A DNA stretch of 64,000 nt from Sulfurospirillum sp. GTDB taxonomy: Bacteria; Campylobacterota; Campylobacteria; Campylobacterales; Arcobacteraceae. The notes beneath the pieces were generated by a model that worked only from the letters and a program-made list of their open reading frames with translations, searched no databases and was not told where the DNA came from. The translations under genes and the position numbers were made by a program. This document shows positions 1 to 64,000 of this stretch, piece by piece. Positions within the stretch are counted from its first letter, which is position 1. Every line of letters starts with the position of its first letter. The stretch covers positions 62,001-126,000 of the forward strand of contig JAKZMJ010000005.1 in assembly GCA_030491005.1 (NCBI GenBank), in the 5' to 3' direction.

Positions 1-181
1 TATTTTGTAAAATATGATAGGCATCTTTTAGGCAAAAAGAGCTAAAACAATTATAATTTAAATCGCTAAAGGTACGTACTAATATCTTATTAACTGATTT
101 TGAATCTTCAACAATAAGAATGTTATAATCAGATGTATTGAAAATAAAATTGCTTTTTACTGTTTTTATAAAAGAAGACAT
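1..181 (-). CDS. Response regulator receiver-domain protein (partial, N-terminal end only)
   Basis: The first 60 codons of a minus-strand gene run off the left edge. The start ATG at 181 has an AGGA ribosome binding site 5 to 9 bases upstream. After about 18 residues the reading frame gives NILIVEDSKSVNKILVRTF, the first strand and acidic pocket of a CheY-like receiver domain (two acidic residues followed by S/K). The phosphorylated Asp and any output domain lie outside the window, so its partner kinase and output cannot be told. Confidence 0.7.
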   Translation of the reverse strand, partial: MSSFIKTVKSNFIFNTSDYNILIVEDSKSVNKILVRTFSDLNYNCFSSFCLKDAYHILQN

Positions 182-347
182 TTTTTTCCTATTTATAGCT
201 TAAAAATTTTATCTAAATATTTAGCTTAAGATTGTATCTAAATTTTTAGAAAATTCCACTTAAGATTTAAATTATAACAAAAAATAACTTCATAAGTTTT
301 ATTTAGCTAAACTGTTTTACTAATTTTAAACATCAAAGGTACAAAAT

Positions 348-1712
348 ATGAATAATTGGAATCCTGATAGTTGGAGAGACTTTCCAATAAAACAACAACC
401 ACAATATCCAGATTTAGATAAATTAATAAAAGTTGAAGAAGAATTAAAATCATATCCTCCTTTAATCTTTGCAGGTGAAGCTTTGAAATTAAAAGAAAAC
501 TTAGCAGATGTAGTAAATGGTAAAGCTTTTTTATTACAAGGTGGAGATTGTGCTGAATCATTTTCACAATTTAATGCAAATAATATTAAAGATTTATTCA
601 AAGTTATGATGCAAATGGCAGTTGTTCTAACCTTTGCAGGTTCTTGTCCAGTTGTAAAAGTAGGTCGAATTGCTGGACAATTTGCAAAACCAAGGTCTGC
701 TGATTTTGAAGAAATAAATGGAATTTCTCTACCTTCTTATAGAGGTGATATAATTAATGATATTGAATTTACACAAAAAGGAAGAATTCCTAAAGCAAAA
801 AGATTATTAAAAGCATATAATCAAAGTGCGGCTACATTAAATCTTTTACGAGCATTTGCAAGAGGAGGAATGGCTAATTTAAATCAAGTTCATTCTTGGA
901 ATCTTGATTTTGTTAAAGACAATACTTTAGGCTCAAAATATGATGATTTGGCAACAAAAATATCAGATACTTTGTCATTTATGAAGTCCTGTGGCATTAC
1001 AACTGAAAATACTATACAACTAACACAAACAACACTATTTACTTCTCATGAAGCTTTATTATTAAACTATGAAGAAGCATTAACAAGAAAAGATTCAATT
1101 ACAGGTGATTGGTTTAATTGTGCTGCTCATATGCTTTGGATTGGTGATCGAACAAGAGATTTAAGCCAAGCACATATAGAATACTTTAGAGGTATTAAAA
1201 ATCCAATTGGATGTAAAGTTGGACCTTCTATGAAAGAAGATGAATTAATTAGATTAATAGATGCTCTAAACCCTGATAATGAAGCAGGAAGGCTTAATCT
1301 AATAGTAAGAATGGGAAATGAAAAAATTGCAGATTTATTTCCAAAGTTACTTAAAAAAGTAAGCCAAGAAGGTAAAAATATATTATGGTCTTGCGATCCA
1401 ATGCACGGAAATACTATAAAAGCAAGTAATTCTTATAAAACAAGAGATTTTGATGCTATTTTAGGTGAAGTTAAACAATTCTTTCAAATTCATAAAACAC
1501 AAGGTACATATGCAGGTGGAATTCACTTAGAAATGACAGGGCAAAATGTGACTGAATGTACAGGTTCAACATCATCAGCAATCACACAAGAAGCTTTAGC
1601 TAAAAGATATCATACTCAATGTGACCCTCGTTTAAATGCAGATCAAGCGTTAGAGTTATCTTTTATGATAGCTCAAACATTAAAAGACGCTAGAAAAGAT
1701 TTAGTACTTTAA
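348..1712 (+). CDS. Class II 3-deoxy-7-phosphoheptulonate (DAHP) synthase
   Basis: Condenses phosphoenolpyruvate and erythrose 4-phosphate, the first step of the shikimate pathway to aromatic amino acids. At 454 aa it has the usual length of the plant-like class II enzymes. Visible class II signatures are QGGDCAESF (about residue 65), the [21 protein letters not shown]-type segment (from about residue 109), KVGPSM (about 285), DPMHGNT (about 347) and [18 protein letters not shown] (about 392). The ATG follows an AAAGG site. It converges on the ArsC-like gene, an arrangement also known in Campylobacter. A hairpin terminator lies just after the stop. Feedback regulation cannot be read from the sequence. 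Confidence 0.96.
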
Positions 1713-1724
1713 TTTACTTTATAA

Positions 1725-1754
1725 ACAGCTATAAAAAAGTATTTTTATAGCTGT
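1725..1754. terminator. Bidirectional hairpin terminator between DAHP synthase and arsC-like gene
   Basis: Perfect 13-bp stem (ACAGCTATAAAAA at 1725-1737 pairing with 1742-1754) around a 4-base loop. The 3' arm is U-rich in both directions. It sits in the 16-base convergent gap and reaches into the last codons of the minus-strand gene, so one hairpin probably serves both transcripts. Confidence 0.65.
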
Positions 1755-2070
1755 CTTCATTAAATCCTAATAAAATTTTACTATCAAAAGATATAAGAGG
1801 TCTTTTAAAAAGCATTGGTTCATCGTGTAAATGTTGTATTTTTTGCTCTAAATTTAAATTCAACTCTTTTAAATTTAAGTTTTTATACTTTGCTCCTTTT
1901 GAATTTAAGAGTAAATCAATATCAATTTGTTTTGTCCAGTCTTGTATTAGTGCTAAAGTTGGAGATTCTTTTTTAAAATCTATAAAATCAACTTCTAAAT
2001 TGTTTTCCTTAAAAAAACTTAAGGCTTTTCTCACACTAGTTCAAGTTTTAATTCCATAAACTTGTAACAT
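1729..2070 (-). CDS. ArsC/Spx-family (YffB-like) protein with in-frame TGA at the catalytic Cys: candidate selenoprotein
   Basis: An open frame from GTG 2034 to 1729 encodes a thioredoxin-fold ArsC/Spx-family protein but lacks the N-terminal strand and redox Cys. These appear if translation starts at ATG 2070 (AGGA site 7 bases upstream): MLQVYGIKT, then TGA at 2043-2041, then TSVRKALSFF. Relatives read GIKTC at this point, so TGA stands exactly where the active-site Cys belongs. With the TGA read through, the product is 113 aa, the normal family length. A bacterial SECIS-like stem-loop follows. The gene starts 8 bases after gatC and is probably cotranscribed. The substrate is unknown; related proteins are called arsenate reductase-like without proof. 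Alternatives are a nonsense mutation or a sequencing error. Confidence 0.75.
2007..2024 (-). promoter_or_regulatory. Candidate bacterial SECIS element
   Basis: On the coding strand a perfect 6-bp stem CCTTAA/TTAAGG closes a 6-base loop GTTTTT. It starts 16 bases after the TGA, so the loop is 22 bases downstream, inside the 16-37 base range described for bacterial SECIS elements. The loop begins with G, also as described. It is too close to the start of the gene to be a terminator. SelB binding is inferred, not shown. Confidence 0.6.
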
Positions 2071-2078
2071 AATAAATC

Positions 2079-2369
2079 CTATTCTATGATTTTAGGTACG
2101 ATAAAGTAACCATTTTCTTGTTTTGGTGCATGTTTTAATATATGTTGGGATACTTCCAAATCTTGCTTTGCTATATCTTCTCTTAAAGCAGTTCCACCTT
2201 TTACTGTATTAAATGTTGCTTCAATATTAGATACATCAATATCATCTAAGTTTTTAGCAAAATCAATAATTTCAGCAAGTTCAGATTTTAAATCATCTCT
2301 TCTTTCTTCATTTATTTGCAAACTTGAAAGTTTTGCCAGTTTGTCAATTAATTTATCATCAACAGTCAT
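2079..2369 (-). CDS. gatC: Asp-tRNA(Asn)/Glu-tRNA(Gln) amidotransferase subunit C
   Basis: Small stabilising subunit of the GatCAB transamidase, which turns misacylated Glu-tRNA(Gln) and Asp-tRNA(Asn) into the correct aminoacyl-tRNAs. The 96-aa length, the N-terminal helix DKLIDKLAKLSSLQ, the LAEIIDFAKNL segment and the LREDI turn near the C-terminus are typical. gatA and gatB are not adjacent, as is usual in Campylobacterota. The selenoprotein candidate follows after 8 bases, suggesting a two-gene transcript. Confidence 0.93.
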   Translation of the reverse strand: MTVDDKLIDKLAKLSSLQINEERRDDLKSELAEIIDFAKNLDDIDVSNIEATFNTVKGGTALREDIAKQDLEVSQHILKHAPKQENGYFIVPKIIE

Positions 2370-2493
2370 ATTTATCCTTCATATATTTAACTAAAGCATT
2401 ATATATAAATTTAACTTAGATAAGCAAAGATTTATTTTTAGATTTTTTATCTTTTATAGTATACTTCCATAAAAATACTAAAGGATGTCAATT

Positions 2494-3519
2494 ATGAAAA
2501 TGAATTATTATGATATTGTGATAATTGGAGGAGGTCCTGGAGGAATTGCAACAGCTATTGAAGCAGCTGTTCATGGGATTGAAAATATATTAATAATCGA
2601 TAAAGCAAATAATCACTCAAATACTATTAGAAAATTTTATAAAGACAATAAAAAAGTAGATAAAGACTGGAAAGGACAATCTGTAAATATTGAAGGAAAT
2701 ATTCCTTTTATGGATGGTACAAAAGAAACTACGTTGGACTTTTTCGATAAATTATTAGATGAAGAAAAAATTGATACAGCTTTTAATACAGAAGTAGAAA
2801 ATATTATTAAAAAAGATGATTTATTTTTAATCACAACAGCTACACAAAGTTTTCAAGCCTTAGCTGTCGTTATTGCTATTGGTAAAATGGGAAAACCAAA
2901 TAAACCATCATATAAAATTCCTCTATCAATAAGACCTTTAATTAATTTTAATTTAGATAAGTGTTCACAAGGTGAAAAAATTTTAGTCGTAGGTGGAGGA
3001 AATTCGGCAGCTGAATATGCTTATGAATTAGCAGAACAAAATAATCAAGTAACTTTAGTATATAGAAAAGATAAGTTTTCACGCTTAAATCCTGATAATG
3101 AAAGTATTTTAAAACAATACAATGGACAAGAAAAATTAAGATTAAGAATGAATACTGATATTATTGGGATAGAAAATGAACATGGAAGATTAAAAGTCAG
3201 TTTTACAGATGATTATTATACTATTTATGATAGAGCAATTTATGCTATTGGAGGAACTTCTCCTGTGGATTTTTTAAAAAAATGTGGTATCAAACTTGAT
3301 GAAAATAATAAGCCAATACATGATGAACATTATAGAACTAATATTCATTGTATGTATATAGCTGGTGATATTGCCTTTAATACAGGTGGTTGTATTGCTG
3401 CTGCTTTAAATCATGGCTATCATATAGTTAATTCTTTTATGAGGAAAAGTGGAAAAATATATGCACATACAAACAAAATAGAAGAGTTTTTTAAAAATAA
3501 TCCTACTTTTAAAGGATAA
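2494..3519 (+). CDS. NAD(P)/FAD-dependent oxidoreductase, thioredoxin reductase-like
   Basis: Two-dinucleotide-binding-domain flavoprotein of about 341 aa. The FAD fold begins DIVIIGGGPGGIATAIEAA (residue 5 on). A second Rossmann motif, ILVVGGGNSAAEYAYELA (about 166), should bind NAD(P)H, and YIAGDIA (about 290) is the C-terminal FAD motif. The CxxC pair of thioredoxin reductase is not visible at the usual position, so it resembles the YpdA/ferredoxin-NADP reductase branch; the electron acceptor is unknown. ATG 2494 was chosen because AAGGA lies 8 bases upstream, while an in-frame ATG at 2485 overlaps that site. Confidence 0.85.
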   Translation: MKMNYYDIVIIGGGPGGIATAIEAAVHGIENILIIDKANNHSNTIRKFYKDNKKVDKDWKGQSVNIEGNIPFMDGTKETTLDFFDKLLDEEKIDTAFNTEVENIIKKDDLFLITTATQSFQALAVVIAIGKMGKPNKPSYKIPLSIRPLINFNLDKCSQGEKILVVGGGNSAAEYAYELAEQNNQVTLVYRKDKFSRLNPDNESILKQYNGQEKLRLRMNTDIIGIENEHGRLKVSFTDDYYTIYDRAIYAIGGTSPVDFLKKCGIKLDENNKPIHDEHYRTNIHCMYIAGDIAFNTGGCIAAALNHGYHIVNSFMRKSGKIYAHTNKIEEFFKNNPTFKG

Positions 3520-3572
3520 ATAAATTTTATATTTACTTTTAGTTAAATATGCTTTTATTGATATTATAAACT

Positions 3573-4364
3573 TTATTTATTTGCTTTTATATAAAGATTT
3601 TTTTGAACTCCATTTGTAGCTAATCGTTCTTCAATTATGAAAAGATTATTTTTTTCTTTGATTAAGTCTGAGAGTTTTTTATAGCCATAGAGTCTTGAAT
3701 CAAAATCTGGCTGTAATTTTGTGAGGTAACTGCCAAAAGTTCCTAGGTGTGCCCAACCTGTGTCGTCAATTGATTGATCAAGAGCATCTAAAAGAAATTT
3801 TACGGGAAAATTTATTTTTAAATCATCTACATGTTTTAATTCTTGAGTTTTAATATTTATTTCAGAATTTTCAATATTTATATTATTTGTATTTGGTCTT
3901 AATATTTCTGTAAAAATAAATTTATGACAGGCATTTCTAAAGGCTATTGGTGTTTTTTTTTCACCAAAACCTAGCACCGTTAGTCCTTCTTCTTTTAAAC
4001 GAACAGCTAGCCCTGTAAAGTCACTATCACTTGTAATTAAACAAAAACCATCAAATTTACGGGTATACAATAAGTCCATGGCATCAATAATCATAGTACT
4101 GTCCGTAGCATTTTTTCCTGTTGTATATGCAAATTGTTGAATAGGTTTTATAGCATATGTTTGAAGAACTTTTTTCCAAGAAGCACTTGTAGGTGAAGTA
4201 AAATCCCCATATATTCTTTTTACATTAGCCTCTCCATATCTAGCTATTTCTGCAAAAAGTCCTTCGGTGACTGTTGCTTGAGCATTATCTGCATCTATTA
4301 ATACAGCTAATCTAAGTATTCTCTCTTCTGATTCATTTTTTACTATTAATTTATTGGTAGTCAT
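3573..4364 (-). CDS. NYN-domain putative RNase with C-terminal OST-HTH/LOTUS domain
   Basis: 263 aa. Residues about 15-150 form a NYN (PIN-like) nuclease domain: AVLIDADNAQ near the start, DSTMIIDAMDLLY and LITSDSDFTGLAVRLKEEG, with acidic residues spaced for metal-dependent RNA cleavage. Residues about 185-262 fit an OST-HTH/LOTUS module (LLDALDQSIDDTGWAHLGTFG, then SRLYGYKKLSDLI), known to bind RNA, including G-quadruplex RNA in studied cases. The family is widespread but its targets are unknown. It follows infA after about 215 bases and a terminator, so it is probably a separate transcript. No signal peptide; cytoplasmic. Confidence 0.85.
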   Translation of the reverse strand: MTTNKLIVKNESEERILRLAVLIDADNAQATVTEGLFAEIARYGEANVKRIYGDFTSPTSASWKKVLQTYAIKPIQQFAYTTGKNATDSTMIIDAMDLLYTRKFDGFCLITSDSDFTGLAVRLKEEGLTVLGFGEKKTPIAFRNACHKFIFTEILRPNTNNINIENSEINIKTQELKHVDDLKINFPVKFLLDALDQSIDDTGWAHLGTFGSYLTKLQPDFDSRLYGYKKLSDLIKEKNNLFIIEERLATNGVQKNLYIKANK

Positions 4365-4540
4365 TCTAATTCCTTTTTCAAATACGAATCATTATAGTAA
4401 AAGAAATATAAAAACTTATATAAAATCAAGTATAAGTACAATTATAAAAGTACTTTGTAAAAGGAAGAAGATTAATTATTTTATAAAAAAGTAACTACTC
4501 TACTCTTTATAAGAGAAAAATAATACTTTATTTATAGTAT

Positions 4541-4580
4541 TTAAAAAAGAATAACTCTTTTATATTAAAAATATAAAAGA
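4541..4580 (-). terminator. Terminator after infA, end of the S10-spc operon
   Basis: In the minus direction a 9-bp AT-rich stem (4579-4571 with 4565-4557) and a 5-base loop begin just after the infA stop, followed within about 15 bases by six Ts. The stem is weak but well placed. The next gene leftward starts at 4364. Confidence 0.5.
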
Positions 4581-4581
4581 A

Positions 4582-4800
4582 CTATTTATATCTGTGAGTA
4601 ATTCTTCCCTTATCCAAAGAATAAGGAGTAATTTCAACTTTAACTTTATCATTTGGTAATATTTTAATATAATGCATTCTCATTTTACCAGAGATATGGC
4701 ATAAAACCACATGACTATTACTTAATTCAACTTTAAACATAGCATTTGGTAATGACTCAATTACCTTACCATCAATCACTATTACATCATCTTTTGCCAC
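4582..4800 (-). CDS. infA: Translation initiation factor IF-1
   Basis: 72-aa single OB-fold protein that occupies the ribosomal A site during initiation. It starts [11 protein letters not shown], has the basic [20 protein letters not shown] core and ends GRITHRYK, all standard for IF-1. It is the last gene of the operon, 14 bases after map. The alpha operon (rpmJ, rpsM, rpsK, rpsD, rpoA, rplQ), which follows infA in many bacteria, is not here, as in Campylobacter. Confidence 0.97.
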
Positions 4801-4814
4801 TTTAACTCCTATTT

Positions 4815-5579
4815 TTACTCTTCTAATTTACTTAAAATTACAGCTTTACCATTAATAACAGCCATTGTATGTTCATAATGGGAAGCTCTTAAACCATCTT
4901 TGGAAACGACATCCCAGTTATTTTTTAAGATAACTGGCTCTTGCTCTTTTTGACAAATCATAGGTTCTAAACAAAATACCATTCCATTTTTTATTTTTGG
5001 ACCAGCTTTAATATTAGATGTTTCTATATAATTTGGAATTTCTGGTTCACAATGAGGTTTTTTACCAATACCGTGACCACAAAAACGTGTCAATGGAACA
5101 TAACCTCTATTTCTAATAAATTTTTCAATGTGAGCTGATAATTCTTTAAATCTCATACCTTCTTTTATAATAGAAATAGCATAATATAAGGTGTCTTTAG
5201 AACAAGCTATTAAATCTTCATCTTCTTTAGAAATATGACCAATTGGCATAGTAATTGCAGCATCACCATACCACCCATCAATTTCACTACCAATATCAAG
5301 CCCAAGAATATCACCTTCTTTTAAAGCAATATCACTTGGAATTCCATGAATGATAACTTCATTTAATGAGGTACAAACAGCTGCTGGAAAGCCATATAAA
5401 CCTTTAAACGAAGGTCTTGCTCCTAGTTGTACTATAAATTCATCACCCATAGTATCAACTTCTTTTAATGTCATACCAGCTTTTACATTATTTTTTAAAT
5501 AATCTAATGTTTTAGCAACAGCCAAAGAGGCTATTCTAAGTTTTTCTATTTCTTTTGGTTTTCTTAGTGCAATTGCCAT
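4815..5579 (-). CDS. map: Type I methionine aminopeptidase
   Basis: Removes the initiator methionine from nascent proteins. 254 aa. The metal-binding residues are visible: Asp pair in LGLDIG and YGDAAIT (about 93-107), His in [16 protein letters not shown] (about 168), Glu in CLEPMI (about 201) and Glu in YEHTMAV (about 235). There is no N-terminal zinc extension, so it is the short bacterial type Ia. It lies between secY (5-base gap) and infA, the common arrangement. Confidence 0.97.
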
Positions 5580-5584
5580 AAGTC

Positions 5585-6850
5585 CTATAAACCAACAGCA
5601 CTTAATGTTTCATATTTATTCATATATTGTTGTGCTTCAATTTTTCTCATAGTATCAATTGCTACTTGAACAACAATTAAAACAGCAACCCCTCCAAAAT
5701 AAAATGGAACTCCCATAGCTTTTACTAAAAGCCAAGGCAAAGTTGAAACTGAGGCTAAATATAATGCACCCCAAAATGTTAGTTTTCCTGCGACATCATT
5801 TAAAAACTCAGCAGTTGATGTTCCAGGACGAACTCCTGGAATAAATCCACCTTGTTTTTTCAAGTTTTCAGAAATATCTTTTGCATTGAATGTAATTGAT
5901 GCATAAAAGAACGCAAAAAACACTACAAATAAGAACATAAAAACATTGAATGAATATGAAGTAGGACTTAAATAATCTGCTAAGACTAAAAGATATTCAT
6001 TTTGTGTACCTTGCAAAATAGTTGCAGGAAACATTAAAATAGCTGAGGCAAAAATAGCAGGAATTACACCTGAAAGATTTACTTTAATAGGAATATAATT
6101 CATCACTCTTTTGTTTTGATTTTGCATCATCACTTTTCTTGAATAAGAAACAGGAACTCTTCGCTCACCTAATTCTACATATATAATAGAACCAACCGTA
6201 GCTAAAATAATAACTATAATTGCAATAACGGTTAGAAAATTCATCTGTCCATTATTAACTAAATCAATAGTTCCACCAATAGCACTAGGAATTGCTGAGA
6301 CTATACCTGCAAATATAATTAATGAAATACCATTACCGATACCTCTTTGTGTGATTTGTTCACCAATCCACATTAGAAGCATAGTTCCTGTTAACATGGA
6401 AATAGAAGATACTGCTATAAAAGTATCCATATCTATGGATATCGCATTCTCTCCACTTGAACCAGTTAAGGAATTTAAGCCCATGGATACACCAATAGAT
6501 TGAATAAGTGTTATTACAATAGTAGCATATCTTATAATTTGCATATATTTTTGCATACCATCTTTTTCTTTTTTCATTTTTCCAAGAGCTGGAAAAGTTG
6601 CCGCTAACAACTCCATAATAATTGAAGCTGTGATATAAGGCATAATACCTAAAGAAATAATACTTAATCTCTCAATTGCATTACCACTAAACATATTTAC
6701 TAATCCAAGAGCATTATTCGCATTTGTATCAAAAAATTCTTTTACAACATCTATATTAACTCCAGGAACTGGTACATATGCCAATAACCTATAAATAAAT
6801 ATAAAACCTAATGTTAGAAGTATCTTATTAATTAGATCCTTACTCATCAT
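5585..6850 (-). CDS. secY: Preprotein translocase channel subunit SecY
   Basis: Forms the membrane pore of the SecYEG translocon. 421 aa with about ten hydrophobic segments. Typical SecY marks are PGVNIDVVKEFF after TM1, GIMPYITASIIMELL (TM2b), TQRGIGNGISLIIFAGIV, the cytosolic loop ERRVPVSYSRKV and GGFIPGVRPG. ATG 6850 overlaps the rplO stop; the next codon but one, ATG 6847, is an equally possible start. It is translationally coupled to rplO. Confidence 0.97.
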   Translation of the reverse strand: MMSKDLINKILLTLGFIFIYRLLAYVPVPGVNIDVVKEFFDTNANNALGLVNMFSGNAIERLSIISLGIMPYITASIIMELLAATFPALGKMKKEKDGMQKYMQIIRYATIVITLIQSIGVSMGLNSLTGSSGENAISIDMDTFIAVSSISMLTGTMLLMWIGEQITQRGIGNGISLIIFAGIVSAIPSAIGGTIDLVNNGQMNFLTVIAIIVIILATVGSIIYVELGERRVPVSYSRKVMMQNQNKRVMNYIPIKVNLSGVIPAIFASAILMFPATILQGTQNEYLLVLADYLSPTSYSFNVFMFLFVVFFAFFYASITFNAKDISENLKKQGGFIPGVRPGTSTAEFLNDVAGKLTFWGALYLASVSTLPWLLVKAMGVPFYFGGVAVLIVVQVAIDTMRKIEAQQYMNKYETLSAVGL

Positions 6851-7248
6851 TAGTTACCAGTTGTTGTGACATTATCATCTTTAATGTTAGGAAGTAATCC
6901 TTTAGCAGTTTTACCAATTAATTTTACTTTTGTAACACTTTTAGATAATTTATACACAGACTTAATTGTTTCAATAGTTAGCTCTTCAAGTTTTGCAACT
7001 TGTTTAACTTTATCAACATTAATTGTATAAGGTTTAGATACTCTTGAAAAAAAACCAACCTTTGGAAGTCTTCTATGAATTGGTTGTTGACCACCTTCAA
7101 AACCTCTTTTGATTTTATATCCAGATCTAGATTTTTGACCTTTATGACCTCTTGTAGCAGTCTTGCCCATTCCTGAAGCTTGACCACGACCAACTCTTTT
7201 AATCTTTCTTGAGCTACCACTTGCAGCTTTTAAGTTATCTAATACCAT
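6850..7248 (-). CDS. rplO: 50S ribosomal protein L15
   Basis: 132-aa 23S rRNA-binding protein of late 50S assembly. The glycine/arginine-rich N-terminus ([20 protein letters not shown]), [18 protein letters not shown] and the C-terminal [14 protein letters not shown] helix are typical. It follows rpsE directly: no rpmD (L30) between them, a loss normal for this phylum. Confidence 0.96.
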
Positions 7249-7253
7249 ATTGC

Positions 7254-7694
7254 TTATCCTTTTATTCTAGCTAATGCTTCAACAGTAGCTTGTACAAGGT
7301 TATTTGGATTATTTGAACCTAAAGACTTCGCAATAATATCTTTAATTCCTGAAAGTTCAAGAACAGGACGAGCTGCTCCACCTGCAATAAGTCCAGTACC
7401 TTCACTTGCTGGTTTTAATAGAATTTTACTAGCATTATATTTATGTTCAATATCATGTGCTATTGTTGTTCCTTTAATAGATACACTAACTAAACTTTTA
7501 AATGCATCGTCTAAAGCTTTTTTAATAGCATCTGGAACTTCTTTTGCTTTTCCAGTTCCAAATCCAATAGTGCCTTTTTTATCACCAACAACAACTAAAG
7601 CTGTAAATCTAAATCTTCTACCACCTTTTACAACTTTTGTTACTCTTCCAATTTTAACGATTGCTTCTTGAAAATCATCTTTATTAATTGCCAT
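7254..7694 (-). CDS. rpsE: 30S ribosomal protein S5
   Basis: 146 aa. The double-stranded RNA-binding domain ([19 protein letters not shown]) and the C-terminal domain ([31 protein letters not shown]) are both present. S5 lies near the mRNA entry and decoding site. ATG 7694 is preferred over ATG 7697 because it leaves 6 rather than 3 bases after the AAAGG site. Confidence 0.96.
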
Positions 7695-7703
7695 CATTAA
7701 CCT

Positions 7704-8063
7704 TTATAATTTAATACCATTATCTCTTAGTGCATCAGCAAATGCTGCAACTACACCGTGATAAAGGTATCCATTTCTATCAAACACGACAGATTTTATT
7801 TTTGCTGTTTTTAATTTTTCAGCAAACTCTGCACCTACTTTAACTGCATTTTCTTTATTAACACTTAATTCTAAAGTTTTAGAATTAATTGCTATTAATG
7901 TAGTACCATCAATATCATTAATAGCTTGAACACTTAAGTATTTATTAGATTTAAAAATTGAAACTCTTGGAATTTCAGAAGTACCAAAAATACTTCCTCT
8001 AATTTTCTTTTTTCTTTTTAATCTTAAAGTATTTTTCTTTGCTATGTCTTTTATTCTACTCAT
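7704..8063 (-). CDS. rplR: 50S ribosomal protein L18
   Basis: 119-aa 5S rRNA-binding protein. The basic N-terminus with RLKRKKKIRGSIFGT, IPRVSIFKSNKYLSVQAIND and the C-terminal FDRNGYLYHGVVAAFADALR match L18. Six bases separate it from rplF on one side and rpsE on the other within the spc section. Confidence 0.96.
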   Translation of the reverse strand: MSRIKDIAKKNTLRLKRKKKIRGSIFGTSEIPRVSIFKSNKYLSVQAINDIDGTTLIAINSKTLELSVNKENAVKVGAEFAEKLKTAKIKSVVFDRNGYLYHGVVAAFADALRDNGIKL

Positions 8064-8073
8064 AATTTACACC

Positions 8074-8607
8074 TTACTTCGCAGTTTTTCCAGCTTTTCT
8101 AACGATAACTTCGTCAGAATACTTAACACCCTTACCTTTATAAGGTTCTGGTTTTCTGTAGCCTCTTATAATTGCAGCACTTTGACCAACTTGTTGTTTG
8201 TCGGCACCTTTGATATGAATTAGATTTTTTTCAATACTAATTTCTAATCCTTGTGGAATTTCATAATTAATAGGATGTGAATAACCTAATTGTAATTCTA
8301 AAATTTTACCTTTAACAGCAGCTTTATAACCAACACCATTAATTTCTAAAGTTTTTGAAAAACCTTTATCAAGTCCTGTAATTGCATTATTTAATAAAGA
8401 TCTATATGTTCCCCAAAAGGCTAAAGATTCTTTTTCTTCTCCAACTCTTCCTAAGACAATATTCTTATCATTAATCTCAACACTAACTCTATTGTGTGTT
8501 TCAACACTTAAAATTTTATTTGATTTTTTTACATTAATAATAGAACCATCAACACTTACTTCAATTCCTGAAGGAATAATTATAGGTTTTTTTCCAATTC
8601 TTGACAT
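8074..8607 (-). CDS. rplF: 50S ribosomal protein L6
   Basis: 178 aa, two-domain protein near the GTPase centre of the 50S subunit. ATG 8607 opens [17 protein letters not shown], the family's usual N-terminus, and has GGGAGA 7 bases upstream. An upstream in-frame extension to 8661 merely overlaps rpsH and is not used. The C-terminal signature [15 protein letters not shown] is intact. Confidence 0.96.
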
Positions 8608-8617
8608 TATATTCTCC

Positions 8618-9016
8618 CTACCAAACTGTACAAAGGACTTCACCACCAACATTAGCATCAAATGCCTCGTCGTTGGCTAAAACACCTTTGTTTGTAGAAA
8701 TAATAATTGTTCCATAACCATTTTTGAAAGTTTTAATGTCTTTAGAATTTTTATATACTCTTCGACCTGGTTTTGAAACACGCTTAATTTCATTAATTAC
8801 ACAAGCTTCATTATCATTATATTTTAATACAACTTGTATAGTTTTTTTATTATTCTTACCATCAATTACTTTAAAAGACTTTATATATTCTTTTTTTTCC
8901 AATACAGACAATACACCTACAACTGTATTAGAATGAAGCAAAGTTGTAACATCTAGTTTTCTTAATGCTGCATTTCTAATTCGAGTTATAGCATCTGCGA
9001 TCATATCATTCATCAT
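8618..9016 (-). CDS. rpsH: 30S ribosomal protein S8
   Basis: 132-aa 16S rRNA-binding protein, a central-domain assembly protein and in many bacteria a translational repressor of the spc operon. N-terminal [19 protein letters not shown] and the C-terminal [18 protein letters not shown] and GGEVLCTVW are standard. ATG 9016 lies 10 bases after a GGAG site. Confidence 0.96.
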
Positions 9017-9029
9017 AGCTAAATTTCTC

Positions 9030-9215
9030 CTACCAACTAGATTTTTTAACGCCAGGTAATAAACCTTCGTTCGCCATTTTTCTTAAACAAATTCTGCATA
9101 AACCAAAATCTCTATAAACAGAATGTGGTCTACCACAAACAGAACATCTTGAATATGCTCTTACTTTAAACTTAGGTTCTTTTTGTTGTTTTGAAATAAT
9201 AGATTTTTTTGCCAT
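9030..9215 (-). CDS. rpsN: 30S ribosomal protein S14, zinc-binding (type Z)
   Basis: 61-aa short form. Two CxxC pairs (CSVCGRPH and CRICLRKMA) show that it is the zinc-binding form rather than the long zinc-free form induced under zinc starvation in some bacteria. It overlaps the rplE stop by one base. Confidence 0.96.
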
Positions 9216-9763
9216 TATACTCTTCCTTTAGAAAATGGTATTCCTATTAATTCTAAAAGCCTAAATGCTTCAACATCTTGTATTGCACTTGTACCTATAG
9301 AAATATTCATACCGTGTGTTTTTATAATATCATCATAAACAACTTCAGGGAACATTAATTGTTCATCAAGTCCAAAGTTAAAATTACCTCGACCATCAAA
9401 ACCATTTCTATTAAGACCTCTAAAATCTTTTACTCTTGGCAAAGATATTGAACAAAGTTTATCTAAGAAGTTATACATATTTTCACCTCTAAGTGTTACT
9501 TTAATACCTACAGGATAACCTTCTCTTACTTTAAAACCAGCAACTGATTTTCTAGCAATTACTTTAACTGCTTTTTGACCAGCTATTAAAGAAATAGTAT
9601 CTTGTATATTTTGTAATAACTTAGAATCTTTCATCGCTTCACCAGCACCAACAGATATAACAATCTTGTCTACCTTAGCAGTTAGTGTTTTGTTTTTAGG
9701 AAATTCACTTTGTAAAACTGGTTTAATATCTGCTTTATATCTTTCTAATAATCTTGATGCCAT
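9215..9763 (-). CDS. rplE: 50S ribosomal protein L5
   Basis: 182-aa 5S rRNA-binding protein of the central protuberance. [37 protein letters not shown] and [19 protein letters not shown] are visible. ATG 9763 was chosen because AAGGTG lies 7 bases upstream; the in-frame GTG at 9772 is part of that site. Confidence 0.96.
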
Positions 9764-9764
9764 C

Positions 9765-10004
9765 TTATTCACCTTCTACTTTTGTAACATTTGAGATGTC
9801 AATAGGCATCTCTTTATTAACAAAACCACCATTAGGATTTTTGTCTTTATCTGGTTTTACAGTTTTTTTAGCAATTTTACAATCTTTTACAATTACTTTT
9901 CTTTTACTAGGTAATACTTTGATGACTTCACCAATTTTACCCTTATCATCTCCTGCAATAATTTTTACATTATCACCTTTTTTAATTTTTAATTTAATTG
10001 CCAT
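9765..10004 (-). CDS. rplX: 50S ribosomal protein L24
   Basis: 79-aa early 50S assembly protein. The N-terminal KOW motif [20 protein letters not shown] is clear, followed by ICDIS-type sequence [12 protein letters not shown]. Somewhat short but full length for this phylum. It ends one base before the rplE start. Confidence 0.95.
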
Positions 10005-10005
10005 C

Positions 10006-10374
10006 TTATAATACCTCCGGAGCTAATGAGATTATTTTCATAAAACCTGAATATCTCACTTCTCTTGCAACTGGTCCAAAAATTCTTGTACCAATTGGTT
10101 CTTTTTTTGCATCAAGTATAACAGCTGCATTATCATCAAATCTAATTAAAGATCCATTCTCTCTTTGTATTTCTTTATGAGTTCTAACAATTACAGCTTT
10201 TACAACTTGACCTTTTTTAACTTTACCAGTTGGTAAAGCTTTTTTAACTGAAGCTACAATTACATCACCAACAGATGCGTATCTTCTTTTAGAACCACCT
10301 AAAACTTTGATACACATTATTTGTTTAGCACCTGTATTATCTGCTACATTTAATCTTGTAAAACTTTGAATCAT
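10006..10374 (-). CDS. rplN: 50S ribosomal protein L14
   Basis: 122 aa, the family's standard length. [20 protein letters not shown] at the N-terminus, [15 protein letters not shown] and [20 protein letters not shown] at the C-terminus leave no doubt. Its start overlaps the rpsQ stop by one base, so the two are translationally coupled. Confidence 0.97.
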
Positions 10375-10628
10375 TATTTAACTCCTTTTAAAAGGATAGT
10401 ACTTAGTCTATATGATTTTGTTTTTGATAATGGTCTACATTCTACTGCTTTAACACTATCACCAAGACTTAATTCATTTTTCTCATCATGGATTAAGTAT
10501 TTTTTAAATCTTTTGACCGTTTTATGATATCTTGGATGTAAAACTGATCTAGTAACTAATACTGAAGCTGTTTTATCTCCTGATATTTTTACTACTATAC
10601 CTTGAATCTCTCTTTTATGTGTACTCAT
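10374..10628 (-). CDS. rpsQ: 30S ribosomal protein S17
   Basis: 84-aa OB-fold primary 16S rRNA-binding protein. [40 protein letters not shown] and the [13 protein letters not shown] tail are typical. It follows rpmC after 11 bases. Confidence 0.96.
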
Positions 10629-10639
10629 ATTTAGATCCT

Positions 10640-10831
10640 TCAGTTAGCTTTTATTGCAGTTAATGCTGTTTGAATTTTAGCAATGTCTTTTTTAGCCACT
10701 TTTAATTCAGATGTATTTGTTAACTGCATAGTTTTTTGCTTAGCTTTTAATTCAAAAAGTAGCACCTTTTTCTCTTTTAATAACACATTAAGCTCATCTA
10801 AGCTTTTATCTTTTAAATCAGAATAAATCAT
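10640..10831 (-). CDS. rpmC: 50S ribosomal protein L29
   Basis: 63-aa two-helix protein near the polypeptide exit tunnel, docking site for trigger factor and SRP. Begins [20 protein letters not shown] and contains the [11 protein letters not shown] helix. ATG 10831 overlaps the rplP end by 14 bases, with AGAG 9 bases upstream; a GTG at 10837 is an alternative that adds two residues. Confidence 0.93.
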
Positions 10832-11243
10832 TTTCACTATCTCTTGTTACAATTTTAGTTTTAAATGGTAGCTTGTGTCTAGCTAAAGTTAACGCTTCTC
10901 TTGAAAGCTCTTCACTAACACCTGCCATCTCAAAACAAATTCTTCCTGGCTTGATATTCATAACCCATTTATCAACAGCACCTTTACCTTTACCCATTCT
11001 AGTTTCCAATGGTTTAGCAGTTAAAGGTTTGTCAGGGAATACCATAATCCAAACTTTTGCTTGTCTTTTCACTTTTCGCGTCATTGCAACCCTTGCTGCT
11101 TCTATTTGACGAGAATCAATTCTTCCGTGTTCAACGGCTTTAAGACCTATGTCTCCATAAGCTAAAGAATTAGCTCTTGATGCCTTACCTCTATTGCGGC
11201 CCTTCATCATTTTTCTATATTTTGTTCTTTTAGGCATTAACAT
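10818..11243 (-). CDS. rplP: 50S ribosomal protein L16
   Basis: 141-aa protein lining the A-site tRNA path. [50 protein letters not shown] and [13 protein letters not shown] are family marks. ATG 11243 has AGAGGT 8 bases upstream. Confidence 0.97.
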
Positions 11244-11245
11244 GA

Positions 11246-11944
11246 TTATTTACCTCTTCTCTTCTGTGGTCTTCTTTTTGGTTTATCAGTTTCAGGTTTT
11301 TCAGCTAAAAGACCTTTTGCAAGTATTTCACCTTTAAAAATCCAAACTTTTATACCAATACAACCATAAGTCGTATGCCCTTCAGCAAAACCATAATCAA
11401 TTCTAGCTCTTAGTGTATGTAAAGGAACTCGTCCTTCTAAATACCATTCAGTTCTAGCCATCTCAGCTCCACCAAGTCTACCTGAAACAGAGATTTTAAT
11501 ACCTTTTGCACCTGATTTAAGTGCATTTTGCATAACTCTTTTCATAGCTCTTCTAAATGCAACTCGTCTTTCAAGTTGTTGAGCTATGTTTTCTGCACAC
11601 AATTGTCCAGATAATTGTGGTTTTCGCTCTTCTTTAATATTAACAGCAATTTCTTTACCTACTAAAGAAGCAAGTTTTGCTTTTAATTTTTCAACATCTG
11701 CACCTTTTTTACCAATAACAATACCAGGTCGAGCTGCAACAATAGTAACTCTAACTTTTTTTGCAGTTCTCTCTATTAATGTTTGTGCGATTCCAGCATA
11801 ATATAATTCTTTTTTAATAAACTTTCGTATTTTATCATCTTCAGAAATATTAGTAGGCATAGTAGAAAATTTAGGAAACCATCTTGAATCCCAGTTTCTG
11901 TTAACTCCTAATCTTAAACCTATTGGATTAACTTTTTGACCCAT
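11246..11944 (-). CDS. rpsC: 30S ribosomal protein S3
   Basis: 232-aa protein at the mRNA entry tunnel. [16 protein letters not shown] start, KH domain with [17 protein letters not shown], and the C-terminal domain [20 protein letters not shown] and [17 protein letters not shown] are visible. The start overlaps the rplV stop by one base. Confidence 0.97.
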
Positions 11945-12276
11945 TACTTATCTCCTTTAGTTACTTGCTCTACTATAATCATAATATGGGCAGTTGGTTT
12001 ATGCCTAGGCGAAGCAGAACCTCTAGCTCTTGGAGTAAATCTTTTTAAAACTGGACCTCTATCTACTCTTGCACTAGTGATAATTGCATTTTCTGGTTCT
12101 AATCCAGCATTTGCTACAGCTGATGCTATAACTTTGGAAATAATTCCAGCAGCTTTATTTGGTGTAAATTCTAAAGATGCAATAGCATACTCAGCATTCA
12201 TACCTTGAACTTCTCTTGCAATTAATCTAGCTTTTGTAGGGGATAGTCTTATAAACCTTAATATAGCTCTTGCCAT
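11944..12276 (-). CDS. rplV: 50S ribosomal protein L22
   Basis: 110-aa protein whose long hairpin lines the peptide exit tunnel near the macrolide site. [19 protein letters not shown] and the hairpin region [19 protein letters not shown] are intact and without insertions. One base separates it from rpsS. Confidence 0.97.
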
Positions 12277-12277
12277 T

Positions 12278-12556
12278 TTACCCTACCTTCTTCTGTACTG
12301 AACCTTTGTGACCTTTAAAAGTTCTTGTTGGTGCAAATTCACCTAATTTATAGCCAACATGATTTTCTGTAATACTTACAGGTATAAAGTTTCTTCCATT
12401 ATGTACATTAAAAGTTAAACCTATCATATCAGGTAAAACAGTTGATCTTCTTGACCAAGTTTTAATTGGTTTTTTATCATTTGTTTCAACTGCTTTAATA
12501 ACTTTTTTCATTAGGTGTGCATCTATAAATGGACCTTTTTTTATTGATCTTGCCAT
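12278..12556 (-). CDS. rpsS: 30S ribosomal protein S19
   Basis: 92 aa, standard length. [36 protein letters not shown] and [18 protein letters not shown] identify it. Protein of the 30S head near the A-site finger. Confidence 0.97.
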
Positions 12557-12565
12557 CTTAAACCC

Positions 12566-13393
12566 TTACTTCTTTTTTCTTGAAATTATTAGTTTGTCAC
12601 TAGCTTTTTTCTTTCTAGTTTTATAACCTTTTGTTGGCATACCCCATGGAGTAACAGGATGTCTACCTGAATTCGTCTTACCTTCTCCCCCACCATGAGG
12701 GTGATCAATAGGATTCATAGCAGACCCTCTTGTTTGTGGTCTAATACCTAAATGTCTTTGACGCCCAGCTTTTCCAATTACCATATTTGAAAAGTCTTCA
12801 TTTCCAACTATACCAATTGTAGCTATACAAACAGAAAGTATTTTTCTCATTTCACCAGATGGTAATCTAAGAACAACATACCTATCTTCTCTACCCATAA
12901 TTTGAGCATATCCACCAGCACTTCGTGCTATTTGTCCACCTTTACCAGGTTTCATTTCGATATTATGAACCATTGTTCCAATTGGAATATTAACAAGTCT
13001 CATAGCATTCCCTGGTAAAATATCTAAACCAGATTCAGCAGCATGTATTTTATCTCCAACTTTTAATCCACTTGGCTGTAAAATATATCTTTTATCACCA
13101 TCAAGATAAGTAATTAAACAAATTCTACAATTTCTATATGGATCGTATTCAATAGTTGAAACAGTACCCTCAACTCCAAACTTTGATCTTTTAAAGTCAA
13201 TAATTCTATATAATTTTTTAGCCCCTGCTTGTCTATGTCTTGAAGTTATTCTACCATTATTATTTCTACCCGCACTTGCCTTAATTCTAACAAGTAAAGA
13301 CCTAAGTGTAGGTTTAGAAGTAATATCAGAAGTGTCCATAACAGACATAAATCTTCTAGCAGGAGTAATTGGTCTAAATTTTTTTATTGCCAT
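12566..13393 (-). CDS. rplB: 50S ribosomal protein L2
   Basis: 275-aa protein next to the peptidyl transferase centre. [61 protein letters not shown] and the highly conserved [20 protein letters not shown] loop are all present. Confidence 0.98.
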
Positions 13394-13403
13394 TCATATC
13401 TCC

Positions 13404-13685
13404 TTAAGCTGAAAGGTTCGCTATTTCAGCGCCCTGCGGTAATGTAACATAGAATTTTTTAAAGTCTGGTCTTTTCCCAGTTTTACCTTTAAATTTCTTT
13501 ACTTTTCCTGCTTGTCTTAAAGAATTAACTTTTAAAGGTTTAACTCCCCAATATTCTCTAAGAATCTCTTTTAAACTATTTTTTGTCATTCTAGTACTAG
13601 TTTGAAAAACAATTACTTCATTTTCTTGAAGTTCAATCGTTTTTTCAGTATATAATATTGCTTTTATATCTGTAATATCAGCCAT
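13404..13685 (-). CDS. rplW: 50S ribosomal protein L23
   Basis: 93-aa exit-tunnel protein that docks trigger factor. The N-terminal [19 protein letters not shown] and the ASRxEIKxAVE-equivalent [21 protein letters not shown] match L23, though this phylum's version is divergent. One base after rplD. Confidence 0.95.
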
Positions 13686-13686
13686 T

Positions 13687-14277
13687 TTAAACCTCTTTTA
13701 TTAATACATCAAGTACTGATTTTTCAATAAGTACTGAGTGATATGCAGAAATTATGTAAGCATTTACTTCTTGCTTTTCTATCATATAACAATGTTTTAT
13801 ATTTCGAAATGCCAAATAAGTTTGTTCATCAATTGAATCAACGACAATAAGAGTATCTCTTTGATTTAATTCATTCATAACTTTAAGGGCATCTTTTGTT
13901 TTACCTGAATCAATTTTAATTGAATCAAGTACAAATAAAGAAGATTTTTTAACTTGCTCGTTAATAGCAAAATTTAATGCTAAAACTTTTTGCTTCTTAT
14001 TTATCTTTTGATTATAATTTCTCTTAGTTGGTCCAAAAATTTGACCACCACCTACAAATAACGGAGATCTTTTAGAACCCCATCTAGCTCCACCAGAACC
14101 TTTTTGTGCTTTTGGTTTTCTACCACCACCTCTTACTTCTGATCTGTTTTTAACAGATGCAGTATTTGATCTTTGTGCTGCTAAGTATGATTTAACATAC
14201 AAGTACAAATTATGTGAATTAATACTTTCAAATGACTTAGGTAATTCATCTGTTTTTACTATTACTGTATTACTCAT
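13687..14277 (-). CDS. rplD: 50S ribosomal protein L4
   Basis: 196-aa exit-tunnel protein. The tunnel loop [19 protein letters not shown] and [19 protein letters not shown] is intact. In several bacteria L4 also represses the S10 operon through its leader; whether that happens here cannot be read from the sequence. The start overlaps the rplC stop. Confidence 0.97.
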
Positions 14278-14849
14278 TTAGCAATCCTTACTCTTCCTAA
14301 TCCACCATTTGGACCTGAAATTGAACCTTTTAAAATTAAAATACCAGTTTTATCATCAAAAGATACAACTTCATTTTTAACACTATTTTGTACATTCCCA
14401 TATTGTCCTGGCATTTTCTTACCTGGTTGAACACGACCTGGCCATTCTGCATTTCCAATAGAACCAGTTGTTCTACCCATTCTATGTCCGTGAGATGCAC
14501 GACCACCTGCAAAATTCCATCTTTTTACAACACCAGTAAAACCTCTACCTTTTGTAGTAAAAGTAGTTCTTACAACTTTTGCTCCACTAAGTAAAGTTAA
14601 ATCTAAGTCACCAGCTTCAGTATTTGCTACAGTTGTTGTTGCAAATCTATTAAACTCTTTACTTAAATCATATTTTTTTTGTTTACCTTCGATTGTTTTA
14701 TTCATCTTTTTACCAGATGAATAAGAAATAATCGCAACACCATCAGTAACTTCACATACTTTTGTATCAAGAACTTTTAAAAGTGTAACAGGAATTGAAG
14801 GAACACAAATAGTTCTACTCATACCAATTTTTTCTACAATAAATTCCAT
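14274..14849 (-). CDS. rplC: 50S ribosomal protein L3
   Basis: 191-aa protein reaching the peptidyl transferase centre. IGMSRTI near the start, [35 protein letters not shown] and [11 protein letters not shown] are typical. Length slightly under the E. coli protein, usual for this group. Confidence 0.97.
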
Positions 14850-14869
14850 ATTATATTAACCTTTCTTAA

Positions 14870-15184
14870 TTATTCTTGACCCATAGATCTGACTTCTACA
14901 TCTACTTCTGGGGCTAAATCTAATTTCATTAATGAATCAACAGTATCTGGAGTTGCAGAAATAATATCTATTATTCTAGCATGAACTCTAATCTCAAATT
15001 GTTCTCTTGAACTTTTATTAACATGAGGACCTTTGATAACTGTATATTTTCTAATCTTAGTTGGAAGAGGTATCGGACCTCTTAACTCAGCACCAGTTCG
15101 CTTTATAGCTTCAACTATTGATGCAACACTTCTGTCTAAAACTCTGTGATCATAAGCTTTTAACTTCAATCTTATTTTTTCCAT
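14870..15184 (-). CDS. rpsJ: 30S ribosomal protein S10
   Basis: 104-aa protein, first gene of the operon; also an antitermination factor (NusE) with Nus[35 protein letters not shown] and [16 protein letters not shown] are standard. An AAAGG ribosome site precedes the ATG; the transcript leader from the upstream promoter would be about 60 bases. Confidence 0.97.
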
Positions 15185-15250
15185 ACTTTTCCTTTAAAGA
15201 ACTCGTTAGTAATATATTAAAATACACTAAACATTGTTAAATGGACGGCG

Positions 15251-15279
15251 ATTATAACTTAAAAAGTATTTCAAGTCAA
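15251..15279 (-). promoter_or_regulatory. Sigma70 promoter of the S10-spc operon
   Basis: In the minus direction TTGACT (15279-15274) and a perfect TATAAT (15256-15251) are 17 bases apart. This is close to the E. coli consensus and rare in Campylobacterota, where the -35 box is usually weak, as fits a strongly expressed ribosomal operon. The rest of the 311-base gap 15185-15495 is AT-rich leader and spacer with no further gene. Confidence 0.85.
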
Positions 15280-15449
15280 TGATTTAAGCTCTTTTGAACA
15301 AAATAATTCTATTTTATATCCTTATTGTAAGGAAAATATATAGTAAAAATATTTGTAATTCAATATATTCATAAGCATATTTATTTAAAATGGTCTTCAA
15401 AAAATTATTTTTAGACTTTGCCTTAAGTAAAAATTTAAAATAAATCTAA

Positions 15450-15455
15450 TATAAT
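15450..15455 (+). promoter_or_regulatory. Putative -10 box upstream of cheY
   Basis: A perfect TATAAT about 40 bases before the cheY start. No convincing -35 box is at the right distance, which is common for the housekeeping sigma factor in this phylum. No sigma54 or sigma28 motif was noticed. Confidence 0.4.
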
Positions 15456-15495
15456 GATAAAATTTAAAATATAATTTTGAGTATGAAGGTATAAA

Positions 15496-15864
15496 ATGAA
15501 AATACTAATAGTTGATGATAGCTCTACTATGAGAAGAATAATAGGTAATGTTGTAATGCAATTAGGATATAAAAAAGATCAATTTGATGAAGCAGAAGAT
15601 GGTGTAAAAGCATGGAAGTTATTAAATGAATCTAAGTATAATATTATTCTAACAGACTGGAACATGCCAAATATGAATGGTTTGGAATTAGTAAAAAATA
15701 TTAGAAAAGAAGGTGAACATACAAAAACTCCTATAATTATGATTACAACTGAAGGTGGAAAAACAGAAGTAATAACAGCACTTAAAGCTGGTGTTAATAA
15801 TTATATTGTTAAACCGTTTAACGCAACAATATTAAAAGAAAAACTTGATGGAGTTTTAAAATAA
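15496..15864 (+). CDS. cheY: Chemotaxis response regulator CheY
   Basis: 122-aa single receiver domain with no output domain; when phosphorylated by CheA it binds the flagellar switch. The acidic pair in LIVDDSS (residues 7-8), the phosphorylation Asp in LTDWNMPNMNG (about 53), Thr in MITTEG (about 83) and Lys in IVKPFN (about 105) are all present. The CheZ-like gene follows after 35 bases, then basal-body genes, which supports a chemotaxis role rather than a general response regulator. Confidence 0.93.
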   Translation: MKILIVDDSSTMRRIIGNVVMQLGYKKDQFDEAEDGVKAWKLLNESKYNIILTDWNMPNMNGLELVKNIRKEGEHTKTPIIMITTEGGKTEVITALKAGVNNYIVKPFNATILKEKLDGVLK

Positions 15865-15899
15865 ATTTTATAAAAAAGTTATTATCAAAGGTTTAAATT

Positions 15900-16844
15900 A
15901 TGAGTATGAGTCAAGAAGAAATAGAATCTTTAATGAATGGTTTAGATATTAGCGGAGATGAGAGTCCAGTAGAAGAAGAAGAAACTTCTGCTTCAATGTC
16001 TGAAGATGATATTAATGATTTAATAGTAGAAACACAAAATATACAAAGTCAACAAAAAGAAGAAGATGTTGAAACAGTTGATGATATACTTGCAAGCATT
16101 GAAGCTACTGAAACTTCCCCTAATGATTTGGAAAAAGAAGAAAGTGTAGATGTAGCTATAAATAATGTAGTTGATGAACCTATAGATGAAAAAGATTTAA
16201 ATATAACAGATAATAATATACAAGTAGAAAAAGAAAATACTAAAAAAGAAACTAAAAAAGTAAATAATGGTGTTAGTCATGAAGAATTAACAGAACAAAA
16301 AATAAATGCAGGAATATTCCCTTTTCCTGCTGATAGCGATTCTAAAGTTGTAACTCAATTAAATGAGGTTGCAAATGATGCAGAAGAAAAAGCTGGACAA
16401 ATATTTGATGTATTAAGTAATATTTTGGAATATAATGATGATATGCAAACAAATATTCAAAAATTAAATACTTTTAATAAAACACAAATAGCTATGCTAA
16501 ACTCTTTAAGTAAAAAGTTTCCAGAAATTAATATATTTACTAAAAATCTAGAAGATGCTAAAGAAATAACGCAAAATATTGATGATATATCTAAGAAAAT
16601 CAATGAAGGAAATAATGAAATATTTTCAGCAATGGAGCTAATGCAGTTTCATGATATTCATAGGCAAAAAATAGAAAGAGTTATGTCTGTTATTAAAAAA
16701 TTATCTAGTTACCTAAATAATATCTTTGAAGATGAAAATCCTTCACAAGAATTAGTTGTTGCGAAACATATTTCAGGCGATAATACTAATAATTTAGTAG
16801 ATGAAGCTGATTTAGACTCACTAATTGCAGAATTTAGTAAATAA
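15900..16844 (+). CDS. cheZ: CheZ-family CheY-P phosphatase with N-terminal FliM-like motifs
   Basis: 314 aa. The C-terminal half (about 145-275) is a long helical hairpin. Its segment MQFHDIHRQKIERVMSVI aligns with the CheZ active site QDFQDLTGQVIKR, keeping the catalytic Asp and the Gln four residues later, so it should dephosphorylate CheY-P. This divergent CheZ is known in Helicobacter and relatives. Odd here is the N-terminus: MSQEEIESLMNGL (residues 3-15) resembles the CheY-P-binding peptide at the start of FliM (LSQxEIDxLLxG), and MSEDDINDLI (about 33) looks like a second copy. Between them and the phosphatase region lies an acidic, probably disordered linker. cheY is directly upstream. 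Confidence 0.8.
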   Translation: MSMSQEEIESLMNGLDISGDESPVEEEETSASMSEDDINDLIVETQNIQSQQKEEDVETVDDILASIEATETSPNDLEKEESVDVAINNVVDEPIDEKDLNITDNNIQVEKENTKKETKKVNNGVSHEELTEQKINAGIFPFPADSDSKVVTQLNEVANDAEEKAGQIFDVLSNILEYNDDMQTNIQKLNTFNKTQIAMLNSLSKKFPEINIFTKNLEDAKEITQNIDDISKKINEGNNEIFSAMELMQFHDIHRQKIERVMSVIKKLSSYLNNIFEDENPSQELVVAKHISGDNTNNLVDEADLDSLIAEFSK

Positions 16845-16856
16845 TTAAGGAAAAAT

Positions 16857-17576
16857 ATGAATCAAGGAACCTATCCTTTAGCAGCAGCTATGATCAATCA
16901 ATTAAATAGACTTGATATGATTTCTAATAATTTAGCTAATATTAATACAAATGGTTTTAAACAAGAATCACTTGCACAAGGTACATTTAATCATTATTTG
17001 AAAAAAGCAGAAGAAAATAATATTCAAACTACAAAAATCAATACCATTACAAATACTATTCCCAAAATTGATTCAAAATTTATAAGTAGCAAGCAAGGTA
17101 TAGTTGATATTACAGGTAATACTTTAGATTTTTCTTTAAAAAACAATAATACATTTTTTAAAATTAAAACTTCTAGTGGAGATGTAGCTTATAGTAGAGA
17201 TGGTGCTTTTAAAATTTTAAATAATTTTTTAGTTGATTCAAATGGTAATTATGTCTTAAACAATGATAATGAGGCAATAGTAACAGAAGATAATTTCGTA
17301 AATCAAATTTCGATAGTTAAAACTAATTTTAAAAATTTAGAAAAGTTTCAAGATAATTTGTATAAAACAAAAGATATAAAACAAATAATACAACTTGAAC
17401 AAAATGATGGAGAACTATTACAAGGTGCAATTGAGAAATCCAATATAAATACCGTTCTTTCTATGGTATCCTTAATTGATGCACATAGGCGATTTGAACA
17501 AGCACAAAAAGGTATATTAAGTATTGATGAGCTTAATCAAAAAGTAATAGATAAAATTGGAGGTAATACTAGATAA
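16857..17576 (+). CDS. Flagellar basal-body rod protein, FlgF/FlgG type
   Basis: 239-aa axial protein. The N-terminal rod signature MINQLNRLDMISNNLANINTNGFK and the C-terminal helix LIDAHRRFEQAQKGI that packs against it in the rod are both clear. Between them is a beta-rich domain (SSGDVAYSRDGAF). The length and position beside flgB favour FlgF, the proximal rod protein, but FlgG cannot be excluded by eye. AAGGA lies 5 bases before the ATG. The stop overlaps the flgB start. Exported by the flagellar type III apparatus; no signal peptide. Confidence 0.85.
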   Translation: MNQGTYPLAAAMINQLNRLDMISNNLANINTNGFKQESLAQGTFNHYLKKAEENNIQTTKINTITNTIPKIDSKFISSKQGIVDITGNTLDFSLKNNNTFFKIKTSSGDVAYSRDGAFKILNNFLVDSNGNYVLNNDNEAIVTEDNFVNQISIVKTNFKNLEKFQDNLYKTKDIKQIIQLEQNDGELLQGAIEKSNINTVLSMVSLIDAHRRFEQAQKGILSIDELNQKVIDKIGGNTR

Positions 17577-17983
17577 TGAAGGCAAGTAATATTTCAGATT
17601 TATTATTTAATCAATTAAATTATAGAAGTGAAAAACAAAAGATAATTACTAGTAATATTTCTAATATTAATACACCAGATTACAAAACTAAAGGTTTAGA
17701 ATTTGATAAAGAAGTACAAAAAGCTAATGTGCAAAATGATTTACAGTTAAAATTAACTAATGCAAATCATATGAATGGTAATTTAAATATAAGTGATAAA
17801 AGTAAATTTAAGATTTATGAAATACAAAATTTAGAAGAACAAAATGATGGCAATAATGTAAATCTTGATACTCAAATGAGTCTTATGTCAAAAAATAAAA
17901 TTATTTTTGATGCCATACAAATGTCAATTAAAAAAGACTCCAGATTATTAAGATCAGTAGTTGAATCTTCATCAAAAAATTAA
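17576..17983 (+). CDS. flgB: Flagellar basal-body rod protein FlgB
   Basis: 135-aa proximal rod protein. N-terminal helix ending ITSNISNINTPDYKTKG and a C-terminal helix with NNVNLDTQMSLMSKNKIIFDAIQ are typical of FlgB/FlgC. Unusually for a rod operon, flgC and fliE do not follow and must lie elsewhere. Start overlaps the previous stop (TAATG). Confidence 0.93.
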   Translation: MKASNISDLLFNQLNYRSEKQKIITSNISNINTPDYKTKGLEFDKEVQKANVQNDLQLKLTNANHMNGNLNISDKSKFKIYEIQNLEEQNDGNNVNLDTQMSLMSKNKIIFDAIQMSIKKDSRLLRSVVESSSKN

Positions 17984-17998
17984 TTAGGATACATTAAT

Positions 17999-19744
17999 AT
18001 GGATCAACTTTTAAAGTTTATTAATAATCTTAATGTAGCACAAAGAGCCATTATAATTGGAGGCTTTTCTCTTTTATTTATCTTATTAGTTGGATTATTA
18101 GTTTATTCAAATATAAAAGCACAAAGTAAAACGTTAAGTTATACAATTGCTTCTAATTTGACTAAAAATCAAGTTATGTTAGCCAGTACTGAACTAGAAG
18201 CATCTGGTATTGAATTTTTAGTAATTGGAAGTGGAAATAATCTAACGCTAAAAACATCAAAAGAATTTATAAATATTGCAAAAATAAAACTAGTTACTAG
18301 TGAGGCAGCTACAAGTAAACACGTAGGCTGGGAAATATTTGAAAAATCTTCTTTAGGTACTACAAATTTTGAAAATAAAGTAAAATATTTACGAGCTTTA
18401 GAAGGAGAATTATCACGCTCCTTAGAATCACTTTCAGGAATATTGCGAGCTAGCGTGAAAATTGCTATTCCAAAAGATACAATATTTACACAAAAAAAAG
18501 CAAGACCTACTGCATCGGCTATCATTTCTTTAAGACCAGGTGTATTCTTGACACAAAATCAAATTCAAGGAATTAAAAATTTTATAGCCTCAGCAGTTAC
18601 AAAACTTAAAGTAAAAGATATTAATCTAATAGATCAAAATGGAACACTTTTAGAGAATTCAAGAGATGAAGAAGAAAATGTTAAATCTAATACTCAAAAT
18701 AAATATAGAGAAAAAATGGAGAAAAACTACGAAAATAAAATTGTTGAATTATTAGAACCATTTGTAGGAGTTAATAAAGTAGTAGCTAGAGTTTCTATTG
18801 AGTTTAATTTTATAAATAGACATATTCAAGAAGAAATTTATGAACCAGAGGGAACTATAAGAAGCCAACAAACCACAGAAAATACATCTAGTTCAAAAGG
18901 AAAAGATAAGCTTGCAGGTGGTACTGCTGGGGTTGATAATAATATAGAAGAGCCTGATGGAAATAAGAATGCTTCATCAAAGCAATCTTCTTCAGAAAAT
19001 ACAAAAAATATTATTAATTATGAAATTTCTAAAAAGATTATTGAAGAAAAAAACAATAATTATTCTACAATTAGACGAATTACAGCAGCTGTTACTTTTG
19101 ATTCTACTGTATTAAAGAATGAAAAAAATATAGAAGAGTTTTTAAGCTCATTAGAAACTCTTATTCAAAACTCTATTGGATATAATAAAAAACGAGGAGA
19201 TAAAGTCTCTGTTAAAAATTTTACATTTTTATTGGCAAACTCTTCAAATAATCAACAAACTATAAGTAAAGATGGAAAGATAATAATTCAAAATAATGAA
19301 GAACAATCAAATGATACATTAACAATGATAAAATCAATTTTACAAGAATTTAGTGAGTATATCCAGTATATTATAGCTATAATATTGTTATTTATCTTTT
19401 ATAAAAAATTTATAGTAAATCATGAGATTGTTATACTTGGAAATAGTAAAGTTGCAAATAAAGACCAAGAAAGTGATACTGATGCTGTTGATGAATTTAT
19501 GTCAGGATTAGAAGATAATTTTGATTTTACAACAGCTCAAGGAAGATTAAAGGCAACAATTAAGAGTCAAATATTAAATAATATTGAAGGATTAGATGAA
19601 GAATCTGCTGCTAAATATGAAGTTTTAATAGAAGCAATTGATAAAGAAATAAGTAATAGTCCTGAAGAAATTGCTAAGATGATTGAACTACTTCTAAGCG
19701 AAGGGAATACAAAGTTTTCAAAGGTTAATCATAATGATAAATAA
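17999..19744 (+). CDS. fliF: Flagellar MS-ring protein FliF
   Basis: 581-aa inner-membrane ring protein, base of the flagellum and housing of the export gate. A first membrane helix lies at about residues 18-38, a second at about 452-470. Between them are ring-building motifs, with LVTSEAATSKHVGWEIFEKSSLG, the segment VKYLRALEGELSRSLESL and KARPTASAIISLRPG. The C-terminal cytoplasmic tail (about 500-581) is where FliG binds, and fliG overlaps this gene by 11 bases. Confidence 0.96.
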   Translation: MDQLLKFINNLNVAQRAIIIGGFSLLFILLVGLLVYSNIKAQSKTLSYTIASNLTKNQVMLASTELEASGIEFLVIGSGNNLTLKTSKEFINIAKIKLVTSEAATSKHVGWEIFEKSSLGTTNFENKVKYLRALEGELSRSLESLSGILRASVKIAIPKDTIFTQKKARPTASAIISLRPGVFLTQNQIQGIKNFIASAVTKLKVKDINLIDQNGTLLENSRDEEENVKSNTQNKYREKMEKNYENKIVELLEPFVGVNKVVARVSIEFNFINRHIQEEIYEPEGTIRSQQTTENTSSSKGKDKLAGGTAGVDNNIEEPDGNKNASSKQSSSENTKNIINYEISKKIIEEKNNNYSTIRRITAAVTFDSTVLKNEKNIEEFLSSLETLIQNSIGYNKKRGDKVSVKNFTFLLANSSNNQQTISKDGKIIIQNNEEQSNDTLTMIKSILQEFSEYIQYIIAIILLFIFYKKFIVNHEIVILGNSKVANKDQESDTDAVDEFMSGLEDNFDFTTAQGRLKATIKSQILNNIEGLDEESAAKYEVLIEAIDKEISNSPEEIAKMIELLLSEGNTKFSKVNHNDK

Positions 19745-20732
19745 TGATATATTAAAAGGTATGTCAATGCTTGAAAAAATTGCTCACTTTTGTGTTCTTG
19801 TAGGTGAGGAATCTACAGTAAAATTTTTTCAACATTTGCCTAAAAATATTGTAGAAGATATCTCAACTTCAATTACTATGATTACATCAATAGATAAAGA
19901 TACTTCTTTAGCCATTTTAGATGAGTTCCATTTATATACTAAATCTAAAGGTTTTATAAGCTCTGGTGGTTACGATTATGCAAGAGATATCTTATATAAA
20001 TCTCTTGGTAAAAGTGAAGCAGATGAAGTATTAGCAAAATTATCAAAAATAAAATTAGCAGCTCAGTCATTTTCATATCTTGATGCAATTAATCCAAAAC
20101 AATTATCAGATTTTATAAAAGAAGAATCACCTCAAACAATAGCAGTTATTCTATCACATATGGATCCACCACAAGCAGCAGAAGTTTTAATGCAGTTAGA
20201 TGATGATGTAAGAGTTAAGGTTACTATGCAGGTTGCTACTATTAAAGATGTCTCTCCTGATATTGTTAGAACAATTTCAGAAGTGTTGGAAAAGAAATTA
20301 GAATCTTTATTATCTTCAATTGTAGATGTAGGTGGTGTTAAAGTTGTGGCTGATATGTTAAATAAAATAGGTCCAAAATCACAAGATATATTAAAAAATA
20401 TTAATGGTATAGATACTATTTTAGCTACAAGAATTAAAGAAAATATGTTTATTTTTGAGGATTTACTACAATTAGATGGTGAGTATGTCATGAAAATATT
20501 ACAAAATGTTGATACAGGTGATTTGGCAGTTGCTATGAAAAATTCTACAAGTGAAGATTTAGAAAAAATTACAGGTGCTATGTCTTCAAGAGCATCAGCT
20601 AGATTTAAAGAAGAATACGAAATGTTAACAAAAGTAAAAATTAAAGATATTGAAGTTGCACAAAGAAAAATGCTTGACATTGCACAAAGGATGATTGAAG
20701 AAGGTGTAATAGATAGAGATATGGATTCATAA
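19734..20732 (+). CDS. fliG: Flagellar motor switch protein FliG
   Basis: 332-aa C-ring protein that contacts the stator and sets torque and rotation sense. The middle-domain ESPQTIAVILSHMDPPQAAEVL (about 130-150) is the EHPQ-type motif. The C-terminal domain holds the charged helix (NMFIFEDLLQLD and MSSRASARFKEE) that interacts with MotA. The ATG at 19734 has AAAGG 9 bases upstream, inside the end of fliF. Confidence 0.96.
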   Translation: MINNDILKGMSMLEKIAHFCVLVGEESTVKFFQHLPKNIVEDISTSITMITSIDKDTSLAILDEFHLYTKSKGFISSGGYDYARDILYKSLGKSEADEVLAKLSKIKLAAQSFSYLDAINPKQLSDFIKEESPQTIAVILSHMDPPQAAEVLMQLDDDVRVKVTMQVATIKDVSPDIVRTISEVLEKKLESLLSSIVDVGGVKVVADMLNKIGPKSQDILKNINGIDTILATRIKENMFIFEDLLQLDGEYVMKILQNVDTGDLAVAMKNSTSEDLEKITGAMSSRASARFKEEYEMLTKVKIKDIEVAQRKMLDIAQRMIEEGVIDRDMDS

Positions 20733-20734
20733 TT

Positions 20735-21394
20735 ATGAATAAAAATAATGTATATTCTAATGCAAAAATTGTTCAAAATACTAAAGAAGTCAAAGAATTT
20801 AAATTAGGTACTTTCGTTCAAAATAGTACAGATGAACAAAATATACAAAGTACTAATATAACTTTAAGTAAAAGTAATAATAAGGATGATAATGCTATCT
20901 TATTAAGTATAAAAGAATTATCTTCCCAGCTAAACACAATAAATCAAAAAATCACTACTTTAGAAAATAATGGCGTAAATGCAAAACAAATTGATCAACA
21001 AGTTATTAAAGCAATGCAAGATTTAAAACATTATGCTAATTTTTTTGAACAAGCTACTTTTCAAATGGAATCTAAATTACTAAAAACTTCTATTTCCATT
21101 GCCCAAAAAATTATTTCTATTGAAATAGGCGAAAACTCTTCTAAAATTGCTAAAGAAACAATTACTCATCTATTAGATAAAATTAAAAGTGCATCTAAAG
21201 TTAAAATACATATTAATCCTAAAGATTATGAAGTTTTAAAATATGAATTAAAATTAGAATCTTTTATAGAACTTGTTTCTGATGTCAATGTTACTATAGC
21301 TGGAGTCGTTATAGCAAGTGATTTAGGTAACTTTGATGGTAATATAGACTCAAAGGTTAATACCATGCTTGAAACTTTAGATTCAATTATATAA
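20735..21394 (+). CDS. fliH: Flagellar export regulator FliH
   Basis: 219 aa, probable FliH, the stator-like partner of the export ATPase FliI. Residues 1-70 are low in order, about 72-115 form a coiled coil, and the C-terminal part (KTSISIAQKIISIEIGENSSKIAKETITHLL, then VKIHINPKDYEVLK and the final strand) matches the FliH/HrpE/YscL family. It follows fliG after two bases and ends the operon; no fliI follows. Confidence 0.85.
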   Translation: MNKNNVYSNAKIVQNTKEVKEFKLGTFVQNSTDEQNIQSTNITLSKSNNKDDNAILLSIKELSSQLNTINQKITTLENNGVNAKQIDQQVIKAMQDLKHYANFFEQATFQMESKLLKTSISIAQKIISIEIGENSSKIAKETITHLLDKIKSASKVKIHINPKDYEVLKYELKLESFIELVSDVNVTIAGVVIASDLGNFDGNIDSKVNTMLETLDSII

Positions 21395-21502
21395 TACTAG
21401 TAATTTATAAATAATAATACTTTCAAAAGTTTGTAAAGCCTAGTTTATATAAATGCAAAAGCAAATTTATTATCCAGTAATATTATTTATTTTTTAATCT
21501 AA

Positions 21503-22006
21503 TTACTTTTTCTTTATTATCATATAAGAGATGAATATAAATAGGCATATAATACCCACACTAAATATTAAAGACACTTCTTTTGTAATGGCATAAGTTA
21601 CTATTAAAATAGCCAATAAGGTTGGAAGTTCATTATATGCTCTGAAAAATTTACCACTTTTTGTACAAGTATCATTTTTGAGCTGTTTTAGATAATAAGA
21701 TAAAGAATAAGAGTAAGCTATTAAAAGTACAACAACCGTAAGCTTAGCATGTATCCAGCCTCCTGTTTGAAAAACTTGTGGGTTTAGCCCTATCATTGTG
21801 ATACCACTTAATATACTTGCCCACATAGCTGGAACACCTATTAATCTATATAGTTTATCTTCTTGAATTTTGGCAACTTTAATATATTCTTTATTCTTTA
21901 TATTTTCCATATGATATACAAACATTCTTGGTAAGTAAAAAAGCATAGCCATCCATGACATAAAAGCCATAATATGAAAAGTAAGTATCCAAGTATAGTA
22001 TTGCAT
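21503..22006 (-). CDS. hemJ: Protoporphyrinogen IX oxidase HemJ
   Basis: 167-aa membrane protein with about four or five helices, catalysing the penultimate step of haem synthesis in many bacteria lacking HemG and HemY. The first helix carries the conserved His of WILTFHIMAFMSWMAMLFYLPRMFVYH (about residues 7-33), and a KLTVVVLLIAYSYSLSYY helix supplies the conserved Lys region. The stop is 108 bases from fliH; the two converge and no strong terminator was seen between them. Confidence 0.9.
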   Translation of the reverse strand: MQYYTWILTFHIMAFMSWMAMLFYLPRMFVYHMENIKNKEYIKVAKIQEDKLYRLIGVPAMWASILSGITMIGLNPQVFQTGGWIHAKLTVVVLLIAYSYSLSYYLKQLKNDTCTKSGKFFRAYNELPTLLAILIVTYAITKEVSLIFSVGIICLFIFISYMIIKKK

Positions 22007-22027
22007 TTTAATTCCTTCTTTGTAAGT

Positions 22028-23215
22028 TTATTTATCTTTTAATTTTATTTTTTTTAACCATTCATTTAGTGTTTTCTCAAAGCCAATATTACTACTTTGA
22101 TATATATTTAAATTCTGGCTTAAATATTCTTGTTCAACCCAACCATTATAATCATGTGGATATTTATATTCTAGATTTGAATTTAGTAGATGTTTAGGGA
22201 TAGGAAATATCTCTCCTTCTTGTATTTTTTTAAGTACTTTATTAATTGCTTTATATGAAGAGTTAGATTTGGGAGATGAAGCTAAGTAAACTACACATTG
22301 TGCTAAGATTATTTTACTTTCTGGATAGCCTATTTTTATACTAGTTTGCATAGTGCTATGTGCTAAATTTAAGGCATTTGGATTTGCATTACCTATATCT
22401 TCACTTGCAAATATCACTAATCGCCTTGTTATAAACTCTATGCTTTCTTGTGCATTAATAAGCCTTGCAAGATAATATAATGAAGCATCTATATCAGAAC
22501 CACGAAGTGACTTAATCATAGCACTAGCAAGATCGTAATGAGTTTGAGATGAACTAGCTCCCTCCCCCATCACATTTGGCCTTAACTCTTTTAATATTTC
22601 ATAGCTTATAGTAGTACTTACTTTACTTGCAAAATGTAGTAAATTTAATAATGCTCGTGCATCTCCTCCACTTGATTTAATTAAATATTTCTTTGCATCA
22701 TCTGTAATACTAAATTTTTTATTTTCTATAACTTTATTTAACAAGGAATTTAATTCATCTTTATTAAATGCTAAAAATTCATATATAAATGCTCTTGATC
22801 TAATAGCCTCACTTAAAGAAAAAAAAGGATTTTGTGTACTAGCTCCTATAATTACAGCAGTATAGTTTTCCATAATAGGGAGCAAAACTTCTTGTTGATT
22901 AATTGATAATCTATGAACTTCATCAATAAAAATTATTGGTTTTATTAAGGTATTTTTATATTTTATGAATACTTTTCGTAAATCGTCTATTTTGATTGAT
23001 GTTGCATTGAAGTAATAATAATCACTGTCTATATGATTAGCAATAATTTTAGCTAATGTAGTTTTACCAGTTCCAGGTTTTCCATAAAAGAACAAATGTG
23101 GAATTTCTTTTTTTTCTAATAATTTATATAAAGCTTTATTCTTCCCTATAATATGAGATTGACCAATAAAATCAGCTAATTTTTTTGGTCTAAAATGATT
23201 TGATAGGTCAGTCAT
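22028..23215 (-). CDS. rarA: Replication-associated recombination protein A (RarA/MgsA)
   Basis: 395-aa AAA+ ATPase related to clamp-loader subunits, acting at stalled forks. N-terminal RPKKLADFIGQSHIIG, Walker A GKPGTGKTT (about residue 46), Walker B IIFIDEVHR (about 95), sensor GASTQNPFFSL and a C-terminal tetramerisation domain with GSDIDASLYYLARLI are visible. The start overlaps the upstream pseudouridine synthase end by 8 bases. Confidence 0.95.
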   Translation of the reverse strand: MTDLSNHFRPKKLADFIGQSHIIGKNKALYKLLEKKEIPHLFFYGKPGTGKTTLAKIIANHIDSDYYYFNATSIKIDDLRKVFIKYKNTLIKPIIFIDEVHRLSINQQEVLLPIMENYTAVIIGASTQNPFFSLSEAIRSRAFIYEFLAFNKDELNSLLNKVIENKKFSITDDAKKYLIKSSGGDARALLNLLHFASKVSTTISYEILKELRPNVMGEGASSSQTHYDLASAMIKSLRGSDIDASLYYLARLINAQESIEFITRRLVIFASEDIGNANPNALNLAHSTMQTSIKIGYPESKIILAQCVVYLASSPKSNSSYKAINKVLKKIQEGEIFPIPKHLLNSNLEYKYPHDYNGWVEQEYLSQNLNIYQSSNIGFEKTLNEWLKKIKLKDK

Positions 23216-23996
23216 TTAACTTTAAATAAGCTCGTAAATCATTGTATTCAGATTTTGACAAAAATCTACTTTTTCCAGTAGGTAAGTTATTCAATGATAT
23301 TCCCCCATATGATAATCTTTTTAAATCTAAAATATCTAAATCAAAATGCGAAAAAAATCTTCTCAGTTCCCTATTCTTCCCTTCACTAATTGCAACTTTT
23401 ATTTTTGAAAAAGTATCTTTATTTGTTAAAATATCATATCCTAAGAATGGTGCGAAATTCATACTTCTAATAGTAGAATTTTTATGTGCTCCTGCATAAG
23501 CATCTTCTAAAATCAAACCATTTCTCATCGCATCTTCAATATTACTTAAGATTTTACCTTGCACTTTTATTTTATAAACTCTCTCAAGCGTTGAGTGCAT
23601 TAATGCATTTACTATATCTACACTATCTGTTAATAAAAGTAAACCCTCACTCGAATAATCTAATCTTCCTATTGGAGTATAGTGTTTAAATTTTTTATCC
23701 AAAGAATCAAAAATTGTTTTTCTTCCTTTTGGATCATTTTTTGTTACTAGCTCACCTTTTGGTTTATTATAAATAATTACTGTGTAAACTCTATTTTTAT
23801 CTTCTTTTATAACTTGCTTTAGAATCTTAACTTCATCCGATCTAACAACTGTTGTTGATAGTTTATCTACACGCTTCCCATTTATGGTAACTTTTCCATC
23901 AGCAATTAAAGTATCGGCTTCTCTTCTTGAATACTTGCTATTATGTGATATAAACTTATTTAATCTTGTCGATGTTGAATTATTTGTTGTTTTCAT
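23208..23996 (-). CDS. rluB: RsuA/RluB-family rRNA pseudouridine synthase
   Basis: 262 aa. An N-terminal S4 RNA-binding domain (TRLNKFISHNSKYSRREADTLI, about 10-60) precedes the catalytic domain. The catalytic Asp lies in GRLDYSSEGLLLLTD (about 119), and ISEGKNRELRRFF (about 210) is the second family motif. Whether it modifies 23S (RluB/RluE/RluF) or 16S (RsuA) rRNA cannot be settled by eye; the symbol is the usual one in this phylum. Overlaps kdsD by 4 bases. Confidence 0.85.
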   Translation of the reverse strand: MKTTNNSTSTRLNKFISHNSKYSRREADTLIADGKVTINGKRVDKLSTTVVRSDEVKILKQVIKEDKNRVYTVIIYNKPKGELVTKNDPKGRKTIFDSLDKKFKHYTPIGRLDYSSEGLLLLTDSVDIVNALMHSTLERVYKIKVQGKILSNIEDAMRNGLILEDAYAGAHKNSTIRSMNFAPFLGYDILTNKDTFSKIKVAISEGKNRELRRFFSHFDLDILDLKRLSYGGISLNNLPTGKSRFLSKSEYNDLRAYLKLND

Positions 23997-24958
23997 TTTA
24001 TTCCTGCCTCAATTAAGTCATGAATATGCAAAACTCCAACAAGTTTTTTATATTCATCAACTACTATTAATAGTTGTATTTTATAGTCTTCTATAATTTT
24101 AATCGCATCACTTGCTAATAGATTTCTATTAGTAATTGTTTTTGGATTTTTTGTAGCAATAGTTTCAACTTGACAATCTAAAGAAAAATTTTTACTCATT
24201 AATGCTCTTCTTAAATCACCATCACTTAATAATGCGATTACTTCATCTTTTTCATTTTTGATAATAACATTACCAAGTCTGCATTTATTCATAATAATAA
24301 TTGCATCTTTTAATTTTGTTTCACGTGAAACAATAGGAAGATTTTGTGTTTTTAAAAGCTCATCTATTTTAATAAATAGTTTTTTACCCAAGCTACCACC
24401 TGGATGAAAAGATGCAAAATCTTCTTTTTGAAAATTTCGTTTTTTCATTAGACAAATAGCAAGAACATCTCCCATCGCCATAGTTAATGTAGTAGATGAT
24501 GTAGGAGCTATATTTAAAGGACATGCTTCTTTTTGTACATCAATTGATATAAAAGCATCAGAATATTTTCCTAAGGTTGAGTCTTTTGTTTTGGACATAG
24601 CAATCATAGGAATACTTAATCTTTTAAGGTGTGGTAAGATTTGAATTAGTTCACTACTCTCACCACTATAAGAAATAGCCAAGACAGTATCTTGGCTATT
24701 AATCATACCTAAATCTCCGTGCATGGCTTCAGTTGGATGTAAAAAAAATGAACTAGTACCCGTGCTTGATAAAGTTGCCGCAATTTTTGTAGCAACTAAT
24801 CCAGATTTACCTACACCTGTTACTATTAATTTACCTTTTGTACCATGCATTATATCAATAGCTTTTTGTAAATCAGATAATTTTAAATTCTCACTTGAGC
24901 GTTTTAATTCATCTGATTCTGTTAACAAAACATCTTTTGCAATTAGTTCAAAGTTCAT
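23993..24958 (-). CDS. kdsD: Arabinose-5-phosphate isomerase (KpsF/GutQ family)
   Basis: 321 aa. Interconverts ribulose 5-phosphate and arabinose 5-phosphate, the start of Kdo synthesis for lipopolysaccharide. The N-terminal SIS domain (VTGVGKSGLVATKIAATLSS, then HPTEAMHGDLGMI) is followed by two CBS domains from about residue 200 (SRETKLKDAIIIMNKCRLG and NRNLLASDAIKIIEDYKIQ). It is in a tight minus-strand run with rnj and the pseudouridine synthase; the grouping looks positional rather than functional. Confidence 0.94.
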   Translation of the reverse strand: MNFELIAKDVLLTESDELKRSSENLKLSDLQKAIDIMHGTKGKLIVTGVGKSGLVATKIAATLSSTGTSSFFLHPTEAMHGDLGMINSQDTVLAISYSGESSELIQILPHLKRLSIPMIAMSKTKDSTLGKYSDAFISIDVQKEACPLNIAPTSSTTLTMAMGDVLAICLMKKRNFQKEDFASFHPGGSLGKKLFIKIDELLKTQNLPIVSRETKLKDAIIIMNKCRLGNVIIKNEKDEVIALLSDGDLRRALMSKNFSLDCQVETIATKNPKTITNRNLLASDAIKIIEDYKIQLLIVVDEYKKLVGVLHIHDLIEAGIK

Positions 24959-24963
24959 ATTTT

Positions 24964-26868
24964 TTATTGTACAAATAGTGTTGGAACTATCATTGGATAT
25001 TTTTTATATTTTCTTATACAGTGTTTCCTAACAACTTTTCTAATTTCATCTTCTAACATTCTATTACTTTTAAATATTCCTTCTCTAGCATTTTTAAGAA
25101 ACAGTTCAAGTAAATCTTCAATTTCTTTTGCAAAAAATCTATCTTGCTGATCTGGAACTAAACCAAAAGAAGTAACTTTCGTTCTTTGTGCTAATGTTCT
25201 ATCATTCTCATTTATTTGAGCAACTATCATAACAACACCTTCATTTGCCATTGTTTGACGATCTAATATAATGTCATTTGCAATTTTATTGTTTAACTGA
25301 TTATCTATATATACCTTACCAGTTTTAATGGTTTTGACTTTTTTTAGATATTTAGGGCTAACTTCAATTTGTTCACCATCACTCATAATATAAACATTTT
25401 TTTCAAAAACTCCACAGTCAATTCCTGTTTGAGCATGTTTTAAAGCATGATTATACTCTCCATGAATTGGCATAAAAAATTTAGGCTTTACAAGTCTTAA
25501 CATTAATTTTTGTTCTTCTTGTGCAGCGTGACCTGAAACATGAATATCTGAAAAGTCTTTATAAGCCACTTTTGCACCTGACTTTAAAAGATGATTTAAT
25601 ACTTGTGACACACTAGCTTCATTTCCTGGTATTGCTTTTGCTGAAAGTATTATTTGATCACCTGGTTTGATTTTTACATGTCTGTGTTCATGAATTGACA
25701 TTCTGTAAAGTGCTGACATTGCTTCACCTTGAGAACCTGTTGTTATGATTAGAATTTCATTGTCTGTATATTGGTTTATTTCATGTGCTTCTATAAATTG
25801 GTCTTTTGGGAATTTAACATATCCTAAGCACATTGCCAAATCAAGATTTTTTTCCATAGAACGACCAATTACACAGATTTTTCTATTGTATTTTATTCCA
25901 TATTCAATGGCTTGTGAGACTCTGTGAATATTTGATGAGAATGTTGACATAATAATTCTACCTTTTGAAGTAGAAAAAATTCTATCAAATGTGGGACCAA
26001 CTGTTCTTTCTGTTTTTGTAAACCCAGCTGTATGAGAATTCGTAGAATCTGATAATAGCAACAATACACCTTTTTCTCCATAATGTGCATATCTATGTAA
26101 ATCAGTTGGAAAGTTATCAATTGGAGTATGATCAATTTTAAAATCACCTGTATGTATAATTGTACCTGCTTCACTTGTAATAGCAAGAGAAGAGGCATCA
26201 ATGATTGAGTGAGTTACATGTATCCATTCTACTTCAAAATCTCCTATTTTCACAAGAGTTCTTTTTTCAATAGGATTAAAATAATTTCTATGCTCTTTTA
26301 TTTTATGCTCATCAAATTTTGAACCAATCATTTCTAAAGGTAGCGATGTTCCATAAATAGGAAATTGCATTTCTTTAAATAAATACGGCATTGCACCAAT
26401 GTGATCTTCATGACCGTGAGTGATTACTATGCCTTTGATTTTATCTTTTATAGATCTTAAATATGTAAAATCAGGGATTAAAATATCAACTCCGTGCATA
26501 TCATTATCGGGAAAACTCATTCCCACATCAATAACTATTGCACTTTGCTCTGTTTCAATAATCATCATATTGCCACCAATCTCATCTAAACCACCAAGGG
26601 GTGTTATCTTCACTTTTGCATTGGTATTTAAATTAAGTTTATTATGAGGATTAAGTCTGTTTTTGTGAATTCTTTCATTAGCTACTTGTACTTTTTTTAA
26701 GTCAATAATCCAAGCACTATTTTTATCAACATATTTTCTATTTTTATTGTATGGTTTTTTTTCTTTATTTTTATTCTGGTTAACTGTAATTTTTTCTTTT
26801 GTATCTTTTTTTACATCATTTATTTGTTCTTTCGAACTACTATTAGTTTGTGCTGTCTCGTTTTGCAT
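24964..26868 (-). CDS. rnj: Ribonuclease J
   Basis: 634-aa beta-CASP metallo-beta-lactamase RNase, endonuclease and 5'-3' exonuclease, the main mRNA-decay enzyme in Campylobacterota. The catalytic core begins after a charged Lys/Asn-rich N-terminal extension of about 80 residues: KITPLGGLDEIGGNMM, then ITHGHEDHIGAMPYL, the IIHTGDFKID metal ligand and the beta-CASP HVSGHAAQEEQKLML. The extension is a known feature of the Helicobacter type. The start overlaps rsmA by 26 bases. Confidence 0.96.
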   Translation of the reverse strand: MQNETAQTNSSSKEQINDVKKDTKEKITVNQNKNKEKKPYNKNRKYVDKNSAWIIDLKKVQVANERIHKNRLNPHNKLNLNTNAKVKITPLGGLDEIGGNMMIIETEQSAIVIDVGMSFPDNDMHGVDILIPDFTYLRSIKDKIKGIVITHGHEDHIGAMPYLFKEMQFPIYGTSLPLEMIGSKFDEHKIKEHRNYFNPIEKRTLVKIGDFEVEWIHVTHSIIDASSLAITSEAGTIIHTGDFKIDHTPIDNFPTDLHRYAHYGEKGVLLLLSDSTNSHTAGFTKTERTVGPTFDRIFSTSKGRIIMSTFSSNIHRVSQAIEYGIKYNRKICVIGRSMEKNLDLAMCLGYVKFPKDQFIEAHEINQYTDNEILIITTGSQGEAMSALYRMSIHEHRHVKIKPGDQIILSAKAIPGNEASVSQVLNHLLKSGAKVAYKDFSDIHVSGHAAQEEQKLMLRLVKPKFFMPIHGEYNHALKHAQTGIDCGVFEKNVYIMSDGEQIEVSPKYLKKVKTIKTGKVYIDNQLNNKIANDIILDRQTMANEGVVMIVAQINENDRTLAQRTKVTSFGLVPDQQDRFFAKEIEDLLELFLKNAREGIFKSNRMLEDEIRKVVRKHCIRKYKKYPMIVPTLFVQ

Positions 26869-27652
26869 TTTTTACCTTTATATACAATTGGCTATACAAA
26901 GATGCACTCACTTGGTGAGGTCTAATATTTTCATTTAGTTCAAGTTCATTTATAATAGATATTATAATGTTTTTGTCCACCATAACAGAAAGGTTTTTTA
27001 TTAACTTTTTTCTAGGCTGAGAAAAAGAAATTTTTAAAAATTTCTTAAAATCATCATCTACTTTTATATGTTTACTTTTACTTATGAAAAGCACAGAAGA
27101 AGTCACTTTTGGTGGAGGCACAAAAGATTGTGATGGCACATCAAACAAAATTCTTGCTTCACTTGAAAATAATTTTGTAAGTACACTAAGTGAAGAAAAT
27201 TCTTTACAATCTGTCTTGGCGACAAACTTCAAAGCTACTTCTTTTTGCATCATCACAATAATATTTTTACAGTTTCTATCTTCATAGGCTCTTAATATTA
27301 TATTTGTCGCAATATAATAAGGTAAATTTGCTATAAGATCATAATTACCATCATGTAATGTGTCTTTTTCATTCCAAATTTTTAAAACATCTGTGTGAAT
27401 TAGTTTTAATTTTTTAGAATGTATTTGTATTGCAAATTTAGACTTTAAGATACTTACTAAATCAGTATCTATTTCATACGCTGTTACATCTTTGTACTTG
27501 ACTAGTTTATCTGTCAAATCACCTAATCCAGGACCAATTTCAACAATATGTTTAGTATTCGTGGGCATCGATTGGACGATCTTATCTAATATGGAGGAAT
27601 CTTTTAAAAAATTTTGTCCATATTTCTTTTTTGCTTTTATCATATTTTTCAT
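26843..27652 (-). CDS. rsmA: 16S rRNA (adenine1518/1519-N6) dimethyltransferase
   Basis: 269 aa. Dimethylates two adenines in helix 45 of 16S rRNA late in assembly; its loss gives kasugamycin resistance. KKYGQNFLKD at the start, SAM motif I VEIGPGLGDLTDKL (about 40) and the catalytic NLPYYIATNI (about 109) are clear. Two in-frame ATGs (27652, 27643) lack a strong ribosome site; the upstream one is given. It diverges from hisF with 68 bases between. Confidence 0.95.
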   Translation of the reverse strand: MKNMIKAKKKYGQNFLKDSSILDKIVQSMPTNTKHIVEIGPGLGDLTDKLVKYKDVTAYEIDTDLVSILKSKFAIQIHSKKLKLIHTDVLKIWNEKDTLHDGNYDLIANLPYYIATNIILRAYEDRNCKNIIVMMQKEVALKFVAKTDCKEFSSLSVLTKLFSSEARILFDVPSQSFVPPPKVTSSVLFISKSKHIKVDDDFKKFLKISFSQPRKKLIKNLSVMVDKNIIISIINELELNENIRPHQVSASLYSQLYIKVKNAKRDSTN

Positions 27653-27720
27653 ATCTGCATAAGTATACTTACTTTTAACTTATACTTAGATAAGATATGT
27701 TTTAAATAAAAGGAAATTAT

Positions 27721-28482
27721 TTGTCTACTTATGCAAAAAGAATTATACCTTGCTTAGATGTTAAGAATGGAAGAGTAGTAAAAGGTGTAAATTTTGTAGG
27801 ATTAAGAGATGCTGGAAATCCCGTAGAAATCGCAAAAAGATATAACAACGAAGGTGCTGATGAACTCACATTTTTAGATATTACTGCTAGTTGTGAAAAT
27901 AGGGCTACTATTATAGATGTTGTGCAAGAAGTTGCTAAAGAAGTATTTATTCCTTTAACTGTTGGAGGGGGAATTAATAATTTAGAAGATATATCCAAAT
28001 TATTAAATGTGGGTTGCGATAAAATATCAATCAATACATCAGCAGTTTTAAATCCTGATTTTATAAATGAAGCTTCAAACAAATTTGGTAACCAGTGTAT
28101 AGTTGTAGCCATTGATGTAAAGAGAGTTGAAGATGGTACTTACCATGTATTTATAAATGGTGGAAGAAAAGATACGGGAATTGATGCCCTTGTATGGGCA
28201 AAAGAAGTTTATAATAGAGGAGCTGGAGAGATTTTATTAACTTCTATGGATAAAGATGGTTCAAAATCTGGCTTTGAGCTTAATATTACATCTAAAATAT
28301 CATCTTTAGTTGATATACCAGTTATTGCAAGTGGTGGAGCTGGTTGTATGAAAGATATTAAAGAAGCATTTGAATGTGGTGCAAATGCTGTCTTAGCTGC
28401 ATCAATTTTTCATTTTAGAGAAATTGATATTATGGATTTAAAGAGATACCTACAAGAACACAATATAAAAACAAGGATTTAA
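27721..28482 (+). CDS. hisF: Imidazole glycerol phosphate synthase cyclase subunit HisF
   Basis: 253-aa (beta/alpha)8 barrel that uses ammonia from HisH to form imidazole glycerol phosphate and AICAR in histidine synthesis. Catalytic Asp in [14 protein letters not shown] (about 11) and in VVAIDVKR (about 130), plus [11 protein letters not shown], are present. The start is TTG at 27721, supported by AGGA 6 bases upstream and the canonical N-terminus [11 protein letters not shown]. Its partner hisH lies 35 kb away, so the his genes are scattered here. Confidence 0.97.
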
Positions 28483-28484
28483 TT

Positions 28485-29168
28485 ATGCGTATAAATAAAA
28501 CAAGTTTGTTATTTTTTATATTTCCTTTTAGTCTTATGGCTTATGAATTAAGCTTTCATAAAACTTTTAACAAAATCTTACTTCCTGATATTTTAAGTAC
28601 AAATATTTCAATTACAATAGAAGGCGAAGAAGAAAATGATATATCAAATAGATTAAATGTATTTAATGAAACAATTATAGATATTGATACTGTAAAAAAA
28701 TCATTGGGCAATTTTAATATAAGACCAAACTATAGATACACTAATAGTAGTCCCAAGATAATAGGCTATATTGGAAAACTAAGTTATCATATTGAATCTA
28801 AAAGTACAAAAAATATTAGTGATTTTATAAATACGATTACAAAATTAAAAGAAAATACAGACACTTCAGTATTGGTTAATGGACTTTCTTGGAAAGTAAA
28901 AACAAATACATACAATAAAAGTATTGATTATTTAAGACTAGAATCAATTAAGTGGATAGGAAAATATAGCTTATATTTATCAAAACAATTACATATAAAC
29001 TGTAAAGTAAAAAAAATAGATATCAATGAAACTAGACCTTTTTCTAATTATTCAAGAAATAATTATTCTGCTTTATCAGTGAAATCTAAATCATTTAGTG
29101 TACCAATTCCCCAAGTAAATGAACAAAAAATTAACTTGAATACAAATTTTATATTGGAATGTAAATGA
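28485..29168 (+). CDS. SIMPL (DUF541)-like exported protein
   Basis: 227 aa. Residues 1-20 (NKTSLLFFIFPFSLMAYELS) look like a signal peptide cut near SLMA. The mature part resembles SIMPL/DUF541 proteins: an alternating strand-helix layout with ISITIEGEEEN, a long helix with VFNETIIDIDTVKKSL and a C-terminal strand with [12 protein letters not shown]. The role of this periplasmic family is poorly known. It starts 2 bases after hisF and overlaps the next gene. Confidence 0.65.
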   Translation: MRINKTSLLFFIFPFSLMAYELSFHKTFNKILLPDILSTNISITIEGEEENDISNRLNVFNETIIDIDTVKKSLGNFNIRPNYRYTNSSPKIIGYIGKLSYHIESKSTKNISDFINTITKLKENTDTSVLVNGLSWKVKTNTYNKSIDYLRLESIKWIGKYSLYLSKQLHINCKVKKIDINETRPFSNYSRNNYSALSVKSKSFSVPIPQVNEQKINLNTNFILECK

Positions 29169-29728
29169 TTGTTTGTGCAGGAAAAAAAGAATCTTTTAAT
29201 TTTGCTCAAACTATTGGTATAGGGCTTATAAAATCAGCTATTAATATGACTAGAATATGTTTATTTGATAAGCCAGATTTTATTTTATTTGTTGGTACTG
29301 CTGGTTCTTATGGCAAATATAAAATATTTGATATAGTAGAATCAAGAAGATCTGCAAATTTAGAATTGTCTTTTTTAAATGGAGATTCATATACTCCCTT
29401 AGATAATGTTTTAGAATCAGAAAATAAGATGACAAAAAATGATACTATTGTAAATAGTTCAAATTATATTTCAACAAATTTTCTATTGAGTAAAGAGTTT
29501 ACTTCTTATGGAATGGATATTGAAAATATGGAATATTTTTCTATTATGCAAGTTGCAAAAGAGTTTGAAATACCAGTTGCTGGTATTTTTATTATAAGTA
29601 ATTATACCAATAAAACTGCACATGAAGATTTTATATTAAATCATTCAAAATGTATGGAATTATTAACAAAGTATTTGGAAAAGAATAATATTATTAAAGA
29701 TGTTTCACGTGAAACTAAGCTTGAATAA
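29165..29728 (+). CDS. Nucleoside phosphorylase-like protein (PNP/MTAN superfamily)
   Basis: 187 aa, shorter than typical family members (about 230). The phosphate-loop region [17 protein letters not shown] (about 44), [30 protein letters not shown] (about 118, with the Met-Glu of the ribose site) and the closing helices agree with the purine nucleoside phosphorylase/MTA-SAH nucleosidase fold. Substrate is not predictable by eye. The ATG overlaps the SIMPL gene's stop. Confidence 0.72.
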
Positions 29729-29781
29729 AATACTTCTACTTTACACAAAATAAAATAAAACTAAAAAAGGAAAGAAAGATT

Positions 29782-30846
29782 TTGCAATCAATATACGACT
29801 ATACCTTAGAAGAGTTACAAGAAATAATTCAACCATCTTTTAGGGCAGGGCAGATATACAACTGGATATATAAGAAATATAGCTCTTCTTATGAAGATAT
29901 GAAAAATATTCCAAATGAATTAAAAAATAAATTACAAAATGAATACAAAATTGATATATTAAAAATCGTAAAAAAAGAAAAAAGTATTGATGGAAGTATT
30001 AAATATCTCTTTTCTTTACATGATGGACATACTATAGAATCCGTTCTTCTTTTGATGAAAAAAAAGAAAATATCAGAAGAAGGAATAATACAAAGAAGTG
30101 AACAATATACAGTTTGTATTTCCTCGCAAGTAGGCTGTAAAGTAGGCTGTACTTTTTGTCTAACAGCAAAAGGTGGATTTGTTCGTAATTTAAGTGCAGG
30201 GGAGATAGTAAATCAAATAGTACAAATTAAAAAAGACAATGATATTGCAGAAGACAAGTCATTAAATATAGTTTATATGGGTATGGGTGAACCTTTGGAT
30301 AATTATAACAATTTTGTGCAATCTGTGAAGATTTTTTCCCAAGAAGAAGGACTAAGTATAAATAGAAAGAGACAAACAGTTTCAACCTCAGGAATTTCTT
30401 CTAAAATAAAAAAGCTTGGACTTGAAAACTTAGGCATACAATTAGCCATATCTTTACATGCAGTTGATGATAAATTAAGAACTGAATTAATACCTATGAA
30501 TAAAGCTTATAATATTCAGTCAATTATAGATGCTGTAAAAGCATTTCCCATTGATACTAGAAAAAAAGTGATGTTTGAGTATTTAGTTATTAAAGATATA
30601 AATGATGACTTATTATCTGCTAAAAAACTAATCTCTTTATTAAATGGAATTAAAGCAAAAGTAAATTTAATATATTTTAATCCATATGCTGGAACTACCT
30701 ATAAAAGACCCCAAAGTAAGGATATGTTAGTATTCCAAGAATATTTAAAATCTAAGGGTTTATTTTGTAGTATAAGAGAATCAAAAGGTCTTGATATCTC
30801 AGCTGCCTGTGGACAATTAAAAGAAAAAGAAAATACAGATACTTAA
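29782..30846 (+). CDS. rlmN: 23S rRNA (adenine2503-C2)/tRNA methyltransferase RlmN
   Basis: 354-aa radical SAM enzyme. The cluster motif CKVGCTFC (about 115-122) is followed by [28 protein letters not shown] and the C-terminal SAACGQL with the methyl-carrying Cys are present. Its start is TTG at 29782 with AAAGGAAAG upstream; the first true ATG would remove the N-terminal domain. Confidence 0.95.
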
Positions 30847-30912
30847 GTTTATATAAAAACTGTACTAAATTAAGACCTGTGTATTAATAATGTTTAAGAA
30901 GAAGGAAAATAA

Positions 30913-32313
30913 ATGACAATTACAAGATTTGCACCAAGTCCAACAGGATATCTACATATAGGTGGATTAAGAACAGCCTTATATTGCTACTTATGGGCAA
31001 GAAAGAATAATGGAGAATTTAAGTTAAGAATAGAAGATACAGATACCCAAAGAAACAATGAAGAAGCTATGAAAGCTATTCTTAATGCTTTTGATTGGCT
31101 TGGTTTAGCTTATGATGGGCAAGTAGAATATCAGTCTAAAAGATTAGATATATATAAAAAATATATACAGCAATTATTAGATGAGGGTAAAGCATATTAT
31201 TGTTATATGAGTAAAGATGAATTAGATTCTTTAAGACAAGAACAAATGAATAATAAACAAACACCAAGATATGACGGAAGATATAGAGATTTTAAAGGTT
31301 CAATTCCTAAAGATATCGAAGCAGTTGTTAGAATAAAAGCTCCCTTGAAAGGTGATATAATAGTTGATGATGGTATAAAACAAGCAGTAAAGTTTTCTTA
31401 TTCACAAATTGATGATTTTATCATTGCACGAAGTAATGGTATGCCTACATACAATTTTGTGGTTACCATAGATGATTACCTAATGAATATTAGCGATGTA
31501 ATAAGAGGAGATGACCACTTAATTAATACACCAAAACAAATGGTAATTTATCAAGCATTGGGTTTTGATATTCCAAAATTCTTTCATGTTCCTATGATAA
31601 ATAATCCACAAGGTAAAAAACTATCAAAAAGAGATGGTGCTTTAGATGTTATGGAATATAAAAAACAAGGCTATTTACCCCATGCACTTTTGAACTTTTT
31701 AGTTAGACTTGGTTGGTCAAATAAAGATCAAGAAATATTTTCTATGGAAGAGATGTTAGATTTATTTGATCCTTCTGATATTAACAAATCAGCATCTATA
31801 TATAATGAATCTAAATTATTATGGTTAAATGCCCACTATATAAAAAATATGTCAAATGATGACTTAGTAAAAGAGTTAGAATATTTTGATTGCTTTTTGT
31901 GTGATAATGATAAGAAAGATTTGATTTTAGATTTATGTAAACAAAGAGTTCAAACCTTGGTTGAATTAAAGCATAGTATTAATTTACTAATAAATAAGCC
32001 AAGTTCTTATGAGCAAAAAGGTGTTAAGAAGTTTATAAAAGATAATACTATTATATTTTTAAACAAATATTTACAACTTTTAGAAAAAGAAAAAAATATT
32101 TTACTTTCTTCAAATGATTTTGAAAGTATAACTCAAGGATTTATCAAAGAAGAAGAATTAAAATTTCCACAATTCTTTCAGCCAATTAGACTAGCATTAA
32201 CAGGACAGACACAAGCTCCATCAGTTTATGATATTATGCAGATTTTAGGATATGATGAAGTATATACTAGAATTAACAAAGCTGTACAGTGTACTTTTAA
32301 TACTTCTTTGTAA
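30913..32313 (+). CDS. gltX: Glutamate-tRNA ligase
   Basis: 466-aa class Ib synthetase. FAPSPTGYLHIGGLRTALYCYL holds the HIGH-like motif (residues 6-18) and KKLSKRDGA (about 236) the KMSKS equivalent. Members of this phylum often have two GltX proteins, one charging tRNA(Glu) and one mainly tRNA(Gln) for GatCAB; which one this is cannot be told from the window. AAGGA precedes the ATG. Confidence 0.95.
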   Translation: MTITRFAPSPTGYLHIGGLRTALYCYLWARKNNGEFKLRIEDTDTQRNNEEAMKAILNAFDWLGLAYDGQVEYQSKRLDIYKKYIQQLLDEGKAYYCYMSKDELDSLRQEQMNNKQTPRYDGRYRDFKGSIPKDIEAVVRIKAPLKGDIIVDDGIKQAVKFSYSQIDDFIIARSNGMPTYNFVVTIDDYLMNISDVIRGDDHLINTPKQMVIYQALGFDIPKFFHVPMINNPQGKKLSKRDGALDVMEYKKQGYLPHALLNFLVRLGWSNKDQEIFSMEEMLDLFDPSDINKSASIYNESKLLWLNAHYIKNMSNDDLVKELEYFDCFLCDNDKKDLILDLCKQRVQTLVELKHSINLLINKPSSYEQKGVKKFIKDNTIIFLNKYLQLLEKEKNILLSSNDFESITQGFIKEEELKFPQFFQPIRLALTGQTQAPSVYDIMQILGYDEVYTRINKAVQCTFNTSL

Positions 32314-32617
32314 AAAAACTAGAGATTACTACACAAGGATACTCCTCCTTTTTAATAAAAAAAACTTAAAAAGGAAACAAAATCATAAACAAAAACTAAG
32401 TACTTTGCTAAGACAATAGGTGCGATTTTGTTTTAGAAAAAGTTTCCTTATAAGATATGGATAACTTGATGTATCTATATCACAAATACGAAAATATATA
32501 AGATATTATATATGTTTATTTAAAAGTAATACATAATTAAGCTAAAATAAATCCAAAAAAGATTATACTATTATTGTTTACAGGACAGTAAAACATAAAA
32601 ATAGAAAGAAAAAAGCG
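32314..32617. other. Gap between gltX and the restriction locus with alternative hairpins
   Basis: Contains no gene. Three pairing arms are visible. Arm A (32346-32355) pairs perfectly over 10 bp with 32366-32375. That second arm continues as AAACAAAATC (to 32384), which pairs instead with GATTTTGTTT (32424-32433), and AAGGAAAC (32371-32378) pairs with GTTTCCTT (32442-32449). The A-B and B-C hairpins exclude one another, like an attenuator, or A-B is simply the gltX terminator. The remainder up to 32617 is AT-rich and holds a weak TATACT box near 32563. Confidence 0.45.
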
Positions 32618-33205
32618 ATGGAAATAAATCTAAATCAACTAACGGCAATTAGAACAGGCTTAGTTTTATCGCGGCACAAAGCATCTTTACAATTTGTATG
32701 TAAGAAAAGTTATAATCTAATCTCACTTAAATCATTTAATGACAATGGAATATATGACCATTCATTTATAGATATCTTTGAATCAGATGGAAAGATTAAA
32801 GAGGAAAATATTATTAAAAAGGGCGATATTTTAATTAGGCTTAGAGAACCTAATATTGCTATTTATATAGATAAAGATTATGAAGATATGATTGTATCGT
32901 CTTTGGCAGTAATAATAAGGGTAATGGATAATAAAATTAACCCTATATACTTAACACATTATCTAAACTCATCAATGGTAAAGAAACAGCTTTTTAAAGA
33001 TATAACAATAAGTAGTATTCCTATGACAAAAGTTAAAGATATAGAAAATTTACTTATTGATATTCCATCATTAAAAATACAAGAAATATTAGCCAATACA
33101 CAAAAATTAGCAATTCAAGAGATAAGATTATTAGAAAATCTTATCAAAGAAAAAAAACAATTAAATAGAAGCATATTTGAAACAATAGTTAAGGAAACAA
33201 TATAA
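32618..33205 (+). CDS. Half-size type I restriction specificity (HsdS-like) protein
   Basis: 195 aa: a single target-recognition-like domain (about 1-150, with GDILIRLREPNIAIYIDKD and NPIYLTHYLNSS) followed by one helix (about 155-190) of the type that spaces the two domains of HsdS. A complete HsdS, with two such units, is encoded further down the same locus. The protein may act as a homodimeric S subunit or modify the choice of target; both are inference. Its stop overlaps the hsdM start (TAATG). Confidence 0.7.
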   Translation: MEINLNQLTAIRTGLVLSRHKASLQFVCKKSYNLISLKSFNDNGIYDHSFIDIFESDGKIKEENIIKKGDILIRLREPNIAIYIDKDYEDMIVSSLAVIIRVMDNKINPIYLTHYLNSSMVKKQLFKDITISSIPMTKVKDIENLLIDIPSLKIQEILANTQKLAIQEIRLLENLIKEKKQLNRSIFETIVKETI

Positions 33206-34695
33206 TGCAAAAAACAACACAAGAGATAATAAACGCAATAGTATGGAAAGCTTGTGATAGCTTTAGAGGTACAATGGAAAGTAATGACTATAAAGAGTAT
33301 GTACTAACTATGCTATTTGTAAAATATCTATCTGATTTTTATAAAGAAAAAGTGGAAGATTTAAGAGTTAAATATGGAGATAATAAAGATAGAATCACTA
33401 AAAGCCTTCAAAGAGAAAAGTTTATCTTAGATGAAACTTGTACCTTTGAATATATATTAAAATATAAAGAAGCTCCAAATGTAGGTGAAGTTATAAATAA
33501 AGCCTTAGAAAAAATAGAAGAAGACAACAAAGAAAAACTAGAGGGCATTTTTAGAAATGTTGATTTTAATAGTGAAATAAAACTAGGTAAAACAAAAGAG
33601 AGAAACACAATCCTTAAAAATCTACTTGAAGACTTTGCAGATGATAGACTTGATTTAAGACCGTCTATGCTTAGTGGAAATGATGTAATAGGTGATGCTT
33701 ATGAGTATCTTATATCTCATTTTGCTTCAAGTGCAGGTAAATCAGGTGGTGAATTTTACACGCCAAGTGCTGTATCTACACTATTAGCTAAATTAGTTGA
33801 AGCAAAAGAGGGAGATAGAATCTATGACCCTACTTGTGGTTCTGGTTCTTTACTTATAAAAGCTTCTAAAGAAGTAGGAAATCAAAACTTTGCTATTTAT
33901 GGTCAGGAGAAGAATGGTCAAACACAAGCATTAAGTAAAATGAATATGTTTTTACATGAGATAAATGATGCAAAAATTGAGTGGGGAGATACTCTAAGAA
34001 ATCCACTACATAAAGAGCATGACCATATTATGAAGTTTGATATTGTTGTTGCTAACCCTCCTTTTTCGTTGGATAAATGGGGTGCTGATGATTTAAAAGA
34101 AGATATATATAAAAGATTTGAATATGGTCTACCTCCAAAAAGTAAAGGTGATTATGCTTTTATATCTCATATGTTGGCAAGTTTAAATGTAAATGGAACT
34201 ATGGGTGTAGTACTTCCTCATGGGGTACTCTTTCGTGGTGCAAGTGAGGGAAGAATAAGAAAGCAGATAATAGAAGATGACAACTTACTTGATTGTGTTA
34301 TTGGACTTCCTTCAAATTTATTTTTTGGCACTTCTATACCTGCTTGTATTTTGATATTTAAAAAGAAAAGAAATACTACAGATATATTATTCATAGATGC
34401 AAGTAAAGAGTTCGTAAAAGACAAAAATCAAAATAATTTAAGCCAAGATAATATATCTAAGATACTTGAAACATATAAAAAGAAAAGTACAATAGAAAAA
34501 TACTCACATCTAGCAACACTTGAAGAGATAAAAGAAAATGATTTTAATCTAAATATACCACGATATGTAGATACTTTTGAAGAAGAAAAAATAGTTGATA
34601 TTGAATCTACTAAAACTAATATCGCAAATATTGAAAAAGAGTTAATTGAAATTAAATCTAAAATGAGTGGGTATCTTAAAGAGTTGGGGCTTTAA
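33205..34695 (+). CDS. hsdM: Type I restriction-modification DNA methyltransferase subunit HsdM
   Basis: 496 aa. N-terminal helical HsdM domain (about 1-150) then the methylase with SAM motif DPTCGSGSLLIKA (about 210) and catalytic NPPF (about 289), marking an N6-adenine methyltransferase. SAGKSGGEFYTPSAV before motif I is typical of the type I/HsdM family. Full length and open, so methylation may still work although hsdR downstream is broken. Confidence 0.95.
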   Translation: MQKTTQEIINAIVWKACDSFRGTMESNDYKEYVLTMLFVKYLSDFYKEKVEDLRVKYGDNKDRITKSLQREKFILDETCTFEYILKYKEAPNVGEVINKALEKIEEDNKEKLEGIFRNVDFNSEIKLGKTKERNTILKNLLEDFADDRLDLRPSMLSGNDVIGDAYEYLISHFASSAGKSGGEFYTPSAVSTLLAKLVEAKEGDRIYDPTCGSGSLLIKASKEVGNQNFAIYGQEKNGQTQALSKMNMFLHEINDAKIEWGDTLRNPLHKEHDHIMKFDIVVANPPFSLDKWGADDLKEDIYKRFEYGLPPKSKGDYAFISHMLASLNVNGTMGVVLPHGVLFRGASEGRIRKQIIEDDNLLDCVIGLPSNLFFGTSIPACILIFKKKRNTTDILFIDASKEFVKDKNQNNLSQDNISKILETYKKKSTIEKYSHLATLEEIKENDFNLNIPRYVDTFEEEKIVDIESTKTNIANIEKELIEIKSKMSGYLKELGL

Positions 34696-34696
34696 A

Positions 34697-35130
34697 ATGA
34701 ATGATAAAATAGATAATATTGATAAATGGAATGAAGTTAAAAAGCAAACAGAAAAGAATAGAAGAAAACTAAGTATAAAAGAAAGAGAAATATTTTGGAT
34801 AAAGATAGGACAAAATATTGGAGATGAAGAGTATGGAAAGGATAAAAATTTTGCTAGACCTGTAATAGTAATAAATCAACTTACAAATGGTTTATTTATA
34901 CAAGTACTATTAAAAATAATGACTACTTTCACTCATTTGAATATAACAATAAACAAAATGGTATAACAAATAATTCAGCTATGATATTGCAATTAAAAGC
35001 ATTTAGCATTAAAAGAGTTATGAATAAAGCAGGTGTTGTAAATAAAAATGATTTTGAATTAATAGTTGAAAAGTTACAAAATATAGTTAGCCCCACTTTA
35101 AAAGTGGGTGTGCCCAAAGGCGAATTATGA
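34697..35130 (+). pseudogene. PemK/MazF-like toxin gene, frameshifted
   Basis: ATG 34697 opens a frame giving RREIFWIKIGQNIGDEEYGKD-like sequence (IKIGQNIGDEEYGKDKNFAR), LTNGLFIQVLL, then junk to 34966. The next frame carries on from about 34913 with KNNDYFHSFEYN, NSAMILQLKAFSIKRVM and a stop at 35130. Together these match a PemK/MazF-like protein of the QNIGDE subgroup, but with a frameshift and a few residues missing near the conserved PLT strand. So a small deletion inactivated it. No antitoxin gene is beside it. The frame's last residues are translated from a hairpin repeat. Confidence 0.7.
35092..35115 (+). repeat. REP-like hairpin 1 at the end of the toxin pseudogene
   Basis: CCCACTT (35092-35098) pairs with AAGTGGG (35102-35108) and is followed by TGTGCCCAAAGG. 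The layout, stem then a CCC-RAAGG tail, recurs at 35170 and resembles the REP palindromes near the transposase at 36390. Confidence 0.5.
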
Positions 35131-35169
35131 TTTATTATACCATAATGAAATTTAAAAGTAAAGATTTTT

Positions 35170-35200
35170 GCTCTTCAAAAAAGAAGAGCGATCCCGAAGG
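35170..35200 (+). repeat. REP-like hairpin 2 before hsdS
   Basis: GCTCTTC (35170-35176) pairs with GAAGAGC (35183-35189) around six As and is followed by GATCCCGAAGG. Tail similar to hairpin 1; stem sequence differs. A terminator role is unlikely because no T-run follows. Confidence 0.5.
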
Positions 35201-35256
35201 AAATTGTAAAACCATTATAACTGAAAATGAAATGAATAACAAATCTTTAAATTTTA

Positions 35257-36393
35257 ATGGTGAAGGTGATGAATAGTCAAGTAGTAGCTAAAGGGTATAA
35301 ACAAACTAAGGTTGGGGTTATTCCTGAGGATTGGGATGTTGTGAAGTTAGGAAAAATTTTAACGATAGGTAGTGGAAAAGATTATAAACATTTAAAAAAT
35401 GGAGATATTCCAGTTTATGGAACAGGTGGCTATATGTTATCTGTAAATAAATTTCTTTTTGATGGAGAAAGTCTATGTATCGGTAGAAAAGGTACAATTG
35501 ATAAACCTATGCTTTTAAATGGTAAATTTTGGACTGTAGATACTTTGTTCTATACTCATTCATATATCAACTCAATTCCTAAATTTTTATATTCATCTTT
35601 TTTAAGAATTAATTGGAAAAAATACAATGAAGCTTCTGGTGTTCCAAGTCTTTCAAAAAGTACAATTGAAACAATTACTATTTCATTACCTCCACTAAAT
35701 GAACAAGAAAAAATAGCTAATATTTTAATAACTTGGGATGATGCTATTTCAAAACAAACTGAATTAATAAAAGCTAAAGAGGAACTAAAAAAAGGATTGA
35801 TGCAGAAGCTTTTGAGTGGAGAGGTTCGGTTTGGTAGGTTTTTTGATGAGTGGGAAATTAAAAAAGTTAATGACTTATTCGTAATCACAAGAGGTTCTGT
35901 TTTGGCAGTTACAAATATGAAAGATATAGCAACAGATGAATATAAATATTCAGTATTTTCTTCTCAAACAAAAAATAATGGCGTAACTGGTTATTATAAT
36001 AAATACTTATTTGAAAATTGTATTACTTGGACTACCGATGGTGCAAATGCTGGTGATGTCAATCTTAGAGAAGGTAAATTCTACTGTACAAATGTATGTG
36101 GAGTGCTAAAAAGTAATAATGGCTATGCTAATAAATGTATAGCTTATATATTAAATTTAGTCACTAGAAAATATGTTTCTTATGTGGGTAATCCAAAATT
36201 AATGAATAATACAATGGGTATTATTAAAATAAAAATACCAAAATCATTAGAAGAACAACAAAAAATAGCAGAAGTTCTAAACAATGCAGATAAAGAGATA
36301 GATTTACTTAAAAATGAACTTGAAGAGTTGAAAGAGCAAAAAAAAGGACTTATGCAGAAGCTACTTACAGGGATAGTGAGGGTTAAAGTATGA
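35257..36393 (+). CDS. hsdS: Type I restriction enzyme specificity subunit HsdS
   Basis: 378 aa with the two-repeat HsdS plan. Target-recognition domain 1 runs from about residue 20 (VGVIPEDWDVVKLGKILTI) and ends in a conserved helix (LNEQEKIANILITWDDAISKQ, about 148). Domain 2 starts at about 205 (DEWEIKKVNDLFVITRG) and ends in the second helix (EEQQKIAEVLNNADKEIDLL). The two half-domains differ, so a bipartite asymmetric target is expected. ATG 35257 or ATG 35269 may be the start; neither has a good ribosome site. The stop overlaps the following transposase frame. Confidence 0.9.
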   Translation: MVKVMNSQVVAKGYKQTKVGVIPEDWDVVKLGKILTIGSGKDYKHLKNGDIPVYGTGGYMLSVNKFLFDGESLCIGRKGTIDKPMLLNGKFWTVDTLFYTHSYINSIPKFLYSSFLRINWKKYNEASGVPSLSKSTIETITISLPPLNEQEKIANILITWDDAISKQTELIKAKEELKKGLMQKLLSGEVRFGRFFDEWEIKKVNDLFVITRGSVLAVTNMKDIATDEYKYSVFSSQTKNNGVTGYYNKYLFENCITWTTDGANAGDVNLREGKFYCTNVCGVLKSNNGYANKCIAYILNLVTRKYVSYVGNPKLMNNTMGIIKIKIPKSLEEQQKIAEVLNNADKEIDLLKNELEELKEQKKGLMQKLLTGIVRVKV

Positions 36394-36983
36394 ATATAAA
36401 CGGGGGTGCGACTTCAGTCGAACAAAATAATAATAAGAAATTACTAATAAATACGACTAAAGTCATATCCCCTAGAGTTAATTTACCTCATATTGATATG
36501 ATTGGTTATTATCAATTTGTTACATTTAGAACTTTTGATAGCCTTGATGATTATATTTTAAAAATATCAGATGAAAAAATGTCTACAAAACTAAAACAAT
36601 ATAAAATTGATAATTATCTTGATACATCATCAAAAGGGTGCTATTTAAATAAGGAAATATTAGAGTATTTGAATCAATTCTTTTTATCAAGAGATAAAAT
36701 ATTATATGAGTTAGTTTGTTTTTCAATAATGCCAAATCATATTCACATATTATTTAAACAAAATGGTGATTTAAGTAAAACAATGCAACAAATAAAAGGT
36801 GGAACATCCTTTGAAATCAATAAAATACTAGATAAAAAAGGTAGGTTTTGGGAAAAAGGCTATTTTGATAAAATTATCAGAGATGAAAAGCATTTTATAA
36901 CTATTTATGAATATATAAAAAACAATCCTTTAAAAGCAAATTTAAAAGATTTTGAAAGTAGATTTTATGGTATTTATGAGTAG
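36390..36983 (+). CDS. REP-associated tyrosine transposase (RAYT, IS200-like Y1 family)
   Basis: 197 aa. ICFSIMPNHIHILF-like core (CFSIMPNHIHILFKQ, about 111) holds the HUH pair, and the region RFWEKGYFDKIIRD (about 150) plus the following helix holds the Y1 family's catalytic Tyr area. The first about 28 residues are translated from two REP palindromes (36409-36420 and 36452-36467), so the real start may be ATG 36498 or the N-terminus has been extended by REP sequence. A third REP follows the stop. The gene sits between hsdS and the RhuM genes and could be a single-copy domesticated RAYT. Confidence 0.82.
   Translation: MNINGGATSVEQNNNKKLLINTTKVISPRVNLPHIDMIGYYQFVTFRTFDSLDDYILKISDEKMSTKLKQYKIDNYLDTSSKGCYLNKEILEYLNQFFLSRDKILYELVCFSIMPNHIHILFKQNGDLSKTMQQIKGGTSFEINKILDKKGRFWEKGYFDKIIRDEKHFITIYEYIKNNPLKANLKDFESRFYGIYE
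36402..36420 (-). repeat. REP palindrome a (inverted orientation)
   Basis: GGGGGTG then CGACTTCAGTCG (36409-36420). Read on the minus strand it is CGACTGAAGTCG followed by CACCCCC, the mirror of the copy at 36994. It lies inside the annotated start of the transposase. Confidence 0.65.
36452..36472 (+). repeat. REP palindrome b (degenerate)
   Basis: TACGACTAAAGTCATATCCCC: same stem and CCCC tail as copy c with two stem mismatches. Together with copy a it forms an inverted pair like a REPIN. Confidence 0.65.
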
Positions 36984-36993
36984 CTATTATACA

Positions 36994-37015
36994 ATACGAC
37001 TGAAGTCGTATCCCC
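36994..37015 (+). repeat. REP palindrome c (perfect)
   Basis: ATACGACT, GA, AGTCGTAT (36994-37011): 8-bp perfect arms with a 2-base centre, followed by CCCC. Lies 11 bases after the transposase stop. Confidence 0.7.
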
Positions 37016-37055
37016 AAATTAATGAATACAATAGCTTTATATTTAGGGTTAAGGT

Positions 37056-38045
37056 ATGAACAACACAAACATAATAATCTATCAAACCCAAGATGGACAA
37101 ACAAAAATCGAAACAAAGCTAGAGAATGAAACAGTTTGGTTGACTATTGAACAAATGAGTGAACTTTTTCAAAAATCTCGTTCTACTATTAATGAACATA
37201 TTTTAAATATATACAAAGAAGAAGAGCTTAAAAAAGATGACAGTTTAAGAAAAATCGGAATTTCCGATTTTTCTACTAAACCAACAAATCACTATAATCT
37301 TGATGTTATCATCTCCGTAGGATATAGAGTAAAATCACTCCAAGGTACGAAGTTTAGACAGTGGGCAACTGCTAGACTAAATGAATACATAGTAAAAGGT
37401 TTTACTATGAATGATGAGTTACTTAAAAATGTAAGTGGTGGTAACTATTTTAAAGAGTTATTGGCTCGAATAAGAGATATACGAAGTAGTGAAAAAGTAT
37501 TTTATAGGATGGTGCTAGATATATATGCTACAAGCATAGACTATAATCCCAAATCTGATACATCAGTCTTGTTTTTTAAAACCATACAAAATAAAATGCA
37601 CTGGGCAACACATGGACATACTGCATCTGAACTTATTTATCAAAGAGTAGATAGTCAAAAAACAAATATGGGACTTACTGTGTTTAAAGGTATTTATCCC
37701 ACAAAAGAAGAGGTTCAAATAGCAAAAAATTATTTAGATGAAAATGAATTAAATATTTTAAATAGAATGGTGATGGCTTATTTAGAGCTTGCTGAACTTC
37801 AAGCTTTGAATCTAACACCTATGTATATGAAGGATTGGATTGATAGACTTGATGATTTTTTAAAAATGACTGGTAAAGATATTTTAACAAAAGCAGGAAT
37901 TGTATCACACGAAAAAGCGATACAAAAAGCTAAAGATGAATATGATTTATATAAGTTAACTATTAAAGATGAGCTATCATTTGTAGAAAAAGACTTTATT
38001 AATCAATTATCACAAGCCACTAAAAAAGTAGAGGTTAAACTATGA
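37056..38045 (+). CDS. RhuM family protein 1
   Basis: 329 aa. N-terminal winged-helix-like part (ETVWLTIEQMSELFQKSRSTINEHI, about 28-52), then VIISVGYRVKSLQGTKFRQWA (about 90) and a long helical C-terminal region, all typical of RhuM proteins, originally named from a Salmonella pathogenicity island. Function is not established; RhuM genes are often found beside type I restriction systems. Followed by a second family member whose start overlaps this stop. Confidence 0.85.
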   Translation: MNNTNIIIYQTQDGQTKIETKLENETVWLTIEQMSELFQKSRSTINEHILNIYKEEELKKDDSLRKIGISDFSTKPTNHYNLDVIISVGYRVKSLQGTKFRQWATARLNEYIVKGFTMNDELLKNVSGGNYFKELLARIRDIRSSEKVFYRMVLDIYATSIDYNPKSDTSVLFFKTIQNKMHWATHGHTASELIYQRVDSQKTNMGLTVFKGIYPTKEEVQIAKNYLDENELNILNRMVMAYLELAELQALNLTPMYMKDWIDRLDDFLKMTGKDILTKAGIVSHEKAIQKAKDEYDLYKLTIKDELSFVEKDFINQLSQATKKVEVKL

Positions 38046-39016
38046 GCAAAATACTACTATACAAAACAGAAAATCACGAGGTGAAACTAGAAGTTTTAAT
38101 ACAAAATGAAACTATATGGTTAAACCAAAAACAACTATGTGAATTATTTGGTAGAGATAAATCTGTTATATCAAGACATATTAAAAATATATTTAAAGAC
38201 AATGAACTAGATAGTAATTCAGTTGTTGCAAAAAATGCAACAACTGCTAGTGATGGTAAAAAGTATATTGTGGATTTTTTTAACCTTGATATGATTATAT
38301 CAGTAGGATATAGAGTAAATAGTCATCAAGCTACACAGTTTCGTATGTGGGCTACTAATATACTTCAAGAGTATATCATCAAAGGTTTTGCTATGGATGA
38401 TGAAAGATTAAAAAATCCAAATCAAGCTTTTGGAAAAGATTATTTTGATGAACAGCTGATGAGAATACGAGATGTACGAAGTAGTGAAAGACGATTTTAT
38501 CAGAAAATTACAGATATTTATGCACAGTGTAGTGCAGATTATGATTCCAATAGTTCTGAAACAAAAAACTTTTATGCAGCAGTACAAAATAAACTCCACT
38601 ATGCAATGGTAGGACTCACAGCTTCTGAAATTATCTATGATAGAGTAGATAGTCAAAAGAAATATATGGCTTGGAAAAATTCACCTAAAGGCAAGATGCG
38701 AAAAACAGATGTATCTATCGCTAAAAATTATTTAGAATTAGATGAGCTAGATTTATACAATAGAATTGTAACTATGTACCTTGATTTTGCTGAATTTCAA
38801 GCTAAAAGTAAAAAGATTATGTATCAAAAAGATTGGATAAAAAGATTAGATAAATTTTTAATTTTAAATGAGAGAGATATACTAAAAGACAATGGAAGAA
38901 TAACAGTAAAACTAGCAAAAGAGTTGGCTGTAAATGAATTTGACAAATATCAAGTCATTCAAGATAAAATATATTTAAGTGATTTTGATAATCTTATTTT
39001 AGAATTGGATACATAA
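38042..39016 (+). CDS. RhuM family protein 2
   Basis: 324 aa. Same plan as the preceding gene (ETIWLNQKQLCELFGRDKSVISRHI at the start, IISVGYRVNSHQATQFRMWAT, DVRSSERRFYQKITDIYA), but only moderately similar to it, so the pair is an old rather than a recent duplication. A helix-turn-helix reading of residues 28-50 suggests DNA binding. Overlaps both neighbours and so is translationally coupled with hsdR. Confidence 0.85.
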   Translation: MSKILLYKTENHEVKLEVLIQNETIWLNQKQLCELFGRDKSVISRHIKNIFKDNELDSNSVVAKNATTASDGKKYIVDFFNLDMIISVGYRVNSHQATQFRMWATNILQEYIIKGFAMDDERLKNPNQAFGKDYFDEQLMRIRDVRSSERRFYQKITDIYAQCSADYDSNSSETKNFYAAVQNKLHYAMVGLTASEIIYDRVDSQKKYMAWKNSPKGKMRKTDVSIAKNYLELDELDLYNRIVTMYLDFAEFQAKSKKIMYQKDWIKRLDKFLILNERDILKDNGRITVKLAKELAVNEFDKYQVIQDKIYLSDFDNLILELDT

Positions 39017-39514
39017 TGAAAAATACTATACCTACAACAGATGAAAAAACCATACAAAATAACACAATAGAACTATTACAATCTATGGGATATATATTTA
39101 TACCTCAAAATGATATGTCAAAGTATAGAAATAATGCTAGTTGCGTTGTACTAAAAGATATTTTGATTGAAAGATTACAAAGTTTAAATGGATTTAACTA
39201 TAAGAGTATTGATTATAAATTTTCAAATAAAAGTATTGCTAAAGCGTATGAAGATATAGATTATTCATTATATGAAGGTTTAATGACAGCAAATCAAAAT
39301 ATAACTGATCAGTTGGTATTGGGTAATTCATACCTTGAAGAGTTGATTGATGGTGTTAAAAAAAGTTTTTCTTTAAAGTATATTGATTTTGCAAACACTC
39401 AAAATAATGTATTTCATTTTACTGAAGAATTTATAGTAAATAGAATTACTGGAAGTGAAAAAGAAAAAACTAGAAGACCTGATTTAGTTGTGTATATAAA
39501 TGGTATTCCTATTG
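39016..39514 (+). pseudogene. hsdR: HsdR fragment 1 (N-terminus), cut by an IS5-family element
   Basis: Type I restriction endonuclease R subunit, first 166 codons. Reads STDEKTIQNN-type N-terminus (PTTDEKTIQNNTIELLQSMG), then FIVNRITGSEKEKTRRPDLVVYINGIPI. The Asp in RRPDLVV is the first residue of the PD-(D/E)xK nuclease motif. At 39514/39515 the frame meets the inverted repeat of the IS element and the next motif residues, IELK, lie after it. The original join was probably GIPIGVIELKKS. Confidence 0.9.
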
Positions 39515-41001
39515 TGAGACCACTGCACAGTATAATCCAATAAAGCAACCTATTTAAAGGCATTAAAAGCACTTTTCAGCTAAAATAACATCACTAAGAA
39601 GAGGTAAAAAATGGCATTTAAAGATACAAACAATACATTTTCAGATATAGCAGTAACATCAAGATTAGAAAAAGTAAATTCATTTCTTAAAGAGTTGGAC
39701 TCTATTATAGACTTTGATAAATTACGACCAGTACTAAATAGAAATGGAATTGCTAAAAGTAATGTAGCTGGAGCACCTGCTTATGATAATGTACTGATGT
39801 TTAGAGTACTGTTACTCCAGAAGTATTACAATCTCTTTGATCAAGCCACCCAAGATGCACTCTATGTAAACCTACTCTTTATTAGATTTGTAGGACTTAG
39901 CCTAGAGGATAGTGTACCAGACGAGAGTACAATCTGTAGATTTAGAAATTCCCTACTCAAGAACCGACTTTATGATAAATTATTTAACTCTGTAAATAAA
40001 CAATTAGAGAGTAAAAACCTGATAGCTAAAAAAGGAAAATCTGTTTTAATTGATGCTACTCTCATTAGAAGTGATAACACGCAAATAAAAAATAAGACTA
40101 AAGAAGTATACAAAGAAGACAAGAAAGGTATTCAAACAATAAATGCTGAGTTAAATATAAAACTTGAAGTAGAGCTTCAATCCAAAAAGCCTTCAAAAAA
40201 GAAGATTCAAAGAATTCTTAATGCTAAAGCCCATAACTCCAAGACATACAAGAATGCACAACTTGATACACTACAAGGTATTGATACTAAAGATATAAAG
40301 ACTTCTCAAATTATTATAAAGAATGAAGAAGATAGCTATAATCATCAAGATAAAATAGATAGTGAAGTAAGGATAGGCTTTCACGCATCAAAAAAACAAT
40401 ATACACAAGGCTATAAAGTACATATAGCAGTAGATGAGCAAAGTGGTATTATTATCTCCCAACAAACTACCTTCGCAAATACTCACGATATAGACACAGT
40501 AAAAACATTTGTAAAAGATATAGATGGAATGAAAGCTCTTTATGCTGATAAAGCATATAACTCAAAAGATATAGATACTTTTTTAGAAAGTGAAAATATA
40601 GAAAATATGGTATGTCTCAAAGAGAAACAAACTCTAAGGCAAGAACAGATTAAGCAGCAAAGAAAAGATGAAAAACCTAAACATAAGATTAGAGCTAAAG
40701 TTGAACATAGGTTTGCAGATATAAAAACTCAGATGAAAGGCTCAACTACAAAATTTATAGGACTCGTTAGAAATAATATGAATTTTACCCTTACCTGTAT
40801 AGCTACTAATCTTAGATTATTAGGACAAAGACAAATAAGACAAAGATTAGAAGTAGTTATATGAATAATATAGAGTTAAAGAGCTTTAATAGACTAAAAA
40901 AGCTCCTAAAAATGACTGAATCTAATTTTATTGAAGATGGATTTTTTTAAATATTTGAAAAAATAAGATATATGAGTACTTTTTAATTATGCAGTCGGCT
41001 C
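39515..41001 (+). mobile_element. IS5-family insertion sequence in hsdR
   Basis: About 1487 bp. The left end GAGACCACTGCA (39516-39527) and the right end, read inverted as GAGCCGACTGCA (41001-40990), are imperfect inverted repeats. TTG on both sides (39512-39514 and 41002-41004) is a possible 3-bp target duplication. After the transposase, the tail 40865-40988 holds a hairpin (GAGCTTT...AAAGCTC near 40877-40903) and no other convincing gene. Confidence 0.85.
39611..40864 (+). CDS. IS5-family DDE transposase
   Basis: 417 aa. N-terminal IS5 domain (VAGAPAYDNVLMFRVLLLQKYYNL, about 53-76, then DESTICRFRNSL) and catalytic core with Asp in VLIDATLIRSD (about 146), Asp in LYADKAYNSKDID (about 316) and Glu in AKVEHRFADIK (about 362). 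Frame intact, so it may still be active. AGAGGT lies 6 bases before the ATG. Confidence 0.9.
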   Translation: MAFKDTNNTFSDIAVTSRLEKVNSFLKELDSIIDFDKLRPVLNRNGIAKSNVAGAPAYDNVLMFRVLLLQKYYNLFDQATQDALYVNLLFIRFVGLSLEDSVPDESTICRFRNSLLKNRLYDKLFNSVNKQLESKNLIAKKGKSVLIDATLIRSDNTQIKNKTKEVYKEDKKGIQTINAELNIKLEVELQSKKPSKKKIQRILNAKAHNSKTYKNAQLDTLQGIDTKDIKTSQIIIKNEEDSYNHQDKIDSEVRIGFHASKKQYTQGYKVHIAVDEQSGIIISQQTTFANTHDIDTVKTFVKDIDGMKALYADKAYNSKDIDTFLESENIENMVCLKEKQTLRQEQIKQQRKDEKPKHKIRAKVEHRFADIKTQMKGSTTKFIGLVRNNMNFTLTCIATNLRLLGQRQIRQRLEVVI

Positions 41002-41004
41002 TTG

Positions 41005-41245
41005 GTGTGATTGAACTTAAGAAGTCAAGTATAAATTCAGAACAAGGTATATCTCAAATGCTTAGAAACCAAGGTGAAAAAGAGATACCCCAACTTTTTA
41101 AATATATTCAAATTACATTAGCAGGAAATAATCACTCTGCACAATATGGAACAACAGGAACACCAAAAAAGTTTTATGCTGTATGGAATGAAAGAAATGA
41201 AGAATATATTGAAACTTGTAATAACTTGATTACTAATAGAACTCC
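41005..41245 (+). pseudogene. hsdR: HsdR fragment 2, cut by a second IS
   Basis: The hsdR frame resumes with VIELKKSSINSEQGISQMLRN, restoring the E-x-K nuclease residues and the following QLFKYIQITLAGNNHSAQYGT and TPKKFYAVWNE. It stops at 41245 at the inverted repeat of the next insertion sequence, after THNLITNRTP-like sequence (NNLITNRTP). The helicase/translocase two thirds of HsdR is not found on the other side of that element, so the subunit is lost, not just split. Confidence 0.88.
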
Positions 41246-42793
41246 CAGCAATTCTAACCCAAAAATAAAACTACATAATATATCCTTTCATATCTACATT
41301 CTCTTCGGTCTGGCGAGCAATAAGTATATATTCCAACATTTTATTAAAGCTTTTAAAATTAAACATTGTTGTTAAAAAATTAATACCTACAAAGAACTCT
41401 TCTCTGTTACCAATATTATCACGAAGTTCCATATATAAATCATCATCAAGTTCTTGTACTGTATGAAATAAGAAAGCTAATATATTAAGGCTACAAAGTG
41501 TTTTAGATAGATTTTCTTTTCCATGACCAAAGTTGTGGTCTAAATGATAGCCTTTAGTTTTTAAAGTATTGTTATTTTCATTTTCGATTTTCCATCTACT
41601 TCGTCCTGCTGTTGCTATATCTATAACATTATTTACATTCAAAGATATATCAGTAACAAAGCTATTATGATATAGTTTCTTACCCGTAGCATTAGTAACT
41701 ATAACTTCACACCAGTTTACTTCTTGTGGTGGATGTTGTGTATCTCCTTGTGGATTTTTAATTGCTAAATTATTAATATAGTTATATGTAAAAATTTGCT
41801 TTTTACCATTAATCATTTTGGATATTATTTTTGTATCAATAGTATTTAGATTTTTTATCATTTCTATTTGTTCATATAAGTATTTATGTGATGTTGGTTT
41901 AGCTACAAATATATATGAATGGCTCTTATCTAATACTTTTTTTATCATAGGTTCTCTTGAATATAAATCATCACCTAAAATAATAAGTTTTTTATTAGTT
42001 GGATTATTAAAACTATCTAGCCATCTTTTAGAAGCATTTACTTCACAATCTTGTTTATCTTTACCATCATTATTTGATATAAACTCTTGCATCAATGGTA
42101 TAACTTTTTTTATATCAGGATGTACTATTGTTGGAGTTATAACACTATGATAGTAATGTACTTCACCTGTATCACTATTAGTTTTACTTTGACAACATTT
42201 ACAAGATATATTTTTACTTGAATGATAATGAGTACCATCTAATGCTACAAGCATATAATCATCTTTAAAATAAAATTTATCTAATATTCCTATATCTCTT
42301 AACTTATCAAGTATTATTTCATATACTTTTTTAAAACTATTGGGTGTTATTTTATCCAACATGTTTCGTATATGATTATCACTTGGTATATCAGATATTC
42401 CAAACATAGTTTGTGCATTACTGATACCTTTTCTTGTATCAATATCCCTTTGAAAACTTAAGCAAGATTTATTTTGAAAATAAAATACACTAAATGCTGA
42501 TAATATAATATCTTTTAAACTATAAACTAGATTTGTTCTTTGTTTTCTAGTATCTTCTACATTTGATATATTATCTGTAAATGATTCTATTAAAAAATCG
42601 AAAATATTTGTCTGTCTCATTTGTTTAAACACTCCTGTTTATGGGCTTTTATAGGATATATTATAGCTAAAATTAGGTATTAAAAAGCTTGATAAAGCCT
42701 TTAAATAAAGGGTTTTAGTGAATTTGCTTAGTAGTGATTTTTGATATTATTTTGGAAGATTTTAGCTATATAAATTTTCACTTAGAATTGCTG
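41246..42793 (-). mobile_element. Second insertion sequence in hsdR (DDE family unresolved)
   Basis: About 1548 bp, bounded by 12-bp perfect inverted repeats CAGCAATTCTAA (41246-41257) and TTAGAATTGCTG (42782-42793). No matching target duplication is visible and the flanks do not join into one gene, suggesting an IS-linked deletion that removed the end of hsdR and perhaps the first part of the cassette region. The 42633-42781 stretch is AT-rich IS tail without a gene. Confidence 0.82.
41271..42632 (-). CDS. IS4-like DDE transposase
   Basis: 453 aa, frame intact. Catalytic pattern: Asp in LVALDGTHYHSS (about 128), Asp in LIILGDDLYSREP (about 218) and Glu in RSRWKIENENNNTLKTKGYHL (about 345), followed by HNFGHGKENLS. 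An unusual cysteine cluster, ISCKCCQSK, follows the first Asp. The family resembles IS4-superfamily or ISNCY members; the exact IS family cannot be named by eye. Confidence 0.8.
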   Translation of the reverse strand: MFKQMRQTNIFDFLIESFTDNISNVEDTRKQRTNLVYSLKDIILSAFSVFYFQNKSCLSFQRDIDTRKGISNAQTMFGISDIPSDNHIRNMLDKITPNSFKKVYEIILDKLRDIGILDKFYFKDDYMLVALDGTHYHSSKNISCKCCQSKTNSDTGEVHYYHSVITPTIVHPDIKKVIPLMQEFISNNDGKDKQDCEVNASKRWLDSFNNPTNKKLIILGDDLYSREPMIKKVLDKSHSYIFVAKPTSHKYLYEQIEMIKNLNTIDTKIISKMINGKKQIFTYNYINNLAIKNPQGDTQHPPQEVNWCEVIVTNATGKKLYHNSFVTDISLNVNNVIDIATAGRSRWKIENENNNTLKTKGYHLDHNFGHGKENLSKTLCSLNILAFLFHTVQELDDDLYMELRDNIGNREEFFVGINFLTTMFNFKSFNKMLEYILIARQTEENVDMKGYIM

Positions 42794-42821
42794 CAAATTG
42801 TTATTTAATATTTATTTTTAC

Positions 42822-42891
42822 TCATAACGGTTGTCGTGAGCGATAATTTTCCCGCTAGGGTAAATTATTGGTTTCCTCGTACTTGTTATCT
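42822..42891 (-). other. attC-like site E (short type)
   Basis: 70 bp after the stop of the last cassette gene. In cassette orientation it opens AGATAACAAGTACGAGG and ends CGACAACCGTTATGA. The inner arms AATAATTTACCC and GGGAAAATTAT form a strong hairpin around TAGC. The outer arms AAC...GTT pair imperfectly, as in integron attC sites. Its leftmost edge is 29 bases from the IS at 42793, so the array is cut here. Confidence 0.7.
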
Positions 42892-43393
42892 ATTCAAACA
42901 TCTCAAGTACTTTCTTTTTACCCAGTTCAGTTAAATTGTTTTTACAATTTTTATTATCAAGTATAATATATCCTTTAGTAGCTAGTGATTTTAAAATCAT
43001 TTCGGTTTTAACCTTTGGAATTGACGTGTGAGAATCAATTCTATTAATATAATCAGATGTATTGTTTTCATTTGTAATGCTTTTAGTGTAAATGGTTTCC
43101 AATATCATTACTTCATCTGATGTAAATTCATTTGAAAACTGTTCATATTTTTTATCTTTAATAATATTTGGAACATGAAATGCAGACTCTATGGTATTAA
43201 AAGATTTTAATTGTTCTACATATACTTCTTGTTCAGCTACAAAAAGTTCATTGTTTTCTTCATCTTTAAAAGTTAAACTTGTTTTAAGTGCGGTTCCAAC
43301 TTCTAATCCTGTATCAGCATGAATATATAGGGTATCTCCTTTTAAGACATCTACTCATTCTTCGAATTTATTCTCTTTTGTTTCTGTTGTCAA
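42890..43393 (-). pseudogene. Cassette gene of unknown function with in-frame TGA at codon 13
   Basis: From TTG 43393, which has a strong GGAGG site 5 bases upstream, a single frame of 168 codons runs to 42890, interrupted only by TGA at 43357-43355 (KFEE-stop-VDVLKGD). A Trp codon, TGG, is the likely ancestor. The product would have a small beta-rich part (LYIHADTGLEVGTAL, then LTFKDEENNELF) and a C-terminal winged-helix-like region with TEMILKSLATKGYIIL. No family recognised. No SECIS-like hairpin follows the TGA, so recoding is unlikely. It lies between attC A and attC E as one cassette. Confidence 0.6.
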
Positions 43394-43466
43394 AATATCC
43401 TCCAATAGTAAGTATTATTTAATTTAAAGAGTTATTGATTCTTGTTTAAATTACAATCCAAGATGA

Positions 43467-43600
43467 GTATAACGGCAAAGGTGAGGAACGATGTGGGTAT
43501 TACGGCTTGATAGTCTGAATTTTCAAGTATCTTTATACGACACTTAAAAGCTCGATATTTGCGCAGTGTACACTCGTTTCTCTCCTCCGATTTGTTAGGT
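43467..43600 (-). other. attC-like site A (long type)
   Basis: 134 bp. In cassette orientation R'' is ACCTAAC (43600-43594), a perfect RYYYAAC, and R' is GTTATAC (43473-43467). The ends pair: AACAAATCGGAGGAGAGAAACGAG matches the complement of the other end, AACGGCAAAGGTGAGGAACGA, with small bulges. It differs from site B at only about 14 of 134 positions. Confidence 0.8.
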
Positions 43601-43603
43601 ATT

Positions 43604-44053
43604 TTATATATTAAAACTGTATGAGAAATATTCAGTATCTTTAATAAATCCTATTTTTTCATAAAGAGATTGTGCTTTGAAATTATCTTTAGCTGTTCCT
43701 AAATCAACTCTTACTGCACCCATTTCTTTTGCTAAATTAATTGAGCAATTAATTAATTTATTTCCTATACCATCTTTTCTATAACCTTCTAAAACAAATA
43801 AATCATTTAAAACTATTATTTTCCCTAGAGAAACAGATGAAAAAGTATGATAATTTAATACAAAACCGATAGGTTTAGTATTTGATTTATAAGCTAAATA
43901 TATTGTAGCTTCATTATTATCAAGTCTATTTTTTAAATAAGTTTTATATTTTTCTGGATTTGACTCATGTTTATAAAATATCATATACTTATCAAACAAC
44001 TCTACTATATCATTTATTTCAGATATTGATACTTTTTTTAGTTCTATGCTCAT
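43604..44053 (-). CDS. GNAT family N-acetyltransferase (cassette gene)
   Basis: 149-aa single GNAT domain. LGKIIVLNDLFVLEGYRKDGIGNKLI (about 76-101) is the acetyl-CoA pyrophosphate loop motif, here RKDGIG in place of RxxGxG/A. It is followed by a VDLGTAKDNFKAQSLYEKIGF segment (about 118). Substrate unknown; GNATs are among the commonest integron cassette products. Start ATG 44053 has AAGGA 6 bases upstream and lies about 35 bases after the attC C end. attC A begins 4 bases after its stop. Confidence 0.88.
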   Translation of the reverse strand: MSIELKKVSISEINDIVELFDKYMIFYKHESNPEKYKTYLKNRLDNNEATIYLAYKSNTKPIGFVLNYHTFSSVSLGKIIVLNDLFVLEGYRKDGIGNKLINCSINLAKEMGAVRVDLGTAKDNFKAQSLYEKIGFIKDTEYFSYSFNI

Positions 44054-44087
44054 TTTAATCCTTGCTGTTTATATTTAAATAATTAGT

Positions 44088-44222
44088 ACCTAACGGCTAA
44101 ATTGAAGGACGATGGCGATTTAACGACTTGATTATTTGCTACGCCAAGTATCTTAGTGCGACACTTAAAAGCTCGAATAATCGCCGTGGTAGCCTCGTTC
44201 TTCTTCCAATGATTTGTTATAC
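44088..44222 (-). other. attC-like site C (long type)
   Basis: 135 bp. R'' is GTATAAC (44222-44216) and overlaps the stop codon of the zinc-ribbon gene; R' is GTTAGGT (44094-44088), a perfect GTTRRRY. The ends pair as AACAAATCATTGGAAGAAGAACGAGG against AACGGCTAAATTGAAGGACGATGG. The centre shares CGACACTTAAAAGCT with sites A and B. Confidence 0.78.
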
Positions 44223-44639
44223 ATCATAGCTGTTTTTACAAATCTTACAAGTCCAATGCTCCTCACTCCAAACACTTTCTCTATCCATTACTTTTGGAAA
44301 ATGTTCTAAATGATGATATTTTGAATCTTTTTCAAAACAAACTGTACAAAATGGCGTTTTGTCATTTTCTGCCCAATACATTTTTCCATCAAATGATATT
44401 TTTTCTTTTTTATTAAGTTCTTCTTTTAAATTAAGTATTGTTTGTTCTTTATCTCTTTGTGAAACTTGAACTTCTGAAAGTTCTATTTTAATATCAGCTA
44501 AAGCACTAATTAAGTCTGCCATTTTAAGTTTTATTTCTGCTTCTTCAAGGGAAGTTGTGCTATTTTTAATTAATTTAGCAATATCTGTTGCTGTTTTAAT
44601 GCTTGATAAAATTGTACTGATTTCTGTAATTCCTGTCAT
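44217..44639 (-). CDS. Coiled-coil protein with C-terminal zinc ribbon (cassette gene)
   Basis: 140 aa from ATG 44639, which has AAGGA 6 bases upstream. A longer frame reaching to 44729 translates attC G and is rejected. Residues about 45-85 are a charged coiled coil (ADIKIELSEVQVSQRDKEQ). The C-terminal region GKMYWAENDKTPFCTVCFEKD and WTCKICK carries two CxxC pairs that should bind zinc. Similar small proteins occur in mobile cassettes; function unknown. Confidence 0.75.
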   Translation of the reverse strand: MTGITEISTILSSIKTATDIAKLIKNSTTSLEEAEIKLKMADLISALADIKIELSEVQVSQRDKEQTILNLKEELNKKEKISFDGKMYWAENDKTPFCTVCFEKDSKYHHLEHFPKVMDRESVWSEEHWTCKICKNSYDV

Positions 44640-44651
44640 GCTAATCCTTTT

Positions 44652-44786
44652 GTATAACGGTCGAATATAAAAATATGTTACCCGTTCTTGTAGTCTTTTA
44701 AGTTCTACAATGGTATCTAAAATTTTCAAGTTTTGATACTTTTTTTCGGCAGAGGTAACATATTTTTTTACTATGTTTTGTTATGT
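44652..44786 (-). other. attC-like site G (long type)
   Basis: 135 bp. R'' reads ACATAAC (44786-44780) and R' GTTATAC (44658-44652). Inner arms AAAATATGTTACC and GGTAACATATTTT pair almost perfectly. The ribosome site of the next cassette begins within 10 bases of R'. Confidence 0.75.
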
Positions 44787-44988
44787 CGTCGTGCTTCTAA
44801 TGTCCTAAAAGTCTCAACGGAAGTTAGTTGCGCTTGTAAGGGTTTTACTCTTACTTCGTTTAGTAAGTAACTTGGCGTTTACTGAGAAGGCTTTTCTCTT
44901 TCTTCTCTGCGTTTAAGCTTGTAAACTCTCTTTTTAAGTTGGTTTTTTTTGATAAAAATCAATTCTAAGCAAGGTGCTTACGATAGAC
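44787..44988 (-). other. Cassette without a recognisable gene
   Basis: About 200 bases between attC F and attC G. No reading frame above about 15 codons with a start was found in the cassette direction. An internal inverted repeat is present around TTACTTACTAAACGAAGTAAG. The base composition is noticeably richer in G and C than the flanking genes. Could be a promoter or small-RNA cassette, or a decayed gene. Confidence 0.5.
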
Positions 44989-45056
44989 ACATAACGACTG
45001 TAGTGAGTGAATAAGTTTCCGATAGGTAACTTATTCGCTCCACTTACTTGTTATGA
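44989..45056 (-). other. attC-like site F (short type)
   Basis: 68 bp. Cassette orientation: TCATAACAAGTAAGTGGAGC to CTACAGTCGTTATGT. Inner arms GCGAATAAGTTACC and GGAAACTTATTC pair around TATC. Related to site E in length and layout. It begins 3 bases after the stop of the OmpA-like gene. Confidence 0.75.
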
Positions 45057-45059
45057 GAC

Positions 45060-45746
45060 TTACTGTAGCTGCTCAACAATTTTGTATATTTTTTCCTGAG
45101 CTTTTGTTAAAACTTTAAACTCTACTCTTCTTGATTTTTGATAATCCTGTTTCCCATTATCTTTCAGTATCAATTTTGAAAATGCCATACCGTTAGCTCT
45201 GAAGTGTGATTCTAGCCAAATTCTATCTTCTTGAATAATTAAATTTTTTATTGAATAACAAAATTTTAATACATTATTTGCTCTCTCTTGAGATAGCTTC
45301 ATATTTTTTAAGTATATAATTTGTTTTGATTTTGCTCCATTCCAAGCATTTGAAGTATGACCCTCTATTCGTATTTCATCTATTTCATCTTTATATTTTT
45401 TTGTCGATAATAGTTTTATATATCTAGGGAAAAAGTCATTCAAAATACTTTTAAATTCATTAGATATATTACTACTTCCTGATGCAAACAAAACCTCAGG
45501 TGAATTAAATCTAAAAATATTATTATCAGTAATTTCTGCACCCCATCTTTCTAAGTCTTTATTAAATTCTTTTTTTAAGTCCATATTTAAAGATTTTTGG
45601 GATTTCTGATATGTCATAGCTATTTCTTTTACCGCTTGCTGTTCATCTTGAACTTGAACCATAAACGCAATGGCTATAAATAAAAAAACCATCATTAATC
45701 CTGACATCATGTCGGATATACTTATCCATTCTGTATTTACTTTCAT
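45060..45746 (-). CDS. ZorB-like protein (MotB-like helix plus OmpA domain)
   Basis: 228 aa. A single membrane helix near the N-terminus (SDMMSGLMMVFLFIAIAFM, residues 11-29) carries an Asp at its start, aligned with the proton-carrying Asp of MotB. The C-terminal OmpA-like domain (about 95-225) has VLFASGSSNIS, IRIEGHTSN, LSQERANNVLKFC and SRRVEFKV, so it should grip peptidoglycan. With the MotA-like and HNH genes upstream this fits the ZorB role in Zorya type II defence. It is the third gene of the cassette, 2 bases after the HNH gene. Confidence 0.72.
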   Translation of the reverse strand: MKVNTEWISISDMMSGLMMVFLFIAIAFMVQVQDEQQAVKEIAMTYQKSQKSLNMDLKKEFNKDLERWGAEITDNNIFRFNSPEVLFASGSSNISNEFKSILNDFFPRYIKLLSTKKYKDEIDEIRIEGHTSNAWNGAKSKQIIYLKNMKLSQERANNVLKFCYSIKNLIIQEDRIWLESHFRANGMAFSKLILKDNGKQDYQKSRRVEFKVLTKAQEKIYKIVEQLQ

Positions 45747-45748
45747 AT

Positions 45749-46537
45749 TTATAACCTCTCTTTTAATTTTACAAAATCATAATAATCTTGGCTATTTTTA
45801 ATATGAATATGCCTATATTGTTTTGCATGACATTCAATACATAATACCTTTAAGTTTTCAGGTGTATTATTTATAATATTAGCATCTTCATGATGAGTGT
45901 GTAAGTATTTTTTTAAACTATTATTATTTAAGTCGATGAAGCATTCTTGGCATACCCACTTATGATACGCTTTTCTTTCAGCAGATATTTTATTCCAATT
46001 TGAAGCATATGTTTCAGGAATAGTAGACATATCATTTGCAATTGTAATATATGGTTGAGGGTGTTTCATTGGTTCCTTCATATAACTTTTTATACTAAAA
46101 TTTTTGACAGTATTATTTTTATAATAAGTACTTTTATATTGTCCTAGACAATCACGATTGCATATATTTAGCTTAGCATATGATTTATTTTCTCCTCTTA
46201 TGACCCAGAAGTTACCATCAAACCTTGAAGCTTTTTTATATCTATGTCCTCTATTATTTTTTCTCATACTTTCAAGTGTAGTACATTCAAAAATATGAAA
46301 CTTAGGAAGGGAATAATCACCATTATATGCTTTTATATTACAAATATGTACGATAGTTTTCCGTATTGTTCCATCTTTTAAGATAGTGAACAATTCTCCT
46401 TTTGTACTGAAGAATACATCACTTAGATCTGTGTCAAGTCCTTCATTTTCAAATAATCTTATTTCAGTTTTTGCAACCTGATCAATTTTTATTTTATTAA
46501 CAGCTCTCCAAAGTTCACTAAAGTCAGTAATTTTCAT
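45749..46537 (-). CDS. HNH endonuclease between ZorA- and ZorB-like genes
   Basis: 262 aa. C-terminal HNH nuclease: CQEC (about 195), LHTHHEDANIINNTPENLKVLCIECH (about 213-238), with four Cys for structural zinc and the H-N-H catalytic set. The N-terminal about 170 residues match nothing known to me; they contain FWVIRGENKSYAKLNICNRDC and could sense DNA or partner with the channel. In Zorya type II the nuclease ZorE is an HNH protein but is normally encoded after zorB; here it is in the middle. Start overlaps the previous stop (ATGA-type). Confidence 0.8.
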   Translation of the reverse strand: MKITDFSELWRAVNKIKIDQVAKTEIRLFENEGLDTDLSDVFFSTKGELFTILKDGTIRKTIVHICNIKAYNGDYSLPKFHIFECTTLESMRKNNRGHRYKKASRFDGNFWVIRGENKSYAKLNICNRDCLGQYKSTYYKNNTVKNFSIKSYMKEPMKHPQPYITIANDMSTIPETYASNWNKISAERKAYHKWVCQECFIDLNNNSLKKYLHTHHEDANIINNTPENLKVLCIECHAKQYRHIHIKNSQDYYDFVKLKERL

Positions 46538-47838
46538 TATGAAAGATTATTAGTTCGCATTAATTTAGAAATTTGTTCTAAAAAACTTTCGTAGTCACGA
46601 GCAAGCTGACTAGTTAATGAAGTTAGTGATTTATTTAATGTATCAAGTGATTTAGGTAATTGATTTTCCAATTCTGATGTTAATTTGGATAATGCTTCTG
46701 ATTGACTTGATAATGTTGTTTTGATTTCATCTGAGAATATTTTCAATTGTTCAACAATTCCTTTTGAGGCATCACTTACTTCTGCAAAAGCCTTTAAATG
46801 ATTCTCCAAATTATTTATTTGATTATCATTTGTAGTAATAATACTTTGTAATTTTTTAGAGAGTTCATTTATATTTTCATAATCATCTGTAATTTGTTTT
46901 ATAACTTTAGTATTTTCATTACTGATTGATATAGTAGTATCTATTTTTTCAAATAATATTTCAGTGACTTTTTTCACTTTTTCACTTTCAAGCTTATTCT
47001 GTTCAAAATTTTCTTTTATTGAGTTATTCATCTCTTTAGAGAACTCATTAACATTATGCATAGCAACTTCTAATCGTTTTTCACTATCTGCAATCGAGTT
47101 TTTATAATTCTCTTGCCATTTAATCATATTTTTTACAGACTCATTCAGTTGTTTGAAATTATCTCCAAACTGTTCCGTTAAGTTTTTATTGAAATCTTGA
47201 ATTACATTTTCAAGTGCTTTTATAATTTCTTCAGTTGCACCCTCTGCTAGTGCATCAATCGCATCTTCCAAAGATTGATTAATTTTATCTAAACTTTTTT
47301 CTAAAAATTCAAAAAGTATTTTTTGATCACTACTCATTTGTTCTTTTACACTTGAAATATCTTGTGAAAGAGTTTTTATATTTGTATCCATTGAATCAAG
47401 TTTAGTATTCATTAACGGTAGTGTGTCTAGTTGTTTTAATCTTTCATCTATACTTCCAAGAACTGAAAGTTTTTCCAAATGTGTATTTATTGAATTTAAA
47501 ATTTGAAGTTCATCTTCAATATCTCCATGACCACTTGTTTTTTGAGTGATCGATAATCCAATTGAAATAGCCATACCTGTAATCGAGGTTATAAAAGCTG
47601 TTTTTAAACCATCAAGTAAAATAGGAACACTACCTTTAATATCTGTTGTATTAAACTCCATTAAACCTAAAAAAATTCCTAAAAATGTTCCTAAAACACC
47701 AATGCTTATTATTATGGATTTATAATCTTGATGGTCATCAGTTTTAGCACTAGCATAATCTTTAAATGCAAGAATCAGCATTGTAAGTGCAAAAATTCCA
47801 GTAATTATTAATGTTTGTGTTGAGAAAGTTTCTATCAT
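46537..47838 (-). CDS. ZorA-like MotA/TolQ/ExbB channel protein with long coiled-coil tail
   Basis: 433 aa. Three membrane helices: about 8-24, about 42-64 (SIGVLGTFLGIFLGLMEF) and about 80-100 (LKTAFITSITGMAISIGLSI), the last two forming the MotA/ExbB-type proton-channel core. Residues about 115-430 are almost entirely heptad-rich coiled coil, resembling the long intracellular tail known from ZorA. It pairs with the OmpA-domain gene downstream as MotA pairs with MotB. AAGGA lies 10 bases upstream; first gene of the three-gene cassette after attC D. Confidence 0.75.
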   Translation of the reverse strand: MIETFSTQTLIITGIFALTMLILAFKDYASAKTDDHQDYKSIIISIGVLGTFLGIFLGLMEFNTTDIKGSVPILLDGLKTAFITSITGMAISIGLSITQKTSGHGDIEDELQILNSINTHLEKLSVLGSIDERLKQLDTLPLMNTKLDSMDTNIKTLSQDISSVKEQMSSDQKILFEFLEKSLDKINQSLEDAIDALAEGATEEIIKALENVIQDFNKNLTEQFGDNFKQLNESVKNMIKWQENYKNSIADSEKRLEVAMHNVNEFSKEMNNSIKENFEQNKLESEKVKKVTEILFEKIDTTISISNENTKVIKQITDDYENINELSKKLQSIITTNDNQINNLENHLKAFAEVSDASKGIVEQLKIFSDEIKTTLSSQSEALSKLTSELENQLPKSLDTLNKSLTSLTSQLARDYESFLEQISKLMRTNNLS

Positions 47839-47864
47839 TTGGCTTGTTCCTTATGGATTATGTC

Positions 47865-47996
47865 TTATAACGCTTAAAGTGAGCTACAAGATGGATTTAT
47901 GCAAGATATATTCGCTATTTTATATATCTAATTTAATACAATAAAAGCTAAATATTTTCGCAATGTAATCTTGTTATCTCCTCTGATTTGTTGTAC
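47865..47996 (-). other. attC-like site D (long type)
   Basis: 132 bp. R'' GTACAAC (47996-47990), R' GTTATAA (47871-47865). Ends pair as AACAAATCAGAGGAGATAACAAGAT against AACGCTTAAAGTGAGCTACAAGAT. It shares the CAAATC-GAGGAGA start with sites A and B. Confidence 0.78.
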
Positions 47997-48018
47997 CTTA
48001 ATATCTATCTTTACTTAT

Positions 48019-48705
48019 CTATAAATCTATCAACTCTAAACTTTTTATAATACTTTCATCTAAAAATTTGCATAAATCATCTTTATCATTTATAGCTTTT
48101 AAATAATCATCTCTATGTTCATTTTCAATAAGTGGAGGAATAATATTATTTTGAATAGCTTGATATGCCATTAATAATCTTCCTACTCTTCCATTTCCAT
48201 CTGAAAATGGATGTATTCTTTCAAATTGAATATGAAAATCAGATATATCCAATAAATTCATATCATTACTTTTTATTCTGTACAATAAGTTTTCAATATC
48301 ATTTGAAATCATATGTGGTAAAGATAATTTTATATCTACACCTTTTATGTATCTTTCATCAGACCGATATGCTCCAATAGGTTTGGATATATATTCTGGT
48401 GATACCTTTAGCGCATCTTCAAACATAATGGCATGAATATCTTTTATAAAGCTACTATCAATTATATTGTATGGATTTGTAGCTTCACGAATGATTACAT
48501 CATAAGCTTTTGCAAAGCCTAATATCACAAGTTGTTCAGCAAGTGGTTTATCTCCTGCTGTATTTCCATGTTCTAGTAACTCTTTTGTTTCTCCAAATGA
48601 TAAGGTAGTTCCTTCCATTGCATTTGAATGATGAGTAATCGAGATTCTTAACTGTCTTAAAAGTTCTTCTCTTTGTTTTAGTGTTAGTTTGTTTAGTTGT
48701 TGCAT
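48019..48705 (-). CDS. Fic family AMPylator-type protein (cassette gene)
   Basis: 228 aa. Canonical Fic motif HPFSDGNGRVGR (about 166-177) with the catalytic His, so adenylylation (AMPylation) of a target protein is expected. An N-terminal inhibitory motif (S/T)xxxE(G/N) is visible as SNAMEG (about 28), which marks a self-inhibited class II Fic protein, so no separate antitoxin is needed. It overlaps the upstream HEPN-like gene by 13 bases and the two travel as one cassette. Target unknown. Confidence 0.9.
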   Translation of the reverse strand: MQQLNKLTLKQREELLRQLRISITHHSNAMEGTTLSFGETKELLEHGNTAGDKPLAEQLVILGFAKAYDVIIREATNPYNIIDSSFIKDIHAIMFEDALKVSPEYISKPIGAYRSDERYIKGVDIKLSLPHMISNDIENLLYRIKSNDMNLLDISDFHIQFERIHPFSDGNGRVGRLLMAYQAIQNNIIPPLIENEHRDDYLKAINDKDDLCKFLDESIIKSLELIDL

Positions 48706-50213
48706 GTTTGCATTTCCTCCTTATTTTTACTTTTCAATTCTCCAAGAGTTTGAAATAATTTAGTAATCTTGTTACTTTTTTTATCGTCACATTTATTTTT
48801 TAAAATAGAAATTAGTTCCTCAAAACCTTTTAAATATTTAATACCATACTCTAATATTTCATCATTAAATTTATCCAAAAAGTCATCTTCTAGATATTGT
48901 TGTTTTATTGTATCTAATTTAATAATTTCATTATTATAAAAACTTGGTATTTCTAATTCCAATAGTCTAATGATACTAATTAAGTTGTCATAATCAATTA
49001 TAGTGATATCAGTTTTATTAATAGTTTTAATATAGTTGTTTAATGGTATTCTTTCATTTGTGATAATTTGACAAACAGAAAATAAGTCAAATAATAAAAA
49101 AACTGCTTGAAATTCATCTTTTGTATCAAAATATCTTCCATGAGCAACTTTATTTCGTATAATAGGAAATCTAAATGAAAAGTATTCATAATTTACTAAA
49201 TTAAGATTATTGTTTTTTTCTTTTAATCTATCAAGTTTTGCATTTAAAGCTGATATGTTTAACTCTTTTTCTTTTATATTCATCAAGAGACAATAATCGT
49301 GAAATAATCCCTCAATTTGAAGTGGCAACATATTATTTACAGATATGTAATCCTTACTGTTGAAATGGTTTATTATAGTAGATAAGATTTGTTTTCTTTC
49401 ATGTAAAATATGATTTTTATCTACATTATCTTCTATAATTTCGAGTAATTTATTTTCAAACATATATTTTTTTAAATATTCTAAAACTTCAACTTTATTA
49501 TTATCATTTAAAAGTTCTTTTATTCTTGTATGTTCATCATCATCTAAATCTAACATTTTGTTATTTAAATCTGAAAAATCATCAATATCATATACATTAG
49601 GATAAAATAGTAATTTATTTCTTAAATTAAAATATAAATAGTTTTCTCTTTTTAATGTATCGTAACTATAATTTAGTCCCTTACAATCAATTCTACAATC
49701 ATAATATGCTGTATTGTAAATATCATAGGCTAAAAAATATAATATAGATTCTTCTGCCTCTTTATTTTTTTCTATATAATATTGAATATGTTTTATTTTA
49801 TATCTGCTATCTCCATCTAAAAAACCTTTTTCAGGTTTTGTATTTTCTATTTCTTTTATCTTAATATTCAACTTTTTTATTGTAGATTTTATTTCTAATA
49901 AATCATGTGAAGCTTTATTGTATAATGTAAATAAAACATCTTTTGGGGTTTTATTTAAATATAAATATTTCTCTGCAATATATTTATAAAAATCAGATCC
50001 ATTTTGTATTTTAATCTCATCACTAAATATTTCTTGATAATTTTTAATTATATCTTTAACCATAGAATTAAAAATATCTAAATCTAAAAAGTTACCTAAA
50101 AATTGTTTTGATATATAATTTAAATCAACATAAAAAAAATAATCTTCATTTTTAATTTTTTCTCTATATTCAGTATATTCATTGTCGGGATATTCTGTCA
50201 AATTATTAAGCAT
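48693..50213 (-). CDS. Large HEPN-like protein, partner of Fic (cassette gene)
   Basis: 506 aa, mostly helical, very rich in Asn, Lys and Asp. The segment FRFPIIRNKVAHGRYFD (about 345-361) holds R-x4-H (RNKVAH), the catalytic signature of HEPN ribonucleases, in the usual sequence context. The N-terminal 250 residues contain heptad-like helices (IKKLNIKIKEIENTKPEKG) and no recognised domain. Coupling with fic suggests a joint toxic or abortive module; this is inference. No strong ribosome site precedes ATG 50213. Confidence 0.6.
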   Translation of the reverse strand: MLNNLTEYPDNEYTEYREKIKNEDYFFYVDLNYISKQFLGNFLDLDIFNSMVKDIIKNYQEIFSDEIKIQNGSDFYKYIAEKYLYLNKTPKDVLFTLYNKASHDLLEIKSTIKKLNIKIKEIENTKPEKGFLDGDSRYKIKHIQYYIEKNKEAEESILYFLAYDIYNTAYYDCRIDCKGLNYSYDTLKRENYLYFNLRNKLLFYPNVYDIDDFSDLNNKMLDLDDDEHTRIKELLNDNNKVEVLEYLKKYMFENKLLEIIEDNVDKNHILHERKQILSTIINHFNSKDYISVNNMLPLQIEGLFHDYCLLMNIKEKELNISALNAKLDRLKEKNNNLNLVNYEYFSFRFPIIRNKVAHGRYFDTKDEFQAVFLLFDLFSVCQIITNERIPLNNYIKTINKTDITIIDYDNLISIIRLLELEIPSFYNNEIIKLDTIKQQYLEDDFLDKFNDEILEYGIKYLKGFEELISILKNKCDDKKSNKITKLFQTLGELKSKNKEEMQTCNN

Positions 50214-50267
50214 TATTTGATTTGAGATTTGAGATTTGAGACAAGCTTGTTTTCATATTAAACCTTA

Positions 50268-50308
50268 GATTATAAATATTTATGGATTATAAATATTTAT
50301 GGATTATA
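50268..50308. repeat. 17-bp tandem repeat upstream of the HEPN-like gene
   Basis: Unit GATTATAAATATTTATG in 2.4 copies (50268-50284, 50285-50301, then GATTATA). On the minus strand each unit contains TATAAT, so it may be a duplicated -10 region for the HEPN-fic cassette. Next to it, at about 50219-50240, GAGATTT is repeated three times. Confidence 0.5.
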
Positions 50309-50358
50309 GCTTTTTTCTGCACTATTCTTTATTATTTAATTGGTGATTGTATTCATGG

Positions 50359-50492
50359 GTACAACGCCATAGGTGAGGAACGATGTGGGTATCACGGCTT
50401 AATAATTTGAATTTTAAAGTATCTTTATGCGACACTTAAAAGCTAGATATTTTCGCAGTTTACACTCGTTTCTCTCCTCCGATTTGTTATAT
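50359..50492 (-). other. attC-like site B (long type)
   Basis: 134 bp. R'' ATATAAC (50492-50486), R' GTTGTAC (50365-50359). Nearly identical to site A, 7 kb away, including the run CGTTTCTCTCCTCCGATTTG on the plus strand, although the adjacent genes are unrelated. This is what is expected of attC sites of one integron type. Confidence 0.8.
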
Positions 50493-50498
50493 CTTTAT

Positions 50499-50747
50499 TT
50501 ATTTATATAACTTTTTAGTCATATTATTAATAAAGTTTTTATATTCATTTTCTAATTTATAACTTTTTATCAATCCTAAGATTGCTTCATATTCTCTAAC
50601 TACATTGAGATAATCACTATATTTATCATATGTTTTTTTATCAATTCCAGAATATTGTTTAGAAAATTCTGATATTAACGGAGTAATTTTATCAGCTCCT
50701 TTAATGGTACTAATATATTTTTCTAATTCTTTTATTTTAATATTATA
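50499..50747 (-). pseudogene. 3' remnant of a cassette gene cut by an insertion sequence
   Basis: Last 82 codons of a minus-strand gene, reading ELEKYISTIKGADKITPLIS and ending NNMTKKLYK. Charged, helical, not recognised. Its 5' part is missing: the frame enters the inverted repeat of the IS at 50748 and does not continue with a start on the far side (52241 on). The stop lies 6 bases before attC B, so it is the tail of a cassette. Confidence 0.6.
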
Positions 50748-52240
50748 GAGCTACTTGCAAATTCAATCACAATCAAATATATAATTCTTAATAGTAACTA
50801 TTTTAAGCTTTAAAAAAATAGTTATTATTTCTAACTTGCATAATTTACAATATATTTACCAAATTTATTAAAAAATCACATTTTTTCTCCATTCCTTATG
50901 GTTAAATTGTAAAATTCAGTATTTTTATATAAATTTCTATCAATGGTCATGTAATAAGTTTTAAACTTTGATGTATACAAATAGATAAAATTCCAAATGC
51001 TAAAACGCAAGCTACCTTATTTGCCCCTTGATAGTATATTTTATCACATCCAAAGTCATCTTTTAAGTATTTATTTACTCGCTCTACCATACTTCTTTGC
51101 TTGTAGTGATGTTTATCTGATGCTTGAGTCAAATTTAAATATTCAAATTTTTCTTTTTCCTCTTTTGCTAAAGCTATTTTTTCTTTTAGCACTTTAGAGT
51201 TTTTAGGATTTATATCTATGATTGGTTTATGATTTAACTCTTCAGAATACTCTGCAATAATATCACTATCATATCCAGCATCAAGTAAATCATGAAGATA
51301 CATTACTCTTTTGCTAGTTTCATTTATAAGTGGAAGTGCTACAGAACTATCATGAACATTTGCACCACTATAAAATGCAACTACTGGTATATCTCCATCA
51401 ACAACACTAATATGAAGTTTACCACCTATCCAAACTTCTCTATTACCTTTTGAATTTTGTTTAATACCAACTCCACATGATGTTGATACAAGTGATAACA
51501 TATCATTAGTAGTTTTCATATCTTTTTGAAGTTCAAGAATCTTTGGTTTTATAGCTTCTCTTTTCTCACCTTTTTTAGGTCTTCCAACTTTATTTTTTAC
51601 TTTCTCTTTTTTCTCAACTTTTACAGGTTTTTCCCTAAGTGGTATTTTAGTAGCATCACTTGCATTATACATAAATATAGTATCTGACAAATATTCTTCT
51701 ATGAATTTTTGATGAGTTTTCTCAGCTATTTTCATATCACTAAGTTGTTCAAACACTCTACTAAATTTAGATTCACTAGGAATATCTATTTTATATCTCC
51801 ATCCACATAATACTCGCAATATTCTATCCCTATGCAGTCTATGAATTAAATCTCTTGTTGTTTGTATATTATAAACTGATTTAGCAATAAATGCCCTTGC
51901 TATTTCTTCTCTATCTTTTGGAGTGTTTGTAATTGTTACAATTGTAACATGCTTTTCTATTTGGGCAAAATCTAATATTTTTATTAATTTTTCTTCTTTA
52001 GTGCTTAGTGTTCCTAGTTGTTCTTTTATCTCAGGAAATAAACAATTTTCATGGTTTATAATCCTAAGCCACATTTTTGAAAGATTTGAAGATAATTTTG
52101 GTATAATATTTTTCATAAGTTGAATCTCTTTTCTGTTAAATTTTAGGATATAAAATTATAACTTATTTGAAATTTGATTCAACTTTTTTTACAAATAAAA
52201 ACCTAAATTATGAACTTATTTGCTAATTTGCAAGTGGCTC
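50748..52240 (-). mobile_element. Insertion sequence within the cassette array
   Basis: About 1493 bp. Ends GAGCTACTTGCAAATT (50748-50763) and, inverted, GAGCCACTTGCAAATT (52240-52225) differ at one base. ATA directly flanks both ends (50745-50747, 52241-52243) as a likely 3-bp target duplication. Noncoding IS tail 50764-50946 is AT-rich. Confidence 0.85.
50947..52116 (-). CDS. DDE transposase (IS4/IS5 superfamily)
   Basis: 389 aa, intact. IPSESKFSRVFEQLSDMKI (about 113) and a Lys-rich linker with NKVGRPKKGEKRE precede the catalytic core. Likely triad Asp in MYNASDATKIPL (about 155), Asp in LHDLLDAGYDSDI (about 282) and Glu in RSMVERVNKYLKDDFG (about 358). Exact IS family not settled by eye. 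Confidence 0.82.
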   Translation of the reverse strand: MKNIIPKLSSNLSKMWLRIINHENCLFPEIKEQLGTLSTKEEKLIKILDFAQIEKHVTIVTITNTPKDREEIARAFIAKSVYNIQTTRDLIHRLHRDRILRVLCGWRYKIDIPSESKFSRVFEQLSDMKIAEKTHQKFIEEYLSDTIFMYNASDATKIPLREKPVKVEKKEKVKNKVGRPKKGEKREAIKPKILELQKDMKTTNDMLSLVSTSCGVGIKQNSKGNREVWIGGKLHISVVDGDIPVVAFYSGANVHDSSVALPLINETSKRVMYLHDLLDAGYDSDIIAEYSEELNHKPIIDINPKNSKVLKEKIALAKEEKEKFEYLNLTQASDKHHYKQRSMVERVNKYLKDDFGCDKIYYQGANKVACVLAFGILSICIHQSLKLIT

Positions 52241-52299
52241 ATAAGTGTAAAAAAATATTTAAAAAAATAAATATTACTTAGATAGCTGATATAACAAAA

Positions 52300-52830
52300 C
52301 ACCCAGACTGTGAAAATAGCCCCAAATAAGCTAATTTTATAGTCATATTAAAAGTTATTTTTCAAAATATCGTAACTTTTCAAAAGAAATTTGAAAATAC
52401 AATACATATCTTAAAAAATAAACTAAATAAAGCCCAAACACCAAGATATATTCTTCTATATCTTTCCTTATTTGAGTTAAATCTTTGTTTTTAATGGCTA
52501 AGCACAGTTTTTTGAACAAAACTATCCCTATTAGGTTTAAAAGTCTTCTAAAATTATAGGTAAACATGATTAAAGCATTTTCTCCAAGTACTTTTTTTTT
52601 AGAACGAACTAAAAAATGATCCCAAGCTAAAGTTCTTTTTATTGTTCCGAATGGATGTTCTACTATTGAGCTTCGTTTTCTAACTATTTCTTTGGCTTCT
52701 TTGGTATTCATCTTTACTGTATAGTCATCTATAATATATTCATGCTCCCATCTATACATTTGTTTATAGTTTGTTTTATCAGATAAACAAGATGATTTTA
52801 AAGGGCAAGATTTACAAATTATACTAGATA
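52300..52830 (-). pseudogene. IS1182-family transposase, 3' part only, cut by another IS
   Basis: Frame 52830-52355 encodes the C-terminal third of an IS1182-like transposase: ICKSCPLKSSCLSDKT zinc-like Cys cluster, then RSSIVEHPFGTIKRTLAWDHFLVR with the catalytic Glu, and NALIMFTYNFRRLLNLIG. The N-terminal two thirds are absent; the frame is cut by the inverted repeat of the IS at 52831. The 52300-52354 stretch, with GGGGCTATTTTCACAGTCTG on the minus strand, looks like the IS1182 terminal end. Confidence 0.75.
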
Positions 52831-52919
52831 ACTTAACTTTCGCACCTAAAACAATCAATAAAACATCAAATAACAAGCAGATTATCAATACTTAATCCAA
52901 GATTTTCATGTCTATTGAC

Positions 52920-52955
52920 AATATTATTTTAAGTGTAAATAATTAAAATAATATT
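52920..52955. repeat. 13-bp inverted repeat ahead of the IS4 transposase gene
   Basis: AATATTATTTTAA (52920-52932) and its exact complement (52943-52955) enclose a 10-base loop. A TTGACA box (52915-52920) followed at 17 bases by AATAAT overlaps it and is a plausible transposase promoter. The hairpin may block read-in transcription or translation, as in other IS elements. Confidence 0.55.
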
Positions 52956-53042
52956 CTAAAAATAAGCTATAAAATAGTATCAAAGAAGCTTTTATACAGT
53001 GCTTATTAGCTATAATATGGATATTAAAAAAGAGGTTTATTG

Positions 53043-54407
53043 ATGAATATTCAAGAGAAAATAACTAATATTATAAATGGCAAGCTAAAAAATCCAATTT
53101 TCAAGACAATGCAAGTACTAAATATAAAAACAATTTTATCTCAAAGTAAATTCACTAAGAAAGATGGTGTTAGTGTTTATATGGTAGTTATTCATTTTGT
53201 CTATATGTTGGTTATGAATAAAAAGATATCAACATTTTCAAATCAAAGTGATGATAGTTTAAAGAAAGATGTTTACTATAGATTACTTAGCAATAGTAAC
53301 TACAACTGGAGAAAACTACTATCTTTATCAACATTAAAGATACTAAAATTACTTCATAAAGTACAAGATAAAAAAGCTGTAAGAGTTTTAATTATTGATG
53401 ATACAGTTGAGGGAAAAGTTGGTAAAGATATAGAGGGTAGTAGTGACTACTTATGGAGTAATAAAGAGAAACGAACTATTAGAGGTATCAATGTTGTATC
53501 TTTAAATTATAGTGATGGTTTCTCTAACTTGATGTTAGACTTTGAAATTGCTACAAATAAATATGCAAGAGTAGCACTAGAAAATTTTACTAATATTGTA
53601 GATTATAGAAGTAATGCTCACATAAGAAGACTAGAGACACTAAAAGGCAAATCACAAATAGCAATAGCTATGGTTAAAAGAGCTGTAAATAGTGGTATAT
53701 ATGCTGATTATTTACTTGTTGATAGTTGGTATAGTAAACCTTCATTCATTAAAGAGATGAATGAACTAGGATTAAAAGTTATTACAAGAGTAGCAAATAA
53801 CAATAAAATATGGAACTTTTTAGGAGATAGAAAAACACTAACAGGTATCTATGATAAATATAAAAAACTAAAAGATATAAAGTCTGGAACCTATGGCAAA
53901 AAAGTTAAATATAAATATTTTTCAGTTGTAGTTGAACATAAAAAAGCTGGTAAAATAAAAATAGTATTTTTAAAGACATCAGATAAATTAATACCAATTG
54001 TATCAACAGATTTAGATATCTCAGACGAAACAATTATTGAGACTTATAGAAGAAGATGGGATATAGAACAAGGTTATAAAGAGCTTCGTGAACACTTTGG
54101 ATTTGGTACAGAAGAAAATAGAATATATGAAGCTCTTATTGCTAGAATTACACTATCATTTTTTACATATAATATAGTTAGTTATATCAATCGTATTAGT
54201 CATGAACCTAAAACTATAGGTGGATTGTTTAAAGATTTAGAATGTGAACTTTATACTTTAGCAATTGCTATGCAAACATTTATATTAATACTCAATGAAA
54301 TAGCACAAATAGAAGAGATTGTAAATAGAAATGATGATTTCTCTACTATTATTGATATATTAAAGGATATGACACAAAAGTTGCTTGGTTTTAGGTGCGA
54401 AAGTTAA
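53043..54407 (+). CDS. IS4-family transposase
   Basis: 454 aa, intact. Catalytic Asp in VLIIDDTVEGKVG (about 118), Asp in LLVDSWYSKPSF (about 227) and the Y-R-E-K-like signature YRRRWDIEQGYKELREHFGFG (about 335) with the catalytic Glu. ATG 53043 follows AGAGG at 7 bases; a TTG one codon earlier is less likely. Confidence 0.9.
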   Translation: MNIQEKITNIINGKLKNPIFKTMQVLNIKTILSQSKFTKKDGVSVYMVVIHFVYMLVMNKKISTFSNQSDDSLKKDVYYRLLSNSNYNWRKLLSLSTLKILKLLHKVQDKKAVRVLIIDDTVEGKVGKDIEGSSDYLWSNKEKRTIRGINVVSLNYSDGFSNLMLDFEIATNKYARVALENFTNIVDYRSNAHIRRLETLKGKSQIAIAMVKRAVNSGIYADYLLVDSWYSKPSFIKEMNELGLKVITRVANNNKIWNFLGDRKTLTGIYDKYKKLKDIKSGTYGKKVKYKYFSVVVEHKKAGKIKIVFLKTSDKLIPIVSTDLDISDETIIETYRRRWDIEQGYKELREHFGFGTEENRIYEALIARITLSFFTYNIVSYINRISHEPKTIGGLFKDLECELYTLAIAMQTFILILNEIAQIEEIVNRNDDFSTIIDILKDMTQKLLGFRCES

Positions 54408-54432
54408 GTTTCTTATTTATGAAACTAGGCAA

Positions 54433-54506
54433 CCATAACGTGGTGAAACTGGACAGCAAATAATTAAGACGTTAATTTACCTTGTCCCTCAAGATTGCCG
54501 TTGGGT
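54433..54506 (-). other. attC-like site H
   Basis: 74 bp, same orientation as the others. R'' is ACCCAAC (54506-54500), a perfect RYYYAAC, and R' is GTTATGG (54439-54433). The inner arms GGACAAGGTAAATTAA and TTAATTATTTGCTGTCC pair well. It stands between the nested IS block and the protease gene, so the array continues across the insertions. From 54507 to 54567 is AT-rich sequence with AATAAACACCCC twice. Confidence 0.65.
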
Positions 54507-54570
54507 GACAATATTAAGAAAAAGTTTCAAAAAATAAAAAATATTTATTAAGCAATAAACACCCCAATAA

Positions 54571-54766
54571 ACACCCCTGTGATTGAATATCCACCTTTAT
54601 GATATACTTCGACTTTATGAAACCGATACTAAGATAAAAAGAGATTTAGCTATACTAAGTGCTTATAAAGATGGATATACTCAAGTCAAGATAGCAACAC
54701 ATCTGAAATTATTAACCTCAATGATTAGTAAGATTATCAAGAGTGGATATTCAATCACAGGGGTGT
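54571..54766 (+). mobile_element. MITE-like element, copy 1
   Basis: 196 bp with perfect 24-bp terminal inverted repeats (54571-54594 and 54743-54766; outer bases ACACCCCTGTGATTG). Inside is a frame (from 54583) matching the C-terminal tail of a RAYT-like transposase: ILSAYKDGYTQVKIATHL, then a helix-turn-helix ending SMISKIIKS. AATAAACACCCC is present twice just outside and at the left end. Non-autonomous derivative of a REP/RAYT-type element by inference. Confidence 0.7.
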
Positions 54767-54820
54767 AGTTTTACGATTTGTCCGATATATTATATTAACT
54801 TACTCTGTTATTTATGATAG

Positions 54821-55522
54821 CTAATTTGCTATGGGTTTATTATATGAGGATTTGTTAGATGTTGCTAATAACTGTAATATCCATTTACTTGATATAAAAT
54901 ACTTTTCTCTTATCATCATACCTATAAAGCAATAATCAAATCCAGTACCATTTTTTTTTAATCCTAATATAGGTGAACCACTTAATCCATTTAAATATTT
55001 TTTATCTTTATCTTCTGTCTCTAAACTAAAACAATGCTCATAGGGACTTGTTTTAATATTATTAGCTTTAAGTAGTATTCTTTGAATTTTAACTTTTTTT
55101 TCATCATAATCAATTTCATTTATTACTTGAGGAAACCCATAGATAATACATGACTCAAATGAATTAGGCTCTAAAAAACATTCTTCAATTTTAAAAAAGC
55201 TATCTTTTTTAAAATTTTTATCTAAAATTTCTTTATCAATATTAATTATAACTATATCATATTTATCCGTATCATCAGTTTCATTTTGATTAGTTATATA
55301 ATTTAAATTATTAATTGGTAAAAAGCAATCACTTCCAAATATATATGGAACTGATATCTCGTCCTCTTTGAATTTATCTAAAACATGTTTTGCTGTAATT
55401 ATTAAGTATTCATCTTTATATTTAATGCCAAAACAAGTTCCTAATAAAGAATATGGATAATCATTGCAATCTCGTTCAAATAAGATAGGTCTAGAATAAA
55501 TACCAAATTCTTGTCGTGTCAT
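54821..55522 (-). CDS. Trypsin-like serine protease domain protein (probable cassette gene)
   Basis: 233 aa. Chymotrypsin-fold triad visible: His in IITAKHVLDKF (about 45), Asp in KYDIVIINID (about 88) and Ser in LNGLSGSPILGL (about 180, GLSGSP). No signal peptide or membrane helix, so cytoplasmic. Trypsin-like domains of this kind often accompany other effectors in defence systems. ATG 55522 has AAGGA 6 bases upstream and lies 12 bases after GTTAGAT, a perfect integron core site. attC H follows its end after the MITE copy 1 insertion, so it was probably a cassette. Confidence 0.75.
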   Translation of the reverse strand: MTRQEFGIYSRPILFERDCNDYPYSLLGTCFGIKYKDEYLIITAKHVLDKFKEDEISVPYIFGSDCFLPINNLNYITNQNETDDTDKYDIVIINIDKEILDKNFKKDSFFKIEECFLEPNSFESCIIYGFPQVINEIDYDEKKVKIQRILLKANNIKTSPYEHCFSLETEDKDKKYLNGLSGSPILGLKKNGTGFDYCFIGMMIREKYFISSKWILQLLATSNKSSYNKPIAN

Positions 55523-55534
55523 TATAATCCTTGT

Positions 55535-55541
55535 ATCTAAC
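55535..55541 (-). other. Integron core site (GTTRRRY) at the promoter-side end of the array
   Basis: On the minus strand GTTAGAT stands directly before the protease ribosome site, as R' does before other cassettes. To the right, 55542-55593 is AT-rich and no partner R'' or integrase is seen before the MITE. It may be the remains of attI or of an attC broken by the MITE. Confidence 0.45.
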
Positions 55542-55593
55542 TATTTATTATCAAACATTATAACCTAATTAGCATAATATACTATACAAATAA

Positions 55594-55768
55594 ACACCCC
55601 TGTGATATACTTCGACTTTATGAAACCGATACTAAGATAAAAAGAGATTTAGCTATACTAAGTGCTTATAAAGATGGATATACTCAAGTCAAGATAGCAA
55701 CACATCTGAAATTATCAACCTCAATGATTAGTAAGATTATCAAGAGTGATATTCAATCACAGGGGTGT
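55594..55768 (+). mobile_element. MITE-like element, copy 2
   Basis: 175 bp, direct repeat of copy 1 with near-identical interior. It lacks 20 bases of the left inverted repeat (lost between two TGAT repeats) and one G of the right repeat. Its interior keeps a Ser where copy 1 has Leu in the helix-turn-helix. The two copies flank the protease gene. 55769-55891 holds no recognised feature except the ribosome site of the next gene. Confidence 0.7.
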
Positions 55769-55891
55769 AGTTTTCTATTATGCTTCAAACTCTGCTGTAC
55801 TCGTGTTTAAAGATATAGTGAAAGTTTTAATTAAATAACATGTAATTCTATTTCATTTACTTTAAGATATCATAAATTATTGGAGTTCATT

Positions 55892-56137
55892 ATGCAAACA
55901 ATGGCAGTACAAATTCAAGATAACTATGTTCAAAACTTTATGAGTTATGTTAATAATCATAGTGAAAGCATTAGTATTACAAAAGATAAAAATCTAGGGT
56001 TAGACCCATATTTTTATGAAAGACAACAACAATTACATCAAATTAGAAATGATGTAAAAAATGGAAATATTAGATTATTATCACAAGAAGAATCAGACAA
56101 TGAAATAGAATTGTTTTTTAAAGAGTTAGAAAAATAA
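55892..56137 (+). CDS. Orphan antitoxin-like protein
   Basis: 81 aa. N-terminal MAVQIQDNYVQNFMSYV, then a long charged region with FYERQQQLHQIRNDVKNG and a C-terminal acidic helix resembles RelB/ParD-type antitoxins that pair with RelE/ParE toxins. ATG 55892 is chosen because GGAG lies 6 bases upstream; a TTG at 55880 overlaps that site. Only a remnant of a toxin follows. Family assignment is tentative. Confidence 0.55.
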   Translation: MQTMAVQIQDNYVQNFMSYVNNHSESISITKDKNLGLDPYFYERQQQLHQIRNDVKNGNIRLLSQEESDNEIELFFKELEK

Positions 56138-56140
56138 TTT

Positions 56141-56185
56141 ATGTTAATCACTAGAACGGAAAAATATCAAAAAAATTATTTATAA
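56141..56185 (+). pseudogene. Remnant of a RelE/YafQ-like toxin start
   Basis: 14 codons, MLITRTEKYQKNYL then TAA, 3 bases after the antitoxin-like gene. This matches the way RelE/YafQ-type toxins begin, but the rest is missing before the next gene at 56198. Very short, so tentative. Confidence 0.35.
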
Positions 56186-56197
56186 AAGAAGCTAAGA

Positions 56198-57427
56198 ATG
56201 AACTATAAAAATAAAGATTTATGTAAAATAAGAACAATAAGTACTTTTTTAAAGTTAGAGAAAAATAAAGATACATGGAAAAAAGAGATACAAAAAGCCT
56301 GTAAATTTTGTAAGCAATTAAGCAAAAAATTTAAACAAAAAAATTATACTGTTCAATCAATTAGAATAGTTACAAATGCTTTTGGAGAGTACTTAAATAC
56401 TAATTCTATCAATGAAGCAAAACAAGACTTAGAGTTTATAAAAAATATATTAGATTCAATTTCTTTTGATGATTTAAGAATAAGATTTGCAATAGGTGAA
56501 GCAAAAACATATGATGAGATATCTCTTTTACCAGAGCTTATACTACATTATGGCGATTTATGTAATGCTTGTGTAAATGTTCCTTTAGATAACTTTGGTA
56601 TTTTAGATAATAATCTAATCAAACATTGTGCAAAATGTGTAAAAGAAATCTCTAAGATAACACCAAGAGGTGAAGGGAATTTTAACTTTACTGTAAACTT
56701 TAATTGTAAAGAATTTATTCCTTATTTCCCAGCATCTTTTTTTAATGCTAAAACATCAAATTCGTATGTTATTGGTCTTGAGACACCTGATTTATTAGTT
56801 AATGTTTTACAAAATTTAGACTTTAGATATTCTTCTTCTAAGCATAATAAATTTTTTAAAAATGCTTCTATAAATATGAGTGAAGCTTTACAATATCATA
56901 TTGATATAATAAGAAAAATACTAGATACTTTTGACAATCAAGATTTTAAATTTGTAGGTTTAGACTCTTCTGCCGCACCATCAAAAGATTGTTCATCTAT
57001 GGTAAAAGTATATAAACTCTTAGGAGTTAAACATTTTGGTAATGCAGGAAGTCTTGAAGTGTCATCTTTATTAACAAAAGTATTTAAAAGTATAAAAAGT
57101 ATTCCATTAGTTGGTTTTTCTGGTCTTATGTTAGCTGTAATTGAAGATAAAGGTTTAGCAAGAGATGCAAGTCACAATAAATATGATATTAGAACATTAT
57201 TAAGTAACTCTGCTGTTTGTGGAATAGGTCTTGATACTGTTCCAATAGCAGGAAATACAAGCGTGAAAAAAATATCATCTCTAATGAGAGAAACAGGGAC
57301 ACTTGCATTTAGACTAGACAAACCACTAAGCGTTAGGTTATTTCCTTATCCAAACTTAAAAGCAGGACAAATGACTAGGTATGAAAGTGATGATTTATGC
57401 AATTGTAAAATTTTAGCTGTACCTTAG
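56198..57427 (+). CDS. DUF711 (UPF0210-like) family protein
   Basis: 409 aa. Matches the DUF711 family: N-terminal KIRTISTFLKL, IRIVTNAFGEYL, then GEGNFNFTVNFNC, YFPASFF and LDSSAAPSKDC (about 263) and a C-terminal GLDTVPIAGNTS. Such proteins have a pyruvate formate-lyase-like fold by annotation but no proven reaction. Two hairpins follow its stop. Base use is like the core genome, unlike the cassette region. Confidence 0.78.
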   Translation: MNYKNKDLCKIRTISTFLKLEKNKDTWKKEIQKACKFCKQLSKKFKQKNYTVQSIRIVTNAFGEYLNTNSINEAKQDLEFIKNILDSISFDDLRIRFAIGEAKTYDEISLLPELILHYGDLCNACVNVPLDNFGILDNNLIKHCAKCVKEISKITPRGEGNFNFTVNFNCKEFIPYFPASFFNAKTSNSYVIGLETPDLLVNVLQNLDFRYSSSKHNKFFKNASINMSEALQYHIDIIRKILDTFDNQDFKFVGLDSSAAPSKDCSSMVKVYKLLGVKHFGNAGSLEVSSLLTKVFKSIKSIPLVGFSGLMLAVIEDKGLARDASHNKYDIRTLLSNSAVCGIGLDTVPIAGNTSVKKISSLMRETGTLAFRLDKPLSVRLFPYPNLKAGQMTRYESDDLCNCKILAVP

Positions 57428-57439
57428 TTAATTCAGAAA

Positions 57440-57477
57440 GAAGTCTTTGTTTTAGCTAGTATTTCATCAAAGACTTC
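57440..57477 (+). terminator. Hairpin after the DUF711 gene
   Basis: 10-bp perfect stem GAAGTCTTTG (57440-57449) with CAAAGACTTC (57468-57477) and an 18-base loop. No T-run follows, so termination here is uncertain. Confidence 0.4.
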
Positions 57478-57502
57478 ATAAAGATAGCTTTTCTAACTTA
57501 CT

Positions 57503-57542
57503 TTCATCTAATAAAATTATTAGATGAAGGTATTTGTTTTTG
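57503..57542. terminator. Convergent terminator between DUF711 and the chemoreceptor gene
   Basis: 12-bp perfect stem TTCATCTAATAA (57503-57514) and its complement (57517-57528), followed on the plus strand by TATTTGTTTTTG. On the minus strand it lies about 20 bases after the chemoreceptor stop. The left arm belongs to a 22-base direct repeat also found at 59780. Confidence 0.6.
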
Positions 57543-57561
57543 TTCATTATGAAATTTTTGT

Positions 57562-59550
57562 TTACTCTTTAGCTTGTACTTTATCTTTTCCCCTAAATTC
57601 TTTTTCATCCGCACTAGTAACTATAAGCTTAGCAATACTATTTGTTTGATTTGCCACATCCTTAGTTTTGCTTGAAATAACTGCATTCTCTTGAGTTTGT
57701 TTATCCAGAGAAGTCACAGCATCATTGATTTGTTCAATACCTGATTGCTGTTCTTTACTAGATGATTCAATATCTTTAATAATAATCATTGTTTTGGAGA
57801 TATTTTCTTTTAGTCCAGTATACCCTTGTATCATTTCTGCTGCAATTTTTTTACCACCATTAGCTTTAGTAGTTGCATTTTCAACTAAACTTTTAATTTC
57901 ATTTGCAGCTTCTGCACTTCTTGAAGCTAGGTTTCTTACTTCTTGAGCTACAACTGCAAAGCCTTTTCCTGCTTCTCCAGCAGTTGCTGCTTCAACAGCT
58001 GCATTTAAGGAAAGAATATTTGTTTGGAATGAGATTTGATCAATTACAGAAATCGCATCATTAATTGAACTAACCTGTTCATCTATTTCATTCATAGCAG
58101 TTGTAGTTTGTTCAGCAAGTAATTCACCTTTATTTAAAGATGAATTCAGATCATTTGCATATTCTGCCATCATAACAACATTTGTAGTATTATCAGTAAT
58201 ATTACCAGTTATTTGTTCTAATTCTGCTGCTATTTCTTCAAGGGCAGCGGCTGATTCATGTGAGTTAGCATTTAAAATATTGACATTTTCAAGTAATACA
58301 TCACTGCTATTGTTAAGTGTTAATCCATTCGACTTATTTTCAATTAACATTTGTGTTGAAGAGTCACCTAAAGAATTAATACCATTTGCTAATTTTAAAA
58401 TATGTTCTTTAATTACTGAGGTATCAACTCTATTAGTATAATTATAATTCGAATATTCATTAAGTATGCGTAAAATAGCACCAATGTTTGCTTCAAGATT
58501 AGAACTCATTGTATTTAAAAATTGAGTCAACTCACTCAATATTAGATTAGATGTAGTAGATTTAACTTTTTTTGATAAATCACCTTTTGAAAGCTCTGCT
58601 AAAACTGCAATTGTATCATTTATTACAATTTTATCTTCTTCAATCAAATTCTTTGTTTTTATAATATTCTCATTTACAACTTTTGTCATTTCACCAATTT
58701 CATCATTTGTATTTATATCTATTGTTCCAGAATATTCTATTTCATTATTTAAGTATCTAAAAAAATCAATTAATGAATCTTTAAAGATATACATATTAGG
58801 AATTTTTTGTCTATTAATAAAAAATAAAACAATAAAAAAGATAAAAGCAAAAATAGTAAATCCAATTAATGTATATAAATAAATAGAATTTTCATTAAGT
58901 GCATCTTGAACTTCTTTTGATGTTCTTTCATCTAAGACAGCCATAAATTTATCTATGGGTTTTACTATTTTTGCTTTTTCAATGTGATATTGATTTGAGT
59001 GTGTAAGCTTAACAGCAAAAGCATTGTCTGGGTTTTTTTTAATATTAAATTTGCCATTAGAGTCTTCAAATAATCCTTTTGCTGCATTCATTGCAATTGT
59101 TTCTAATTTAATAAGATTATTAGAGTTTTTTTGTGCTTCATCTAAAAGTTCAAATTCTTTTTTTGTAAATCCTGCATTTTTCATCATTTGATTTAATGAT
59201 ATTGTTTGTCCATCAGGTTTTGGCTTTTGTCCATATTCTAATACTAAATCCCAATAAATTCTATTATAATTTTCAGGTCTTGCTTTTTTTCCGTTTCTAA
59301 TATAAATGATATCCCAATACATTTTTTCATATTTCGTATCACTTGTAGCAGAAAATGTTCTTGCTAATCTTGTAAGATCATCGGAACTTTGTCTCATTTC
59401 ATAAGCTAACAATAAAGATTGTACTTTTCTATCTTGAATAAATTTTACCTCTTCTGCTTGTTTATTAATAAGGTTAACTAAAAATAAAATAACCAAAATT
59501 GTAAATGCCCCAGAAAACATCAGTGATCTCAAAAATAACTTAAAACTCAT
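57562..59550 (-). CDS. Methyl-accepting chemotaxis protein
   Basis: 662 aa. Membrane helix at about 10-25, a periplasmic sensor of about 190 residues with two related W-D-repeats ([20 protein letters not shown] and [15 protein letters not shown]), second membrane helix at about 226-246, HAMP-like region, then the signalling domain. Its tip [28 protein letters not shown] has Thr and Ala for the common Arg and Gln. ATG 59550 was chosen because AAAGGA lies 8 bases upstream. Ligand unknown. It is in an inserted position beside accessory genes. Confidence 0.93.
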
Positions 59551-59788
59551 AATCATATCCTTTATATATTGTTTGTGGTGTAGTGTATTATAATTATTAT
59601 AATTCTTGAATTAAAACATTAAAAAATATAAGTTATAAGTTATAAGGCTAATAGATATACAATTCAAAATACGTATCTTAGAGGACAATTGAAGCTAAAA
59701 ATTAGAAGAATGCTAAGCAAAGTTGGCATCATTTTAGATGGTTTACTACACTTAACGAAATATCAGAAATAGCTCTTGTGACTTACTT

Positions 59789-61324
59789 TCATCTAACAAA
59801 ATGTTTAAATTTGTCATAAGCTTCTTTTCCTCTTAAATTTCCCAAATCAGCTGATATCTTTGCATTTTGAACTGCTTTTTTTATATTACCTTTGCGATAA
59901 TAAGCTCCTCCTAATTCAACATAAGCTCTAGCATTTTTCGGATTTAATTTAATAAATTCATCCCAATATAAAATTATTTGATCCCAGTCTTTGCTTTTTG
60001 CTAAGATATAATCAATTAATAAATAATTATCTATATTATTAGGATTAACTTTTATTGCACTTTTCATGTTTATAAAAGCAGTTATGAAATCATATTTTTG
60101 AATATAAGCTTGTGCAAGACCATAATAGATACTATCATTGTTTAAATCAAGTCTTAGTGCTAAATTATACTTTTCTATTGCTTCATTTAGTAAAGATTTT
60201 TTTCTTAATTTATAAGCTTGGGAATTTAATACTCTTGAAAGATAGAGTTTTCTTTTTTTTAGTTTTTCTTTATATGGTCTAAGTTCATAAGCATACAAAA
60301 TATCATCTACAGCATTTTTTATATTTCCTAAGTATTTATAAGCAATTGAACGCCAATAAAAGATATCAGAGCTTTCAGCGTTTAATTCTATTGCTTTACT
60401 TAGTTGTATAAGTGCTTCTTTATATTTTTCACGTCTTACATTATTTTCACCTAATTCAAATAGTATTCCAGAATACTCCCCACTTAGTTCTAAACTTTTT
60501 TTAAGGAATTCATTTGCATCATTATATCTCGAAGATAAAGTAGCTACTTGTGCTTTATCAATATCTATATAACCATAAAGAGTTTTTAATTTTGGATATT
60601 CTTTTATATTTAAATTAGAGTTTTCAATAAACTCGTGCATTTGGGCATAAGAACCTCTCCATCTAGGGCTTAGTGACATCAAATATACTCCTCTAATACT
60701 AGAAGAGCTATTATCTAGTTTTAAGGCTTTTTTAAGAATTTCTTTATTTTTTTCCTTTTCTCCTGTTGTCATATTCAGTTTCATTAAAAGTGCATATGAC
60801 ACAATAGATGCACCATTTAGTTCAGAATATTTCTCAATATCATTATATGATTTTTGAAAATATTCAAACATTTTATTTATTTGCTCATCTTTTGTTTCAC
60901 TAATCCACTTGCTACCTCTTTCATACCAGCCCATATCATAATAATAAATTGCTCTTGCAAGATGGGCATTATAAGAATTAGGAATTGCCTCTAACCAATT
61001 ATTAAAAAACTTTAAGTAGCCTTCATCGTCGATTCTAAAAGTATTATATACAGTAAATAATAAACCTTCTTTTGTAGTATCTTTTTTATAAGTTTCATCT
61101 ATTTCTTTAAGATACTTTTCTAAGTCATCATATTTCATAGCAACTAATAGATTTCTAACTTTTATAGTGATACTATTTCTTTCATTTTTTTCAAGCACAA
61201 TTATTTCACGTTGTGAAGTTGTTTTTTCTGAAATAGGTTCAACTTTATTAAAATAATATATTATTAAGGTAGAGATTATGCTTACTGAAATAAGATATAT
61301 CAATATTGTTCTAATACTTTTCAT
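59789..61324 (-). CDS. TPR-repeat protein with N-terminal membrane anchor
   Basis: 511 aa. One membrane helix at about 7-23 (ILIYLISVSIISTLIIYYF), then mainly TPR units; the best are from about residue 285 on (ILFELGENNVRREKYKEALIQLSKAIEL, then DIFYWRSIAYKYLGNIKNAV) and near the C-terminus (ARAYVELGGAYYRKGNIKKAVQNAKISAD). Likely a periplasm-facing scaffold; partner unknown. The gap to the chemoreceptor gene (59551-59788, 238 bases) holds AT-rich sequence and no recognised gene. Confidence 0.75.
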   Translation of the reverse strand: MKSIRTILIYLISVSIISTLIIYYFNKVEPISEKTTSQREIIVLEKNERNSITIKVRNLLVAMKYDDLEKYLKEIDETYKKDTTKEGLLFTVYNTFRIDDEGYLKFFNNWLEAIPNSYNAHLARAIYYYDMGWYERGSKWISETKDEQINKMFEYFQKSYNDIEKYSELNGASIVSYALLMKLNMTTGEKEKNKEILKKALKLDNSSSSIRGVYLMSLSPRWRGSYAQMHEFIENSNLNIKEYPKLKTLYGYIDIDKAQVATLSSRYNDANEFLKKSLELSGEYSGILFELGENNVRREKYKEALIQLSKAIELNAESSDIFYWRSIAYKYLGNIKNAVDDILYAYELRPYKEKLKKRKLYLSRVLNSQAYKLRKKSLLNEAIEKYNLALRLDLNNDSIYYGLAQAYIQKYDFITAFINMKSAIKVNPNNIDNYLLIDYILAKSKDWDQIILYWDEFIKLNPKNARAYVELGGAYYRKGNIKKAVQNAKISADLGNLRGKEAYDKFKHFVR

Positions 61325-61447
61325 TTTACTTACCTTAATTATAATTTTTAATATTCATTTTAATGATGATAACATATTTTATATATGCTTATTGTATTAT
61401 TTAAATATAAAAAATAAATATATTTATAAGGCAGTTTTATTTTTATT

Positions 61448-62272
61448 TTATATTTTGTTAGCTAATATTTCTTTATTTATACTATCCCATAATTTTATTC
61501 GTTTTTCTAATGCTTCAATACATACATCTTGTGCTTCCATCCATTTTGAAGAATCATTTCCACATAATTGTCTAATCATATTTAATGCCATTGGACCATG
61601 TTCTTCTGCATCAACTTGTATATGTCTATCTAAATAATAAACAAACTTACTTAAATTAGAATTGTTTTGAGTATTAAACCTTCTTACAATTTTTATAAAC
61701 ATTAAAGGTATTAAATTCTCACGTCCAAAAGTAAAAATAGAAGCAATTAGATGAACTTTTTTTGTTTTGATAATGTCAAATGTAAAATCAATAAAATCTT
61801 TTATTTCATGCTTTATAGTAAGACTAAGATCTAAAGAATCAAGTGCACTTTTATAATCGATTTGTTTATCTAAAGATGAGATAAATTTTTTTATGATAGA
61901 AGTATCTGCATTTATTTGTGTCATGGCATCAATATACATCTCAAAATGACTAGAAGGTTCATTGTTTTCATTATAATCACTTTCTTCGCATAAAACAATT
62001 TCGTTTATTAGTCTTCTTGTTAATTTATCTCCTTTTGGTGTCCAAGGAATAGAAGTGTTGGTTAATTCACTTTGTAAAGCTTTTAATAAAGACATAAAGT
62101 CCCAAACTGCAAAAATATGAACTTTCATAAAAACCCCAATATCTTCTATTGATTTAATATTTGTATATAATTCATGATTAATTAACTGTGTTCGTAAGAG
62201 TTGAAGAGAATTTTCAATTTTATTTATTTCTGTCATATTATTAAAATTTTCAATTTTATTTATTTCTGTCAT
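61448..62272 (-). CDS. DUF3050 family protein (haem oxygenase-like fold)
   Basis: 274 aa. From about residue 24 it matches DUF3050: LRTQLINHELYTNIKSIEDI, FMKVHIFAVWDFMSLLKALQ, then HFEMYIDAM and DRHIQVDAEEHGPMALNMI. The His and Glu clusters fit a helical metal-binding haem oxygenase-like fold, no reaction proven. The start is duplicated: a 36-base tandem repeat gives MTEINKIENFNN twice, so translation may begin at 62272 or 62236; neither has a good ribosome site. Confidence 0.78.
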   Translation of the reverse strand: MTEINKIENFNNMTEINKIENSLQLLRTQLINHELYTNIKSIEDIGVFMKVHIFAVWDFMSLLKALQSELTNTSIPWTPKGDKLTRRLINEIVLCEESDYNENNEPSSHFEMYIDAMTQINADTSIIKKFISSLDKQIDYKSALDSLDLSLTIKHEIKDFIDFTFDIIKTKKVHLIASIFTFGRENLIPLMFIKIVRRFNTQNNSNLSKFVYYLDRHIQVDAEEHGPMALNMIRQLCGNDSSKWMEAQDVCIEALEKRIKLWDSINKEILANKI

Positions 62273-62279
62273 ATTATTA
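62236..62279. repeat. 36-bp tandem duplication at the DUF3050 gene start
   Basis: Sequence around ATTATTAAAATTTTCAATTTT and the following ATG codon occurs twice in a row (about 62206-62279), one copy per 36 bases, keeping the reading frame. It probably arose by slippage. Confidence 0.6.
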
Positions 62280-62458
62280 AAACTTTCTATTTTATTTTTT
62301 AAAATGTATTTTTACAAAAAAAATATTAAGATGTTATTAGATTTATACTTTAATTTTCAGAAAAATTAATATATTACTTATTTTTACATAATAAAAGATT
62401 ATGATTAACGATGGTTTTAAACACTTATGATATAATCGCCTTTTATATAAGGAAAAAT

Positions 62459-62866
62459 ATGGAAGATATAAAAGTACCCTTAGAACTTGTATCAGTTTTT
62501 TTATCTATAGTTGTAGTTATTGCAATGGGATATAAGTTTTATCAGTATAAACAAAATATGGATATATTAAAAACGCTAGAACAAATGAAAATTAATAAAA
62601 AACTAGCACTAGAAGATAAAGATTTTGTTTCTAAAAATATACAAGAGTATAAAACTGAACTAATGAAAAGTGAAGCAATAACAAAGTTGGTTTATCCTGT
62701 TTTTATAACTATTGCTGCTGCGTTATTATATTTTTTAAATTTATCCGAGGCTATGATACATTTTAATGTTGTTGTTGTTGTTTTTTTATTTTTACACCTT
62801 AATAAGCTACATACAAAAAATTTATTAATTTTTTTAGAAAAATTAAACTCTAGTGAGAAAAAGTAA
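62459..62866 (+). CDS. Small membrane protein of unknown function
   Basis: 135 aa. A membrane helix at about 8-26 (ELVSVFLSIVVVIAMGYKF), a charged helical stretch to about 85, and a C-terminal hydrophobic pair (VYPVFITIAAALLYFL and NVVVVVFLFLHL). No family recognised. ATG 62459 has AAGGA 5 bases upstream; a longer frame to 62411 is not used. TATAAT at 62430-62435 may be its -10 box. It is 3 bases ahead of hisH and probably cotranscribed. Confidence 0.65.
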   Translation: MEDIKVPLELVSVFLSIVVVIAMGYKFYQYKQNMDILKTLEQMKINKKLALEDKDFVSKNIQEYKTELMKSEAITKLVYPVFITIAAALLYFLNLSEAMIHFNVVVVVFLFLHLNKLHTKNLLIFLEKLNSSEKK

Positions 62867-62869
62867 AAA

Positions 62870-63481
62870 TTGACTGCTATTATAGATTATAATATTGGAA
62901 ATTTAGCTAGTGTTTACAATGCTTGTAAGTTTTTAAAGCAAGAAGTACATATAGTACAAGATCCAGAAAAGTTAAAATTATTTGATAGAATTATATTACC
63001 AGGAGTTGGGGCTTTTAGTTCTGCTATGGATTCTTTAGTACAAACTGGAATGAAAGACTCTATAATCCAGTATGCCTTAAGTGGAAAAAATATGCTGGGT
63101 ATTTGTCTTGGAATGCAATTACTTTTTGATACTTCAGAAGAATTTGGTAAGCACATTGGTCTTGGTCTAATAAATGGAACTATAGTCAAATTTGACAAAT
63201 CTAAAATGAGTAAAAATGAAAAAATTCCACATGTAGGTTGGAATACTATTAATACACATGATAATCACACTTTATTTGAAGGTTTACAAAATCCTTATTT
63301 ATATTTTGTACATTCTTATCATGTAAAAACTAGTAAAAACAATATCATAGGTAGTACAAATTATGGATATGAATTTACAAGTGCAGTACAAAAAGATAAT
63401 ATATATGGCTTTCAGCCACATCCAGAAAAATCTCATAATAATGGTTTGCAAATATTAAAAAATTTTATAAATCTAAAATAA
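62870..63481 (+). CDS. hisH: Imidazole glycerol phosphate synthase glutaminase subunit HisH
   Basis: 203-aa class I glutamine amidotransferase that feeds ammonia to HisF. IIDYNIGNLASVYNACKFL at the start, oxyanion region PGVGAFSSAM, nucleophile Cys in LGICLGMQLLF (about 83) and His-Glu in GFQPHPEKSHNNG (about 184) are present. The start is TTG at 62870; the first ATG is far inside the conserved domain. hisA follows 10 bases later. Confidence 0.95.
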   Translation: MTAIIDYNIGNLASVYNACKFLKQEVHIVQDPEKLKLFDRIILPGVGAFSSAMDSLVQTGMKDSIIQYALSGKNMLGICLGMQLLFDTSEEFGKHIGLGLINGTIVKFDKSKMSKNEKIPHVGWNTINTHDNHTLFEGLQNPYLYFVHSYHVKTSKNNIIGSTNYGYEFTSAVQKDNIYGFQPHPEKSHNNGLQILKNFINLK

Positions 63482-63491
63482 GGTATAAAAG

Positions 63492-64000
63492 ATGACAATT
63501 CTACCAGCTATTGATTTAAAAGATGCAAAAGCAGTAAGGCTTAATAAAGGTTTAATGAATAGTGCCAAAATTTACTCACATGAGCCTTGGAGGCTTGCTA
63601 AAGAATTTGAAGAACTAGGAAGTACATGGCTTCATATAGTTGATTTAAATGCAGCATTTTCTGGAAAACCAGAAAATTTAGAAACAATTAAGAAAATTAT
63701 TCAAAACTGTAATCTAAAAGTTCAAGTTGGTGGTGGAATAAGAGACGAGCAAACTATTAAAATGTATATTGATTTAGGAGTTTCAAGAGTAATCTTAGGC
63801 TCAATTGCACTTAAAAATCCAAAATTTGTAAAAGATATGGCAAAAAAATATCCTATTGCTGTGGGTATTGATGCACTTAATGGAATGGTAGCTGTTGAAG
63901 GTTGGGCAGAAGTTTCAAATATAAAAGCTACATCTTTGGCAAAAGAGTTTGCAAATGCAGGAGTACAAGCTATTATTTGCACAGATATTAGTAAAGATGG
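63492..64000 (+). CDS. hisA: ProFAR isomerase HisA (partial, runs off the right edge)
   Basis: First 169 codons of the (beta/alpha)8 barrel isomerase that precedes HisF/HisH in histidine synthesis. [17 protein letters not shown] with the catalytic Asp8, [25 protein letters not shown] and [10 protein letters not shown] are visible; the final DG motif holds the second catalytic Asp. The reading frame is open to the window end. Confidence 0.95.

What the first reader, a model, noticed from the sequence alone, without database searches (positions are those of the whole stretch)
45060..47838. Zorya-like three-gene module carried as one integron cassette, with the HNH gene in the middle
A MotA/ExbB-like channel with a long coiled-coil tail, an HNH nuclease and an OmpA-domain protein with a MotB-like Asp helix are packed with overlaps or a 2-base gap between attC D and attC F. 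Zorya type II has ZorA, ZorB and the HNH protein ZorE, in that order. Here the order is channel-HNH-OmpA and the nuclease has a large novel N-terminal part. It may be a new Zorya subtype that moves as a single cassette.
Basis: partly seen in the sequence, partly recalled or inferred. Interest (0 to 1): 0.85.

Follow-up and report, generated by a model that had tools for sequence, protein, structure and literature searches.

The report
Zorya type II in integron cassette
A complete three-gene bacterial anti-phage system of a known type (Zorya II) sits, with its genes in a shuffled order and almost no room for a promoter of its own, inside one movable gene cassette of a chromosomal integron, a mode of carriage that also turned up once in an unrelated bacterium.

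Summary
Three intact genes on the minus strand, 45060-47838, encode a MotA-like channel with a long tail, an HNH nuclease and a MotB/OmpA protein. They lie between two attC sites of one array, as a cassette of about 2,875 bp with a leader of about 30 nt. They are Zorya type II: PADLOC ZorA2 3e-64, ZorE2 4e-46, ZorB2 3e-92, and the best solved relative is the type II ZorAB of Sulfuricurvum kujiense (8VVI). The order A-E-B is unusual: all 68 other complete loci found are A-B-E, and window ZorB and ZorE nest among A-B-E relatives, so the order is derived. A second cassette-borne Zorya II (A-B-E) was found in Desulforhopalus vacuolatus, beside an integron-integrase remnant. Cautions: every long integrase copy in this genome carries an in-frame stop, so mobility now is doubtful, and ZorE has Ile where E. 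coli has Lys231, reported as needed for defence. Activity is untested.

The parts
46537..47838 (-). zorA (433 aa): MotA/ExbB-like membrane part (three hydrophobic helices near residues 7-25, 42-60, 80-98) followed by a tail of about 330 residues
   Evidence: PADLOC ZorA2 E 3.3e-64 over residues 5-419; solved relative 8vvi_F, type II ZorA of S. kujiense, E 2.4e-30; T80-S85 region conserved; hydrophobicity
45749..46537 (-). zorE (262 aa): ZorE N-terminal zinc-site domain plus HNH nuclease domain; no C-terminal extension
   Evidence: PADLOC ZorE2 E 3.6e-46 over 15-259; NCBIfam ZorE E 4.7e-26, below its cut-off; residues equivalent to E. coli H90, Y189, H225, H226, N238, H247, H253 kept, K231 is Ile
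45060..45746 (-). zorB (228 aa): one membrane helix with ion-binding Asp12, then OmpA-type peptidoglycan-binding domain
   Evidence: PADLOC ZorB2 E 3.1e-92; Pfam OmpA 38.3 bits over cut-off 27.2; 8vvi_A E 2.8e-52; D12, H130, S132, R206 match D24, H141, S143, R215 of E. coli ZorB II
44988..45058 (-). attC of the Zorya cassette (about 65 nt), starting about 3 nt after the zorB stop codon
   Evidence: DNA fold z -4.4 and -5.7; found by a covariance model that did not include it, E 0.006; 85% like the attC at 42821-42893
47864..47998 (-). attC of the upstream cassette; its end is the 5' boundary of the Zorya cassette
   Evidence: covariance model 96 bits, E 2.8e-18 (site was in the training set); own fold weak, z 0.2 to 0.3
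44994..47868 (-). inferred cassette unit from one G^TT cleavage point to the next, 2,875 bp
   Evidence: sequence at both junctions; position of the cut inferred from known integron chemistry
47839..47868 (-). leader of about 30 nt with a Shine-Dalgarno-like AAGGAA and no sigma-70-like match within it
48019..50213 (-). neighbouring two-gene cassette: Fic protein (228 aa) and a 506-aa protein of unknown family
   Evidence: Pfam Fic 65.7 bits; PADLOC PDC-S04 E 2.9e-38 and SoFic E 1.6e-19
50358..50494 (-). attC upstream of the Fic cassette
   Evidence: model 137.7 bits (training member)
43466..43602 (-). attC further down the array
   Evidence: model 139.5 bits (training member)
44087..44224 (-). 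attC further down the array
   Evidence: model 143 bits (training member)
44651..44788 (-). attC-like site with long inverted arms
   Evidence: fold z -3.6 and -3.5; model 63.3 bits (training member)
42821..42893 (-). short attC at the far end of the array
   Evidence: 85% like 44988-45058; model 22.9 bits, E 0.055, not a training member

Best explanation
This is a complete Zorya type II anti-phage system carried as one three-gene integron cassette, with zorE moved between zorA and zorB. Inferred mechanism, by homology to studied type II systems: five ZorA and two ZorB form an ion-driven motor in the inner membrane. ZorB binds peptidoglycan and senses envelope disturbance by phage, ion flow turns ZorA and its cytoplasmic tail, and ZorE is drawn to the membrane, where it nicks phage and host DNA and stops phage spread. 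The cassette has almost no room for a promoter of its own, so transcription probably comes from upstream cassettes or from within the neighbouring attC. The three genes look translationally coupled (TAATG overlap; 2-nt gap). Shown here: family membership, gene order, cassette boundaries, conservation of most key residues. Inferred: everything about activity, expression and excision.
For: All three genes hit type II profiles over most of their length. The solved type II ZorAB is the best structural relative by sequence. Asp12 and the peptidoglycan-binding residues H130, S132 and R206 are kept (roles from PMC11890865). The ZorE zinc-site and HNH residues are kept (roles from PMC13192584). A, B and E occur together in 68 other loci. 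The attC array is in one orientation, with the site downstream of zorB found by a model that did not include it. A second cassette-borne Zorya II lies in Desulforhopalus vacuolatus (L148): integron-integrase remnant, then GTTGGAC at 4641, zorA-B-E, then an attC ending in GTTGGAC at 7685 with fold z -4.4.
Against: No activity is shown. ZorE has Ile221 and Ala at the positions of Lys231 and Gly229 of E. coli ZorE; Lys231 is reported as required for defence (PMC13192584), though 18 of 61 homologues, the window included, lack Lys there. Scores fall below the NCBIfam equivalog cut-offs: 154 of 700, 225 of 400, 91 of 600 bits. Every long integrase copy has an in-frame TAG. The upstream attC folds poorly on its own.
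Confidence: 0.88

Rival explanations
1. A decaying Zorya II: the genes are intact in frame, but the system is silent or inactive because it has no promoter, its integron is dead and ZorE has lost an active-site lysine.
For: About 30 nt of leader and no promoter-like site within it; integrase pseudogenes; Lys231 to Ile and Gly229 to Ala; a broken zorE in the relative L049 shows that such loci decay.
Against: Three intact, overlapping or nearly abutting frames in DNA of 27% G+C; most functional residues kept; 17 other ZorE homologues of 61 also lack that Lys; cassettes are normally without promoters.
Confidence: 0.25
2. A new Zorya subtype whose different gene order goes with a different way of coupling ZorE to ZorAB.
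For: A-E-B in 1 of 69 complete loci; ZorE is only about 30 to 35% identical to its nearest homologues, whereas ZorB reaches 62%.
Against: Window ZorB and ZorE both nest among A-B-E loci, with L092 and L093 near in both trees; no extra or missing gene; domain make-up as in other short ZorE proteins.
Confidence: 0.06
3. A motor of the flagellar, Tol or Exb kind with an unrelated HNH gene beside it.
For: ZorA and ZorB share their core fold with MotAB and related motors (PMC11890865).
Against: MotA_ExbB scores 16 bits against a cut-off of 22.9, while ZorA2 scores 216; the HNH protein hits ZorE profiles along its length.
Confidence: 0.01

Closest known systems
Zorya type II of E. coli (zorA2-zorB2-zorE, e.g. 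plasmid NZ_CP026578.2)
   Same: Same three families; ion-binding Asp, peptidoglycan-binding and most ZorE functional residues kept
   Different: Order A-B-E there, A-E-B here; E. coli ZorE has 367 aa with a C-terminal extension that is absent here; Lys231 is Ile here; ZorA tail shorter
Zorya II ZorAB of Sulfuricurvum kujiense (PDB 8VVI)
   Same: Best solved relative of both ZorA and ZorB; ZorA of similar size (378 against 433 aa)
   Different: Order A-B-E (L044, taken to be the S. kujiense locus from its 378-aa ZorA); not flanked by the attC family tested; ZorB about 42% identical
Zorya II of uncultured Sulfurovum (L092) and a Campylobacteraceae genome (L093)
   Same: Nearest ZorB (62% identity) and the same well-supported ZorB and ZorE groups
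   Different: Order A-B-E; no match to the attC model
Defence cassettes of sedentary chromosomal integrons (Darracq et al. 2025, cited in PMC13064858 and PMC12409358; paper itself not held)
   Same: Phage-defence genes carried as integron cassettes
   Different: Whether Zorya is among them could not be checked; in the held papers with both words, the passages I read do not describe it

Membership tests
Zorya type II | ZorA: MotA/ExbB-like channel with cytoplasmic tail, scoring best with ZorA2 | tested here: met
   ZorA2 216 bits, best ZorA3 61, best ZorA1 50
Zorya type II | ZorB: membrane helix with ion-binding Asp and OmpA-type domain, scoring best with ZorB2 | tested here: met
   ZorB2 307 bits, best ZorB1 177; D12 aligned with D24; OmpA over its Pfam cut-off
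Zorya type II | ZorE: N-terminal zinc-site domain plus HNH nuclease, in place of ZorC/ZorD or ZorF/ZorG | tested here: met
   ZorE2 156 bits over 15-259; H81, C85, C130, H215, H216, C233, C236 kept; AlphaFold model pLDDT 87, of which mainly the HNH part resembles solved folds, weakly
Zorya type II | Genes adjacent on one strand | tested here: met
   1-base overlap and 2-base gap
Zorya type II | Order zorA-zorB-zorE (usual, not part of the definition) | tested here: not met
   A-E-B here; A-B-E in the other 68 complete loci
Zorya type II | NCBIfam equivalog cut-offs for ZorA2, ZorB2, ZorE | tested here: not met
   154/700, 225/400, 91/600 bits; my reading is that these cut-offs are set tightly round E. 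coli-like proteins
Zorya type II | Nicking by ZorE, ion flow through ZorAB, protection from phage | not testable with these tools
   needs the bench
Integron cassette | Gene(s) followed by their own attC, bounded by a preceding attC or attI, in one orientation | tested here: met
Integron cassette | Integron integrase in the genome that recognises these attC sites | tested here: inconclusive
   Integrase genes of TIGR02249 present, one beside the same attC family, but all long copies have an in-frame TAG; same-genus genome G415 has one without stops
New Zorya subtype | Accessory genes unlike those of types I, II and III | tested here: not met
   only zorE accompanies zorAB

The most novel reading that the evidence does not exclude
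Complete three-gene Zorya II systems have been packed into integron cassettes more than once (here, and in Desulforhopalus vacuolatus), and the cassette form in this lineage has a permuted order that changes the amounts or coupling of the parts, so that integrons act as a source of rearranged membrane-motor defence systems.
Probability: 0.15. Interest if true: 0.6.

Novelty: new member of a known kind. Interest (0 to 1): 0.4.

Why it matters
Integrons are known to store phage-defence genes, but a cassette is usually thought of as one small promoterless gene. A whole membrane-motor defence system of about 2.9 kb in one cassette, seen in two unrelated phyla, widens what integrons can move as a unit. 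The permuted order gives a natural test of whether A-B-E order matters for Zorya II assembly.

Tried and rejected
New subtype by gene content: rejected, only zorE is present. Novel N-terminal nuclease domain: rejected, it is conserved across ZorE; a fold search of the model found only weak, mainly HNH, look-alikes, so the N-terminal domain has no solved relative found here. Other homologues in the family of this genome: only one weak partial ZorE match in the other genomes of 104 searched. A home-made attC scanner first missed the known sites and then gave too many false hits (21 in 20 kb) to survey other loci, and its other hits were discarded. Rfam: nothing in the region. A ZorE alignment was too diverse for the genome-contig scan, so ZorB was used.

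Full report
What is there. Three ORFs on the minus strand, 47838-46537, 46537-45749 and 45746-45060, encode 433, 262 and 228 residues. The first two share one base (TAATG) and the last two are 2 nt apart. G+C is 27%, like the window.

What they are. PADLOC profiles give ZorA2 3.3e-64, ZorE2 3.6e-46 and ZorB2 3.1e-92, each well ahead of type I and III models where these exist. Pfam MotA_ExbB and HNH fall below their cut-offs, OmpA passes. NCBIfam names the same type II families but below its strict equivalog cut-offs, so the proteins are divergent from the E. coli ones. Among solved structures the best match for ZorA and ZorB is 8VVI, the type II ZorAB of Sulfuricurvum kujiense, a 5:2 complex (PMC11890865). 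Residues reported as needed in E. coli map as follows: ZorB D24, H141, S143, R215 to D12, H130, S132, R206, while R230 maps to Tyr as it does in L092 (roles from PMC11890865). ZorE H90, Y189, H226, N238, L239, H247, H253 are kept, but K231 is Ile221 (roles from PMC13192584). Of 61 ZorE sequences 43 have Lys there.

The nuclease's N-terminal part. ZorE2 profiles align from residue 9 or 15 on. H81, C85 and C130, which lie in this part, are invariant in 61 homologues. PMC13192584 calls the domain DUF8245. The AlphaFold model (pLDDT 87, pTM 0.57) matches solved folds only weakly and mainly through the HNH part. So the domain is not novel to this protein, though it has no solved relative that I found. 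The C-terminal extension of E. coli ZorE is absent.

Gene order. In loci gathered from plasmids, Campylobacterota genomes, GTDB genomes and viral contigs, 68 with all three genes are A-B-E and one, the window, is A-E-B. The GTDB scan kept the 80 best of at least 485 relatives, so rarer orders may exist. In the ZorB tree the window falls in a group of 11 rows (support 100/99) that includes A-B-E loci L049, L092 and L093. In the ZorE tree it falls with L092, L093 and others (98/87). The order is therefore most likely a derived local rearrangement.

The cassette. Minus-strand attC sites lie at 42821-42893, 43466-43602, 44087-44224, 44651-44788, 44988-45058, 47864-47998 and 50358-50494. Five of these were in the 12-sequence model; the two short ones were not, and scored E 0.055 and 0.006. 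The consensus stem has 10 pairs, 6 with changes on both sides that keep the pair. The attC at 44988-45058 begins about 3 nt after the zorB stop and folds far better than shuffles. The upstream boundary lies about 30 nt before the zorA start, with no promoter-like match inside it. The unit is therefore a 2,875-bp cassette whose transcription must come from outside or from within the neighbouring attC.

The integron. The genome has three nearly full-length integrase genes of TIGR02249 plus fragments, none on the window's contig C5. All three long copies carry a TAG at the same place and two also a TGA. The copy on contig C15 stands next to attC sites of the same family in the divergent arrangement usual for integrons. 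The array in the window is bounded by transposase genes. Sixteen of 104 genomes of the family, this one included, have an integrase over the model's cut-off, and the same-genus genome G415 has one without stops. Present movement in this strain is therefore doubtful, past movement likely.

A second case. In L148 (Desulforhopalus vacuolatus) an integron-integrase remnant lies at 3759-4320 on the minus strand; GTTGGAC occurs at 4641; zorA-zorB-zorE follow at 4677-7556; and an attC runs from GTCCAAC at 7561 to GTTGGAC at 7685, fold z -4.4 on the bottom strand. This is the textbook layout of a first cassette and it is A-B-E, so the two packagings look independent. Of the loci searched, L148 was the only clear one; my attC scanner was too unspecific to count others.

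How it would work. By homology with tested type II systems (PMC11890865), ZorAB senses infection at the envelope, ion flow drives the motor, and ZorE is drawn to the membrane and nicks DNA. None of these steps was tested here.

Novelty. The parts and their combination are Zorya II. What is uncommon is the order and the carriage. Nine held papers contain both 'Zorya' and 'integron', and the passages I read in three of them do not describe Zorya in a cassette. The key integron-defence paper (Darracq et al. 2025) is cited there but not held, so I cannot claim a first.

The neighbouring cassette, 48019-50213, pairs a Fic protein that matches the PADLOC candidate PDC-S04 and SoFic with a 506-aa protein of unknown family, which fits an array that stores defence genes.

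Noticed in passing
L148:3759-7691 (Desulforhopalus vacuolatus): Second Zorya II (A-B-E) laid out as a first integron cassette next to an integrase remnant, bounded by GTTGGAC at 4641 and 7685.
   Followed up: partly
L005, L006, L007 (own genome C15, C2, C23): Three nearly full-length integron-integrase genes share the same in-frame TAG (SPAT*NQAF) and an identical N-terminal part, though they diverge later; two also have a TGA. Shorter copies end at a repeated element.
   Followed up: partly
L054/L164, L055, L056, L061: Sulfurimonas-type module: PLD-like protein with an apparent signal peptide (371 aa in L055), small proteins, a ZorA of about 210 aa without the long tail, and ZorB of the window's own group; no HNH gene found.
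   Followed up: partly
L051, L052, L062, L125, L150, L159: Many Helicobacteraceae genomes carry a ZorA-like protein with a very long tail (644-890 aa in all) and ZorB, with no zorE found beside them; in L052 ExbB and ExbD genes lie just upstream.
   Followed up: partly
L109, L112, L118, L121, L124, L138, L144 and similar: Oceanospirillaceae and relatives have A-B followed by a protein of about 157-180 aa with only a weak match to ZorE (about 30 bits); the one in L112 shows no Pfam domain.
   Followed up: partly
48019-50213: Neighbouring two-gene cassette: Fic protein matching PADLOC PDC-S04 and SoFic, and a 506-aa protein of unknown family.
   Followed up: partly
54586-54772 and 55589-55774: Repeated element of about 185 nt (96-100% alike) that seems also to end truncated integrase copies elsewhere in the genome (L009, L011).
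   Followed up: no
44789-44987: About 200 nt between two attC sites without an ORF of 50 aa or more: possibly an ORF-less cassette.
   Followed up: no
L049:5882-6723: Near relative (G177) with zorE split into two frames, so Zorya II loci do decay in this phylum.
   Followed up: no
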